Positions 1 through 64,000 of a stretch of 64,000 bases of DNA are shown piece by piece (positions within the stretch are counted from its first letter, which is position 1; each line of letters opens with the position of its first letter). The position numbers were made by a program, and so were the translations under genes. Source of the stretch: Antedon mediterranea (Eukaryota; Echinodermata; Crinoidea; Comatulida; Antedonidae); NCBI RefSeq assembly GCF_964355755.1, contig NC_092673.1, positions 20,775,001 to 20,839,000 on the forward strand. Reading direction: 5' to 3'. Under the pieces are notes generated by a model that was not told the DNA's origin, did not search any database, and worked only from the letters and a program-made list of their open reading frames with translations.

Positions 1-2336
1 AAGCGATCTCAATGGAATGTTTATGTTTATGTGTCTCCATGCTGGAGTTGAAAAATAACGGCGTTCATAAAACGATCAGAACTTTGTAAGTTTATGATAT
101 CCAACAACACACACAAACAGAGGAGATTTTGCATTTAATATCTCGGCGTTTATCAGCACATGATTAGTAAGGGATGCGTGAAGTGCTACCTAATTGTCAG
201 GTCCATTACTTCGCAAAGTGACACTTTCTTTCGCCAGTTCGTTTGTTTAGGTGCTTGGAATAAACCTACAGTAACAGTTGGGGTTTGATTATTCAGACCA
301 CTGTATCCTACTACTATACCTCTAGGCCGCTACTCAACAGTTCGTTGTGGCGGCTACGGATGCATCTACTTTATTGCCGTAGGGACAACTCGATAAACAC
401 AAAACAAAAACGGAGTCAATTCAAAACATATATCTGATTCCTAATTCTTATGAAATATTTCAATTAATGTAATTGTATTAATGTATAGGTCACATCTGAA
501 TGTTATAATAATGTTGTTACAGCTACACCTCACCACTGAATTAACATGCCAGAGTTACTTGTTATAGGCCTAAGTTTAGCTTACATTATATCGCGTTTAC
601 TACAATAGTACAAGTAGTACTACATCGTTATTCTTAGGCCTATACTTATACATACCGATGGACATTGTATCGGCCTAGACCTATTTACGCAAAAACGAGT
701 CCACTGAAATATTAATAATAATAGGACAGGAATTTTCGTTGAAAGGCAACAAAATCGGTGATAAACGTTTTATTGGAAAGCCTAAGATTGATTACGTCAT
801 ACGCGATTCACAATAATTCCAGAGAGAATGGCTTGGTTAAGCGTCATTCCCACAATTAATGCTTTATTAACGGATTACTGTTGGTATTTAATATTGACTA
901 ATGCTATAAAAATGTCATATATCATAATATAATGTACATAGGTATTTTTCATATCTTACGACCGCAAAATAACAATTTGGATTAGTTTATTTATCAAGGC
1001 CTATTTATTGCACCGGTCAACTCTTCACTAAACAAATTCGTTTCACAACATTCCTATACATTAAACACTTAGGCCCCTATTATTTTCTTAATTCAATGTA
1101 CGAGATTCCTTTTTTGTTGGTAAGTTTTAAGAAAGTTGTTTTACCTATAAGGCCTTGTATTCGGGGAAAAATGAATTGTGGGATGCGAAGAACAACTTGA
1201 AAATGAAATACCTCACGGACAATACCGAAGATACTTGACTTACTGTGACAATAATCTGTTAAACTGCAGATTGAGTTACTTCAATACAAAAAAAGTCAAC
1301 GAATCAACTCCAGAGATTTAGTTAAATCGGTTTGAAGTACTTTTAAAAGGAATCATTATAGTCCACATTCAATTAGATAAACATTTCACACATTAAAACT
1401 TGGTATGGTTCATTGTAAGGAGTTCCTACCAACAACCGGGTCAATGTATTTAAAGCACCATAAAATGATCACACCGTCCGGGAGTTACTATATACTGTAC
1501 CAACCGGTCAATATCTAGTATAAGGAAGATGTATAATGATTGATTGTTCTGTCATAAGACATGTACACATCAATAAATAATCTTCTCAAGATCTGGCAAA
1601 AGCTTTTACCAATTGATTACAAAGAACCGATATGTTTTGACTTGTTACTATAAACTTACTAAAAAGTGTAAAGTACGAAACCTCGTAAAGAGGTTTTTTT
1701 CCCGACAACTACAACACTTCAAAAACACGCGCGCGTTTAAAGATTGATAAATCTACACAGACGCGCGCGTTTAAACATTTATGTAAATGGACGTGCGCGT
1801 TTAAATTGATAATTGCAGACGAGCCTGCCAGTCAGCGTTTGCTCACTAATGTCTACTACGATGCCATTGTTAAAAAGACGGATAAGCCTAGGCTTACGTA
1901 AATCATGTGCAACTGGCTTAAGGAAAGTATTGGTGTAGCGATACATTCTTTGCAATGTACTATGACTTTTAGAAATAGGATTATATGTAAGCTGTTCATA
2001 TTAAGTCATTGAAACATGACTGTAGAGTCATCAAAATAGTTCAATGTACCGATTTTTTATCCTGTTTAAATGACAGTTGATACTACTTATTAGCTCAGTC
2101 TATATAATAGCAATGAGAACATAGATAACAGATGCAAATATGAACATTCCAACCAACTGAAAGGCGGTTTAAAAATTCAGAAACAATTTTTAAGATTTCT
2201 TTTCTTAAAAATCATGACAGTGAATTTGTTATACTATATTCACTAAAAAGTCTTAAATACAGCCCGAGTTAGTAGTAACTAACTAAGATTATTATTTAAA
2301 AAAAAAACAAAAAAATGTTTGCATGCATTGACTTAC
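1..2336. other. Non-coding DNA left of the TGF-beta exon
   Basis: I see no coding exon here on either strand. It should be intron 1 of the TGF-beta-like gene, whose exon 1 splices leftward at 2336. A cystine-knot mature-domain exon would need a long open frame on the minus strand and none is present, so the rest of that gene lies off the left edge. The only ordered structure I noticed is the CG-rich motif cluster at 1724-1806. Confidence 0.6.
1724..1806. repeat. Three spaced copies of a CG-rich CGCGCGTTTAAA motif
   Basis: Three near-identical words, ACGCGCGCGTTTAAA with ACGTGCGCGTTTAAA as the third, start near 1726, 1761 and 1791 and are separated by AT-rich spacers. Alternating CG runs stand out in this AT-rich, CpG-poor background. 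A related group occurs at 28285-28352. Function unknown; it could be a binding-site cluster or a fragment of a repeat. Confidence 0.55.
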
Positions 2337-2703
2337 CGTCTTCGAGGAAACTTCGAACTGTATTAGCTCCATCTTTAAAATTTGGGGCATATCCATTTGA
2401 CACCCCTTCAAGTTGTTGGTAAAGTTTCTCCATAAAAGGAGGAGTCTTCATTCGTTTTTTAGGAGGTTTTGGTATCGTCCTTAAGCCAAAAACTTCTAGC
2501 AAACGTCTCGTTTCTGCTTCAGCCGATTCGTCCAGTATCTTATCCTTTTGACGATTTCGCAGATGCCTTTGCAACTTTCTCGTAGATTCCGGATCTTTTG
2601 GAACCCTTGTGGTCTCAAAGGGTATGCTTAGAGACGTTGAAAATAAACAGAAACATAATAAAGTGCATACAATCCTGCCTTGTAATTTGCTTTTAATCTG
2701 CAT
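2337..2703 (-). CDS. TGF-beta superfamily (BMP/ADMP-like) precursor, first coding exon
   Basis: This is a partial gene. The ATG at 2703 opens a 122-codon exon ending at a strong donor (GAAGACG|GTAAGT, last base 2337, phase 1). Residues 1-26 form a basic-hydrophobic signal peptide (CTLLCFCLFSTSLS). The remainder resembles the N-terminal part of a BMP-class prodomain: ETRRLLEVFGLRTIP, a PPFMEKLYQQL helix segment and NTVRSFLED, a block typical of BMP and ADMP propeptides. An upstream in-frame ATG at 2757 would give an unusual N-terminal extension, so the signal-peptide methionine is preferred. The latent prodomain folds and chaperones the growth factor in the secretory pathway. The furin site and cystine-knot ligand are not in the window. 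The family call is fairly safe; the subfamily (ADMP, BMP, univin/Vg1) is not resolved. Confidence 0.7.
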
Positions 2704-4158
2704 GTTCCTGTTTTTTACTGTACAAATCAGTTTAATTGTCAAGTGTTGAGCTAACAACGAACGTTAAATAGAGCGTATTACCGAATAACTACCGGGGTTA
2801 AACACATTATTTTAGAAGACATTTTCAAGAAAATAAACTTTATACACAAAATTTGAACATTTTGTTTTTTCTCCCATAGCGATGCTGCTTAATGATTGTA
2901 TTTGGAATGACCGACAAGTCTATATATACCAGTTAAGATACTGGTGGCGCTCTTTAATTCACCGCTGTCTTTACACGTATTCATAAGTAGTGAGAGAATT
3001 TAAAGTCAATACAAAAATATTGTCAGACCATGAGCAGACGATCGGCAGAGTTCTTAAATGGTGGCGACGACGTTAGTCGATTGCGGAGCGCGACCGGTAT
3101 TTGTCTCACAACTTCCTCGCATTATCACAATAGATTTAAGCATTGTTTTGAAAATAGACAACAAAAGATTCTAATGATCTTTAAACGACTCATCTAATTA
3201 TCGCCGTCAACGCTTTCATCAGTTTAAGCTAATACGGCCAATTTGGAGGTTCTTTTTGTGTTAATTTGCGGTAGTCTTTTAAGTATAGACGTTAGGTAAC
3301 TGGTATGTTAGTTTTCCGTCTACGTTGGATACTGTTATGGGCGAGTGTATGTCTGCCAGCAGTCAAAACTCAAAAGGATTTAATCGGTAAGGCGAGTGAA
3401 TTTGGTTCACTTTTAACACGATAATAGAAAAGAATTAATACTTAAATAAAGTAATTATAACAAATCCGTCTATCATACCATTCCTAGCCGATTAGAAACC
3501 TATTATTTTATTCTTATTACAGTACATGATTACAAGGTTCTTTCGAGTTTATTAAATACACATATCGCATTGCTATTCCCTGCACTGGGTTGAATTTAGT
3601 TTGAAATAAAAGCAAACAAGTAATGCAAACAAATTAACTAAATAAATAAATACATTCGTATTTATTAATTTTTTCTTTCAAAAACCAAAAGCGATGAACA
3701 CAACTAGAATTTGATAAGCATAAAAATATGTGGTTAATTGACCAACAACCTTGTATTGCGAAAGATTCATTCAGACGAGAAGTTAGCGAGCCGTGGGTTT
3801 GCTTTATATATCGGCCTCTTAATACATTTGTATTAGTTTAGTATCATTAATAGATAATTCGATGAAGACTGTGAATTTAGACGAATGTGTCAAAATCGAG
3901 TAGCATTCCACGGTTGATTGAAAATATAGCGCCAGATAATTTTAGGCACGTCTGTTATCTACGCCCAAAAATTAAATACACACAGACAAATCGATCTTTA
4001 TTGTTGTAACGAAGTGCAAGTACAATTCGTATACTGGATCTTCAGGATCCTCTTTTAAAAACACATTTTGATACAGTACTTATATCGTCAGTATCACGAG
4101 ACCATAAAACTTCATGTTTCGTAAGATTGTACCGCGCATCTTTAAAACGGTGCATCAT

Positions 4159-4475
4159 TAAGGCGTGTGGCGCAGTGTGTTGGACGTTGGATTACCGATG
4201 GTGAGATTGTGGTTCGGATCCAACGCATTGCTTGTATCCTTAGGCAAGACACTTTACTTACATTTGCCTCTCTCCACTCAGGTGTACAAAATGGGTAGGC
4301 CTACCAATTAGATCAAGACACAACTTCGAGCTGATTACTAGCTGCATTATGGGAGTATGTTTCCATACGTGTTTGATCCAAAAAATGACTGGGGTAATAA
4401 TGTGCAGCGCATTGAGAGTTTGCGTATATGCGCTATAAGAATAAGAATGAACTATTACTATTATCATTCGCATAC
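4159..4475 (+). mobile_element. tRNA-derived SINE with L2-like tail
   Basis: The head (GTGGCGCAGTGTGTTGGACG, then TGGTTCGGATCC) looks like RNA polymerase III box A and box B. The body contains CTTAGGCAAGACACTTTAC and CTCTCCACTCAGGTGTACA, words typical of deuterostome SINEs. The tail (GCGCTATAAGAATAAGAATG followed by ATTACTATTATCATT) resembles the 3' end of L2 LINEs, including the GGCGCTATATAAG tail of the L2 copy ending near 17650. This fits a SINE mobilised by a partner L2 through a shared 3' end. Confidence 0.7.
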
Positions 4476-5129
4476 TGTACAACAAGTAGATAAAGTATAT
4501 ACACAATCAGTGTACTTTAAAAAAATAATATATAATAATATTTCTCAATTAAATTTCAACTTTACTATGATAGGTCTCAGTCTTTGTTAGTTGTGTGTAA
4601 CTTTAAATCGAGATGACTCGACATCCGTTGGACTCTGCGTCTACCGTAGTTTTTCTCCGGTAGTCTGTCACTCACTCTCGTTCGACAGACTCCATCCGTA
4701 TAAAATGGTTGTCGATTTTTTAGTAACTGTGAAGTACTTAAATCCTCAACATTTTTTCTAGTTAACCCGACGAAAAAAAAAATCGAAAAGTTTAATATCG
4801 AATTATATAATAACCGTTTTCTACTATTGGCTGATTTTTGGCTGTTTTAATCGTTCAAAATTTGTAGGCTTAAATAATATACACTTTTGTAATCGTTACA
4901 AGCTTTACATTTAAATATGTTTAACTTTAATTTTACTTTAGGCATATCCGATTTCATAACATTTTTTCATTTAATTTTTTTTCCTTTTTTAAACAGAATC
5001 TCTGTATATCGATTATGTAAGCATGACGGGATAGGCCTACGTCAATATAGCTTTCCAAACGGAATTTTCTAAATTGGCAAGATACGCATTTTTAATAAGT
5101 ACAGCTCACTCTTGTACTTAATAACAATT

Positions 5130-5457
5130 AAAGATGTATTGTCCCCCAAAAAAAGAAAATAAAGATTAATTAAATCAGACTTTGAATAGATTATTTTGTA
5201 GTTGCATTAATGTTAATCACTTCAGTAGACAAAAACACCGGAAACAATTAGAGTGTTCACCAATAAAAGGACAAAATAAATGGTTAAATACAACCAAGAA
5301 CCAGCCAATTTGACTATATTTTTTCTTTGAATTACAGTTTTTTAGGTAAAAGGCCTACTTTTTTATTCGATCCAATTTTTGGTCAAAGTAAATAACTATT
5401 ATGTGACATTAAAATGATATATTAAAAAATATATTCAGGGGGACAATACATCTTTAA
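5130..5457 (+). mobile_element. MITE, family A copy 1
   Basis: About 328 bp bounded by imperfect terminal inverted repeats: AAAGATGTATTGTCCCCC at the left and GGGGGACAATACATCTTT at the right. The interior shares TTTGGTCAAAGT and other words with copies at 45881-46198 and, inverted, 27958-28235. No coding capacity; a non-autonomous DNA transposon. Confidence 0.75.
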
Positions 5458-8400
5458 GTTCTAACAGTTAATTAATTAACACATGACGTCTCCGTAGTTT
5501 TGGTCATTTACACCATGAGTAAATGGAACAATCCTTCAATAATTGGTGCAATCATGAGATGATGTGACCTTAATTATTTATCATAATCACCAGTGAAAAC
5601 GATCCAATTGATCTAGCCAATTAAAGTCATGTTTACCAGCTTTCATCAAAGTGCCAAAATGTACCAAGGGATGAGTCAATTTTAACTTTATTTAGAAGAA
5701 ACAATGCACCGAGTCCTTTCTGATGAAAAGACAGTGTCAGTGGAATTTAGAGTGGCGTCAGATTTGTGAAAGGAATACGAGACTATAGTAGAGTACTGGC
5801 ACCTTACTGAATAGGCTCAGACACACACCAGGATTATTCACCGACTAGCAGATTACACACATTCGCTGATATGTAGCTTAGGATCAATATAATCGCTAGG
5901 CTATCAATTGATTAGGCAAACAGTAACTTCCCCAAAACCATTTAATCTATTTATTCTTCTTTATTAATTTCTCATCAATGATCTCACCCAATGTCAAATT
6001 AAAACAACTTTTGTTGATTATCACAGACACTGAAGGAGCGAATATCATGTTTAATAATTTGATTTGATTGAAGTATTTTTGGGGGCTCCGTGAAAATATA
6101 ATTGTAATTCTTTCGAAATGTTTTAATTCAATTGCTGTATAAATTAACAATTAGTTAACTTGTGATAACAGCCAATCAGACTAGCGATGTACGTTATATC
6201 ATAGTTGTTTTTGTTTTCACACCTTATTAACCTTTGACTTACGTGTAGAATATAGGAGGCAAGCGAGAGAAGCGAGCACACCCCTCTATTTATTTATTAT
6301 AGGAATCACCTTTATATCGATGGCACACATTAAATGGTGCATTCATTTTACAAACAAATAGCATAGCAAGTCACAAAGTTAATACTAATACATAACATCA
6401 AAGCAAAAATGTAATTTATTTATTTCTAATTTATTAGAAATAAATATAAAGACATAATACTTAAACTGTACACTATGTTTAACCACAAAAACAAAACCCA
6501 AAGTTAAAGTTAAGACTAAATTATAAAAAAAAAAAGAATAAAAGTACAGGATCATTAAAAAGATAATAATAAAACATTACAGATTACAGATAGGCATACA
6601 TCCTCATAATCAACGTATCTTGTTTTCTAATAACCAATTACGTGTTGAGAGAGGTAATGGTAATAATATTGTAGATCTAAGTAACCTATGCTTTCATTAA
6701 ATATTTGTTACAATAAAAATAAAAAATGTCTCAATGTTTCATTTTCAGTGAATAAATTGTCTAGCAAAAAGTGGTGACTATACAAGTTGAATTGTTATTA
6801 AGTTTTAACAATTATTAATCATTTAGATGAAGAATCATTAGCCTTAGGCTTACATCTTTATTCTCGGGAAAACCGGGGTTTCTATAAAAAAAAATTGTAA
6901 TAACCGTACATTATCATACATTTTTTTAATTTTGAGAATATCCTTTAAACGGTAAAAATAAGGGAAGAAAGGGGGAATTTGACGCTATTTGAGTAGAATT
7001 GGGAGCAAGTATCTCACGCCCTACCGGATGTGTTTGATAGATTTTGAAACGAATGACGGAAGAAACACCTCTCTCCGAGACACGCCTCACTTTGCTAAAA
7101 CCACACTTGATACAAATTAAATACTGCGTGGTTGGAACAAAAGTTATTAAGCTCTACTTAGGAATAATTCTTTTATTAGCCCCAAAAATAGAAAGAAATA
7201 AAATAGTTATTATTGTGGTGGTGATGATTATTATTATCAGGCCTACTGCAAAGAAAACTAGAAATTAGTCTCAGTAAACTATTGCGTCATCGGACCGCGT
7301 AAAATACACAGAATATCGCGAACTTTCCGCCTTTTATGCCTACACAATTGCCACAGAGGACTAAATTATCAACCGGATTTTAAAAACTTTTTTGACTATA
7401 ATTAAATGCGTATTTGTAAGATATGCCTTTGTTGCAAATGTCATCCATATTAATTCACATCAACATCGATAAAATACTGTATTAGGCCTACAAGATACAA
7501 GAAACTTTATTTGTCTTATCAAAAAACAAGAAATATCGGTTGTCAGCAAATCCAAATAAAAAATACATATATATATATTGTTCTATTGTTATTAAGAATA
7601 TGTAAATGAAAATTTTTAAACAACTTTTTAAGTGTTTTACGCATTTTATTCTATTTTCGTATTTTAAGTTTTAACTTCCAAATTATAGCCGCTTTTTAAA
7701 CATAAGTTTTTATGCAATAATGTGTGTGTTTCTGTAGCCTATTTTATTTTTTATATATATAATATATTTATATACTGTATACATATCTGGTTTTTATCGT
7801 ACTAATATTTGCCAATCTTTTAAGAAGAATTTCTATTGTTATTTTATTATGATAATTAACAAATACAGTTTTTCAGTATCCAGTATTTCATCATTTGAAC
7901 ATTCAAATTGTAGGCTAAAATGTGTTGACGGGTTTTTTTTTTAGAAAGTTAAACTATAATAGTTGAAGTTCACAACAGATTAATTCTACAACACAAAAGT
8001 GGGTATCTCTTTGATGTATTTCGTCACAACTCCACATGTTATCATCACCACCCACCAAATTTCCCCTTCCATCAATGTCAAAATTATAACTTCAACCTCC
8101 CACCCATTTTCATCTTCATCATCAAAAGTTACGTCAAAGACTAGGCAATGAACCAGGCATAATAAAAGTTAACATCAGTACCGTATATCATAAAAACGGT
8201 CGCGTGATAACTTACGAAGACAATTGCTTATGAGATCACGCTAACCTTCTTTCTAAATATCCCCAATCGAAGACTTGTCATTCTTTTGTAACGTTTCATG
8301 TTTATTTTGTAGTTATTTTATTGCGATTTGTGACCGATTTGATCTAGTTATTACCTCTTAGGCTTTAAGCATACATCTATCAATGTGACAGGGTTGCGAA

Positions 8401-8751
8401 AGATATACTCCGTTCCAAATATGCTGCATTGTATTTATTTGATTTGGTATTTTGTCTTGTCTAGGATTCTTTTCTTTATGTATTATCGCGCAGAATATTT
8501 GACATTTGGCACAGTGCTACACGGTGTCGATATACTGAATGGCTAATTGATTATCGGGTCTTGTCAAATGGCACCCTAATAGGCTTTGTAAATGGATGTA
8601 ATGCAGTGGTATTTACAACATGGATATTAATGTTCAAATGTTCCTATATATAAAGAAGTTTTTAAAAAAGAACATCGAATCATTGTTTTGTAAAAGAGGC
8701 CACACTACAATTTATATTGATCTTGGAACAACATTATAAACGCTGTGCAGG

Positions 8752-8900
8752 GTAGACTTGCACCAAGTATTCATTCTTTTTATTTCGATTTTTTTAAGCT
8801 CAAGTAGTATACGTATGAAACGCCATATGTGCAAAAATATTTATTTTTTAAACTAATATTAAGGTAAAATTCCGTCTGGAACCCAGATTAGGCTATAGGT
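8752..8900 (+). repeat. Dispersed repeat with GTATGAAACGCCATATGTG core
   Basis: Contains CAAGTAGTATACGTATGAAA, CGCCATATGTGC and CCGTCTGGAACCCAGA. The same words recur near 30165-30222, 45105-45200, 60692-60812 and 62117-62240. The 60692 copy has inverted ends (AGACGGAGT / ACTCCGTCT), so this is probably a MITE. Confidence 0.6.
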
Positions 8901-10831
8901 TACTGCCGTGTATTTTACGAGTTTAAAAGGCCTCTATAGGCCCGTATCACTACATAATTACACGGGTAACTCCAAAAAAATTAAATATGGATGTCCGTCT
9001 CATTATTTTGGGTTAAACTTGTTGTATTTTAATGAAGTATAAAGATCTCCCTTTTCTTTAACCTCCAAGGACATGTGTCTAGTAAACGACACTGATGATT
9101 CCAAAGAAATTACAATAAAGACATAAATAGAGACGACTGTGTAGGCATTTGTGCCAAAATGTTCGGTAGACGGATATAGACAAGCTTTTGTTTCTTGGAC
9201 GCCTGTTGGACCCGTGGAAGAATAGACGGCTATTGATGTCTTTTGAACGGGATCACTGGCCAGCACTTGGGGTAGAGACGTAATTATCAAACAAATACAC
9301 ATCTTTGTCGAAACAATGCGACATAATATATATAAAGACGGCACAAATAAAGGAAATTAGTTGTTTTATTTGTAGCTATAAACACTTTTATTTTGGGTAC
9401 TAAACGATTTTACTTTATCCAGAAATGTCTGGCGTTAGACAATATTAATTAAATCATATTAAGTTAATGGTTAATGGTTCTATTGTTTCATGGTAGAAAT
9501 GTCCTAACACCACAGACTCAATATATAACTCGGAAATCCTATAACGACTACTGGACGGCAGCAGGTATTTGTAGGCTAAAACTGTCGATATAATTACTAT
9601 CACAACTTAATTCACTAATTACAAAACGCACGGAGGTATTACATTACTTCCTGTGTAAAACAATGCTAAACTGGGCCTTCTATACGAATCGGTAAGTATC
9701 AAGAAGAACAACATCAACATATAATATAAAACATGACTAAACGAATGAAATTAATTAAATTAAAGGTGCTTGATTCAATTGTTGAAAAACCCGGTTCCAA
9801 TATCTACCATTGGAATTTGATTAACGTGATAAATAAAACGGTTACGGTCAACAATGTAATTAAAAGTACGCCGGGTTAATTGTGAGGACATAAACCTCGT
9901 AAATAGGAACCGTTCTACTTTTACTTGCGCGACCGTGGGTAACTTTTGAGGGAAATAATATGTCTGATCATTCAGAATGCGTGAATACTCAAAAAGAATG
10001 CTGCGACAGCGTTTTTAAACCGACGATAATTCAACGGCTAGGAAAACACTTTGCGCTGGCAACGTTTACTTACAGATGACAAATGAGTTTGTTCAGCCAA
10101 CTGCGGAGCAGTATATCTTAGCTTTGGTTATAGCCACGACGGCCCGACACGATTGATTAGCGGACATAAACCGCAACAAAATGCAATAAACACGATAACG
10201 AAACATAATACCATACTGCGACTGTCACGTAGGTAATAAATAAAATTGCTATTATTTTTAAATAAAATACTCACAGATTTTATAAAAATATTTATATATT
10301 TTATTGAAGTTCACTTTACAAAGCAAAATTAAAATACTAATGGAATATTCGAATTAATTCTGAGATATTCTCTTCTAAAATAATTTATTCAAAAATATTA
10401 TAACTGATAAAACTCTTTCTAGTCCTGCTACATGCGTTGTCAATTTTAGTCTTTTGCGCTTACACTTTCATGTTTAAACGCGAATCATTACAAGCAAGTG
10501 CAAATAGCGTAGGCTTGTTGACGCAAAGTTCTCCTGCGAGTAGTGTGAACCAACTCTTACCCAACTATGGGCTTTTCTTACGTTTCTTGTACGGTACTAC
10601 ATAAACACCATACTGCATATCCCATTGGTTTTGCATTCTGCTAAGTTCGTTAAACATGTCTTTAAAAAAACGCGTTATAATACTCTCGGAATACAGGTCA
10701 TTCCATGTTCGTATATAATAGATGTATTGTTAACGTTTCGTTTTATTTTATTGATGTTCGATGACGCAGGAATCGTGTGTATTGTAAATGTTGGTAATTT
10801 TCACTGGGCGAATGCAAAGTAAACAGATTTA

Positions 10832-11205
10832 AACCAATACAATCAAACGTCATTCTTCATTTTTATCAAAATAGTGTTTCAAAAAAAGAATTGGCTACCT
10901 CTGCAAAAAGTCACTCGCGTCTGTTGTTGAGGGCGCTATATTAAATGTACTGGAAATCAAAATGTTCTCGTAAAATGTTTGTTAAATATCGAAAATAAAT
11001 CAGCAATTAAGATCAGCTAGGCACACTTAATCGAATTACAATCAAACGGTGTTCTTTATTTATCAAATTAATGTTTAAAAAAAGAATTGGCTTGTGTTGC
11101 AAAAAGTCACTCACGTCTGTTGTTGAGGGCGCTATATTAAATGTACTGGAAATCAAAATGTTCTCGCAAAACATTTGTTAAATATCGAAAATAAATCAGT
11201 AAAAT
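10832..11205. repeat. Tandem duplication, about 200-bp unit
   Basis: Two head-to-tail copies (about 10832-11012 and 11036-11205) share AAAAAGTCACTC, GTCTGTTGTTGAGGGCGCTA, AAATGTACTGGAAATCAAAA and AAATATCGAAAATAAATCAG. Divergence is a few percent, so the duplication is moderately recent. It lies 3' of DUSP11. Confidence 0.75.
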
Positions 11206-11351
11206 CAGTATTAAACTTTAAAAAACGTTAAAATACGTAAGTTCACTTAGCACCAGATATCGATCCCTTAACCTGAGATAAAATACATGTGAGCTTTGAG
11301 CTCACAACTAAACATTTTTTCCCATAATACAAGCATCCTTTTACTAGTTTC

Positions 11352-11495
11352 AAAGCTCTGTCTACACTATTAAACTAATTTGACGAAATAAGTGCGATAT
11401 GCCAAAAATATGGTAGTAATATGACATCATTGTGTCCATGTATGGGCACATCACATTTTTGTCACATACAATTTGATAGTGTAAAACAGAGCTTT
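11352..11495. mobile_element. Palindromic MITE, family B copy 1
   Basis: Terminal inverted repeats AGCTCTGTCTACACTAT and TAGTGTAAAACAGAGCT flank an internal inverted pair (ATATGGTAGT..ATGACATCA / TGGGCACATCACA). Other copies: 29563-29714, 30488-30660, 39600-39698, 44950-45080, 51606-51737, 55119-55274. About 135-170 bp each, no coding capacity. Confidence 0.8.
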
Positions 11496-11632
11496 AAATT
11501 CTAATTTAAGAAGCCTATACTGGCCTCTTTTTCAAATAAATTTACTTTTGTCATTTTATAGCATCTGGTTCAGTATACAATTCATATAACACTACATCAT
11601 TCATAAAGTTCAATTGATTGTACATGCTAATC

Positions 11633-14600
11633 CTATTTGAAATCAATTTCTCTTTTCCAACTACCACGTCCCATTTTGTCATCTTCTTTGCGTAAATTCT
11701 GATACCTGAACAATGGAGCTAAATTGTCATAATCCCTCTGATCCCGATCTTTCCAGCTTTGTGTATATGAATGGCTGTTGTGATAGCGGTCATCTCCTTG
11801 ATTATAATTTAGTGAATAGCGTTTGTTGCCGTCTCTAAAATGCCTAGCCGGTTTTTGATGATGTCCATACGAATGATAGTGAGCTGGATGACAGTAAGCT
11901 TGACGATATTGATAGTCAACTTGACGACCATTATCATGATAGTCATCTCGACGATGATGATCATCTCGACGACGATGGTCATCTCGATGATGATGGTCAT
12001 CTCGATGATGAAGGTCATCTCGATGATCATCATTACGATGATCATCATGACGATAGTCATCTCGACAGTGATAGTCATCTTGATGATGGTAATCAACTTG
12101 ACGATCCTTATAATGATTTCTTGAAAAACTATCCTGACTTTGATCATTCTGATAACCATCGTTTTGAGCGAGATAATAATTGTTTGAATGACCATTTTGT
12201 TCTCTAAAATGCATTAACTCATAGCTGGGATAAAAACGATCTTCGCAAGGGTTAGTTTTATCTTCAATCGGCGACAACATCCTACGTTTTTTTCTTACAT
12301 TGGAAGGATTAAAATCTGATGACGCTTCACTTGTTTGTTTACTATTAATTAAACACATTTTAAAAGTACATTTAAAATATTTAAAATAAGATTTTTACAA
12401 GGCCATAGTGAGAGGTTAAAAAAAGGCGAGGCAAATATGCTTTAAATATTTATTAATATAAAATATGACGATCTGTGCTGGATAATTTAGGTGGGTGGTG
12501 AAAATTTAAAAAAATTAAAAAATTTCGCCTTGTCTGCCTCATGCTGGCTACGGCCCTGTTTTATTAAATTAATCATGAGAAGCCAATGTCTTCCTGGTAT
12601 CAAAATAATCACATTTCAAATTACAGTGTAAAAAAAAACTGTTTGAAGACTTACCAATTGAATTGTTGAAGGTCTTCGATATAAGCTTCCCTTTCAATCC
12701 CATGTCCCCTGGCCTTCTCAAATCCTGCAAAAAACAATGGGCAATAAACTGTAAACCTACCTGGATTTTATATTATGCCTTAAAAATTGCCCAAGCACAA
12801 CGGAAAAACAGGGTTGAGAGACATAAATAATGATCTAGTCTTGCTAAAAAAAACTACTACTGGGCTAAAATCTTTTTTAAATAGATAGAGGGCGCTATAC
12901 AAAAATAAGTAAGATTTGATTGAATTTTGGTTCAGTTAGGCTTGGGCAATATGACACTTTATTTACAACTTAATAATCAAACAGGTTGGGGAGGGGTATA
13001 TTAGTAAATCTAAGAGGGGTGTTATCCAGAAATTACAACACACACAAAAAAAACAACATTTAGAAGAAGAAGAATTTTAAGGCTATTGTAGACTGCTCAA
13101 TACTGTTACCTTCAATAGCTTTTTTGGCACTACTTGAATGATTTTCCATCATATACCTATAAATTGAAACAAATTAAATAATTAGAAATGGAATGTTTGA
13201 AAATAGATAGTTGCTACTTTTCAAAAGTATTTTCCATACTACCAGTAAACAATCTGAAATCTGAAAGGGTTTTAAAAAGTTCCTAAAAAACGGCACAGTA
13301 TTTTAAAATTTATATAATTGTTAATACCACATACTAAAAACTGTTTTAATCATACTGTCATTAAATTGTATGCATTAGTGACACTGGGTCATAAAATACC
13401 CAACATTCATAATATCGTGTCATCTTCACCCATACGGGTCCAGATTCACATGCCTGCATCAAATTCTGTGTATATTTTACCACCATTCAACCACCCATCA
13501 TTTCAAGGATGTATAAAGGCAAATTTGATTGGACCAACAATTTATAGTTTTTATTTGAGAAGGCTTATGCTACCACAAGGCCACAAACACAAGCTAATGA
13601 GTATAACCGCTTGACTACTCACTAAAGAGTACAACACTTACCTGCATATGAGATAGCCTGTACGGTTGACTCCATGTGTACAATGAACACCTATTACATT
13701 ATCTGTTGAAATAAAACATTTAAACACCTCATGACAATACACAGAATAATAATATTTTCAATTCTGTATTTTCTGTCCACTTTTGATGCAGAATCTGTAG
13801 CACATATTAAATATGTTCAGATTACAACTTTTAATTATTATAAATGTTGGCGTTGAGGATCAAATGCATCAATTTACCGATGCGAGCTAACTGTTTAATT
13901 ATACTTACCATTGTCTGTGTTACTCCCTTCAAAATTCTTGACGACATTTGAAAACCTAAAGGTATTAATGTTTGATAAATTATCTATTTTTTATGTATCT
14001 TTCTTTCTCATTTCATGTTTGAAGGTTGGCCACCATGACTTCCTAATTATGAAAGTGCTAATGGGTACAGTAGGCCACACAACTGTTGCAACAAGTGGCT
14101 GAATTTAATTAGAACCAGTGGCGAATCCATGAATTTGATTTAGGGGGCCTATGGTCAAAGAATTGGAGAGCTGAACAGGACCTAATATCCTATCATTTGC
14201 ATGTATAATTTTGAATAGAGGGCCCATGCCGGGTGTGCTATATGCTATACAGTACTGGTAGTGTTCTCCCGAAACAGGTTTCGCCAGTAAGATTATCATG
14301 TTTAAACTAAATCCAACCGGTAAAAAAATGGTGTAAGAAAAGTATACATAACATAAACACTTTATTAGTGGTAGGCTAAGCATAGCTATTAATTACATAG
14401 ACCAAGAGCAATCAAAGGCTACAGTATATCTTTCCAATTGGATAATATATATAGGAAAATTACAATATTATTTGACTTGTTTGTATTTAGTATATTAGAT
14501 ACTGTATCTTATATGGTATATAATAATTTGATATTTTGCTAAATTTGCAAGACTTGATTTATATATTGGGAGTACTGTATGTGTACACTGGACCTGTTTT

Positions 14601-17600
14601 TAATACAATAATATGTCGTATTTATTCGAATAAACACCATAAACTGTATTGTATCACTGTTGTATTTTTTCATTTTTAGGGAGAATTTATTTGATTTTAC
14701 AAGTTACCATATTACACCCAAAAAAATAAATTCTTCCACCCAAAAAAAAAGACCTCCCTCGAATTAAAACTTAAAACCCTCCTGTACAATTAAACACCCC
14801 AGGGCGTTTAGTCAAATAAATACAGTTGTATATAAAAATGTATCTCTATGCTTGAGATAAACTAAAGGCACAATCGTTAAGGATTTCATTAATTAATTTA
14901 CTTTACTCACTCTTCAATAACATCACTACTGGGAACTGCATGACCTTTGGTAAAAATCTTCTTATATTTTATTCCTTGATCTTCAAATACCTATAATGTA
15001 AAAAATGTTTGTTTATATTGATTTCCACACATAATTAATAAGATAATTAAGTTACAATAAACATCATACAGTATATATGTGTGGCTGGTGGGAAAATAAG
15101 TTCACCTTCACTTTAAGGCTTACCCACCAGAAAAGATACATAATATTTATATATATTGTGACTTTGACGAATTTTATTTGAACTTTGTGATTGAAGTTAA
15201 TTTTTTCCGACAATATGTTACTTACTTTTGAATTGTAATACCTAGTTGTATTAGTGAGGTCAATAATCAAACCAAGGGTCAACTTCTTGTCCTCTAAATT
15301 ATATAAAAAATCATCTGGTGTAAATCTGAAATAAAATTAATCTCATTATTAATCTATTCTTTCAACAGCATTTGTTAACCCTGTCCTACATAACAAATAG
15401 TACATTATATAAGTATGTACTTCCCTGAAACTTAGAAATACTGTGATGTTGTCCGGCAGGTTTAGTTTTTTACAAACCCCTGAAACCAGTTCATGTAGTT
15501 TAAGTTCTATTTATTTGTTGTTAGCCAAAACCATTCAATTCATTTCAAGGTAAATGTTTTTTATATGTATTTACAAATGTCAATAATTTTACTTACTTAC
15601 TTATACCTTATTAAATATTATAGCCTTGCATTAGTGATGATATTGCTATTATTGAATTGATACTGTACTTTTACTAATATTAATAATTTTATTAATAATT
15701 TTATGACATGTTTTTCAGAACTGTTCTGCTTTTAAGGTAACTAATTTTTTAATTGAATTTATTAAAATACTAATTCTTGACATATACTGTAATCTATATA
15801 GAAGATACAAGCAGTTACCTCTCCTCCTCATTTAAATTGCATGAAATTCCCTGAATAAAAAAAAATAGCATTAATGTATTAATTAGTGTACAAGTACTTT
15901 ATAAAACATACTCTCAGAGCACCACATAGCTTTATTTAATTATTATTAGCCTGTGACCGCTGTTCATCAGCATCTCACAACATTTACACCAGCATCTCAA
16001 GATGAGATCCGCAACATTCTAATGAAATCACCAACAAAATCATGCAGGTTAGATCCAGTTCCTACTTCTAAACTGAAGAAGTGTATAGACGCAGTCGTTC
16101 CAATAATAACGGAAATCATTAACCATTCTCTTAATACCGGCATAGTGCCAGATGAACTGAAAATTGCTCACGTTCGTCCTTTAATAAAAAAGCAAAACTT
16201 GGATCATAACACGCTGAAAAATTACCGCCCGGTGTCGAATCTTTCTTTTCTTGGAAAGACTCTGGAGCGTGTAGTGACATCACGCATTACTCCATATCTT
16301 CAAAAGCATAATTTAAATGAGAATTACCAGTCGGCATATCGTGCATGTCATAGCACGGAGAGTTCCCTTTTAAAGGTACAGAATGATTTGTTACAAGGAA
16401 TGAATGATGGGAAAATAACGCTATTGGTGTTGTTGGATTTGTCAGCAGCGTTTGATACAGTTGATCACCAAAGACTGATAACCCGTCTGAGAAATCGCAT
16501 TGGCATAAATGGTGTTGCTCTTAACTGGTTCCAGTCATATCTTACAGGAAGACGTCAGCTAGTCTGTATCAATGATGCATTCTCAGATGAAGCTTGCCTG
16601 GAATATGGTGTACCACAGGGGTCAGTAATTGGGCCTGGCCAGTTTTCCATTTATACGCTTCCCCTTGGTGACATTATTCGCAAACACAGTCTACATTTCC
16701 ATTTCTATGCAGATGATACACAGATTTATGTGTCAGTAAATCCAGTGCAAAGGGATGTTGCTGCAGAAATCAGTAAGATGGAAGCCTGTATAGAAGATGT
16801 TCGCAATTGGATGACAACAAATTACCTAAAGTTGAATGATGGAAAGACAGAGTTTATTATCGTCGGGTCTAAATGTAACATCTCCAAAATCAACATCACA
16901 CATATCAGAATCGGAAACTCTAACATCGCTCCCTCATCGGTGGTCCGGAATCTGGGAATCATGCTGGATAGTAATCTCACTATGGAAGCACAAATAACAA
17001 CTGTATCCAAAGCAGCATGCATATCGATTAGGAACCTTGGTCGTATTCGCGGTAATCTTAACAAGAAAACAGCTGAATTGATTGTACACTCATTTGTCAC
17101 TTCTAAAATTGACATTGGTAATGCCTTGTTGTTTGGCATACCAAAATCTCAAATACAACGTTTGCAGCGCTTGCAAAATATGGCAGCTAGAATTGTAACT
17201 TATACAAAATCAAACGCTCACATAACTCCTGTCCTGATGGATTTGCATTGGTTGCCTGTTCAACAACGTATTAAGTACAAACTTGCGTTGTTTGTATTCA
17301 AGATCCTAAATGACAGTGCTCCTGCTTATTTATCTGACCTTGTGGATCGTTACGAATCATCCCGCAGAGGCCTACGATCATTGTCACAAAACCTTCTTCA
17401 AGAGCGTAGAGCGAAAAATCAGTGGGGTCAGAGATCTTTTTACGTTGCGGCCGCAAGTGTATGGAACAGCTTACCAGCAACAGTTAAATGCTCAACTAGT
17501 CTAAACAGTTTCAAGACCAACCTAAAGACGTCGCTATTCGCTGATGTTCTCGCACGTTGTTAATGCACAAAGCGCCATGAGCGCCACATGGGTGGAGGAT

Positions 17601-18691
17601 ACCGGCGCTATATAAGTTTTCATTTATTATTATTATTTATTATTATTATTATTTAAAGTTATACTTCATAATTCATTACAGATAATATACTGCATGAAAT
17701 GCGTGACTGACTACACTATTTTTGTGGGGGGAGTAGGGGAGTGAGTTTGGAAACAACAAAGTAATTCAGTCACAGACCATGATGGGGCCTGTGGCGAAGC
17801 AAATTCATTTTAGTTAACTGGCACCCCTAGATGGCTGGAAATGGTACTCTCGCACATACAATTCATGATAAATGGCACCTCTCGTTCGCCGGAAATGACA
17901 CTCCCTTAGCACGCTAAGAATCAGCAAAACAAACGTCAAAGGGAATTACCTCTCTTAAAGGAACTTTTAAAGGCAAAAACCTTGTTCCCAAAATACAAGC
18001 ATTCATTGGGGTGTACTTGAGCCACCTGCAAAAAAATGTTTAAAAAATAACTATTAAAAATAAAATCATTCCTTGTTGGATGTGATGATGCTATGAGCAA
18101 ATTTAACAATTTGAAATTGAGCAAAAAAATGCTTGGGCAATTTGAATGAAATTCCGCTGGGCAATTGGTTAAACACAAAATAATATTATAATAACATGAA
18201 ACGTAGTAGGCCTAGACACAAAAGGGAAAGCCCTGTATTCACTCATACAGTAGCAGTGCAAGGAAATACTTGCTTGAAGTTGCGCAATTTCAAATTAGGC
18301 AAAAAAATGATAATATAATTATTAATTAAAATTTCAAAAAATTACAATAAAAATAGACCTCTTGTTTGGAGTTATAATCCTGATAGCATTAAAGATATAT
18401 AAATCTAGATATATTTTAATAGTATAATGAAATAATCGACATTTAGATTACTTTAGGCCTGTTGATCACTTCCTCCAAACTGGACAGTCACATGCTCGCA
18501 ACTAAGAGCTGACATATCGCCAGTCTGCTTGCTCCGCAGACTTTAATTTACTATAGATGATAGGCCTAGCTAGGGCCTTAATTTTCAGCTCTGAGTGTAC
18601 CATAAACAGTATACAATATCAGTCATCTAACTGTTTAAAATGATATAAGGTTAACTTACCTATCTGGAACTGAGTTTTTTCCTCTTGCCAT
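11633..18691 (-). CDS. DUSP11: DUSP11-type RNA 5'-triphosphatase/dual-specificity phosphatase, ten exons
   Basis: Exons (minus): 18660-18691, 17950-18025, 15819-15850, 15226-15325, 14911-14990, 13909-13955, 13642-13702, 13110-13156, 12655-12724, 11633-12341. They total 1254 nt (417 aa) with GT-AG junctions and consistent phase. DUSP11 (PIR1) removes phosphates from RNA 5' ends in the nucleus; that role comes from the family. Visible support: an N-terminal WLKYTPMNACILGTRFLPLK block, GLIIDLTNTTRYYN, and the P-loop HCTHGVNRTGY (Cys130, Arg136) of cysteine phosphatases, followed by ERE-AYIEDLQ. The last exon encodes a 236-residue polar tail rich in His, Asp, Arg and Tyr with a tandem D-D-H-H-R block (residues about 266-319). 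The start MARGKNSVPDR sits just upstream of a strong donor. Intron 2 carries an L2 LINE in the opposite orientation. Confidence 0.93.
11930..12091 (-). repeat. Coding minisatellite in the DUSP11 tail (His/Asp/Arg-rich)
   Basis: The minus strand of DUSP11 exon 10 repeats GATGACCATCATCGTCGAGA-like units of about 12-24 nt. They encode imperfect repeats of RDDH, RDDY and HHRDD. Open frames on the other strand and frame in this stretch are by-products of the repeat. Such His/Asp clusters could bind metal or RNA, but no family precedent is known to me. Confidence 0.75.
14105..14250. repeat. Dispersed repeat fragment in DUSP11 intron 5
   Basis: CCAGTGGCGAATCCATGAAT followed by a purine-rich AGGGGGCC stretch resembles the start of the insert at 24362 and the element at 40490-40612. 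Only a fragment, with no coding capacity. Confidence 0.4.
14616..14826. mobile_element. MITE, family C (CGTATTTATTCGAATAAAC ends), copy 1
   Basis: Left end CGTATTTATTCGAATAAACA and right end GGGCGTTTAGTCAAATAAAT are imperfect inverted repeats. The interior has repeated AAATAAA-CCTCC words. Other copies: 26740-27513, 28707-29182, 36955-37022, 47824-47952. Confidence 0.75.
15948..17660 (+). mobile_element. 5'-truncated L2-clade LINE
   Basis: The insertion starts abruptly inside the reverse-transcriptase region and runs to an L2-type 3' end: GGCGCTATATAAG followed by a (TTATTATTA)n tail near 17620-17655. It lies in intron 2 of DUSP11, antisense to it. The long intact frame suggests a fairly young copy. 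Confidence 0.85.
15953..17563 (+). pseudogene. L2 ORF2 fragment: reverse transcriptase, endonuclease missing
   Basis: An uninterrupted 536-codon frame covers most of an L2/CR1-group reverse transcriptase. Visible landmarks are NYRPVSNLSFLGKTLERVV (residues 90-108), LDLSAAFDTVDH (161-172), GVPQGSVIGP (219-228) and the catalytic YADD box (252-255). The C-terminal region includes LHWLPVQQRIKYKL, typical of L2 proteins in fish and marine invertebrates. The apurinic endonuclease and ORF1 are absent through 5' truncation. The frame opens at a non-ATG codon at the truncation point, so it is not an autonomous gene. The absence of stops across 1.6 kb points to recent insertion. Confidence 0.88.
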
Positions 18692-20420
18692 TGTCTTAAC
18701 GAAAAAAGATTACGATTTACAAAAACGTGTACAAAAAATCTTCACTAGCTACTCGTAATCGTACGTACAGTGCGCCCTCAATAAATAAGTATCTCTAACT
18801 AAACTTTCATTATTACAAGAAATATTTCTTACAAAAAACGCCGACATTTTTTGTTGACGTAACACTCTTAATTATTGTCCTTTCTTCATTAAATGTTGTA
18901 TTTGACAATTTAAGAAATAAGTTTTGTGTAGCGCAAATACACTTTAAATGAACAAAGTCCTAAACTAAACTATCGTACCAGTAACCCACATACCCCAACA
19001 TTCCAGTAATCTATGTTATATATATATTTATATCTGTATTTTATTGTTAACCGTTTTTGATTGTATTGTATTGTTTTATGTTTCAAACCTGTCAGTGGCG
19101 GTATTTATCGCTGTTGGTTTTGATTGAATAAAAAAAAAACACACAAATGATAATTTCAAATGTACTTACTTACTTATTTATTTTTATTTATTTTATGTCT
19201 TTAGGCAATGTGGCCAATGATTACTGCATTTATACACACCATTCGCAAACAAATATTTACCATAGAGGAAGGAATGTCTTGGCAATGATATTAGTTGACA
19301 TCCAAAACGAAAACATTGTTTACTTACAGAACTGTCTGCATATATCACATAGACTCTCGCATGCCCAGTCTGAGTTTCCAAATACCTATTTTTCAGCTGT
19401 AGTCTAGAAGTTTCTGCGTGATACAGTTTCCCAATGCTTATGTCCTAGGCCTCTTGAATAACTGCCTAAAGGCGCGGCGCAAAAATCAGTAGGCCTATGT
19501 CCCACTTTCAAATAATCTAAACCATTGAGTAAAGACTAAAGTACCATCTTTAATCAAGATCAGTTTTTATGTACCCTGTTTTTCTTCAGCTCTCCAAGTT
19601 TCAATTGTATCGTATTTCTTTTTACACATCTTTTTTTCACCCGCAGCACCCAATCCTAGTATAGCTTATCGTTTACGAGTTGCAGTTAAGGGATCAAAGC
19701 ACCAAAAGTACCATTTTTAAATTAAGCCTCTATTACGCGAAATTAGTACTGACATTTATTACACATCAATTCATTATTTATTCTAATTTCAATGGACTAG
19801 GTCTATACACAAGGATACGTTGGTTGCTGATCGTATGAACTGTCTGGAGCATTTTCACCTCAAACCATGGATATTTATACCTTAAACACTTCTCTCTGGG
19901 AACAGCCTAGGGATAATATCGGGTGAGAATATACACTTGATAGGCCTACTGAAATTTAATATGGTCGATTTCACAATCATTGTCACTGACTAAGTAAAAC
20001 ACCCTTTCAACTTAAAACAGGTATCCAGTAGTCGTGAACAGGTTCTTAGTCAACAACGCCACTATTGTGTTTCCTCAATAGAAACTATAAAGTAAATAAT
20101 GGTTTTTCTCACGCTCTCGCTGTGAAGGTGAGTAAACACACCGGTGGTAAACAATACAACAGCTTAATATCTTAAGCAAACCCAAGAATGACAGGACTAA
20201 ATAATTATACTAATGGTACTCTCTGATGATGGTCATCATCACCCCTTCCCATCTTTTTTGGTCGATGTAAGACATTTTTTCACAAAATAATTAAGATGGC
20301 AAATCAAACTGCATGTCATTTTGTAATATTTGCCAAAAACAAATTAACACTTCAATTAAATATCAGTAGGCATAGGTAGGAAATAAAATAAATCAAAACA
20401 ACACGTAAAGGCAGACCTAT
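18692..20420. other. Intergenic stretch upstream of DUSP11
   Basis: This contains the DUSP11 promoter region immediately above 18692. It also has a short retroelement-like tail near 19040-19140 (TTTATGTTTCAAACCTGTCA, ending in an A run) and unique AT-rich DNA. I see no exon or domain. Confidence 0.5.
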
Positions 20421-20424
20421 TATT

Positions 20425-20560
20425 AATCAATCAATCAAAATAACATTTAATTCCTTCATTCATAAACAAACAAATATAATTTATTGCAATATACAAACAT
20501 GAAGGACCGGGCACAGATTTTAAAGACTACTGTTTTATCTCATATCTAAACATAGTTAAA
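20425..20560 (-). mobile_element. LINE 3'-end fragment with (ATCA)n tail
   Basis: ATTAATCAATCAATCAAAAT followed by AACATTTAATTCCTTC parallels the tail of the larger LINE at 20706 (CAATCAATCAAAGTAACATT). This is a second, shorter copy of the same family, inserted in the same orientation just beyond it. Confidence 0.5.
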
Positions 20561-20712
20561 CTAGGGGCACAAGTTGGCGAAGCTCGCAAGACAATCGGTC
20601 GCAGCGTTTAAAACCCCTAAAAAATAAGGTCTAGCTTTAAAAAATATAGAACCCGGTCAGTAGGGGCTAACTAGGTAATAAGTAATCTTTTAAATTGGAA
20701 ACAAAAATGTGC

Positions 20713-20713
<1 letters not shown>

Positions 20714-20750
<37 letters not shown>

Positions 20751-20752
20751 GT
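20714..20752. repeat. (ATCA)n microsatellite, LINE tail
   Basis: About nine ATCA units. On the minus strand this is the (TTGA)n terminus of the LINE. Confidence 0.85.
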
Positions 20753-21471
20753 AACATTTATTTCTCTTCTTGTCTTTCATAGAAAATAAAAATTAACAGT
20801 AAATATGATTAAAATAAGAGGGGCAACATTCCTAAAAAGCGAAGCTTGTATAAGGCAGCCCATAGAAACTGGAAAAAAACACAGGACAACACGGGAACCG
20901 GAAACAGGACAAAAACAGTAATGAAGACTTTTAGTTTTAGGGTACCAAAAAGACTAAATATCAAAACTACAATGAGTGAAAGGATAATTAAACATAACTA
21001 GATAAGAGGTGCCGTTTCAATTTAAAAGAAAAACTCTTCTTAGACAAAGCACTTTTTATATTACTGGTACGTTATCCCAGAGTTTAGGACCAGTGAAGTT
21101 AATGCTATGTTTAAAAGAAGTAGTTTAAAAAAAAGCAATACGTATTTGATTTGCGCTCCGAGTTTTTGTGGTTATGAAAATTAAGATTGAAACTAAATAA
21201 ATCATCAAAGTGTGATGGCAGGATCGAGTTTAGCCATGAATAGAGGAAAACACTTTGTTGAAGATGGTTAATATCCTGAATTTTAAGAAGACCAAATGAA
21301 GAAAATAAAGGATTGGAATGGGATAAAGGAGGAGCATTTGCTATGTATCTTACGGTTTTCTTTTGGGTTAATAACAGTTTGTTTAAGTAGGACGGACGGG
21401 TATGTATTACCCCAATTACAGTAAGTGAGGTAAGGGAGGATTAGTGAACAGTAAAGAATCCGGCGTATGTT

Positions 21472-22941
21472 TTAAAGGATGAAAGATGATAATCTATATA
21501 TGATACCAGAACTTTTGGATATTTTGTTTTCGACTTGAGTAATCTGATGTTTCCAATTTAGCTTACTGTCCAGATAAACACCAAGAAATTTAGTTTTCTC
21601 AACAATAGGTATTAATTGATCTTTAATTTTTAGTTTGAAAGTACTAGTATTTAGTGGTATTTGTGAATTTTTGAATACCATACAACAGCACTTCTTTAGA
21701 TTAACAGAAAGTTTGTTTGCAGAAAAGTATGTTAAAATTTTGGGTAGATTTTCGGTTGATATTTTAAAAAGGAAATCTATATTTTTATCAGTGTAAATTA
21801 GGGTTGTGTCATCAGCATACAACAGAAAAGAAAACATATTTGAGGCATTATGGATATCATTTATGTATAATAAAAATAATAGAGGCCCAAGCAGGGAACC
21901 TTGAGGAACTCCACAAATAATAGGAAGAAAATCAGAAAGGGTGTGTTTAAATTTAGTGCATTGCTTGCGGTTTGAAAGGTAGCTTTTGAATAAATTATAT
22001 ACAGGGCTACGGATTCCATAATTATGTAACTTATATAATAAAATATCGTGATAAATTGTATCAAAGGCCTTCGAGAGGTCAATGAAAATACCAATGGCAA
22101 ATTCACCCCTCTCGAAAGCCCCAACAATTTCATTTGTTAATTGAAGAAGTGCGGTGGATGTATTATAGTTCTTACGAAAGCCAAATTGTTTATTGTAAAG
22201 TATATTATTTTTTTGAAGATAATTGTATGTTCGATCATAAATAAGGCGTTCAAGTATTTAGGAAAAGATCGGTAGCACAGATATAGGACGGTAATTACTG
22301 GAATCAGATTTGTCACCAGTTTTAAAAATAGGAGTTACTTTAGCTAGTTTAAGGGTGTCAGGAAAGGTGCCATTTACAAAACAAAGATTGAAAATGTAGC
22401 AGAGGGGTTCAGAAATAAAAGGGATAAGTTTTTTAATAATATACGGGTTAATATCATCAATACCAGGTGCTTTACTATTTTTGAGGCGCGTAACAATATC
22501 CATAATCTCAAAAACAGTCACAGGATTGAGAAATAAAGAATTTGTGGATGGCGGAGGGAGGTAATCCTTAAAATTTGCATTAGATGTGTCTATATTTTTG
22601 GCGAGGGTAGGTCCAATATTAACAAAAAAATTATTAAAATGATTTGAAATTATGTTGGGATCATCCGTTAAGTTTCCTTTGCAATTTATAGTGGACTCTT
22701 GGAAATGCTTACTTTCATTCGTTTTTATTAGACTATTTATAATTGTCCATGTTCCTTTGATATTATCTTTCTGCTGCTTAAACTTTTTTTCATAATAATC
22801 ACGTTTTGTTAATTTTATTAAAGAGTTAAGGGAGTTACGGAATTGCTTATATTCATTTATGTTTTTGTCATTCGGATAGCGGAGGGATTTAGAATACAGT
22901 TTTTGTTTATGCTTTATTAAATTTAAGAGTTCATCCGTCAT
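21472..22941 (-). pseudogene. LINE reverse transcriptase, one in-frame stop
   Basis: One reading frame runs through 22941-21472, broken only by a stop codon at 22258-22260 within NYRPISVLPIFS*ILERL. A lysine codon (AAA to TAA) is the likely ancestor. Downstream are IDLSKAFDTIYHDIL, GVPQGSLLGPLLFLLYIND and the catalytic YADD at about 21820. The N-terminal part (DELLNLIKHKQKLY, LKNSKAPGIDDINPYIIKK) is typical of Jockey/CR1-type LINE ORF2. It would reverse-transcribe the element RNA at the nicked target, but is inactive here. Confidence 0.85.
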
Positions 22942-23146
22942 CCAGGTCTTTATTTCTTTTTATTTGCAGACTGGTCTTGAATTGGAAAATGTTTATCATA
23001 CAGTCGTTTAAATTCAGTTTCAAATGAAAGTAAAGCAATATTAGGATCATCCGTACCATAAACACCAGTCCAATTCATGTTTGACAAATCGTTTTTTATG
23101 TTTGAAATATTTGTTTCGTTAAATTTTCAGTAGATATGATTCGGGC

Positions 23147-23843
23147 TTACATAGTTTTTGGGATGGTTTGGTATATTTGATAAGGGTGTAATGTTAAAAA
23201 TGGGCAAATGATCACTAATGAAATGAAATCACTATAGAAAAGTCCAGATAGACTTGATGATTCAATTTGATTAGATAATATGTTGTCAATTAATGTTGCT
23301 GACGTTCGGGTAATACGAGTTGGTCTATTGATTAAGGGTAAAAGGAAATTACTAAAGACAGAATTAACAAAATTGTTGGATTGATTATCGGACTGATGTT
23401 TAAGTAGGTCAATGTTAAAATCACCTAATAAGTAAATTTTTTTGTTTGTTTTTGCTAAATTATTTAACAGGAGATTAAAAGCGTCAATAAAACCATTCGT
23501 ATCAAGAGATGGTGCCCTATAGATTACACCAACAATAATGTTTTGATTGGATTCAATTTCAAGTTCAATAAAAAGGGAGTCGCATAGGGAGGGGTCTAGG
23601 AAAAGATCAGTTCTCTCTTTGAACACATTGTTATTTCGAACATACAGCCCTACACCTCCACCAGCCCGCCCGAGTCTGCATGTTTTTTGAAATGAAAGAA
23701 TAACTGGAGATATTGGTTAATGGATTATCATCTTTCAACCAGGTTTCCGAAACTGCAATTATATCGAAATCATAATTTACATTGGTTACAAATAATTTGA
23801 AAGAATCAATGTTATGAAGTAAACTTCTAGAATTAATATGCAA
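23147..23843 (-). pseudogene. LINE apurinic/apyrimidinic-type endonuclease remnant
   Basis: Two adjacent frames carry pieces of an APE-like endonuclease: HINSRSLLHNIDSF and IIAVSETWL (23843-23631), then IVGVIYRAPS and the metal/active-site block YLLGDFNIDLLKH (23626-23147). A frameshift separates them near 23630 and the C-terminus is also shifted. The motifs (SETWL, YRPP-like, GDFN) match LINE endonucleases that nick the target site. Confidence 0.82.
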
Positions 23844-24028
23844 GGAAGAAAAGTGAATTAGGAAATTCAGGAAAAGAAATTACAGTATGAATAAACAAGT
23901 TGAGGAAACACAAGGTAAATAAATTAATAATAATTTCAAAAATTAAAAGTTTATGCAAACAAAATATGTTTTTGAAAAAATTAAATGGATCTAGGCCTAA
24001 ACAGTTCCATGTATGTGAAAAATAAGAG

Positions 24029-24355
24029 TTAAATGTTTTCAAGATCAGCAAAAGAACGAATTGGCTTCACAACATCACGGCCTTTAACTTGGATCAATGC
24101 AAACACTCTTCCATCTACCACCGACCATGCAGACCATACCCTACTATGCTCACTTGTTTTGCGTAACAGACCGATGCGTTTACGGGTTAAGTCTTCCTGT
24201 ATGGATAGGCCAGATCCCTTTAGCTTCCTCCGAGCCGTAATCACCATCCTACGATATCGATAGGAGACGAACTTAACAATGATCGGCCTAGGCTTGTTTT
24301 GATTTTCTTTTCTTTTACCAACCCTGTGTGAACGATCAATGTTATCAGGAACCAA
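24029..24355 (-). pseudogene. LINE ORF1 C-terminal fragment
   Basis: A basic 108-residue frame includes DRSHRVGKRKENQNKPRPII, VKFVSYRYRR and LTRKRIGLLR. This resembles the RRM/C-terminal nucleic-acid-binding part of LINE ORF1 proteins ('H-R-x-G ... RPIIVKF'). Together with the coiled-coil piece at 25219-25001 it forms one ORF1 split by an insert. Confidence 0.7.
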
Positions 24356-24361
24356 CTTAAG

Positions 24362-24990
24362 CCAGTGGCGTATCCAGGATTTTGAAGTTGGGTGGGGGGG
24401 GGGGGGGGAATTGCCAATTTGCCGACAAAATTGGTGTCATTATCTGTATATACACCTGATCAATATATGTTCTAGGATTGCATAGTCATATTGTCTTATA
24501 TGGGATAACGATGCAAAATTAAAACCAAACCAACATTATCTGTTAGTAGGCCTATGTTGTATTCATATTAAAATAAAGAAAGAATTAGGAAAATCTGACT
24601 TGTAGTTTAAGAAATATAGGGTCTAAAACATCGCCGAAAATGATCGTTTTTAGCCACGAAAGAAGTAAAACAATTTATATATATTACGGCCTCAGTCGAC
24701 AATTCTATTAACTACGCCATTTTTGGTTAAAATAATTACATATAATTACGTTTTTTAGTAATTTATTTTATATATCACCATTGGAAATATCAATAAAACA
24801 TGTTATTAAATGCTTATAAAATATATAAAGTTGTTTACTTAACGGAATTCGGGAAAATTCATTGCTCTAACTTTGTGTAGTTAACAACGATCAGAGAGAT
24901 TCATGCACGAGAGAAAACATTCCGCTGCGGGTGATTCGCATCCACCAATTAAATCAGCCAGTTGCCGACGGACACGAAATCAGTGGTTTG
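24362..24990. other. Insert interrupting LINE ORF1
   Basis: Non-LINE DNA starts with AGCCAGTGGCGTATCCAGGA and a G homopolymer at about 24396-24408, then AT-rich sequence without coding capacity. The same opening words occur at 14110 and 40490, so this is probably another mobile element nested in the LINE. Confidence 0.5.
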
Positions 24991-25000
24991 TTCGAGATCG

Positions 25001-25219
25001 TCAGCTTGCTGATTTAAATTCTCTACCGGAATGTTGCTCACGGTGATCAGCATACACCGATTTAAAGTCCTTGTTTACTTTACGATCAAGTTCGTTTACC
25101 GTTTCTTCAAGGCTGTTAACTTTAATGTTTATCGTATTAGTTTGATTAACAACCTGACTAAGTTTGTCATCTATGATAGTCGTAAGAATCTTGTATTTTA
25201 GTAGAATTAAGAGAAGCAA
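25001..25219 (-). pseudogene. LINE ORF1 coiled-coil fragment
   Basis: The 72-residue frame is largely heptad-like: DDKLSQVVNQTNTI and VNSLEETVNELDRKVN. ORF1 proteins of many LINEs begin with such a trimerising coiled coil. Position and orientation match the ORF1 remnant at 24355-24029. Confidence 0.55.
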
Positions 25220-25740
25220 TTTTCAACTATGCTAGTGTATCACTCTCAAATAACTCGATCAGTATTTCCTCAGTGTAGAGGTCACAAACCTATTGGTCAT
25301 TGGTTGATACGGAACTGGAAGTACCATGATTAATTCACATTTATCGTATCCTGATTCACTTCAGAAATGTTTTAATGTCATATCGCATATTCATTTGTTT
25401 ATACAAGTAAAATGAGGGGAAAAGAGAAAAAATACGCTATGTTTACACAAACTATATAGTTTATACTACTTTATTATATAAATACATTTGTTCACGTCAT
25501 CTTATGATAACGATCGCTATACAGCAATATGGCGATCATTGATCGAACAAGGAAGTTATATGTTTACGTAATGTTACCTCTCCTTATTTGGAATAAAGGT
25601 CACAACCAGCCATACAATTGCACTGCATTGTATTTTGTACAGGTAGCAGATATATACAATAAACCTTGCGTTAAGGAAATTTGACTGGTTATAGATAGGC
25701 GTATTGACATTTTAGTCACCTGATAACATTGGAACCTGAT

Positions 25741-25756
25741 GATATATATTTATATT
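25741..25756 (+). promoter_or_regulatory. Possible TATA element of the CAP gene
   Basis: GATATATATTTATATTAA lies about 75-85 bases upstream of the ATG at 25826, a plausible distance for a TATA box with a short 5' UTR. AT-rich context makes this uncertain. Confidence 0.3.
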
Positions 25757-25825
25757 AACACTCAAGAACGGACCCATTTGGACTGCTGGTAGATAGACGT
25801 AGGTTGAATAAAAACTAAAGCAAAC

Positions 25826-28800
25826 ATGAAATTTACAATACTATTCTTTATAGCGTTTTATCTTATTGAGACTGTACGTTGCAGTTTGGATCCATCATTG
25901 CAAGTGTCATTTGCGCGCGTGTTTCCGAATTATCGTCGTTTAAAACGAGATGTCGTTACGCTTTCGCCGTCGGCTTATACTGAAGAGGATAAGAAGGAAA
26001 TGTTGGAGTCTCATAATGAATTCAGAAGAAATGTACAACCACTTGCTGCTGATATGAATTTACTAGTAAGTAACATTTATTTTATTGCAGCACTTTGGGA
26101 CAAGGAATACATTATATTAATGATTATTATAATGACTAGGCCTATATTACCAAAAATTAGCCTAATGATTAATTATTAAATAAAAAAGAGCCGGTATGAT
26201 TGACCTAGACTCCATGGTACCGGTAGTACAGTCAACTCTACCAATACTGGGCACTGTTGGGCTGGCCTATGTGTCTGGTTTTCTGTAAAGTCTGATATTC
26301 AGAATGTGTTTTAAATGTTGAAAATGAATTTGGGACCTTTTGAACCTCATGAATTAAACACCTGGGTTTGGAAGAGCTGGGTTTTAGAGAATCCGTTAGG
26401 GAAATGTGACTGTACTCATTTTCTAATGTTGATATTGGTTAGGGCCTGTGTTATGAAACGGTAACGAAACGGAAACAACAATAGGTATGAAGCAGTCTAA
26501 TGCAAATACAGTTCTTTTTCAAGGAAGAGAACATACCGACATATATTGTATTATTTAATACACAGTGTAGGCTTACATCATTATTGGGTTAATATATAAT
26601 CCACATGACAAATATGTGAGTACACGGTTTAAATCTATGCTAATATTAAATAAGAATATTACCATGGAGGCAATATGCTATAACCAACAAACGTGGATAA
26701 ACCAACCAACAATAATTGATGTTTCTAGCATTATTACTGTCGTATTTATTTGAATAAACACCTCCTTCGAATAAACTCCCCCTCCCTCCAAGAGAATATT
26801 ATTTGGAATAGACGCCCCTAACCCTCAACCCCCAATAAACGCCCGGGCCGGGTGTTTATTTATTTCCTTGAATTTTCGCCACATGCATTATACACAAGTA
26901 TTACAACACAATTCTATTAACATTTATTATTTGACATGATTTACAATTTACCAAATACTTGTATACAATTTTTACTATATTTTATCACTTCTTGATATTA
27001 TATATTGTGTATTTTTTTATATCTAGGTGTATTTGTTTTAATACTATATTACTTCCAAAAAAATAAACGCTTCCACAATTTGTATACAATTTTTACTGTA
27101 TTTTATCACTTCCTAATATTATATGTTGTGTATTTTTTTATATCTAAGGTGATATTTATTTTAATACTATATTACATCAAGAGTTGGATAGCCGAGTGGT
27201 TAGGACACTTGACTGTCATACAGATAGACCCGTGTTCAATTCCCGACAACTCCCAGCCCACTCAGCTGTAAATGAGTACCTGGTTGAAAATACTAGGGAG
27301 AAAAAAGGCGGCGTGGAGAGGAACTGGCCACCCTACCACATAATGCCGAGGCTTAGTACAATGAGCTCCTAACAGCTCATTCCCCTACGTTCAGAGAACA
27401 CGGGACTCACCTTTATTACATCAAAAAAATAAAGGTTTCCCCCGAATAAACCCTCCCTCAAATAAACGCCCCATCCAAAAAACCCTGGTAAACAAATACG
27501 AATAAATACGGTATTAAAATGTTTATATATCATAAAATATATGTAAACATTACTTATTCAGGCATTAAATGGAACAATTAAGTGTATTTTAGCATCATCA
27601 TCATTCTACTAATATTATGATAGTAACTCGAATTCTTGTTTGCTTTCTTGGGCAACGTTGTAATGTATTGATTACCTGTTATCCTTTCTTTTTCTTACAT
27701 TCCATCTTTTGTGTAAACGTAGTACGGTGTTATTAAAACAATATTATAGTAGCCTAGTAATGCTGTAATTGATACCGTGCTATTATTTGAAACATCAATA
27801 TTTGATTTATTATTAATATTCATTACGAAAACGTATACTAGTTTTAAGACCTATCCACTACCAATACTGGTGTGTCAAGATTATTTATTTTAGAATAGTT
27901 CAAACCATGATTCACTGATAGCCTCAATTCTGTGCTTTTCCATTTTTGGTTGACATTTCAATGTCACATATTAGTTATTCACTTTGACCAAAAATTGGAT
28001 CGGGAAAAAAATTGCTTACCTGAAAAAACTGTCAAAACTGTTTAAATAAAAAAATAATTAAATTGGCTGCCAGCCAATGGGGTTTTGGTTGAAATTAACT
28101 GTTTATTTTGTCATTTTTTATAAATGAAAACAATATTTGTTCGGTTTTTTTTTATTAACTTATTTAATGGCCTATTGAAAGTCTGATTTTATTATAATTT
28201 TTCATATTTTTTGGGGACAATATATCTTTATTGCTATATAAAATAATATATATTTTAACATTTTTAGAGGTAACGCCGCGTATTGGACGCGCGTGTTGAA
28301 GACATGGACGCGCGCGTGCTAAAGACATTGCCAGTTCATGTGTACGCGCGCGTCAACTTTATGTTGTTATTTGTGGTTGACAAGACACGAATATTTCGTC
28401 ATTTAAAAACCCTGAGTTATTTTAAAAACTGGAAGGTCCCTAGTCTGTAGAGGTCATAAATAACAATACATTGGATTAATAATTAAGTATCTGGAAGAAG
28501 GTTACCTTGTTAAGTATTGTTCAAAGTTTGGAAGTTGTCAATGTTATCCCATTCTAATTACAGATACAAAACACAGATTAGTAAGCTTTAAACAAAACTG
28601 TCCTTTATATTTGATTTAAGATATTAGTAAGGTATTTTCTAGCGGTATTAGTACTGTACCATTGCGACATTGAGCTATTTTAGGCTATTTTTTTTTAAAT
28701 TATGGCGTACCGTATTTATTCGAATTAAGGATTACTGACGTATTTATTCGAATAAACACCCCGCTTACAATAAAAGGGTTCCTCCAAGAGAACATCGTTT

Positions 28801-31800
28801 GGAATAAATGTCCCCTCAAATAAACGCCCCGGGGTCCTATCTTTTCCTCAAATAAACGCCCCGGGGTCCTATCTTTTCCTCAAGTAAACGTCCCGCCACT
28901 TTGCATATCACATAACCAATTTATATTTGTAGTATAATTCATTGACTTCCATGATCCACAATTGACGAAGTATTTTGATATATTTTATCACTTCCTAATA
29001 TTAATTGTGTTGTATTTTTTTCATATTTAGGGAGAATTTATTTGATTGTACATGTTACCCTGATATTACACCAACAAAAATTAAACGCCTCCCTGAATAA
29101 ACGCCTCCATCGAATAAACGCCCTCTAAAAACACTCATGAACAATAAACACCCAGGGACGTTTATTCGAATAGATACGGTACTTTTTTATTATTATAAAA
29201 GACAATACTGTTTTTAGTACAGATACTTAAAAACAAAGACTAACTATTTATTGGTACTTCGTAAAAATAAAATAGGATCTAACAATAATGTTAATTTACT
29301 CAAGGTAAATAATGTAAGGAGCAGTACAAGGTAATTCCGATTCAAGAACAAATAATACATCGAGTACTGTAATATATGGTCTGATTATTTTCTTTTATTT
29401 GCTTTCATTTCAAATGATTAAATAAACAAAAATGTGTTAATATTGAGTATATGACTACTTGAATAATTACACATGATCGTGTTTGCCGCTCTGGGCCGTG
29501 ATTTAAGTTTGAACCCCGCAGGTATCTTGTTTGTGGTTGTGACGTTGTAAAACTTTATATTTAGCTCTGTCTACACTATCAAACATTATGAGACAACAAA
29601 ATGTGATGTTCCCATATATGGACATGGTGATGTCATATCACTACTACCATATTTGGTCATATCACTACCATACTTGGGCACATCACACTTTTTTTTTATA
29701 GTGTAGAAAGAGCTTGAGGTTTATGTTATGTGGCGAAAAGTGTAACATCACATAGTATAAAATAAAGTGTAAAAATATGTTCATAATTAATTTGATTTTA
29801 GACATGGAATGACCAGTTGGCTGATTCGGCTCAGTCGTGGGCGGAGCAGTGCATATGGGATCACGGCCAAGTGGAATTTGAAAACCAACAGTACAGCCCC
29901 ATGGGCCAAAATCTATGGAGGGGCGGCAGAAAAGTGTAAGCCATACATAGAGGAAGCAAATCCATTAGTGAAATGAAAAATATCAACTTTTAAACATTTA
30001 AATGCGCGACTACAGTGCAGTTCATGTATCAACAATTGTACGCGCACGTTTACTGTACGCATGCGCAAATAGTTTCAATCACGACACTCACAGAATTAGG
30101 ATTGTTGAGATGATGTGTATGTGTAAACTTATCCCAATACAAGTCTGTATTTATTTCTAGGCTTTTCGATGTTTTTCTGAAAGCTCAAGTAGTACACGTA
30201 TGAAACGCCATATGTCAAAACTTATGTAGCGCTCACACACTATTTCTTTGTTGTAATATCTATCTATCAGTTTATAAGTGTTTGATGATGACGTCATGAT
30301 TAATGTTGATTTTATCATTCAGTTCTGTAAGCGCAGTGAATGCTTGGCACAATGAGTATAAATATTATCATTATAACAATGATACTTGTGATCACGTGTG
30401 CGGCCACTACACTCAGGTAAGTGTTTATCAACCATCGTATCACGTATTGACAATAAATAATGTGATACAATAGAGGAAATCTGTTATGGGCTACACTATC
30501 AAACTTTATGTGAAAAAAAATGTGATTTGCCCATAGACACGATGATGTCATATCACTACCATTATTTGGGCATATCACTACCATATTTGGGTATATCACT
30601 ACCATATTTGGGCACATTACACTTTTTTGTCAAACTAGTTTGATAGTGTAGACAGAGCTTCATGCCTGGTTTCCACTAGAGAAGAACGCAAGGACGTAGT
30701 AAACGCAACACGTGGTTTGACCAATCACAAACTGTGGGTTTGCCATTGGCGTTGCGCTTACCGTCTTGCGTTGCGTCATAGTGACGCATGTACGCTTGAG
30801 AGACCTCTCCCAATTGAATGTCCGATTAGGTCAGGTTTGGTTTAGGAGCTAGGCACTGCAATAATAACGGGATTAACTCTTAAAATAGGTTGTTTGGGGC
30901 GACACTAAAGAAGTTGGCTGTGGATATTTTTCTTGTCCGGACGGAAATACTATTGTTGCTTGTAACTATGGACCAGCGTAAGTTTATGGAGTTGTTTTTT
31001 TTACACTGATAATAACGCGTGCCGAATATTGCTATTGACACGTTATATACACGTATAGTCACGATGTGACCAACTACCGATCAGAATTCATTTTTTTATC
31101 ATCATCATTATACTGCACTGTCCTTTTAATACCCACACGATACATTTTTATTGGTAGTGGCAATTATAATCGAAAACCGTACATTGAAGGGCCTAGCTGT
31201 TCAGCATGTGATAAACCTGGTTACTGCTACGACGACAAACTTTGCTGTAAGTCACAATTATATTATATTAGCAGGAGTATGAGGACGTAAAAAGCGCGCC
31301 GTTTTCGAATGAGCGACATTAAACGTGTTTATGTTCGATGCGTAACTATTTGTTTAATCTATATTTCAGCTACAACGTGTCATGACCAAAGCGTTGTGTC
31401 CGGATCATGTAGTAAGTTCATTGATGTATTGTGTTAGATAAAGCTTTTCCCACTAGAAAAACGGTCGACGCGGGTGACGTGACGTCGCAAGAAAATTTGT
31501 GATTCAAGCTTGGTTTCCACTAAGACACAACGCAAGGACGTAAGATGCAACGCAGGTGAATTTACCAATCAAAAGCAATGGATTATTCGAAATATCGCTT
31601 GTGATTGGTCAATTCCTTGTGTTGCGACTTACGTCTTTGCGTTGTGTCCTAGTGGGAACCAAGCTTTACGCATAATACATTCGTGCGTTACGTCACAAGA
31701 CGCGATGTGTGAGATATAACTGAAAGAGTGAACCCGTATGCGTTTTAGAGTGTTTATCAATTAATATTCGCAGAATGTTCATATGCATGTCAGAACTGCG

Positions 31801-34800
31801 GAGTTTTAAATGAAGAAGAATGTACCTGCTCTTGTCAGGCTGGTTGGACTGGCGCCCAGTGTGGAGGTAAAATACTATAATTCTTCGGACTAGTGAACAA
31901 GTATAGGTAAAGTCAGCATTAATTTGAATAAGGGAATCCTAAATGATTGATTTTTGGCGTAGGTATGTGGGCAGGGGATGGGGTAGGCCTAGGCGACCAC
32001 AAACTATTGTAATAATGTTCCATGCTACACCATGTTCTTTGATAGACTTGGTTACTGACAACTGTTTTTTTATAGATGTATGTGCAGACACCAGTACACG
32101 TTGTAATAACGGCTGGTATAGGGCTCAGTGTGAAGGATATTCGTACGTCAGAACTGGCTGCCCTGCTATGTGCGGTATATGTGGTAAGATCAGTCATATT
32201 TGGTACTTTTAAGTTAAAAAGTAATGTACTTTATTTGCTATATTTACCACCCGATTGTCAGTGCTGTGTCTCCTCATATGACAATATTTGTCCATAAGCA
32301 AATTCGGTGATGCAGCATCTCATCAGTGGTGCCGGTATCATCAGGGCATTAAGAGACTCTTCCCTGGTATAATGATGGAGGTAAGGATTGGGCTAGGTCT
32401 ATAATACAAACATGAGCTTCTATATCAAGGAATTGCCAGACACACAGTCCAGATATTCATGGGCTAAAATGTCTTATTAGTATTTATTTCTTTACTGTAG
32501 AAATACAGACAGCCGAAAACGCTTTTGACTGCCCATGTAATGGTAAAACGTGTAGAAATGGAGGGCAATTAAATACAGATTCTTGTATTTGCACTTGTAC
32601 TGAAGGATATACCGGAGATGTTTGTGGTGAGTTCAGTGGAATTTTAATTTTTTGTAATAACCATTATTTATCTGCGAAAAATTAGTCTAATGAATTAGAC
32701 CTATTAATAATTTGCTATTTAGGCCTACAATCTCATTGGGTAAAATAAATATTCATTTTATCCATGCTTGGACGTAACGCAAGGGCGAACGCGCAACGCA
32801 AGAAGACCAATTATGTTTGGTTTCCACTAGGACGCAACGCAAGGACGTAAACGCAACGCAAGCTTGTTGACCAATCACAGGCGACTGTTCGAATAATCCA
32901 TCGCTTGAGATTGGTCAAATCACTTTGCGTTGCATTACGTCCTTGCGTTGCGTCCTACTGGAAAATAAGTTTCACAAGCAACAACTGAGATGATCCATTG
33001 TGTCATGATTGGTCAAAGTACTTGCTTTGCGGTTACGTCTTTGCGTTGCGTCCAAATGGAAACCAAGCTTGCAATACCAATTTTGAATGTAAACAATTTA
33101 TATAAAAATCATGCATATTATTTTACATATTAAAATGGCATCACCGCTCTGCATTGCACGCTTTTATCAATATCATAGAATCACCGGTGCCAAGCCTATG
33201 TGATGGTGTTGTATGCGAGAACAACGGAGTGTTAGTTAACTCGACCTGTATCTGCCAGTGCCCTGATGGGTTTGAGGGGGCTACATGCGGTAAGTTCAAT
33301 CAAATTTGGAGTCAAAATACTAGAGTGTACACGATGAGAATGATTGTTATGAGAACATTGCCATTGGTGACTCGGGTAATGCTTTTAAAATTCAGCATTA
33401 GCTTTTGATTTATAATTTCATTTTTACATTTTCCTTTTCATTAATCTAATTTGTTTTCGTTTTTAAAAAACTGATGCATGAAAGCAATTACTGCAGGCCT
33501 ACATTAAAAGCACGTTTTTTAAATAATGCGCATTGTATTATAATGGTTCAGTCAACTCTCACAATACGGTACCAAACACCATTGGACTAGCCTATGTCTG
33601 TTTTTTTCCTTGAAATTTCAAGAAATTCTTGTATTATGATTGTTTTTTTAATGTTAAATGGGATTTGGGATCTTTTCAATCCAGTGCCTTTGAGTGAGTT
33701 TCCGGTTTTCAGAGAGTCTGGTATTGGGAGAGTCGACTGTAAAATTTTGTAAAACTGATTCTGTTTATTTTTAAATACATTGTGCTTGCTAAAGTATTTT
33801 GCTTATGTTATTTTGCTTGTTGCTTTGCTTACATAATACAATAGAAAATGTCATCTTAACATCCACTACTCATGACGTCACGGAAGAAAGTAAAACAACG
33901 ACAACAACTCCAATAAAAACCACACAGACAATTACAGAAAAGACAACTGAAGTTAACGACGTAACGGAAAACCCCCACACGACATCTCCTCCTCCACCAC
34001 CACCGATTTGCGAGCTTAAATGCCCCTTCGGATATGTTTTGGATACCAATGTCTGTGACTGTATTGAAAATATCTATGGTAAGTGTGATGAGAATAATAG
34101 AAAAGAGTCGCGACACCATAAGTATTGCAGAATGATTGTAACATTCCTTGAATTACGCATCGGAATCGACGAGACGATGATGTCGCATCTTCGTAATGAG
34201 CAGACGTCATCTGAACGTCGACATCATCGCAAGGAAAATACGCGTGTACGTCATCATCATGGTCGAAAATCGGCCAATATCGTTCAGGTTACTACTACTA
34301 TCGCTACTACTACTAAGCCTGATGCGGGCAGGCCAGACTTTAGTAACCCGAAGAGAAATGGGAACATGGGAAATACTAACAAGGGAAACAGCAAGCGGGG
34401 AACTACTATCGCTACTACTACTAAGCCTGATGCGGGCAGGCCAGACTTTAGTAACCCGAAGAGAAATGGGAACATGGGAAATACTAACACGGGAAACAGC
34501 AAGCGGGGAAATAGTAAACGGTCTTAAAATGAATGTGCACATAATGTAGCACGAAGGTGGTGGGATTAAAATTTGTCCTGATTGATAACATTTACATGAC
34601 GTATACTACGGGGTGTGCTTGCGTTTACTACAAAGCACTGTCGAAATAGAATAGTTGGTTGGTGGTTCAAAAATTAACGTACTGCCTATAATATTGATAT
34701 AATAACTTTTAACCTAATACCTTTGGTTTCCACTAATACGAAACACAAGTAATTTTAAAAGATGTTCATCATTCCGGGATATCCGTATATAATTCAAGAC

Positions 34801-35061
34801 CGCAATACTATTTCCATCATATAAATTGGCTTCACGTTTCCATTGGTATAAAGCACATTCATTGTTGTTAAATGCACAGACATAATACTTTTTTCCTTTT
34901 TTTTTTTTTTTGAGCTGTGAAGTTTTTATTATGTAAGAGAATTAATACAAAATCTTTCATTTTTAGGAGTTGGATCTGCTAACATACCAACAAGTTCTTT
35001 AATGTGCATCGTCCTACCACTTATTCTAACCTGTATACTAAGTCACTTACCAGGTAACTAA
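25826..35061 (+). CDS. Secreted or GPI-anchored CAP-superfamily protein with EGF and ShKT modules
   Basis: Exons: 25826-26065, 29802-29935, 30323-30416, 30889-30977, 31158-31246, 31370-31411, 31774-31866, 32076-32183, 32501-32626, 33179-33289, 33845-34078, 34967-35061. Together 1455 nt, 484 aa, in frame. Order: signal peptide (1-19); a possible LKRD cleavage site; CAP domain (about 55-215) with HNEFRRNVQP, WDHGQ, MGQNLW, GHYTQVVW (152-159) and CNYGPAGNYNR (181-191); a Cys-rich EGF-like unit; ShKT-type domain (261-296, DTSTRCNNGW..CPAMCGIC); two EGF-like domains (297-375); Thr-rich stalk with a Pro run (about 376-430); a Cys-rich knot; and a hydrophobic C-terminal tail suggestive of a GPI signal. 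Related CAP proteins (PI16/GLIPR/allurin-like) act extracellularly; the partner here is unknown. All EGF/ShKT exons are phase 1-1, so the modules can be shuffled. Confidence 0.88.
26209..26468 (+). repeat. Dispersed repeat D (GTCAACTCTACCAATACTGGGC), copy 1
   Basis: Starts AGTACAGTCAACTCTACCAA and ends GGGAAATGTGACTGTAC, with TTCAGAATGTGTTTTAAATG in between. Copies at 33543-33745, 40010-40150 (minus), 62808-63072 and 63920-64000 share these words. It has MITE-like inverted ends (TACAGTCAACTC / GTGACTGTA). Confidence 0.6.
26740..27513. mobile_element. MITE family C copy 2, interrupted by a SINE
   Basis: Left end GTCGTATTTATTTGAATAAA, right end AATACGAATAAATACGGTA. The 234-bp SINE at 27181-27414 is inserted inside it with a direct repeat of ATTACATCAA on each side, so the MITE is the older insertion. 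Confidence 0.75.
27181..27414 (+). mobile_element. tRNA-derived SINE (Asp-like head)
   Basis: The head (TTGGATAGCCGAGTGGTTAG, anticodon-loop-like ACTGTCATA, then GTGTTCAATTCCCGACAACT) has clear pol III box A and B and folds like tRNA-Asp. A non-tRNA body follows (GGAACTGGCCACCCTACCAC). Target-site duplication ATTACATCAA at 27171-27180 and 27415-27424. Not a functional tRNA gene because of mismatched arms and the fused body. Confidence 0.8.
27958..28235 (-). mobile_element. MITE, family A copy 3 (inverted)
   Basis: Reverse-complement copy of the 5130-5457 element, ending in GGGGACAATATATCTTTA at 28217-28235 and containing CACTTTGACCAAAAATTGGA. The left terminus is eroded. Confidence 0.65.
28285..28352. 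repeat. CG-rich GACGCGCGCGT cluster
   Basis: Three words (GGACGCGCGTGTTGAAGACA, GGACGCGCGCGTGC, GTACGCGCGCGTC) at about 20-30 bp spacing in CAP gene intron 1, similar to the group at 1724-1806. Confidence 0.5.
28707..29182. mobile_element. MITE family C copy 3
   Basis: Ends TACCGTATTTATTCGAATT and ATTCGAATAGATACGGTA. The interior contains a local duplication of CCCCGGGGTCCTATCTTTTC at about 28840 and 28860. Confidence 0.75.
29563..29714. mobile_element. Palindromic MITE family B copy 2
   Basis: TAGCTCTGTCTACACTATCA to ATAGTGTAGAAAGAGCTT, in CAP gene intron 1 just before exon 2. Confidence 0.75.
30488..30660. mobile_element. Palindromic MITE family B copy 3
   Basis: GGCTACACTATCAAACTTTA to TGATAGTGTAGACAGAGCTT, with an internal CATATCACTACCATATTTGG unit repeated about three times. 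In CAP gene intron 3. Confidence 0.75.
31506..31666. mobile_element. MITE family E (AAGCTTGGTTTCCACTAG ends), copy
   Basis: AAGCTTGGTTTCCACTAAGA and TCCTAGTGGGAACCAAGCTT form terminal inverted repeats, with sub-terminal ACGCAAGGACGTAAG / CTTACGTCTTTGCGT. In CAP gene intron 6. Other copies: 30665-30790 (degraded), 32765-33070, 52116-52295. Confidence 0.8.
32765..33070. mobile_element. Nested pair of family E MITEs
   Basis: The outer copy (GCTTGGACGTAACGCAAGG .. TCCAAATGGAAACCAAGCTT) is interrupted by a full second copy of the same family at about 32815-32970 (GGTTTCCACTAGGACGCAAC .. CGTTGCGTCCTACTGGAAA). The element inserted into itself. In CAP gene intron 9. Confidence 0.75.
33845..34527 (+). 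CDS. Alternative read-through terminal exon of the CAP gene
   Basis: If the donor at 34079 is not used, the frame of exon 11 continues to a stop at 34525-34527, giving 602 aa instead of 484. The added 150 residues are hydrophilic and basic, with His-rich stretches (SSERRHHRK, RVRHHHGRK) and an exact-looking 36-residue tandem duplication beginning TTIATTTKPDAGRPDF. No membrane segment is present, so this form would be secreted. The frame staying open for 450 nt past a functional donor, with biased composition, supports it being translated. The alternative is chance read-through into an intron. Confidence 0.5.
34294..34509 (+). repeat. In-frame 108-bp tandem duplication
   Basis: Two copies, starting at 34294 and 34402, differ at one base that I can see (AAG versus ACG, Lys to Thr at residue 30 of the unit). 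A 36-codon unit preserved at this identity means a very recent duplication or gene conversion. Confidence 0.85.
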
Positions 35062-35315
35062 GTCACTTACCAGGTAACCAAGTCACTTACCAGGTAACCA
35101 AGTCACTTACCAGGTAACCAAGTCACTTACCCGGTAACGTCACTTACCCGGTAACTAAGTCACTTACCAGGTAACTAAGTCACTTACCAGGTAACTAAGT
35201 CACTTACCAGGTAACCATGTCAGTTACCAGGTAACCAAGTCACTTACCCGGTAACCATGTCAGTTACCAGGTAACCAAGTCACTTACCCGGTAATCAAGT
35301 CACTTACCAGGTATA
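35041..35315 (+). repeat. 20-bp minisatellite, about 14 units, at the CAP gene stop codon
   Basis: Units of AGTCACTTACCAGGTAACYA, with variants ACCCGGTAAC and TGTCAGTTAC; two units are shortened to 18-19 bp. The first unit encodes the last residues of the GPI-type tail (SHLPGN) and the TAA stop. Every unit carries CAGGTAAC on the plus strand and CTGGTAAGTGAC on the minus strand, both resembling splice donors. Confidence 0.9.
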
Positions 35316-35414
35316 ACTTAACTTGGGTACACTTGTTGGAATTGATAATACTATTATTTCAACGGAATCGTTGTTTACATTTGGAACCAGCGAGAACCAA
35401 AGAGATACTAGTGC

Positions 35415-35438
35415 AATAAACGTACTAAAATCAATAAA
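35415..35438 (+). terminator. Candidate polyadenylation signals of the CAP gene
   Basis: Two AATAAA hexamers (35415 and 35433) lie about 355-375 bases after the stop at 35061 and beyond the minisatellite. Confidence 0.45.
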
Positions 35439-35727
35439 ATTTAAAAATATTATTTGCCATAAAGGTTATATATTTTATCATTACTGTATTAAAAGCATAT
35501 TTTTGTAAAAATAGGTTTCTTTATATCGCGGAGAGGTACTAAATGTGTTTATATATATATGACCGGTTATAGTATGTTAAGTTTAATGACTTTATTAACA
35601 GGGTGTATTATGCTTTAAACGTTGATCTTGCTTTAAACGTTGATCTTGCTTTAGCGATATTATGAGGTAGTCAAACTGTTTCCTATTTGTCTTTCGCCTT
35701 TACTTGTGGCCATTGTCTTTCAATAAC

Positions 35728-36026
35728 GTCGTGAGGTGGTTTCCCGATTAATCGTATGATCAAACGGTACTGGGTATGATCAACTAGCGTTCGTGTTCCC
35801 ACCTAATCATCCATTCATAGAAGTACTGATGAAGATATCAATCTTTGGCGACAATAGAATGGACCCGAGACCTGGCTATCTTCGACTTTTAAATAATAAA
35901 AAGTTTTGAAAAATTTGTCTCGGGTCCATTCTATTGTCGCCACGTGATTAGGTGGGAACACGAACGCTAGTTGATCATACCCAGTACCGTTTGATCATAC
36001 GATTAATCGGGAAACCACCTCACGAC
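35728..36026. repeat. 299-bp near-perfect palindrome
   Basis: Arms 35728-35809 and 35945-36026 (82 bp) are reverse complements without a visible mismatch, and an inner pair (35847-35871 / 35917-35941, 25 bp) is also perfect. Asymmetric spacers of 37 and 3 nt separate the two levels. Transcribed, it would make a long hairpin. Probably a very young foldback element between the CAP and ADP-ribosylhydrolase genes. Confidence 0.9.
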
Positions 36027-36954
36027 ATAATTAGGAAATAGGGAATAATTCCACCAGTTTAGCATTGCATAAAGCTATACAAAACAATCTTTTTGCTACA
36101 AATTTCTAAAATTGTGTAGCAAAAAATACAATACAATAACTATGTTTCTCGACTCAAAAATTAGTTTGATTAGCAAATTGCTAAACAAATTTCCCCTGAT
36201 GGCAGTGATATGTAGAGATAAAACAAACGAGGAACATATACACAGCTTAATAATAAGATCCATAATCAAGTTTTTATTATACAATAGAAATGACGAATTG
36301 TGTTATAGGTAGTCGATAAATACTGATGTTTTCTTACTACAAGAAACGTCAATGCCGATCAATATGAAATTAGTTATGCATAAATAATCCAAAGAAGTAA
36401 TATGTTTACATTATTTATTTATTATTTTTATATTAAAATATACTACGTTAAATGTAATGATATTTTATTGTAATTTTTTGTGGTATTGTTTCACGATACG
36501 ATAGTAGTTATTGTCATTTTCACAACAAGTTACAAATAAAATTTGTTTGGTTGATTTACATTTGATATACATACAATACACAAATAGGCCTATATAAAGA
36601 AAAAAAAAATACAGAGATCTAAATTGCTTTAAAATACATGAATAGAATTATAAACAAATGATTGTCAGCAACGTTTACTGTTTTGATTCAGGATGATCAG
36701 TCTACCAGTTTGGCTTAAAGAGTATCAACAAGTATCAATAATTTTATTGATGCAATGTGGTTCGATTGAAAGAATCACAAATTATAAAAATTGACATTGT
36801 TCTACAGATTATACAACATAAGTTTATCAATACTGGGACTAATTTGTTTTCCTATTATACTTTTTTTTGTTCTTTTGTGACGTTTAAAGCAGTGACGAAC
36901 ATAGACAAACTGGAGTTTATAAGTATTGCACTGTGGATATACTATTTGCACTTT

Positions 36955-37022
36955 TCCCCCAATTCGAATAAACTCCCCGGGGCCTTTATTCGAGGGAGGC
37001 GTTTATTCAAATACGGTGTATA
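36955..37022. mobile_element. MITE family C fragment
   Basis: AATTCGAATAAACTCCCCGG .. GGAGGCGTTTATTCAAATACG; a short relic of the family seen at 28707. Confidence 0.6.
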
Positions 37023-37208
37023 AATATTAATTTTTTGGTCCATTTAGAATAAAAACGATGTAGTTATACTTTGTTTTGTCCTATTTATAATACAGTTTAT
37101 AATGCTTATAATTCAAAATAGAAATAAACAATCCTATATTGCACAAACAGCTAAAATAAATGAAGATATGTTAATAATGTAAGCAACTGGTATTAAGAAA
37201 GAACTTAA

Positions 37209-38360
37209 TTACCAACTTAACTCATATAACTTACTCCCTAAGCCAACAAGACAGTCATGATATTCCAACTTTTCATAGTTGTTTTTTGGAACTTGACTAA
37301 GGCCATATATGGCACCCCACCAGGCCCCAGCAAGGCTACCGGTTGCATTTCCCGCACCACCGTGAAACACGGCATTCTTGCAGATCTCATCCCAGCTACT
37401 TTCAGATGACAGAATTGCATCATACCTACAAAATGATGACATTTTCAAATAATATTTTATTAACAAAAGCATATTGAATTAATATTAAAATATTTTATGA
37501 AAAAAAGATACCTGGAACAATACCAATACTTACGCTATGATTGTTGCGTCGTAACCATGGGCACCAATAATCCTTGATCCTGAAAACTTCTGAAACAGGT
37601 TAATTCTTTCTCGAACTCCATATTTTGTTGGGAATTTTGGTTTGCTTTCACCATCTGCTATTTGTCTTACTTTAAGGTACTCTTTCCATTTTCCTTCAAA
37701 CTCTGACCACGCTTCTAGGTTCTCATCAACAGAATGTCCAGTTCCCACTACGTACTCCAGTGCTCTTGGAAGTACCGCCACTAATCTTGCTCCCCACTCA
37801 CGCGGCTCAATGCCACGAACTGCATATGACGTAAACAACGCTGCAGTTAGGGCGCCAAGATACGCAGATGGGTGATGATGAGTAATTCGGCCACTTTCAA
37901 TCGCCACACCTATCAACTTTGATAGATAATTCGGTTTGCAGTATACTAGCCCAATACACATAGCACGAATGGCTGCAGAGTTGTCCTTTGCGAGATTATC
38001 GTATGGTATCCTATAGCTGTAAATTTCACGTGGTCTTATCTTTCCCGTCCAATCCAGGAGCATTGTTCCTGGAATTCTGTCGTCCATGGCATCCATCCCA
38101 GCTAAATATTGCACAGCGAACTCATTTAAGAGAGTATCCCCAGTTTTTGTAGTACTTAGAGCTAAAGCGGATGCAATGTGAAGAACTGTGCCCTCACTTG
38201 CCTTCCATTTTGGAGGCTCAATAGTAATGGTACTTAAGCCACCCAGAGATTCAACATCACCTAGTATTTTAGCTGAGGAGTTTTCCTTCTGGTAGTGAAA
38301 TCCAAGAGTATCCGCAGAGCTAGCAAGAAGAAAAGAAGCTTGGAAGGCTTCCAGTGACAT
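37209..38360 (-). CDS. ADP-ribosylhydrolase-like protein (ARH1/ARH2 family), likely pseudoenzyme
   Basis: Two exons (37534-38360, 37209-37425; 108-nt intron) give 347 aa, the usual length of ARH1/ADPRHL1. The fold is recognised from AADTLG-like SSADTLGFHYQ, RAMCIGL, ESGRITHHHPSAYLGALTAA, WSEFEGKWKEYLK, FP-KYGVRER, GAHGYDATIIAYDA and NYEKLEY. Active ARH enzymes bind two magnesium ions through paired aspartates (S-D-D-T in the N-terminal part and G-G-D-S-D-S-T near the C-terminus) and cleave ADP-ribosyl-arginine. Here these read SEGT (55-58) and GGAGNATG (298-305), so the acidic ligands are missing or replaced. Vertebrate ADPRHL1 has a similarly degraded site, so a non-catalytic role is likely. 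The gene is head-to-head with PLPP5. Confidence 0.9.
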
Positions 38361-39032
38361 TATTATTACTCACCTCATCCAAAAACACGATCTGGTCTTA
38401 ATATAATATTCGTACATATTAAATTATATTATTAATATAGCAGAAATTGATCATCTTAAGCACAATCTTAGACGTCGTGTGCTTTGCTGTTATGGAAACA
38501 AAGGTCAGAAGTTAATCGTCATGCTTCACTAAATATGATTAGAAACATGTTACGTTCTTCCACGTCACATTTCTAGAGTCCATGGCGAAGATGGTAAGAA
38601 AAACTACTTTAAATTTATAAATTTCACAATTATTATTGTCTATTATTATAATAAATAACTCGCAATAATTACAGGTATTATAGCATGCGTCTGTATTATT
38701 GATAACGCTTTCTTTTATATTAATATTTGACAATAGAATCTAGGCCAGCTGAAACTCACCGATTTACAAGGCACACAACCCGGTTGGTGGCCTAGATTGT
38801 GGTAGAAAGCGTAAGGAAGTTTGGGCCTACTAGGCCTAGGGGTAATGTTAATTGAAATGTATAGAATAGTGATTTTTCCAACCCTAATTGTATTAATAAT
38901 ATTTGTTGTGTTTATTATTTGACTTGCAGTTCATGCTAAAAAAAATGAAAATTCAGAAAAAATGATAATTAAAAGAGTGTGGTTGTAAATTAATTTTGAT
39001 CATCACTACTTTACCAAGTTACCACCAAAACC
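38361..39032. promoter_or_regulatory. Shared intergenic (bidirectional) promoter region
   Basis: Only 672 bp separate the start codons of the divergent ADP-ribosylhydrolase-like and PLPP5 genes, so both promoters must overlap or lie in UTR introns here. I see no clear TATA box. A short ATGGCGAAGATG|GTAAG at about 38582 could be part of an upstream exon but does not join in frame to anything I recognise. Confidence 0.45.
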
Positions 39033-42000
39033 ATGCCTTGTAGATACAAGGTAAATCATGGTGCTGTCTCTGTGGTAGTCGAGGTATTCATCAGGATTGC
39101 TTTAGTCGCCATATTTTTGTAAGTAACTACAGTATGTGGTAATAAGTAATGCACTTGTCAATTGTATGACATACTATACGACTCCCGGGAGAGGTGCGTC
39201 ATTTACAAATAATTAAGGACACAGGAGTGCGTCAAAAACCCTAAATGGTACGTCACCTCAATGAACAATGGTGCGTCAATGTCCGTCACTTTACCACAAA
39301 AGGGCAGTCATGGTGCATCATTGTTCTCTAAAAGGTTCGTCACTAATTTTTAAATGGGTGCATCATTGCGGTGTAAATGTAAGTTACTTTTTAACTTAAG
39401 TGGTGCGTCATGGTAAGGTATGATGCAAATCGGAAAATTGACGCACGTCTTGAGGGTTATATACTGTAGTGCGTCATACAGTTGAACCAACATTAACCAA
39501 CATTGAAAATAGATCAAGAAAAGAGAGTAAAAATGTTGTCTATTGCAAAACAACACTGTTGTATACAGTTGTAAATTTTGACTTTACTCACTTTATATCT
39601 AAAGCTATGTCTGCACTATCAGGTATGGTAGTGATATGCCCAAATATGGTAGTTATATGACATCATCATGTATATATATGGGAACATCACAGAGCTAAAG
39701 TATCTAATTCCATATATTTGTTTTTTAAATAAACAGAATAACAGAGGAATTGAAGCCTTTTATTCGAATTATCCAACCTGAAGAAATGTGGTTGTATAAG
39801 AATCCTGTAACTCCAAGTTATGTAACAACGCCTGTCATGTTTGTATGATCTTCTTCTTTCAATATGTAAAATAATTTAAATCATAATTTATAATGTAGCG
39901 AAGTAGCTTTGAGCCTGGGAATTACCATTTTATTACAATTAATATGCCAAGGAATATATTCCGTTAATATTCCTTTTCTTTCGAGGCAGGACCATAGCCA
40001 CCAGTTAGTAAGGACCTTACCAACTCTCCCAATATCAGACTTTTCTTGAGGTTCAAAAGGTCCCAAATTCATTTTTACCATTAAAAATACATTTCGAATA
40101 CCAGACTTTCCGGGAAAACATATTAGGCCAACCAAAGTGTGAGAGATTAAACACGTCTGGAAACATACTCCCATAATGAAATAATCATTACAATTAACAG
40201 AAAATAAATATAAATATTTCTCTTCTTTTTTTTCAGTGTATTGCTGTGTTTACACCTATAGTAGTAATATTTATTTTCTTTTCATTGAGAGGTGAAAGAA
40301 CAGATTTAATTCAAGCCTTGTTAGGTATGCTGATTCTAAATGTGTGTTGTTACAGTAATTGCATTACATTCTAACCATACCATTACATTATACATTGTTT
40401 ATGCCAGATTGAGTAAAAATTACTCAATACATTCATAGAATTAGTATCACCATCATGTTAGTTGTTCTGTATAATTACAAATTGGCAGATCCAGGATTTT
40501 GATATAGGGAGATGGCCCAGGGCCTAGCAATAGTGAAATGAAGGCCTGAGTTAAATTTGATGTCCTATATTTTGCATTACAATTTCCACCAATTTGCTGG
40601 ATCTGCCCCTGATTTTAGCACCAAACAGTATGTAGGTTTGAAATAAATATAATATGATTCATTACAGCTGTTGGCTTGGCTCTCCCTCTTTGTGGCATTA
40701 TAACAAATAGCATCAAGAATATATATGGAAGGTAAGTTTATTCATATTGACTGGTTCAATTACACTATAGTAAAGAATAATAATTTGTCTGTGTGTTGAT
40801 GAAGTGGAGATGTAGCTTGGTGGCTATGATGCTTGGCTACCAACGGGTCCTGGGTTCAAGTCGTGTCAGAACTTTTTCTTACGACATACTACAGACTTTG
40901 TTTATGTATAGCATCTTCTGTATGTTTGTCTTATGAACAGGATTGCCACCTTTAAGAAGCATATAGTGAGAATTCGCTTATGGCTATTCTTGACAATTTG
41001 CCTAAATATATATAAAAAAAAAACCAAACAAAACAAGTACATTGTGCAAACAAAATTTAGAATATAAGTGGTTTAGTAGCGGGACATTGTTGAAACTATA
41101 ATATATGCAATTAACCTATGCGAATTGAAACATATAAAATTTGTAATGAATATGTGTATTGATAAAGTATATTTAGAATACAAGTGGTAAGTACAGTAGA
41201 TGTTTGTTGAAACTATGCAATTAAACGGTGCGAATTGAAACATAATTAGTAATGAGCATTTTAATTAGTAATAAGAAGCATGAATAATACCACCAAACTT
41301 ACGAGTTAAGATGACTATAGCAAAGCATTTAATAAAAAGACAAACGGCCTTAAAGTGTGACAACTTACTTACAGTTTTCCAAATGCGCACAACAAAGAAT
41401 CGACAAAATTACATGTAAATATTGCAAAGGTGTTAAAGGCCAGGTGCGGGGAAAAAATTTATATTGATCATACATTCCAATAATTATCGATCTATAGTTT
41501 CCCCTATGTTTCATATTTTTTGGGATTTTATTTGTGTTACATGAGCTTGTTGAAAATAAGCACTTTCTTATCAGTGGGGGGATAGTTCAAATTACACAGT
41601 AAAATCTCTATTCTTTTGTACACAAATTTTGTAAATAGAGAGGCATTTTAAAAAGCTATGAAAAATAAACGGTCGTGGTAAAAAATGTCATCAGATGACT
41701 AAATATAGGTAATATAACTTGAATATTACATTTCTGATATTTTTATTCAACTTCAGATTTTTATTTTCATGCTATAGCAAAAATTATCCACTGTATATCC
41801 ACCATCTTTTTTCACCATCTAGGGAGTCACCAGACATGTTATTACATTAGGTTAACTACCTAACTACTGAAAAAAAGTCTTCCTGGTTTTTATGGAAGAA
41901 TTTTGCCAAATTTTGTATTTGACCATATTAAGGGAAATTCATGTTTTTTTGTCTCGATTACTGTTACAAATATTTGATTTATGTACAATTAACCAAATAT

Positions 42001-44151
42001 TATATTTAAAATTCATGCCTGTATCTGAGCTTTAATATTAAATTAGCTTTAAAATCATTTAAAATTTCAAACTTATTTAGTCTTAAGGACCCTGTCCCTG
42101 ATGTGTTCCGCTCTCGTGTTGTATATAAATTTAAATGTATGGGATGTAATTCCATGTATATTGGTGAAACCAATAGATGGTTATATATGTGGGTGCGTGA
42201 ACGTTTCTGGGACAAGGCTTCTCACATTTTTCAACATCTGCAGGATTCAGAACGGTGTAAGGCCAGCGCTAAGGCAGAATGCTTCACCGTTCTGGATCCT
42301 GCAGATTCCGCTTTCAAACTTAAGGTCAAGGAAGCCCTCCACATCTCGTGGAGTAAACCTTCCTTGAACAAACAAATCTATAACTTAGGCATCACACTTG
42401 CCATATGATTGTTTGGTGTCTACATTCCTTGTTGTTTTATTATGCTAATTACTTACTTATTTACATACAACATGTCCTATTGGTATATAAGCACTCTAGG
42501 CGTTGTTTACTGTTCTGATGATGAGAATAGTTTCTCGAAACATGTCACATTTACATTTTAAGGCAGTTTGCCTTTTTATTAAATGCCTCGCTATAGTCAT
42601 CTTAACTAATAAGAAGCAATTGTGAATTTTATTTATTGATGATTAAAAGTAGAAATTAGATTGAATATGATAGTATTGTCATGTCATTTTATTAGACCAA
42701 GACCAGACTATTTTTGGCGATGTTTTCCTGACGGCAAAATGACCTCTGACCTGCATTGTACCGGAGATTTAGATACTGTAATGGAAGGAAGGAAAAGTTT
42801 TCCCAGTGGACATTCATCTTGTAAGTTTTATATCACAAATTAATTCTGATGATGAGAATAGTTTTCTCGAAACATGTCACAGTATTTTAAGGCAGTTTGC
42901 CTATTTATCAAATGACTCACAATTTTGATTTTGACTCAAAAGTTTGGTGGTATCATACATAATTTATCTCACCAATTTATAATAATTAGCATATTCGTTT
43001 GTTGAAGTATACATTTAATTTATTCCTATAGAAGTAAAAAATTAATGTATTTTTTACCAACAATGAAATTGAAAGTTAAATTTGAATATTATTTGAATTA
43101 CTTTCTATTTTGTTTTTCAGTTTCCTTTTGCGGTTTAACATTTTGTGCTTTATACATGATGGGTAAATTTCACATATTTGAGAGTCAAGGTCGTGGGTCA
43201 GCGCTTAAATTATGCATCAGTGGAAGTCCGTTATTTGCCTCTTTGATGATAGCACTCTCCAGGACGGCAGACTACCATCATCATTGGCAAGGTAATAATT
43301 CATTTTTTTTGGTTCTCTTGAATCTGTTTTTTTTATCGGATATTATAGATACTTGAGCTCCTGTGAATTCTGTTCCAACAAACTCTCTTTGGGAGCTTCA
43401 GAGTGCCGGAGAACAGAGCGCTGAAAATGGTTCCTCTGCATCATCTTTTTTTTTTTGTGGTTATCTAAAGGCCAACTCAGACAGCATCGTACGACGAGGC
43501 CCAATGAAACGTCTGGACTCGTCAGTGTTGTCTAAGTTGAATCCCGATGATAAGATAGCGTTTTAGGTTGTCGGGAAAACATTAACTGTTTCCCGACGAG
43601 ATGACTTGCTGGCCTCGTTGTACGGCCATGTCTGAATTGGCCTTTAGAATTTTTTATGGGATTTTTCGTATAACACATTTGTGTTAGGCACTATAAAAGA
43701 CACCCCTTATTATTAATTGCCTTATTTGTAATAGTAGAAATAGAACCACTCATTTCAGACCACTCCACTTTTCTTTGAAATGAGTTAGGATGCCATTATA
43801 AGTGTTTTAAAGCTTTTTTAGTTTCTAATGTACCATCACAAAACTATATTTTTAACCATGCCCCTCTCGGCCCAGTAAATATTTGTATACTGTACCATAA
43901 AAAAACTAATATTTATATATATAATAACTCATTTTGTGTGTTTACTTTCAGATGTTCTTGTTGGGTCGTTGCTGGGTTTAAGTATTGCGTTCATGTGCTA
44001 TCGTCAATATTACCCGTTCCTCACCCATGTGTCATGTGACAAGCCGTATGCGATGCTTACGCCATATTCGGAATTACCACGCACTGATTCTCGAGTTAGT
44101 TTGAACTATAGTGAAAGAAAAGATATTGAGGCTGCTATTCACATGATATAG
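39033..44151 (+). CDS. PLPP5: PLPP4/PLPP5-type phospholipid phosphatase, seven exons
   Basis: Exons: 39033-39118, 39737-39842, 40237-40324, 40668-40731, 42696-42820, 43121-43291, 43952-44151. Total 840 nt, 279 aa, in frame. The family dephosphorylates phosphatidic acid, diacylglycerol pyrophosphate and related lipids in internal membranes. All three PAP2 signatures are present: KX6RP (K110..R117-P118 in IKNIYGRPRP), PSGH (151-154, catalytic His154) and SRX5HX3D ([12 protein letters not shown], 203-214). The PLPP4/5-specific [24 protein letters not shown] and CYRQYYP blocks are also visible, with about six hydrophobic spans. The start [21 protein letters not shown] matches the position of the family N-terminus. 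Intron 4 holds a Penelope-like element and a SINE-like fragment. The ADP-ribosylhydrolase-like gene shares its promoter region. PLPP5 versus PLPP4 cannot be settled here. Confidence 0.92.
39190..39478 (+). repeat. Cluster of GTGCGTCA-like motifs in PLPP5 intron 1
   Basis: At least ten copies of G-T-G/A/C/T-C-G/A-T-C-A occur in under 300 bp (for example 39195, 39228, 39248, 39269, 39313, 39333, 39358, 39402, 39470, and inverted at 39439), with irregular spacing. The word resembles CREB/ATF-type TGACGY sites when inverted. Either a degenerate minisatellite or an intronic enhancer. Confidence 0.6.
39600..39698. mobile_element. Palindromic MITE family B copy 4 (partial)
   Basis: AAAGCTATGTCTGCACTATC then CCCAAATATGGTAGTTATAT, ending GGGAACATCACAGAGCTAAAG; a deleted copy in PLPP5 intron 1. 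Confidence 0.65.
40010..40150 (-). repeat. Dispersed repeat D, inverted copy
   Basis: TCTCCCAATATCAGACTTTT, AAAGGTCCCAAATTCATTTT and GAATACCAGACTTTCCGG are reverse complements of parts of the 26209 and 33543 copies. In PLPP5 intron 2. Confidence 0.55.
40490..40612. mobile_element. Short MITE with GGCAGATCCAG ends
   Basis: TTGGCAGATCCAGGATTTTG at the left and TTGCTGGATCTGCCCC at the right are terminal inverted repeats. In PLPP5 intron 3. Confidence 0.6.
40808..40880 (+). mobile_element. tRNA-derived SINE head
   Basis: GTAGCTTGGTGGCTATGATG and GGGTCCTGGGTTCAAGTC supply box A and box B of a tRNA-like promoter. No full cloverleaf forms and an unrelated tail follows. In PLPP5 intron 4. Confidence 0.5.
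42066..42408 (+). pseudogene. Penelope-like element GIY-YIG endonuclease fragment
   Basis: The frame reads [20 protein letters not shown], then [16 protein letters not shown], then [14 protein letters not shown] and [11 protein letters not shown]. The VVYKF..C..C...YIGET block followed by EALHI..KPSLN is the conserved end of Penelope-like element proteins, which use a GIY-YIG nuclease for insertion. The usual REH after the YIG block is altered (RERF) and the upstream reverse transcriptase is missing, so it is a relic. Confidence 0.8.
42515..42546 (+). ncRNA. Hammerhead-like core motif, copy 1
   Basis: CTGATGA (42515-42521), a 5-bp hairpin GAGAA/TTCTC, then GAAA (42537-42540) and CATGTC match the conserved core order of the hammerhead ribozymes known from Penelope-like elements. 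Stem III would be a palindromic CATG, possible only in a dimer, and I could not pair a convincing stem I. Treat as a candidate or decayed ribozyme. Confidence 0.35.
42846..42878 (+). ncRNA. Hammerhead-like core motif, copy 2
   Basis: The same CTGATGA - hairpin - GAAA - CATGTC order at 42846-42878, 26 bases into PLPP5 intron 5. Conservation of the core in two copies supports a structural role in the element, not activity. Confidence 0.35.
43466..43646. mobile_element. MITE with TAAAGGCCAACTCAGAC ends
   Basis: Left TAAAGGCCAACTCAGACAGC and right ATGTCTGAATTGGCCTTTA are inverted repeats extended by CGTACGACGAGGCC / GGCCTCGTTGTACG. 181 bp, in PLPP5 intron 6. Confidence 0.8.
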
Positions 44152-44289
44152 AATTTATTTTTTTAAATTAAAGCTTTTTAAAATAGGTCGAGGAAGAAAT
44201 CTCATTTTGTTATCTACTTATGGTATTAAAGTGTATTAATACTTATTTACTTAATAATACATATTTTGTTTCTTTTTAAGCCTATGTTT

Positions 44290-44299
44290 TAAAAAATAA
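44290..44299 (+). terminator. Candidate polyadenylation signal of PLPP5
   Basis: AAAAAATAAAC about 140 bases after the stop at 44151 contains AATAAA. Confidence 0.4.
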
Positions 44300-44949
44300 A
44301 CAAAACTTTTACAAAGAATTTTAGTGAATGTCTTTAGTATGACTCCTGTATACATCTACACACTACTGTAGAAACACCAAAAATGAAAGCCTGATTAAAA
44401 CAGTTAAGATGACCAAGAGAGAAAACTTTAATAAAACTATTCATAAAATATTTTATAGTTCTTTTATTGAGAGTTTTCTGACCTTTTCTTTCATCTGCTG
44501 GTTCTATAATCTCGGGGTCAAGAAAAAATTACTTACAACAAATTGTTAACTTAAGTTCGAAATTAACAGGTTGTAACCTTTTGTAATCTATCAAATTTTC
44601 GGAAAAAGTAAGGCAATTTTAACACATTCAAACCACGTTCTTTATAAGGAATTTGAAGTGTTGCCTCATGGTCTCTGTTTAGGTGTAAAACTAAGTGTAA
44701 AAAAAAATGTGCCATCAGACTCCTAAATAAATATTTTATAAATGTTAACTATTTATTATCTTTTATAATGATAAAGAATTCTGTATTTATATTTGATGTT
44801 GACATTTTATTTTAATTTGATGTAATCAATCTCCTCTTTTAATTGCCCTATGAATGAATAAAGATGAATAAAGATATATATGTAATGATACTGGGTTGAC
44901 CAAAAATAAATGCTAGGACAGTATGCAAAAGTATTTATATTACCAATCT

Positions 44950-45080
44950 TTAGCTCTGTCTACACTATCAAAAAAAGGTGTGATTTGCCCAAATATGGTA
45001 ATGATATGACATTGTGTCCATATATATAGGCACATCACATTTTTTTGCCACACACAAGTTTGATAGTGTAGACAGAGCTT
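44950..45080. mobile_element. Palindromic MITE family B copy 5
   Basis: TTAGCTCTGTCTACACTATC to TTTGATAGTGTAGACAGAGC; one of the best-preserved copies. Confidence 0.8.
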
Positions 45081-45522
45081 TATTTATGGTGTTTTTTTAA
45101 CGTGATTGATTCCAGCTCAAGTATAGGTATGACGTGTGTGCAAAAATGTTTTTATTTTGACAAATATTTTGTTACCATCTAGAACCTAGACTAAATTTCT
45201 ATGTGAACACAACCATAAACACACACAAAAGAAGAAAACAGCGACACAGTAGCTATATATGAAAGGGTTTGATTTATTTACAATCATTAATAATCTTTAT
45301 AGTACACTACTATTAATGTAATTTACAATCCCAAAAAATCACAAGTACTAAAATATTCTTTTTGCATCATTGCACCTTATGAATCAACTAAACTCTATAC
45401 CTATATATATATATATATACTGTTTAATATTTATTGTTTTCGTCTTCTATGCCATGTGGGCTGCATATGTTTCTATGGTTTGTGTGGTATGATGTAATAC
45501 ACCATATAGGCTGCATATATAC

Positions 45523-45672
45523 AGTGGTGTAACGGCTATGAGCGCTCACTGGCTAAACTCAGGGCCCCAGGGCTTACAGGGCCCCTGAGCTTACAGGGCC
45601 CCTGAGCTTTCAGGAGTAAGAAACAAGACCCTCAACCAGGGGCCACAGGTCTCTGTGTTACATCACTGCATA
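45523..45672. mobile_element. MITE with CAGTGGTGTAAC ends
   Basis: CAGTGGTGTAACGGC on the left and GTGTTACATCACTG on the right are inverted repeats. The interior has three copies of AGGGCCCC-TGAGCTT. Confidence 0.65.
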
Positions 45673-45880
45673 TCTTTGCATGATGTAACACATGTTCCTA
45701 TGTCAGGGATACATATACTGTAGTATGGAATTATTACATATGTATATCGCTACTTCATCAGATCAATACACCATAAATATTGATGTCCTAACTTTACTTA
45801 GCTTATACTAAATATATGTCCTGTCAATCAACAGAGGTCAACTCTCCTACCATATATGATTTGTGGCCAAAAGGTTTCTT

Positions 45881-46198
45881 AAAGATGTATTGTCCCTCAA
45901 AAACATGAAAAATAAAGATTAATGAAACCAGATTTTGAATAGGCCATTTTGCAGTTTTAATAAACTTATTCAATTCTGTAAAAAAAAAATCAACAAAAAT
46001 AATTATTTCACAAAAAGACAAAAACCATTGTCTGACAGACAATTTAGGTATTTTTGCTTTAAATTACAATTTTTTCAGGAAAATATTTTTGTTTTCGATC
46101 CAGTTTTTTGGTCAAGTGAATAACTTCTACCTATGTGACACTAAAAGGGCATATTCAACAACAACATTTTCATTTTAGGGGAACAATATATCTTCGAA
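45881..46198 (+). mobile_element. MITE family A copy 2
   Basis: AAAGATGTATTGTCCCTCAA to GGGGAACAATATATCTTC, collinear with 5130-5457. Confidence 0.75.
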
Positions 46199-47388
46199 TT
46201 GTGGTATTGGGATTGAGTTGGGTGTGTCACATTTTTTTACAATATCACAGCATGTTGTATATGTACACAGTACTTCAATCCATTACTTATACCATGTCAT
46301 CATCACACACTATATGTGTTTTACATAAACGTCAGGAACCAACCTAGTTCCAACATGAACTAATTCATCACTTAAATAAATTTTAAAATAAGAAGTTTCA
46401 AAAAGAAAAAAATATCTGTTTAAATTTCTTTATTAAAATAACTATAAGAGTCTGACTATTACTACATGATGCAATATCGTATTTGAAAACAAAATCATTA
46501 TATATTTTAATTTCTGGCAACATAACACAAAAATAATTAAGGCATTAAGTAGCTATATATAATATTTTAAGAGTCTAACATATATAAACAATTTATTATA
46601 TTGTATAATATTTGCTATATACATATATCATGCTTATATCATCGATACGTACAATCAAGGTGTATAAGTAATCTATTTTTTATGATAATTTCATTACAGT
46701 TATGGTGGTTTATGAAAAAATTTGTCCACAGTTTGTAGTTTCAATATCCATACGTTAACAGAAAATAGTTTAAAAAGTTAATAATAAAGTACTAAAAAAT
46801 AAACATATATTTATTCTGAAAATTATAATAACACTAGGCTGACAGAATACTTCTAAGTAAACCATATATACATATAATTCCAATATAAAAGATGGAGATA
46901 AACAGACTATTGTATATGTTACATTACAGAATTATCTTACACGTATCATTATAGTACTGATTAGATACAAGAAATTAAAATCAAGAAATAGAAGGGAAAA
47001 AACATTTAAAAATAAAAATAGATTTTTAAATCACAGATTATTAATCAATGATTGTAGATAAGCAGAAACATGCTATGGTGGTTTTAAATAAGTCACATTG
47101 TTATTGTGAAGTAAAATGTAATCATTTGTAGCAATATAAACTAAATATTATCTAGAAATAATGTTAAATGTTTGGCAGCAAGTATATTAGGTACAAAAGT
47201 TGTCAATAAGTTTGGTCTAAAATGTCACATTTCTAAAGCTATTTTTCAATCCTATAGGCAACGGAAATGAAAATAATTTTAACCATGATTCTACAAACAT
47301 TGAAAAACAATTATCAGAAATATAATTATGAAATAAACCATTAAATGGCAAACAAATTAATAAATAAACAAAGTCTATTTAAACACAA

Positions 47389-47394
47389 TTTATT
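47389..47394 (-). terminator. Candidate polyadenylation signal of attractin
   Basis: AATAAA on the minus strand, about 80 nt after the attractin stop codon at 47472. Confidence 0.45.
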
Positions 47395-47471
47395 ATAAAA
47401 TTTACTATTTTTTTAGATTACTGTATTTGTTACTAAATTTTAAAAATAATTCTATAAAATTTCTCACAGGG

Positions 47472-50400
47472 CTATACAACATCTTGAGCGCAATTAGACC
47501 CTTCCCCCACTGTTACTCGATGCGTCTGTTTTCGTTGTCTTGCGCCTCCCATGTCACGCGTGTCAATTTTTTTATGTTTCATTTGTATTAATGCACTTGC
47601 AAGGACTAAACGTGTCTGACCATACGGTACTTCGCAATTATCCGGAAGAGGAATTTGCATAAATAACGATGCCACTGCAGCTTTCTGTTCCGAACATGGT
47701 TCGTAAGCTATTACATTTGGGTACGACTGTTGACAAAAACAAAATAAACATTATACGTGTAGGAACATTTCTTAATATTCACTATTCTAGGTCAGATATT
47801 TTATTCAAATTGTATATTATTTTTAGGAGGGCATTTATTCAAGGCATGCGTTTATACAGTGAAGGCATTCCAAATGATGTTCTATGGGGGAAGGGGGAGG
47901 GTTTTGTTTATTCAAAGCAGGTTTTAAGGTTTTAATTCGAATAAATATTTATTTATTTAGATAAATTTTGAGTTTGAATAGTCAATGGTCACAGGACGTT
48001 AGTGGTTCCAGATTGGTCTGAAACTAAAGTCACTTAGATAAATAATAAAAGATAAAAGATAAATCACATTACCTTTTTGCCGGACGGAAGAAGATCTGGT
48101 GGCCTATTACGTTCAAGTTCAACATTTATTGACGCAACCGGCCTGCTGGCCATCATGCGGAGTTCCACTACACGACGCTGATAAGAAACAATACAGGACT
48201 TCAGTAATGATTTCATTAATACATTCAATATATAATTATATAAACATAATACTTTGGTTTTGGGAACTGCTGAAAAATATATTATTTGCCAATAACTTGT
48301 TTTTGTTTAAGTTTATCATTATTTTATTCATACAAATATTTTTTCTCTTTTTGTTTTGTTTGTTTATGGATGTACTATCCAAAATATTGAAAATTAATAA
48401 ATAAATACCAATACTTTATGTTACTATTCATCTGACTAAATTGTTAAATTTTCATAAATATTTTATAATATACTATGGTAACGGTTATTAATTAATAATA
48501 TAATATTATTAAATATAATGTTCATACACAAACTATGGTTCGTGGAATTTAAACTTAAAATTTGATAATTATTAATTCATAAAACACTGTAATATAAATT
48601 GCAAATAAAAAGTAGGAAAGTTTCACAATGCATATTGGCTTCATGCATACAGTATTTAAATTTATATATTTGCTTTGTATTGTCAAATAGCAAATGACTC
48701 GCCATATACAGAATAAGAGAATAAATTTAAGTTGCTAAACTTCTCATTAGAATTACTGCAGTAGCAATTTTTGGAAAAATCTTGGTATCAACCGATAACC
48801 AGGGCTTGAACCAGGACTATAATTTCACCAAGGCAAGGCAACCAAGCTAGTGTGCAACCAGGGTCATTACAGGTCACTACATACCAGGGCAGCTCCCAGT
48901 ACTTGATAGGGTCTGTTTTATTATTTTCAGTTTTTTAACTATCTGAATAGGATATTTAGTATAAATATTATCAAGCCATACTCATGCATGTAAACTGTTA
49001 TAGTAGTAATTAAAAATAGTGTATTGTGTAATTATTAATATGTAAAGTAATACAACAATAGTATATTAGTTGTGGTGCAGTGAAGATTAACAAATGAAAT
49101 CAAACAAATCTGTGTGACGTCTATGAAGAAGAAGCCCCATCACCTCTATTGTCATTTAAAAACAAGAAAAAAATAGCGTAAATTAAAAGCAAGAAAAAGA
49201 TAACAAGAAGAAAATGTCCATCACCTCTAGTGTAATTTTAAAAAAGAATAAGATATAATATATATACTGTATGACTGTTAAAGCCGATGTTTGTATTTTT
49301 TGGTTATTTTTAGGTTGCCACTCCTAAACTGTAAAACAATCTTCCTAATTTAATTCAATCGAAGATGTCAACACCCTTTTAAAATCTCATCTTTTCAATC
49401 TGTTTTCTCTCCCATCTCAATTTTTATTTCAAGCGCTTTTGGAAAATCTGCTGATAGGTAAAAGCGCTATATAAATTTGACATAATTAACACAAATATGT
49501 GTACATACATTTAAACTATAACATAAATACTATCCACACATAATTTTCAATTTCATTTGGAACCAATTGCAGGCTGTCTTCAAAACATATTTGCATGCTC
49601 ACAAACGTGATACAGACATAGGTATTTAATTTTGATTGTTCAACTGACCAAAGTCTTCAAATAATTAAATACATGTTGCCCTGGTTGTTTAATGGCCAGG
49701 AATCATAAATTACATTTTAATTGATTTTATTAATAATTAGGGTTTGTGTATTTTATCGATTTAATAGAATTCAAGATATGATTTAGTTTAATTTCTAATA
49801 CTGTATCAATAAATTTTATATATGAATATTTATTATTTAATTTCAAAATGTGGAAGTGGAGAGAGGCACATTATGTCAACAAATAATTGTTGGTCCTCTC
49901 CGGGGTCCTCTCTCCCTCACAGTTGTCATATAATGCTTTGTATTTCTTTTCTTTTTTATTGTGTGTTCTGTATATGTTTTATATGGACAGTTTGTCCGAA
50001 ATAAAGTTGAATTGAATTGAATAGTTAATGTTGTAACTTTGTATTTAAGCCATTTTCCAAATAGATTCGATCCAAGATTTTGGTCAGATTTCTTGGTTAT
50101 TCCTCTTTACTTACCCGTCTCTGTTTTATCGAGTCAATCTTCTCTTTGATTTTGAAGGTGACCACAAAGATGAGTAGAAAGAGGAAAAAGCAAGAGATGA
50201 ACGCGACGAAGAACTCTAAAATGTTCAGATGGACAAACTGATAGACAGTCACCTAAAAAAAGCGAAGCAGAAAAGAGTGCTATATGTTAGTTCATGCAAA
50301 AATAAAACATGCTAGGTCGGGCACGCATTCTAGGAGTGGAAAGGGCCAGCTTGCGTTAGACTGGGCTAGCCTTGTTTACTTACCTGCACCCAAATTCGGC

Positions 50401-53400
50401 TATAGATTAGACATTTGATTTTCCAACCGCCCAAAAACATGATGAAGGTAATAAGAAAGGTGATAAGGAACTGCAAAATGATATTCCACATCCCGTATGG
50501 CCGTAACACAACCTGTGAGAAGACAGTGTTCAGTCGGCGGCATTCTTTTGTTTTTTGCAGGGAGGAGGGACCGACCACTTTCCACCCCGTGTTAGAGTTA
50601 GTGAGGGTAGTGAAGAATAGGGTTAAGTGCTGAGAACCTAAGAAAAGCTTAAAATGCATCTGAAATAGAGAAGAAACTGTTAACAAATTCTTAAGGTTAA
50701 TTTAGCATTGTGAAAAGACAAACCAAGTCACTCGGTCAACATTCCAAGGTCTTCCGTGACCTCTGACCTTACCTGTCTAAGCTGCCGCGCCTCCCATAAG
50801 TCCCTGATTTTAAGGACAGAGAGGAAAAAGAGTAGCGATATCACAAAACAACAAAACGAAGCGCTTAAGAACACCATGATATTAAGGTCAGTGCCCTGGA
50901 TTGTAGTGACCTGATTTTGAGAAAAAAATACAACATAATCGTGCCTTGCATTAGTGTGTGCTTGGGTAAGCAGGTATCAGCCGACCTTACCTGTCGAAGT
51001 CTATACCTATAGACAAACTGACGTACTCGCCAACCGACAGTCATCATGAACAGCATTAGAATCAGACTGCTCACAAATATAAGCACAATTTCAAGAATGA
51101 TACGCAAAAAATCGTTGTGGTGTTTCAGTGTAACCTGCATGCAGAAAACAAGCATGTGACAACAGGAATTAACAGAAGCAGAAACACCGAGAAATTTGTC
51201 ACAGCCAACGGATACTATGTGAGAGTAGTTCAGTGCAATTCTCTATCCATTGATCTACATTTTTTTACCTGTGACGCTATATGTAATTTCAATAGGGTAC
51301 ATAATCCAAGCAAACCAGTAAAGAAAAGTATAAGAGCGAACACTGCACTCATAAAGTACATAATATAGGCTGGAAGTGAAGAACTGGGAATGTACTCATC
51401 TGTAAATTGCATCTGAAATCATGAAAACTAAATAAATGAGTCTCCCTTTATGAGATTTTTCTCTTAAACTTTAACCTACAGTATTCGATATCTGTTCAGT
51501 ATTTAAAACTGTGTAAAAAGTAATGATTAATGGATAGTGAATGTTCACTATTAACTTATAGAATGTTTCCAGGTGTCACTCTGAAAAGGAATATTTAACA
51601 TTATAGCACACTGTCTACACTATCAAACTTAAGTTTGACAAAAGAAGTGTAAGGTGCCCAAATATGGTAGTGATATGATGTCATCATTTCTATTTATTGG
51701 CACATCACATAAAGTTTGATAATGCAGACAGAGCTTTAGTTAGCTCGGTTTACTACACTGTATAGGGGATAAAATGTCATTTTCACTACAAGAAAAAACA
51801 TAATGGCAGTGTTGGCTTAACAGCGTTAAAAAGTATTTTTGTAGTTGGTTTTATTGTAGACATTCAGGACATTTTGTTTGCACTATGTGTCCCAGAATCA
51901 ATGGTGCCCCTAACTGTGCCAAATCCAGAAACTGGCATGGTTGCATGAGGTTTCACAAAGTTTGTGAGGATACCCACATTTTATACTCTACTAATTCTTA
52001 TTGAAACAGACAAAAATTCCCTATAATTGGAGGAATTAAACAACATATCGTGACATTAAAACATAAAAATAATTAAACTATTTCTGTCCTAGATAGTACT
52101 TTGCTCTAATCTAATGCTTGGTTCCCACTAGCGACACAACATAACGCAACCTACGCAACTTAAGAAAATGCCCTTTCCATAATCGTGTTTGCCTCGCCTC
52201 TGTGAAATCGAACCTTTTTTCCCACTTGTGATTATGTAACATAGCACTTTGCATTGATATGTTGTTGTGTTGTGTCCTAGTGGGAACCAAGCTTTAGTGC
52301 CAACATGAACAATTCAATTATCCCAATACATAGAAAAAGATACATAAAAAAAATATATACAATACATACCTCAAATGAGTAAGGTGTCGTGAAGTTATAT
52401 AGATATATATAAAATGTAGTATTGGCATCTTCAGTAAAGTCAAATTCATTGTGAGAGAACTTAGTACTGTACTTTGACCGGACATGCATGTCCGTTACTA
52501 GCGCTGTCTCTGACATTAAAAAATCTTAAAGAAAAAGATGAAGACTTGTAAATTCACATGAAAATAATTTTAAAATGCTTTGTTGTGGCAACTAAATGTA
52601 AACGTTTCCCAACATGCAACCTGCAAGCTCCGCTAACTTTGTAAACTTTGTGTGCAAGAATTACAAAAAATTATGTTTTTAATTAAGCCAAACAATAAGA
52701 ATTGTTCATCGCAATATGCTATTTATCACCCAATATGTAAGTTTACACATGCCTAGCTAGGCCTAGTCTCTATGCCCACTTGCATTCCATCCATACGGTA
52801 ATTTGTTTTTATGTGAGCGGTGTATGTTGCGTGTGCGACACATGCGTTTTGTGTTCTACACTTTCCATCGAATCGAAATCAAAACAAACAAATACGTTAA
52901 TACTGTTTGCTGAACTACGCTGAGTAAAATGTTGACGTCATTCGTTAAAGTCAACGTTTACGTGCGAAAGCTCTTTAATTACAGGCAGACAGTATAAAAC
53001 TGTACTCTACCCTGTAGCAATGATTTGAATACACAGAATAGCTTACTTGTTGAATAAGTGATGTTCATATAAACTGAAGTGGGTACTTCCAGGATAAAGT
53101 CAATATCTCTATTATTTTTACTTGGTTCCACTAACATGTTTATTTTTGTATAGTAGCTATCCTCTGCTTTTGATAGATTGAAATTATACCGAAAATTCAT
53201 CTCGAGTTCATCTAGTCAAAAAAAAATTACATTTAACATTATATATAATATTGGTGACATACTTAAGTGTACTTTATACAGTGCTAAATAATTCAGGTAC
53301 AGCCAGAAGAAACATCTGACCAATTAACTTAGCTCCATGACGCAATGCTACAAAAATATTTGTATAAACATTTTAGGCTACATTCATAACGTAATATTAA

Positions 53401-56400
53401 ATTACACGAAACAAAGTGGTGTTGTTAGGCAGGTTCATGGAATGTACCATTATCTGACAGGGGTGTTTCATAAATTTTTATATATTCGAGTTGTAGCTCT
53501 CTTCTCACAGAGAATATGCCAATGTCAGTTTATCCAGGTAAGCTAGGCACGAAATAGACTAGAGAAGCTAGGAAGTGTGTGCCAGTTTGTTGGAACAAGG
53601 AACAAGTTTACTTACAGTAACAGGTTCCACCGTCAGATGGGTCACCTCTATATTTTGCTTTAGTATCACATCTGAGTGTAAATAAGATAATACAACAATA
53701 ACTCACAATTGTTTTAATTTAGACACCTGTACTAAAGGGACACCTGTACTAAGGGGACACTTGTACTAAGGGGACACCTGTACTAAAGGGACACCTGTAC
53801 TAAGGGGACACCAGTACTAAGGGGACACCTATACTAAGGGGACACCTGTACTAAGGGGACACCAGTACTAAGGGGACACCTAAAGCAAGGTGACACCTGT
53901 ACTAAGGGGACACCAGTACTAAGGGGACACCTGTACTAAGGGGACACCTGTACTAAGGGGACACCTAAAGCAAGGTGACACCAAGGTGACACCTGTACTA
54001 AGGGGACACCAGTACTAAGGGGACACCAGTACTAAGGGGACACCTATAGCAAGGGGACACCTGTACTAAGGGGATACCAGTACTAAGGGGACACCTGTAC
54101 TAAGGGGACACCAGTACTAAGGGGACACCTAAAGCAAGGTGACACCTGTACTAAGGGGACACCAGTACTAAGGGGACATCTATAGCAAAGGGACACCAGT
54201 ACTAAGGGGACACCTATAGCAAGGGGACACCTGTACTAAGGGGACACCTATAGCAAGGGGACACCTGTACTAAGGGGACACCTGTACTAAGGGGACACCT
54301 ATAGCAAGGGGACACCTGTACTAAGGGGACACCTGTACTAAGGGGACACCTATAGCAAGGGGACACCTGTACTAAGGGGACACCTATAGCAAGGTGACAC
54401 CTGTACTAAGGGGACACCAGTACTAAGGGGACACCTATAGCAAGGGGACACCAGTACTAAGGGGACACCTATAGCAAGGGGACACCTGTACTAAGGGGAC
54501 ACCTGTACTAAGGGGACAGCTGTACTAAGGGGACACCTGTACTAAGGGGACACCTATAGAAAGGGGACACCTGTACTAAGGGGACACCTGTACTAATGGG
54601 ACAGCTGTACAAATGGGACACCTGTACTAAAGGGGCTCTTGTGAAACAAATGAAAAGAAATAAATGTGTCAACACTATGGCCAATACTTAAAGAGGATAC
54701 CCGTAGGTGTTACAATGATTCTTTTTTTTCATGAACACAATAAAGGCGAGCATGAAATTTGGTTTCCTGATGCTTAAATACACAATGTTGTATATTTACA
54801 GCCAGACAAAGGTTAACATATTTACGGGAAAAAAACGTGTAAAACTGCCAAAATTTATTTATTTTCTATTCAAATATATAAGACTATTTAAAATGTACTT
54901 ACATGTCACACATATCTCCAATAATCCCTTTTGTTGTACAATAGCAAGCACCGGAGTAAATGTCACAGACTTCAGCATTCTCATTGCATACACATGGTTC
55001 ACATTGGCCACCATTCTCTGGATTGCCAAAGAACCCACTAGTGCACATTTCACAATGTTCACCTGCAACATTTTGAAAATGTTTTGTAATAAAAAATAAA
55101 TACAAAGAATGTATATAAAGCTCTGTCTACACTATCAAACTAGTTTGACAAAAGAAAGTGCGAATTGCCTAAATATGGTAGTGATATGTTTAAATATGGT
55201 AGTAATATGACATCATTGTGTCGTGGGCACATCTCATTTTTGTCACATAAAGTTTGATAGTGTAGACTCAGCTTAAGGAATTAAGGGTAAAACTACCAAG
55301 TGTAAGAATTGGTATATTCACAGTAATACCAAAGATCCAATTATCAAATTATTCTTAAGATCATTATCTATTTTCAGTTTAAAAAAAAAAATTAGTTTCT
55401 ATTCCCCCTGTAAACAACCCCTCTCCCCACCCCCCCCCCCCACCCCATTACTATCTAACTAACTAAATTTGATTTGGTGGATTGGACAACATGTTTATAC
55501 TATACCTGTTGTATTATCTGTACAGTTAAGACATACACTCTTGTTTACACACTCACTGTGCCCATTACACTGACAAGCTACAAGAAAATAAAACATTTGT
55601 TTTAAATGCCAGAGACTTTTAATTTGAAGTAACTTTGCATCAGGTATATAATTGCGTCAGAGTCGGGCAAACAGCTGACCATTTATGACAAAGACTTGTT
55701 ATCAAGTGATTCAATAAGTATTCATTATTCCAAAGAACAAATAATAAATTTAGAGACTTTTAATTTGAAGTAACGTGCATCAGGGAGCTATTATATAATT
55801 GGGCAAACATTATTTCAAAGAACAAATAATAGATTTATAACAACTTACCAGGACAACCAACAAAGTTCCATGAATTTGAAGTACACATTGAGGTGTTGAG
55901 AAGCATACTTGTACCAGAGAAATCAAGTGGTCCTGTAAAGCCTCCCTCCATGCACATACCGGTACCGGTACCAGAACCATCATCACACCAACCGCATGAT
56001 GGACTCATCTGACAATCGGTACATGATTGGTATCCTGAACAAGTTGGAGCTGTAATAAGATTTTTCTATGGTGATTTTTTTTCTTTTTGGCAATAACACA
56101 TTGACAACAAACCTTTTTACGATTTAAGCCTATAAAAGAACAATACTAGAGATGGAAGAGATGGGATGGAAGAGAATGGGATGGAAGTGATTGGGATGGC
56201 AGAGAATGGGATGGCAGAGAATGGGATGGAAGCGATTGTGATGGAAGAGATTGGATGGAAGAATTTGGATGGAAGAGATGGGATAGATGAGATAGGATGG
56301 AAGAATTGATAAAACAAAATACCATGTCTTAGCAAGTACTTACGTGGACATGCTCCTTTGATGTTATGCCATTCCATACATAAACCGTATGGGAATGATG

Positions 56401-59400
56401 TAACATAGGTGTTGGATTCCACACATTGCATTTGATTATTACACCACATGCAATCTTCATCCTCAGAACAGCTCTCACAGGACTGGTAATCCTGACATGT
56501 TGCTGGGCACTGGGTTGGAGGTGCTGAAATAACACACAAAGTAGGTATTACATTTCAATAACGCTTTCTTCTATTCATATACAATACATACAAATATTGA
56601 GTCCTGCATGCTTCACCGGAGTTCATTGTCTATACTGTACAACATACAGAGATGGAGCAGCACATGCTATAGTGGAGAATAAAGCTAACTTACTGATAGA
56701 ACCAAGTTTTTTATTGGTACATTGAGATCTACTCCACACACATCTATTAAGTTGATCTTCACACGAGGAACATGATTTGTAAGAATTACAAGGTACATCT
56801 TCAGAACAATTTACCTTAGAATACAAAAATAAATACGGGCTGATGACATGGTACTTCTAGTTCCTTATGGCTAAAACTATACATTCTGAAGTTTCATGTT
56901 TATTTATTTCAACAATCCAGCCAAAGCTGATAATTAGGAACCCCACAAAAATAAAATACAATTTGACAAGACAATAACATACAGCAATTCAAAATTAAAA
57001 TAAATATAATTTATGTTCATGATAATTAAACAACTAGTTATGTCATGTTAATTCATTCAGGGCCATTTGATATGCTTTCTCACTTGATTCCTTAAAACAA
57101 GACCGTCGTAAATAAAAGCTTTCCATTATTTTGGAGGAAATCAACCAGAAGGCAATTATACAATCATAACAACTTGGTATGTATATTTGTAATAAAATTT
57201 AATTTAAACTTACGTTAACTTTACAATTTTTATCACACTTTCCATCACACCAACCGCAACCAAATCGCTGTAGGCATTCCGTACAAGATTTCAATGAGCT
57301 ACATGTAACATCATCACGTTTACCGTTACATACAGGTAGGCTGTAGTTACCATGTGTGTTGGTAGCCTGACTCAATGGGATGCATAGCTGTTGATGTCTG
57401 TCATATGCACACTTTAGGCCTGGCTTCTCTTTAGTGCATTCTACTTCATCTAATGTAGAACACTCACCTTGGATTTAACATAATTAATTTGGCCTTTTAG
57501 TTTTTAAAAAAATATTAGAAAGCTGGTACTTATTAATAACATGTTGCAACACAATGTATATTTACTGCATGGAAAGGAAGACAATCTTTAATAGAGTTCA
57601 ACAGGACACCTTCTTGGGAAACAAACTAAATGCAGTACATGTTTTAACATTACCACCAACCCCTATTCAGGGGACACCCCATATTAAGGGGACACTTCAT
57701 TGTGAAACATACTAAAGGCAGTATATGTTTAACACTATGGCCAACTCCAATTCAGGGGACACCCCATATTTAAGGGGACACTTAAACATACTAAAGGCAG
57801 TATTGTTTAACACTATGGCCAACCCCTATTCTGGGGACACCCCATATTTAAGGGGACACTTCATTGTGAAACATACTAAAGGCAGTATATGTTTAACACT
57901 ATGGCCAACCCCAATTCAGGGGACACCCCATGTTAAGGGGACACTTTCCCGTAAAACAAGCTAGAGGCAGTATATATTTTACCACTATGGCAAACCCTTA
58001 TTCAGCAGTAACCTCAATTAAGGGCGTGACATATGTCCAAAAGGTGTCCCCTTAATAGAAGTTCTACTGTACTGCAGTGGATAATAAATTTACCAAGCTC
58101 ATATAGAAGAATATCATTAAACATCTGTCCATTAAAGCCTCCATGTACAAGCATACTGCCATTGTACATGACTGCAGCATGTCCATAGCGTGCAATATCC
58201 TTGGGTAAAACACTAGTAGCTTCAATACTACTCCAAACTCCACATTCTGGAAAAAAAAATACCGGGTTTCCCCCAATTTGTATTAACGGATTCTCCCAAG
58301 ACAAATGCAGAAACTAGACAACGCCAGGCTAGGCCTAATTAATAGCTATAGCTAGGGTACGATGTTCGTACGCCAACACTGTTTACCAGCTAGGTCTACA
58401 AAACTAAGCCTAGCTAGGCTAGGACTAAAGACTGTCCACGAGAGGACATTCAACACGAGCTACTTAGGTAGTGCATTGTTTTTCTTTTTAATATATTTAA
58501 CCATAAAATGTACATTTAAGACAAGAAATGCTTTGCTTTAATGTTTTAAAGTAATATATATGCATTATTTTTACAAATGTCAAATATTGTAGGGAAAGTG
58601 TTTTTAAAGAACTTTATAATAAACTTTATTTAATATATTTATTATAAATAAAAGCATTACCTATATCATAGGCCATGAATTGAGAAGAGTAGCACTTAGC
58701 ACCGTTACTTTTCCTTGTATCATTATGCATATTACCTCCAAATACATACATTATATCATCTATTAAGACGGCTGAATGTAAATACCGGGGTAACGTACTT
58801 TCTTTCAATGTCATCCTGTAATGATAATATGTAATATGAAGTATATTGAAATATCTTGAGGCTTTTAATATGATTGCTTCAAATAAGAAAATTTGTGTTA
58901 TTGCCACCTGACTAGAATTACCGTATAACCATGCATAATCCTGTGGACAGGGTAAAAAACGTTGGGGGTGGGTTTAAATACAGATTGCATTAATAATGGA
59001 ACTTAAGGTATCATGTACAAATTTAGCTTAAATTAGGGGGTGAGATAATTGAACTTTAAACTTTTAAATAAATTCATATTAAATATAACACATCAATTTT
59101 CTGTTTTTATTTTATTGAATTCCCTTGAAAATGGGATTTTTTATTTATATGCAAGTCACCAAATCTAAATTTGCTTTTTTATTCCTAGATTTTTAATGTT
59201 TTATTTATTTATGATAGCTGAAGACATATTTTCAGATTTTAACTATTTCATTAATTTTTAATTAAGAATTTTAAAGTATTTTAATTATATTTGTATTGCC
59301 ATTTTCCCTGAGTCACTTGACAGTGATTCATTTCGCTTTCTGGTTAACCAGTCTTTAGGATTTTTAACTCTTTTGGTTTGTTTTGTATCTGTTCTTTTTT

Positions 59401-61380
59401 TGACGACACAAATTAAATGAAAATGAATAAATAATAATTTCTCAATGCTTGTATGTACTTACCATCCCCTAGCATCAACATCATAAGAATATAGCTCAGT
59501 TGAGATGTGTTGGTCAGTAGAACTTTTATATCCTCCGTGTAAGTACACTTTCCGTCTTTTTGGATCATACACTGATGAATGACCGTATGAGCCATATATG
59601 AAAGCACCATCCGTTTTATGACGACTCCAAGTATTATTTGCTTTTTAAAAAAGAAAAAAAATTAAATAAAGTATAGTAAAACAATAATGCATATTATATT
59701 ACTGTTATATGTTTATGGCTGGCATCTGTCACAAATGAAAATATCAATAGTTGAATGAAACTAAGCCAGGACTGTTTTAATCACCTTTATTGGTCCTATC
59801 ATTGATCAAGGGCATCTCTTGTCTAGTGCTAGACTTGCCCCAAGTCTGTATTATCTTTTTTTTTATTTATTTGTTTTTATTTCGACCGCGATTTTTGTCT
59901 GAAAATACAGACTTGTGAAACACGTATAGAAATCGATTTGCAGACCGCAAACATACGATAAGAATGACGTAGGTTATCATACCGTATTTGGCTATATGGG
60001 GCGGGCGGTATGTAAATATGGATTTCGAATCAACCAATGATCATTTTGTTTCAAAATGAAAGAGATCGAGTACGTAGGCCTACCAGTGCTTAATGTACGA
60101 TCGAGACTGTTGAAATATAAAATAGTAATGCCAAGTTGTTTTGTTTATTAATTGTTTAGTCCTTGGCCTAGGCCCTAGGCCTCTTTCGTAGGTCCTACTC
60201 AACTCGCACGTATGACCTGCCAAATAAAACGCCAATGAAGTAGGCCTACATACCACCGGCACACAACAGGGCTACACCACCACACAGAACAGGACAGGGT
60301 CTGGGTGGGAATTAAATCAAAATTATCTCCGCGTAATAAATGATCCATTCAATGTTTGATTTGCGGAGAAGCTAGCCTATCATATATCAAGACGAGTTTT
60401 CATGTTTCAAAGATCCCATCAAATGTTTACCAGACTACTAGGCATATAAAATAATTTCTAGCCTTCAGAACTTTCATAAATCATTTATGAAAATGTACCC
60501 AAGTACACATTGTCTAAACGTAACATAGCGCATGCGCATCATCTTATTTGTTGAGTCTTTGAAATTCTTAAATATGAATATTTAAACAGTGTACGAGAGA
60601 GTAGCCAATCGCATGCAGCTGAAACTAGTCAACCGGATAATCGTATGCACCAAGAATTCTTGGTGTCAAACCACGTGACTTGTGCGTGTTTCCCCAGACG
60701 GAGTATCCAAAATCAAGTAGTATACGTATGAAACGCCATATGTGCCAAAATATTTATCTTTTAACTAATATTAAGACAAAACTCCGTCTGGAACCCAGAC
60801 TAGTCTAGTGCCTACATTGACAAGAGAGGAAAGGCATGGGCCAATATGTCTATATATATATATATATAGATACTAGATGCAGGGGCTGCATAAGAGTCAG
60901 CAGTGCTGGTTTAAAATGCCTAATAGGATCCCATATACAGCACCTAGTATTCTCAGATGGTCTCCCATCCAAGCTCTAACCAGGCTCAACGTTGCTTAAC
61001 TTCGATGTTTCAACGTGGTAAAGCCGTATTGAATTACTGTTTTATATATCTTAATCATTTTACATTTACTTAATTTGTTATAGAAACATTTTTTTTTGTA
61101 ATGCCAAGGTTGATATTTAATGTGTATGGTCACATAAACTACAAATAATAAAAAACTCACTAAAATCATATTCTTGAACTATGTTTGTATATCCGTATGA
61201 TGGGTTAAAACCAAAAAATACAAGCATTTTGTCATCCACTACATGAGCTGTGTGTCCTTCTACAGCTAAAGCCTCAGGTGTGGTTAGGTTTGCCTCCCAC
61301 CTGCCATTGAACGTGTCAAATGCCCATAGCTCATTCATTGTTTCACCATTAACATCACCTCCAAACATGTATATAAAGCC
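47472..61380 (-). CDS. ATRN: Attractin-like transmembrane protein, 3' two thirds
   Basis: Exons (minus): 61161-61380, 59463-59640, 58661-58815, 58094-58246, 57214-57467, 56694-56814, 56344-56523, 55849-56049, 55506-55577, 54903-55062, 53616-53671, 53047-53211, 52370-52524, one of five transmembrane exons, 48073-48177, 47472-47726. With one transmembrane exon they give 855 aa in frame. Order: kelch repeats (ELWAFDTF..MLVFFGF, SYGHSSVYD, SAVLIDDIMYVFGGNMHNDT, HGGFNGQMFNDILLYEL), PSI repeats, laminin-type EGFs (ACQCNGHSEC, GFFGNPENGGQCEPC), a membrane-proximal beta region, membrane span, then cytosolic MMASRPVASINVEL and YEPCSEQKAAVASLF, both hallmarks of ATRN/ATRNL1. Attractins are type I membrane proteins linked in vertebrates to melanocortin signalling with MGRN1. 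The 5' kelch, CUB and EGF exons lie right of the window. The C-type lectin domain is absent: exons 56694-56814 and 56344-56523 join directly. Confidence 0.93.
47824..47952. mobile_element. MITE family C relic
   Basis: GGGCATTTATTCAAGGCATG .. TTAATTCGAATAAATATTT; degenerate copy in the last attractin intron. Confidence 0.55.
48780..48900 (-). mobile_element. tRNA-derived SINE fragment
   Basis: On the minus strand TAGCTTGGTTGCCTTGCCTT and TCCTGGTTCAAGCCCTGG resemble box A and box B of a SINE head. In the intron between TM5 and exon 48073-48177. Confidence 0.45.
49351..49490 (+). mobile_element. L2 LINE 3'-end fragment
   Basis: A frame resembling S-I-E-D-V-N-T-LLKSHLFNL is followed by AAAAGCGCTATATAAATTTG, the L2-type terminus. 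Truncated and decayed. Confidence 0.55.
49880..50022 (+). mobile_element. Retroelement 3' tail, (GAATT)n
   Basis: CCGAAATAAAGTTGAATTGA with repeated AATTG units, a common LINE/SINE end. It lies about 95 bp downstream of exon TM5. Confidence 0.5.
50115..50252 (-). CDS. ATRN: Attractin alternative transmembrane exon TM5 (canonical-like)
   Basis: 138 nt, phase 0-0, acceptor TTTTTTTAG, donor CGG|GTAAGT. It encodes VTVYQFVHLNILEFFVAF, span ISCFFLFLLIFVV and TFKIKEKIDSIKQRR. Of the five it most resembles the vertebrate attractin span as I recall it (FF..FFSCFLSLLL..WKIK), so it is probably the ancestral exon. Confidence 0.85.
50384..50512 (-). CDS. ATRN: Attractin alternative transmembrane exon TM4
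   Basis: 129 nt, phase 0-0, acceptor TTCTCACAG, donor CAG|GTAAGT. It encodes VVLRPYGMWNIILQF, span LITFLITFIMFLGGW and KIKCLIYSRIWVQ. Shortest juxtamembrane part of the set. Confidence 0.82.
50773..50910 (-). CDS. ATRN: Attractin alternative transmembrane exon TM3
   Basis: 138 nt, phase 0-0, acceptor AATCAG, donor CAG|GTAAGG. It encodes VTTIQGTDLNIMVFLSA, span SFCCFVISLLFFLSVL, then KIRDLWEARQLRQ. The intron from TM2 is only 80 nt. Confidence 0.82.
50991..51134 (-). CDS. ATRN: Attractin alternative transmembrane exon TM2
   Basis: 144 nt, phase 0-0, acceptor GCATGCAG, donor CAG|GTAAGG. It encodes VTLKHHNDFLRIILEIV, a span containing VLIFVSSLILMLFMMTVGW, and a strongly basic cytosolic edge RVRQFVYRYRLRQ, unlike the other variants. 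Confidence 0.82.
51269..51412 (-). CDS. ATRN: Attractin alternative transmembrane exon TM1
   Basis: 144 nt, phase 0-0, bounded by TTTCAG and CAG|GTAAAA. It encodes 48 residues: an extracellular lead (MQFTDEYIPSSSLPA), a hydrophobic span (MYFMSAVFALILFFTGLLGL) and KLHIASQ. This is the most divergent of the five and the first encountered in transcription. Confidence 0.8.
51606..51737. mobile_element. Palindromic MITE family B copy 6
   Basis: CACTGTCTACACTATCAAAC to AATGCAGACAGAGCTTTAG, in the intron before TM1. Confidence 0.75.
52116..52295. mobile_element. MITE family E copy in attractin intron
   Basis: GCTTGGTTCCCACTAGCGAC and GTCCTAGTGGGAACCAAGC are inverted ends. It lies 75 bp from exon 52370-52524. 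Confidence 0.8.
53722..54636. repeat. 17-bp minisatellite, about 53 units, attractin intron
   Basis: Head-to-tail units GGACACCTGTACTAAGG with variants CCAGTACTAAGG, CCTATAGCAAGG and CCTAAAGCAAGGT. Variant order suggests higher-order duplication. It fills most of the intron between exons 54903-55062 and 53616-53671. Confidence 0.9.
55119..55274. mobile_element. Palindromic MITE family B copy 7
   Basis: AGCTCTGTCTACACTATCAA to TTGATAGTGTAGACTCAGCT, 57 bp upstream of exon 54903-55062. Confidence 0.8.
56148..56306. repeat. GGATGGAAGAGAT purine-rich minisatellite
   Basis: About ten imperfect units of GGATGGAAGAGAATG or GGATGGCAGAGAATG in the 294-nt intron between exons 56344-56523 and 55849-56049. 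The minus-strand transcript is a pyrimidine-rich tract. Confidence 0.8.
57603..58055. repeat. About 85-bp repeats containing GGGGACAC, attractin intron
   Basis: Roughly four units share ACTATGGCCAACCCCTATTC, AGGGGACACCCCATATT and GTGAAACATACTAAAGGCAG. The flank of the 17-bp array (GTGTCAACACTATGGCCAAT at about 54665) matches, so the two arrays derive from one repeat family. Confidence 0.75.
58257..58615 (-). mobile_element. Truncated DNA transposon abutting an attractin exon
   Basis: Inverted, truncated copy of the 63220-63858 element: shared CAATTTGTATTAACGGA, GCCTAGCTAGGCTAGG and AAATGTACATTTAAGACAAG. Its broken end (ACCGGGTTTCC) is 11 bp from the exon starting at 58246. Confidence 0.75.
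60692..60812. mobile_element. Dispersed repeat / MITE with AGACGGAGT ends
   Basis: CCCCAGACGGAGTATCC .. AACTCCGTCTGGAACCC around the GTATGAAACGCCATATGTGC core seen at 8752. In an attractin intron. Confidence 0.65.
60936..61027 (-). pseudogene. 5S rRNA-derived sequence (pseudogene or SINE3-type head)
   Basis: The minus strand reads ACGGCTTTACCACGTTGAAA, then GAAGTTAAGCAACGTTGAGC, CTGGTTAGAGCTTGGATGGG and AGACCATCTGAGAATACTAG-GTGCTGTA. It matches 5S rRNA from its 5' end to its 3' end except for a deletion of about 20 nt in the loop B-C region and scattered substitutions. The 3' flank is not a T run. Too degraded to make 5S RNA; a 5S pseudogene or the head of a 5S-derived SINE. Confidence 0.75.
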
Positions 61381-62459
61381 CTAAAAATAGTAAAAATGAA
61401 CAAAAATTAACTCAATTCATATTATAGTATTAAATTTAATCAATAACTTGCTGTCTGACCAACAATGGCCTTCTGGATAAATATTTTTTTTTTACAGTTT
61501 TTTCTTTAAACATAAAACCCTAAAATAGTAAGAATGAACAAAAATTAACGTAATTTAAATATTTATAGTTTTACATTCAACCAATAACTTGCTGTTTGAC
61601 AATGGCCTTCTAGATGAATATTTTTCTCTTAACAGTTTTTCATGTAAAAAATGGTTATGTTGCCATCTGCTGTACATATGACAATACATTTTAATATCCT
61701 ACTGTATTTTAACATATACAATTTACTTTTAATATTCCAAAAAAATGAACTGAATAATTCTAAATGAAACATCTTGTGTTTAAATCAAGCATAACTAAAT
61801 AAAGCTCCGTCTTTTACCTTTTAAGCTGATAATAAGCTTCATAAATTATTCAAAATCAATTAAATTAATTAAAACAGGAATGATTACTAATCAATAACAA
61901 CACGCTTTAAGGTCATCTAGGTCAGGTCATTTAGCTTGTCTCTCATAGATTAATAAGGTGTTATAAATGCCAAAGGTTGTGTAATAATATAGCCACTCAT
62001 TTTTACAATTTTTTGCTAGATCATCTGAGGTGTTTTTTAGACGTTTTAATCCTAAAAATACTCTAGTCTTATTTCAGGTTTATTTATTTTAATTTTATAT
62101 ATGTACACTACGTAGACTTTCCCCAAGTCTCTAGTTATTATGTCCAGTCGTCGGGCGTTTTTATTTTTGTATGCAAAGTTCAAGTATTGTACGTATGAAA
62201 CGGCATACAGTGTATGTGCCAAAATATTATCTTTACCAATTTTTCAAGTTTACATCACTTTATTGTCAAAATGTAAAATAATAATAATTATATTGCTCAA
62301 CTTAGTATTTGACAAAAGACTAAATAAAATTTGATTCGCAGTGTATTATAAACTTGTATACAACACATGCTATTAATAAAACAGTCATCTACTGTGGCAG
62401 CTATAGCAACTAAAAGTAATAATTATATTTCAGTTCTGTCTCAATAGTAGAAAGGATAA

Positions 62460-62517
62460 ATGACAAATGTACTACAATATGTCATTGTTGTTCTATTATT
62501 CCCATTAACAATAGAAG
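62460..62517 (+). CDS. Candidate signal-peptide exon, speculative
   Basis: ATG at 62460 encodes MTNVLQYVIVVLLFPLTIE and runs into a donor-like GAAG|GTAAAT at 62518. The hydrophobic core looks like a signal peptide. No downstream exon is recognised before the window ends, and the region is inside or upstream of the attractin gene on the other strand. Chance occurrence is quite possible. Confidence 0.2.
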
Positions 62518-62807
62518 GTAAATAGCATGTGCCAAGCTACATGGCTTCTAAAATTTCCCTAAAATACCTACAAAAACAAATTTACTCAAGACTATCTAGT
62601 GTTTGTATTTCAAGTTTTCAAATCTATATTTAGATACTGTATTTTTCAAAGCTGTAGGAATAGAGTGACTTAAATACAACCACTGGGTCTCTCTACAAAC
62701 TCATCTCTCTTCAGAAGATCCTGCATGTACTGTATCCTCTAATTTTATACATTCTTTTGTATAATTATATAATATATTGTAGATGAAAATCCCACATTTT
62801 TTATTGT

Positions 62808-63072
62808 ACAGTCAACTCTACCAATACCAGACACCCTTGGGTTGGCCTTAATAGTGTACTGTATGTCAGCTCTCTCAATACCAGACACCCTTGGGTTGGC
62901 CTTAATAGTGTACTGTATGTCAGCTCTCTCAATACCAGACACTCTTGGGTTGGCCTTAATAGTGTACTGTATGTCAGCTCTCTCAATACCAGACACCCTT
63001 GGGTTGGCCTTAATAGTGTACTGTATGTCCAGTTTTCTGGAAATTCTGGTATTCAGAATATGTTTTTAATGG
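62808..63072. repeat. Dispersed repeat D with 60-bp tandem units
   Basis: Four near-identical units (CTCAATACCAGACACCCTTG then GGTTGGCCTTAATAGTGTAC) at 60-bp spacing from about 62820 to 63020, within a copy of the family at 26209. The open frames across it on both strands are produced by the repeat. Confidence 0.85.
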
Positions 63073-63219
63073 TACAGTATTATTTATTTTATTTATTCTT
63101 TCTTTTGACTAGATTGCATTTTCAGTAATGCAGTACTGCTTTCCAAAATGGTCCAGTTATAAGTTTTAAAGTAAATAAAAAGTATAAAATATTATATATA
63201 AATACATAGTAGGCCTAAT

Positions 63220-63858
63220 TTAAAGACCCCTTCCCTGCAATTTTGGACGTTTTTTGGAAAATAATACATATATATCACTTTAAAAACATTAAACCATGTC
63301 ATTTCTTGTCTTAAATGTACGTTTTATGGTAAATTATGATAAAAAGTGAGAAACAATGCACTACCTAAGTAGCTCGCGGCCATCGACCTCTCGTGGACGG
63401 TCTTAGGCCTAGCCTAGCTAGGCTTAGTTTTGTAGGCCTAGCTGGTAAACATCGGTAAAGTACGAACATCATACGCTAGCTATATACCTAGCCTGACGTT
63501 GTATAGTTGCTGCATTAATTGTCTTTCTATTTTTGCCAGACTCCGTTAATACAAATTGGGGAAAACCCGGTATTTTCGCTGAAAAGTTAGGAGTCTTCCA
63601 TTTGTTTTGGCCTCACGATCGATCGAAAAGTGGGCGAATTACAGGTGAAAAACAAAAATATCAATCCGCGCGAAATGCATTTTGGGATTTATAGCGGGCC
63701 GCTATAATTATTAGAATCGACTTTTTTTTTCACATTTTTAACCGTTTAAAGAGGAAAAAAGTTATCGCAATAGGACCATATAGTATTATTTTTACATTAA
63801 ATATAGTTTGTGATCTTAAATTAGATATAAAAAACGTAGGGAAGGGGGCTTTAAAAGA
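63220..63858 (+). mobile_element. Non-autonomous DNA transposon, full copy
   Basis: Terminal inverted repeats TTTAAAGACCCCTTCCCTGC (63220) and GTAGGGAAGGGGGCTTTAAA (63837) enclose about 640 bp without coding capacity. A second, inverted and truncated copy is at 58257-58615. Confidence 0.8.
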
Positions 63859-64000
63859 TAATGTATATACATATACACAGAACAGTTAAAAACAAATAAA
63901 AATAAAAAATGTAGGATCACTTTAATGAATTTGGGACCTAGTTTGAGTTGGTGTGGTGTGAGAGAGTGTTTTTTTGGTTTCCAGATTTGGTTGGTTTCCG

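Follow-up and report, generated by a model that had tools for sequence, protein, structure and literature searches.

In the window (the whole 64,000-nucleotide, or 64-kb, stretch of Antedon mediterranea DNA analysed here), the gene bearing the five-exon array is an attractin, read on the minus strand, whose 5' part lies outside the window at C4:20840209-20844446. The joined protein contains CUB (PF00431), EGF, an attractin propeller, PSI repeats, laminin-type EGF and the attractin GBD stem. When this protein was scanned, both the attractin-type beta-propeller (PF24981; 297.9 bits) and the stem domain GBD_ATRN (PF24972; 70.5 bits) scored above cut-off. On inspection of the open frames between the PSI exons, we identified no obvious frame for a C-type lectin domain (CTLD, compare vertebrate attractin). 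The stem match stops no more than three residues from the cassette border, at the end of the constitutive ectodomain exon, and the exons TM1 to TM5 are positioned between this exon and the constitutive cytosolic exon (Table 1). The latter carries a MASRP-type MGRN1 motif, RRVVELRMMASRPVA, after the anchor; the MASRP motif is required for MGRN1 association in fly and mammal (PMC8254101, PMC12752501). The tail of the cassette gene gave a weak match to MEGF8 structures.

The lengths, phases, AG/GT borders and coordinates first claimed for the five exons were all confirmed on the sequence. From the stem exon through TM1-TM5 to the cytosolic exon, the introns measure 957, 134, 80, 260, 131 and 1,937 nt. 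The first-pass annotation had also described a hydrophobic span followed by a basic edge in each exon: all five do encode one hydrophobic span, whereas the basic edge of TM1 amounts to no more than one lysine and one histidine. The C-side net charge of TM2-TM5 is +4 to +7. Upstream of TM4, a strong in-frame acceptor at 50659 (minus strand, score 5.8) is a possible alternative 3' splice site that would add 49 codons of open frame (MHFKLF...TVFSQ) to this exon. The introns of the gene also contain a tandem repeat array (53800-54700) with several open frames and a CYRCPLSTGVPLVQVSP-like translation, a 5S rRNA-like match (60932-61031, minus strand, 49 bits) and, in the intron preceding TM1, inverted arms (52111-52131 and 52277-52297; 95% complementary, 145 nt between them) that resemble a small transposon.

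Table 1. Exons of the attractin anchor region and candidate paired RNA elements, in window coordinates.
Feature	Position	Strand	Remarks
Constitutive ectodomain exon, end of attractin stem (GBD_ATRN)	52370..52524	-	exits phase 0, FTTPYSFE/gtatgt
TM1, 144 nt, phase 0-0, MQFTDEYIPSSSLPAYIMYFMSAVFALILFFTGLLGLCTLLKLHIASQ	51269..51412	-	AG/GT borders; homology to TM2-TM5 lacks support
TM2, 144 nt, phase 0-0, VTLKHHNDFLRIILEIVLIFVSSLILMLFMMTVGWRVRQFVYRYRLRQ	50991..51134	-	AG/GT borders
TM3, 138 nt, phase 0-0, VTTIQGTDLNIMVFLSASFCCFVISLLFFLSVLKIRDLWEARQLRQ	50773..50910	-	AG/GT borders; closest relative in genome is TM5
TM4, 129 nt, phase 0-0, VVLRPYGMWNIILQFLITFLITFIMFLGGWKIKCLIYSRIWVQ	50384..50512	-	AG/GT borders
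TM5, 138 nt, phase 0-0, canonical attractin/MEGF8-type anchor VTVYQFVHLNILEFFVAFISCFFLFLLIFVVTFKIKEKIDSIKQRR	50115..50252	-	AG/GT borders
Constitutive cytosolic exon RRVVELRMMASRPVASINVELERNRPPDLLPSGKK, MASRP motif (MGRN1 association)	48073..48177	-	enters phase 0
Last coding exon, attractin-type tail SYPNVIAYEPCSEQKAAVASLF...CAQDVV-stop	47472..47726	-	attractin-type resemblance judged by eye
TM3 3' splice site, partner of 48870-48891	50892..50913	-	pairing 20/22
Intron element, 20/22 bases complementary to TM3 3' splice site	48870..48891	-	candidate splicing-control element

The array exceeds chance expectation. Both strands of the window were scanned for open exons of 105-172 nt and phase 0-0 using generic splice-site matrices at lax cut-offs, which returned 11 candidates (8 on the minus strand and 3 on the plus strand). 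A strong hydrophobic span was present in six of these, namely TM1-TM5 and one truncation of TM3, and at lax splice cut-offs no further cassette exon was found in 48178-52369. The four strongest donors within 48000-52600 are those of TM2-TM5 (7.5-8.8, against a 99th percentile of 5.1 over all GTs of the window). TM2 and TM4 have strong splice sites at both ends (6.1/8.4 and 6.9/8.8, respectively), and those of TM1 are weaker (1.9/3.0). The chance of five frames this long staying open is about 3e-8 given the local composition, a figure that assumes random sequence and serves as a guide only.

Comparison of the exons with each other supports TM2, TM3, TM4 and TM5 being diverged duplicates. Against shuffles that preserve the hydropathy layout, pairwise p values were 5e-4 for TM3-TM5, 5e-3 for TM2-TM5 and TM2-TM4, and 0.02 for TM4-TM5, and the summed score of TM2-TM5 was 282, compared with a mean of 112 and a maximum of 198 in 1000 such shuffles. 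TM1 gave p 0.19 against the other four exons, its best single pair being with TM3 (p 0.047). We also re-implemented a test of the WebScipio type (PMC3228551), in which similarity has to reach at least 15% of the self-score. Like the exon clusters to which this test is applied, the array has exons of similar length (129-144 nt), phase 0-0 and the same splice-site type (AG/GT). The similarity level was reached among TM2, TM3 and TM5 (TM2-TM3 20-21%, TM2-TM5 21-22%, TM3-TM5 31%) and by TM4 with TM2 only (23-24%; TM4-TM5 12%), whereas TM1 fell below it (4-10%). In a MAFFT alignment of TM2-TM5 all gaps were confined to the extracellular part. The earlier statement that the exons share length thus applies to these four, whose span and cytosolic part align gap-free and whose length differences lie on the extracellular side, but not to TM1, for which homology is not demonstrable.

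In searches of the 354-Mb genome, TM3 matched itself and then TM5 as its sole other match (E 1.5), and TM2 matched only itself, so no recent copies of either were found elsewhere. TM5 together with the tail matched human MEGF8 in PDB entries 9qqs, 9qty and 9qs6 (lowest E value 4.5e-13), which identifies TM5 as the canonical attractin/MEGF8 anchor on sequence grounds. A profile of TM2-TM4 built without TM5 did not reach MEGF8 in the PDB, and the family link of TM2 and TM4 therefore runs via TM5 and TM3. Exon duplication, which the first-pass annotation had proposed for the whole array, is accordingly upheld by the shuffle tests, alignment and genome search for TM2-TM5 and not for TM1. Judged by these comparisons, the exon-duplication cassette for the attractin membrane anchor is real, with four well-supported members and TM1 as a possible fifth.

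The duplicates also appear to have diverged under constraint. In TM2, TM3, TM4 and TM5 alike, the distance to the MASRP motif, counted from the residue at which the chain emerges from the span into the cytosol, is 21 residues, a spacing that recurs in human MEGF8 and in both MEGF8 genes of this genome; the corresponding measure for TM1 is 15. TM5 and MEGF8 share an FxSCFF signature that is partly kept in TM3 (CCF) and replaced in TM2 and TM4, so the membrane-facing surface differs between the exons. The constant spacing suggests that the MGRN1 geometry is kept and that this surface is what changes. Identity at first, second and third codon positions was 26, 29 and 15 of 46 for TM3/TM5 and 14, 30 and 11 of 46 for TM2/TM5. 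In both pairs the third position is lowest, as expected if constraint acted at the protein level; this minimum was absent in TM4/TM5 and TM1/TM2.

Competition between docking and selector RNA pairings is one known mechanism of mutual exclusion, although it is not required. In the last cassette intron we identified an element, unique in the genome, that could pair with the TM3 acceptor (Table 1). The pairing has a z of -6.1 against block shuffles, for a single sequence chosen after the fact and against a background of about 0.23 non-low-complexity pairs of this strength per 4.6 kb of window. No equivalent pairing was found at TM1, TM2, TM4 or TM5. The leading candidate for a docking site common to all the inner introns (49922) scored at shuffle level, with 23% of shuffles of its own bases as low, and folds locally; a common docking site across the cassette was thus not found.

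This sequence is best read as a mutually exclusive, one-of-several cassette by which the membrane anchor of an adapter of MGRN1, an E3 ligase, would be altered. We consider it probable that the duplicated exons normally enter the mRNA one at a time, with the stem and the MGRN1-docking tail fixed and the anchor surface swapped. The choice of a single anchor fits the phase 0-0 borders and the fact that each aligned exon (TM2-TM5) begins in the same way on the stem side and ends in basic residues on the cytosolic side; the original wording, one of five, was too strong because TM1 is a weaker exon and not demonstrably a duplicate. Each of the five lengths is divisible by three, so that the exons can be combined in any way without loss of frame and the frame does not enforce exclusivity: double inclusion would cause no frameshift and hence no removal by nonsense-mediated decay. 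The same property would permit all or several of the exons to be joined into a multi-span attractin, in which an odd number of spans, such as five, would leave the MASRP tail in the cytosol. We regard such a protein as very improbable, because several anchors together would place strongly basic loops (TM2-TM3 and TM4-TM5) outside, in conflict with the positive-inside rule. In addition, both attractins and MEGF8 span the membrane once (PMC12752501, PMC13161197), and exons that match a neighbour in length, frame and homology are seldom constitutive, making up only 0.56% of non-exclusive exons on the fly X chromosome (PMC3228551). A single exon per transcript would thus be argued from topology, from this statistic and from likeness to Dscam1 exon 17 (PMC8787164).

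Two other readings were considered. TM5, perhaps with TM3, could be the functional anchor and the remaining exons ageing, little-used duplicates; TM5 adjoins the tail and is the best family match, and TM1 combines weaker splice sites with undetectable homology. We consider this unlikely, as TM2 and TM4 retain strong sites at both ends, reading frames are still open despite deep divergence, the cytosolic spacing has suffered no indels, and conservation in TM2/TM5 and TM3/TM5 is lowest at the third codon position. The cassette could also double as a switch between membrane-bound and secreted protein, because skipping of all TM exons would join stem to tail in frame, both flanking exons being phase 0, and mammals do have a secreted attractin. 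This is the least probable of the alternatives: the sequence bears no sign of skipping, and the mammalian secreted form arises by a route other than the skipping of transmembrane exons.

Under the mutually exclusive reading, each mRNA would normally contain one TM exon between an invariant stem domain and an invariant tail that docks MGRN1. The exon chosen would determine the linker outside the membrane, the membrane helix itself and the 13 residues that open the cytosolic helix. With any of TM2-TM5, MASRP would lie 21 residues from the edge of the membrane and MGRN1 would be held at the same height. The variable would be the membrane-facing surface and the length of the span and, with them, probably sorting or the receptor substrates met as lateral partners. 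A cell could probably exchange the anchor in this way without altering the ectodomain or the tail that docks the ubiquitin ligase, and an effect of anchor choice on partners or trafficking is plausible. As a tentative and rather doubtful extension, four or five versions of the MGRN1 adapter with the same geometry might meet different lateral receptors, with anchor splicing picking the receptor to be degraded. The expression, mutual exclusion and functional consequence of the cassette are what we infer from its sequence.

The gene shares CUB, EGF, propeller, PSI, laminin-EGF and GBD stem with the MGRN1 adapters Attractin, ATRNL1 and MEGF8, as well as a single anchor, the MASRP motif and the attractin-type tail. 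Human proteins of the attractin family are described with one anchor (PMC12752501), whereas this attractin gene has five anchor exons. The genome also has an MGRN1-like gene on C1 and two MEGF8 genes on C8, in both of which a single uninterrupted open frame covers the stem, the anchor and the MASRP-like motif, so that an anchor swap is impossible in these genes. In the second MEGF8-like gene (C8:106138) the motif reads RRSRPFG instead of MASRPFG, and MGRN1 docking may be altered. Three homologues of MOSMO (Atthog) were seen at C11:20591775-20596307 and C1:19727205-19728010; the C1 homologue is split over exons, and the two C11 copies, which lie on opposite strands about 4 kb from each other, are full-length undivided frames. 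Searches for COX1 and for GH6, a tunicate marker, gave no match, though no control responded in the GH6 search.

How transmembrane adapters confer receptor specificity on MGRN1 is described as an open question in PMC12752501. If nature provides several anchors for one adapter that is the same in all other respects, with constant spacing to the ligase-docking motif, the contribution of the membrane helix could be isolated. The first-pass annotation knew of no such system in attractins, and our search agreed: no report of a swappable-anchor cassette in attractin was found in the open-licence literature, and nor was use of this many choices in an E3-ligase adapter. The kind of cassette itself is known from exon 17 of Drosophila Dscam1, where two mutually exclusive transmembrane exons occur and the choice is reported to affect subcellular localisation (PMC8787164). 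Both systems have tandem alternative exons for the whole anchor of a single-pass surface protein, with ectodomain and tail fixed. They differ in that Dscam1 is an immunoglobulin-superfamily adhesion protein and attractin an E3-ligase adapter, and in that exclusivity is cDNA-based in Dscam1 and read from sequence in the attractin array. With four or five alternatives, the choice of transmembrane exons in the attractin array would exceed the pair at Dscam1 exon 17.
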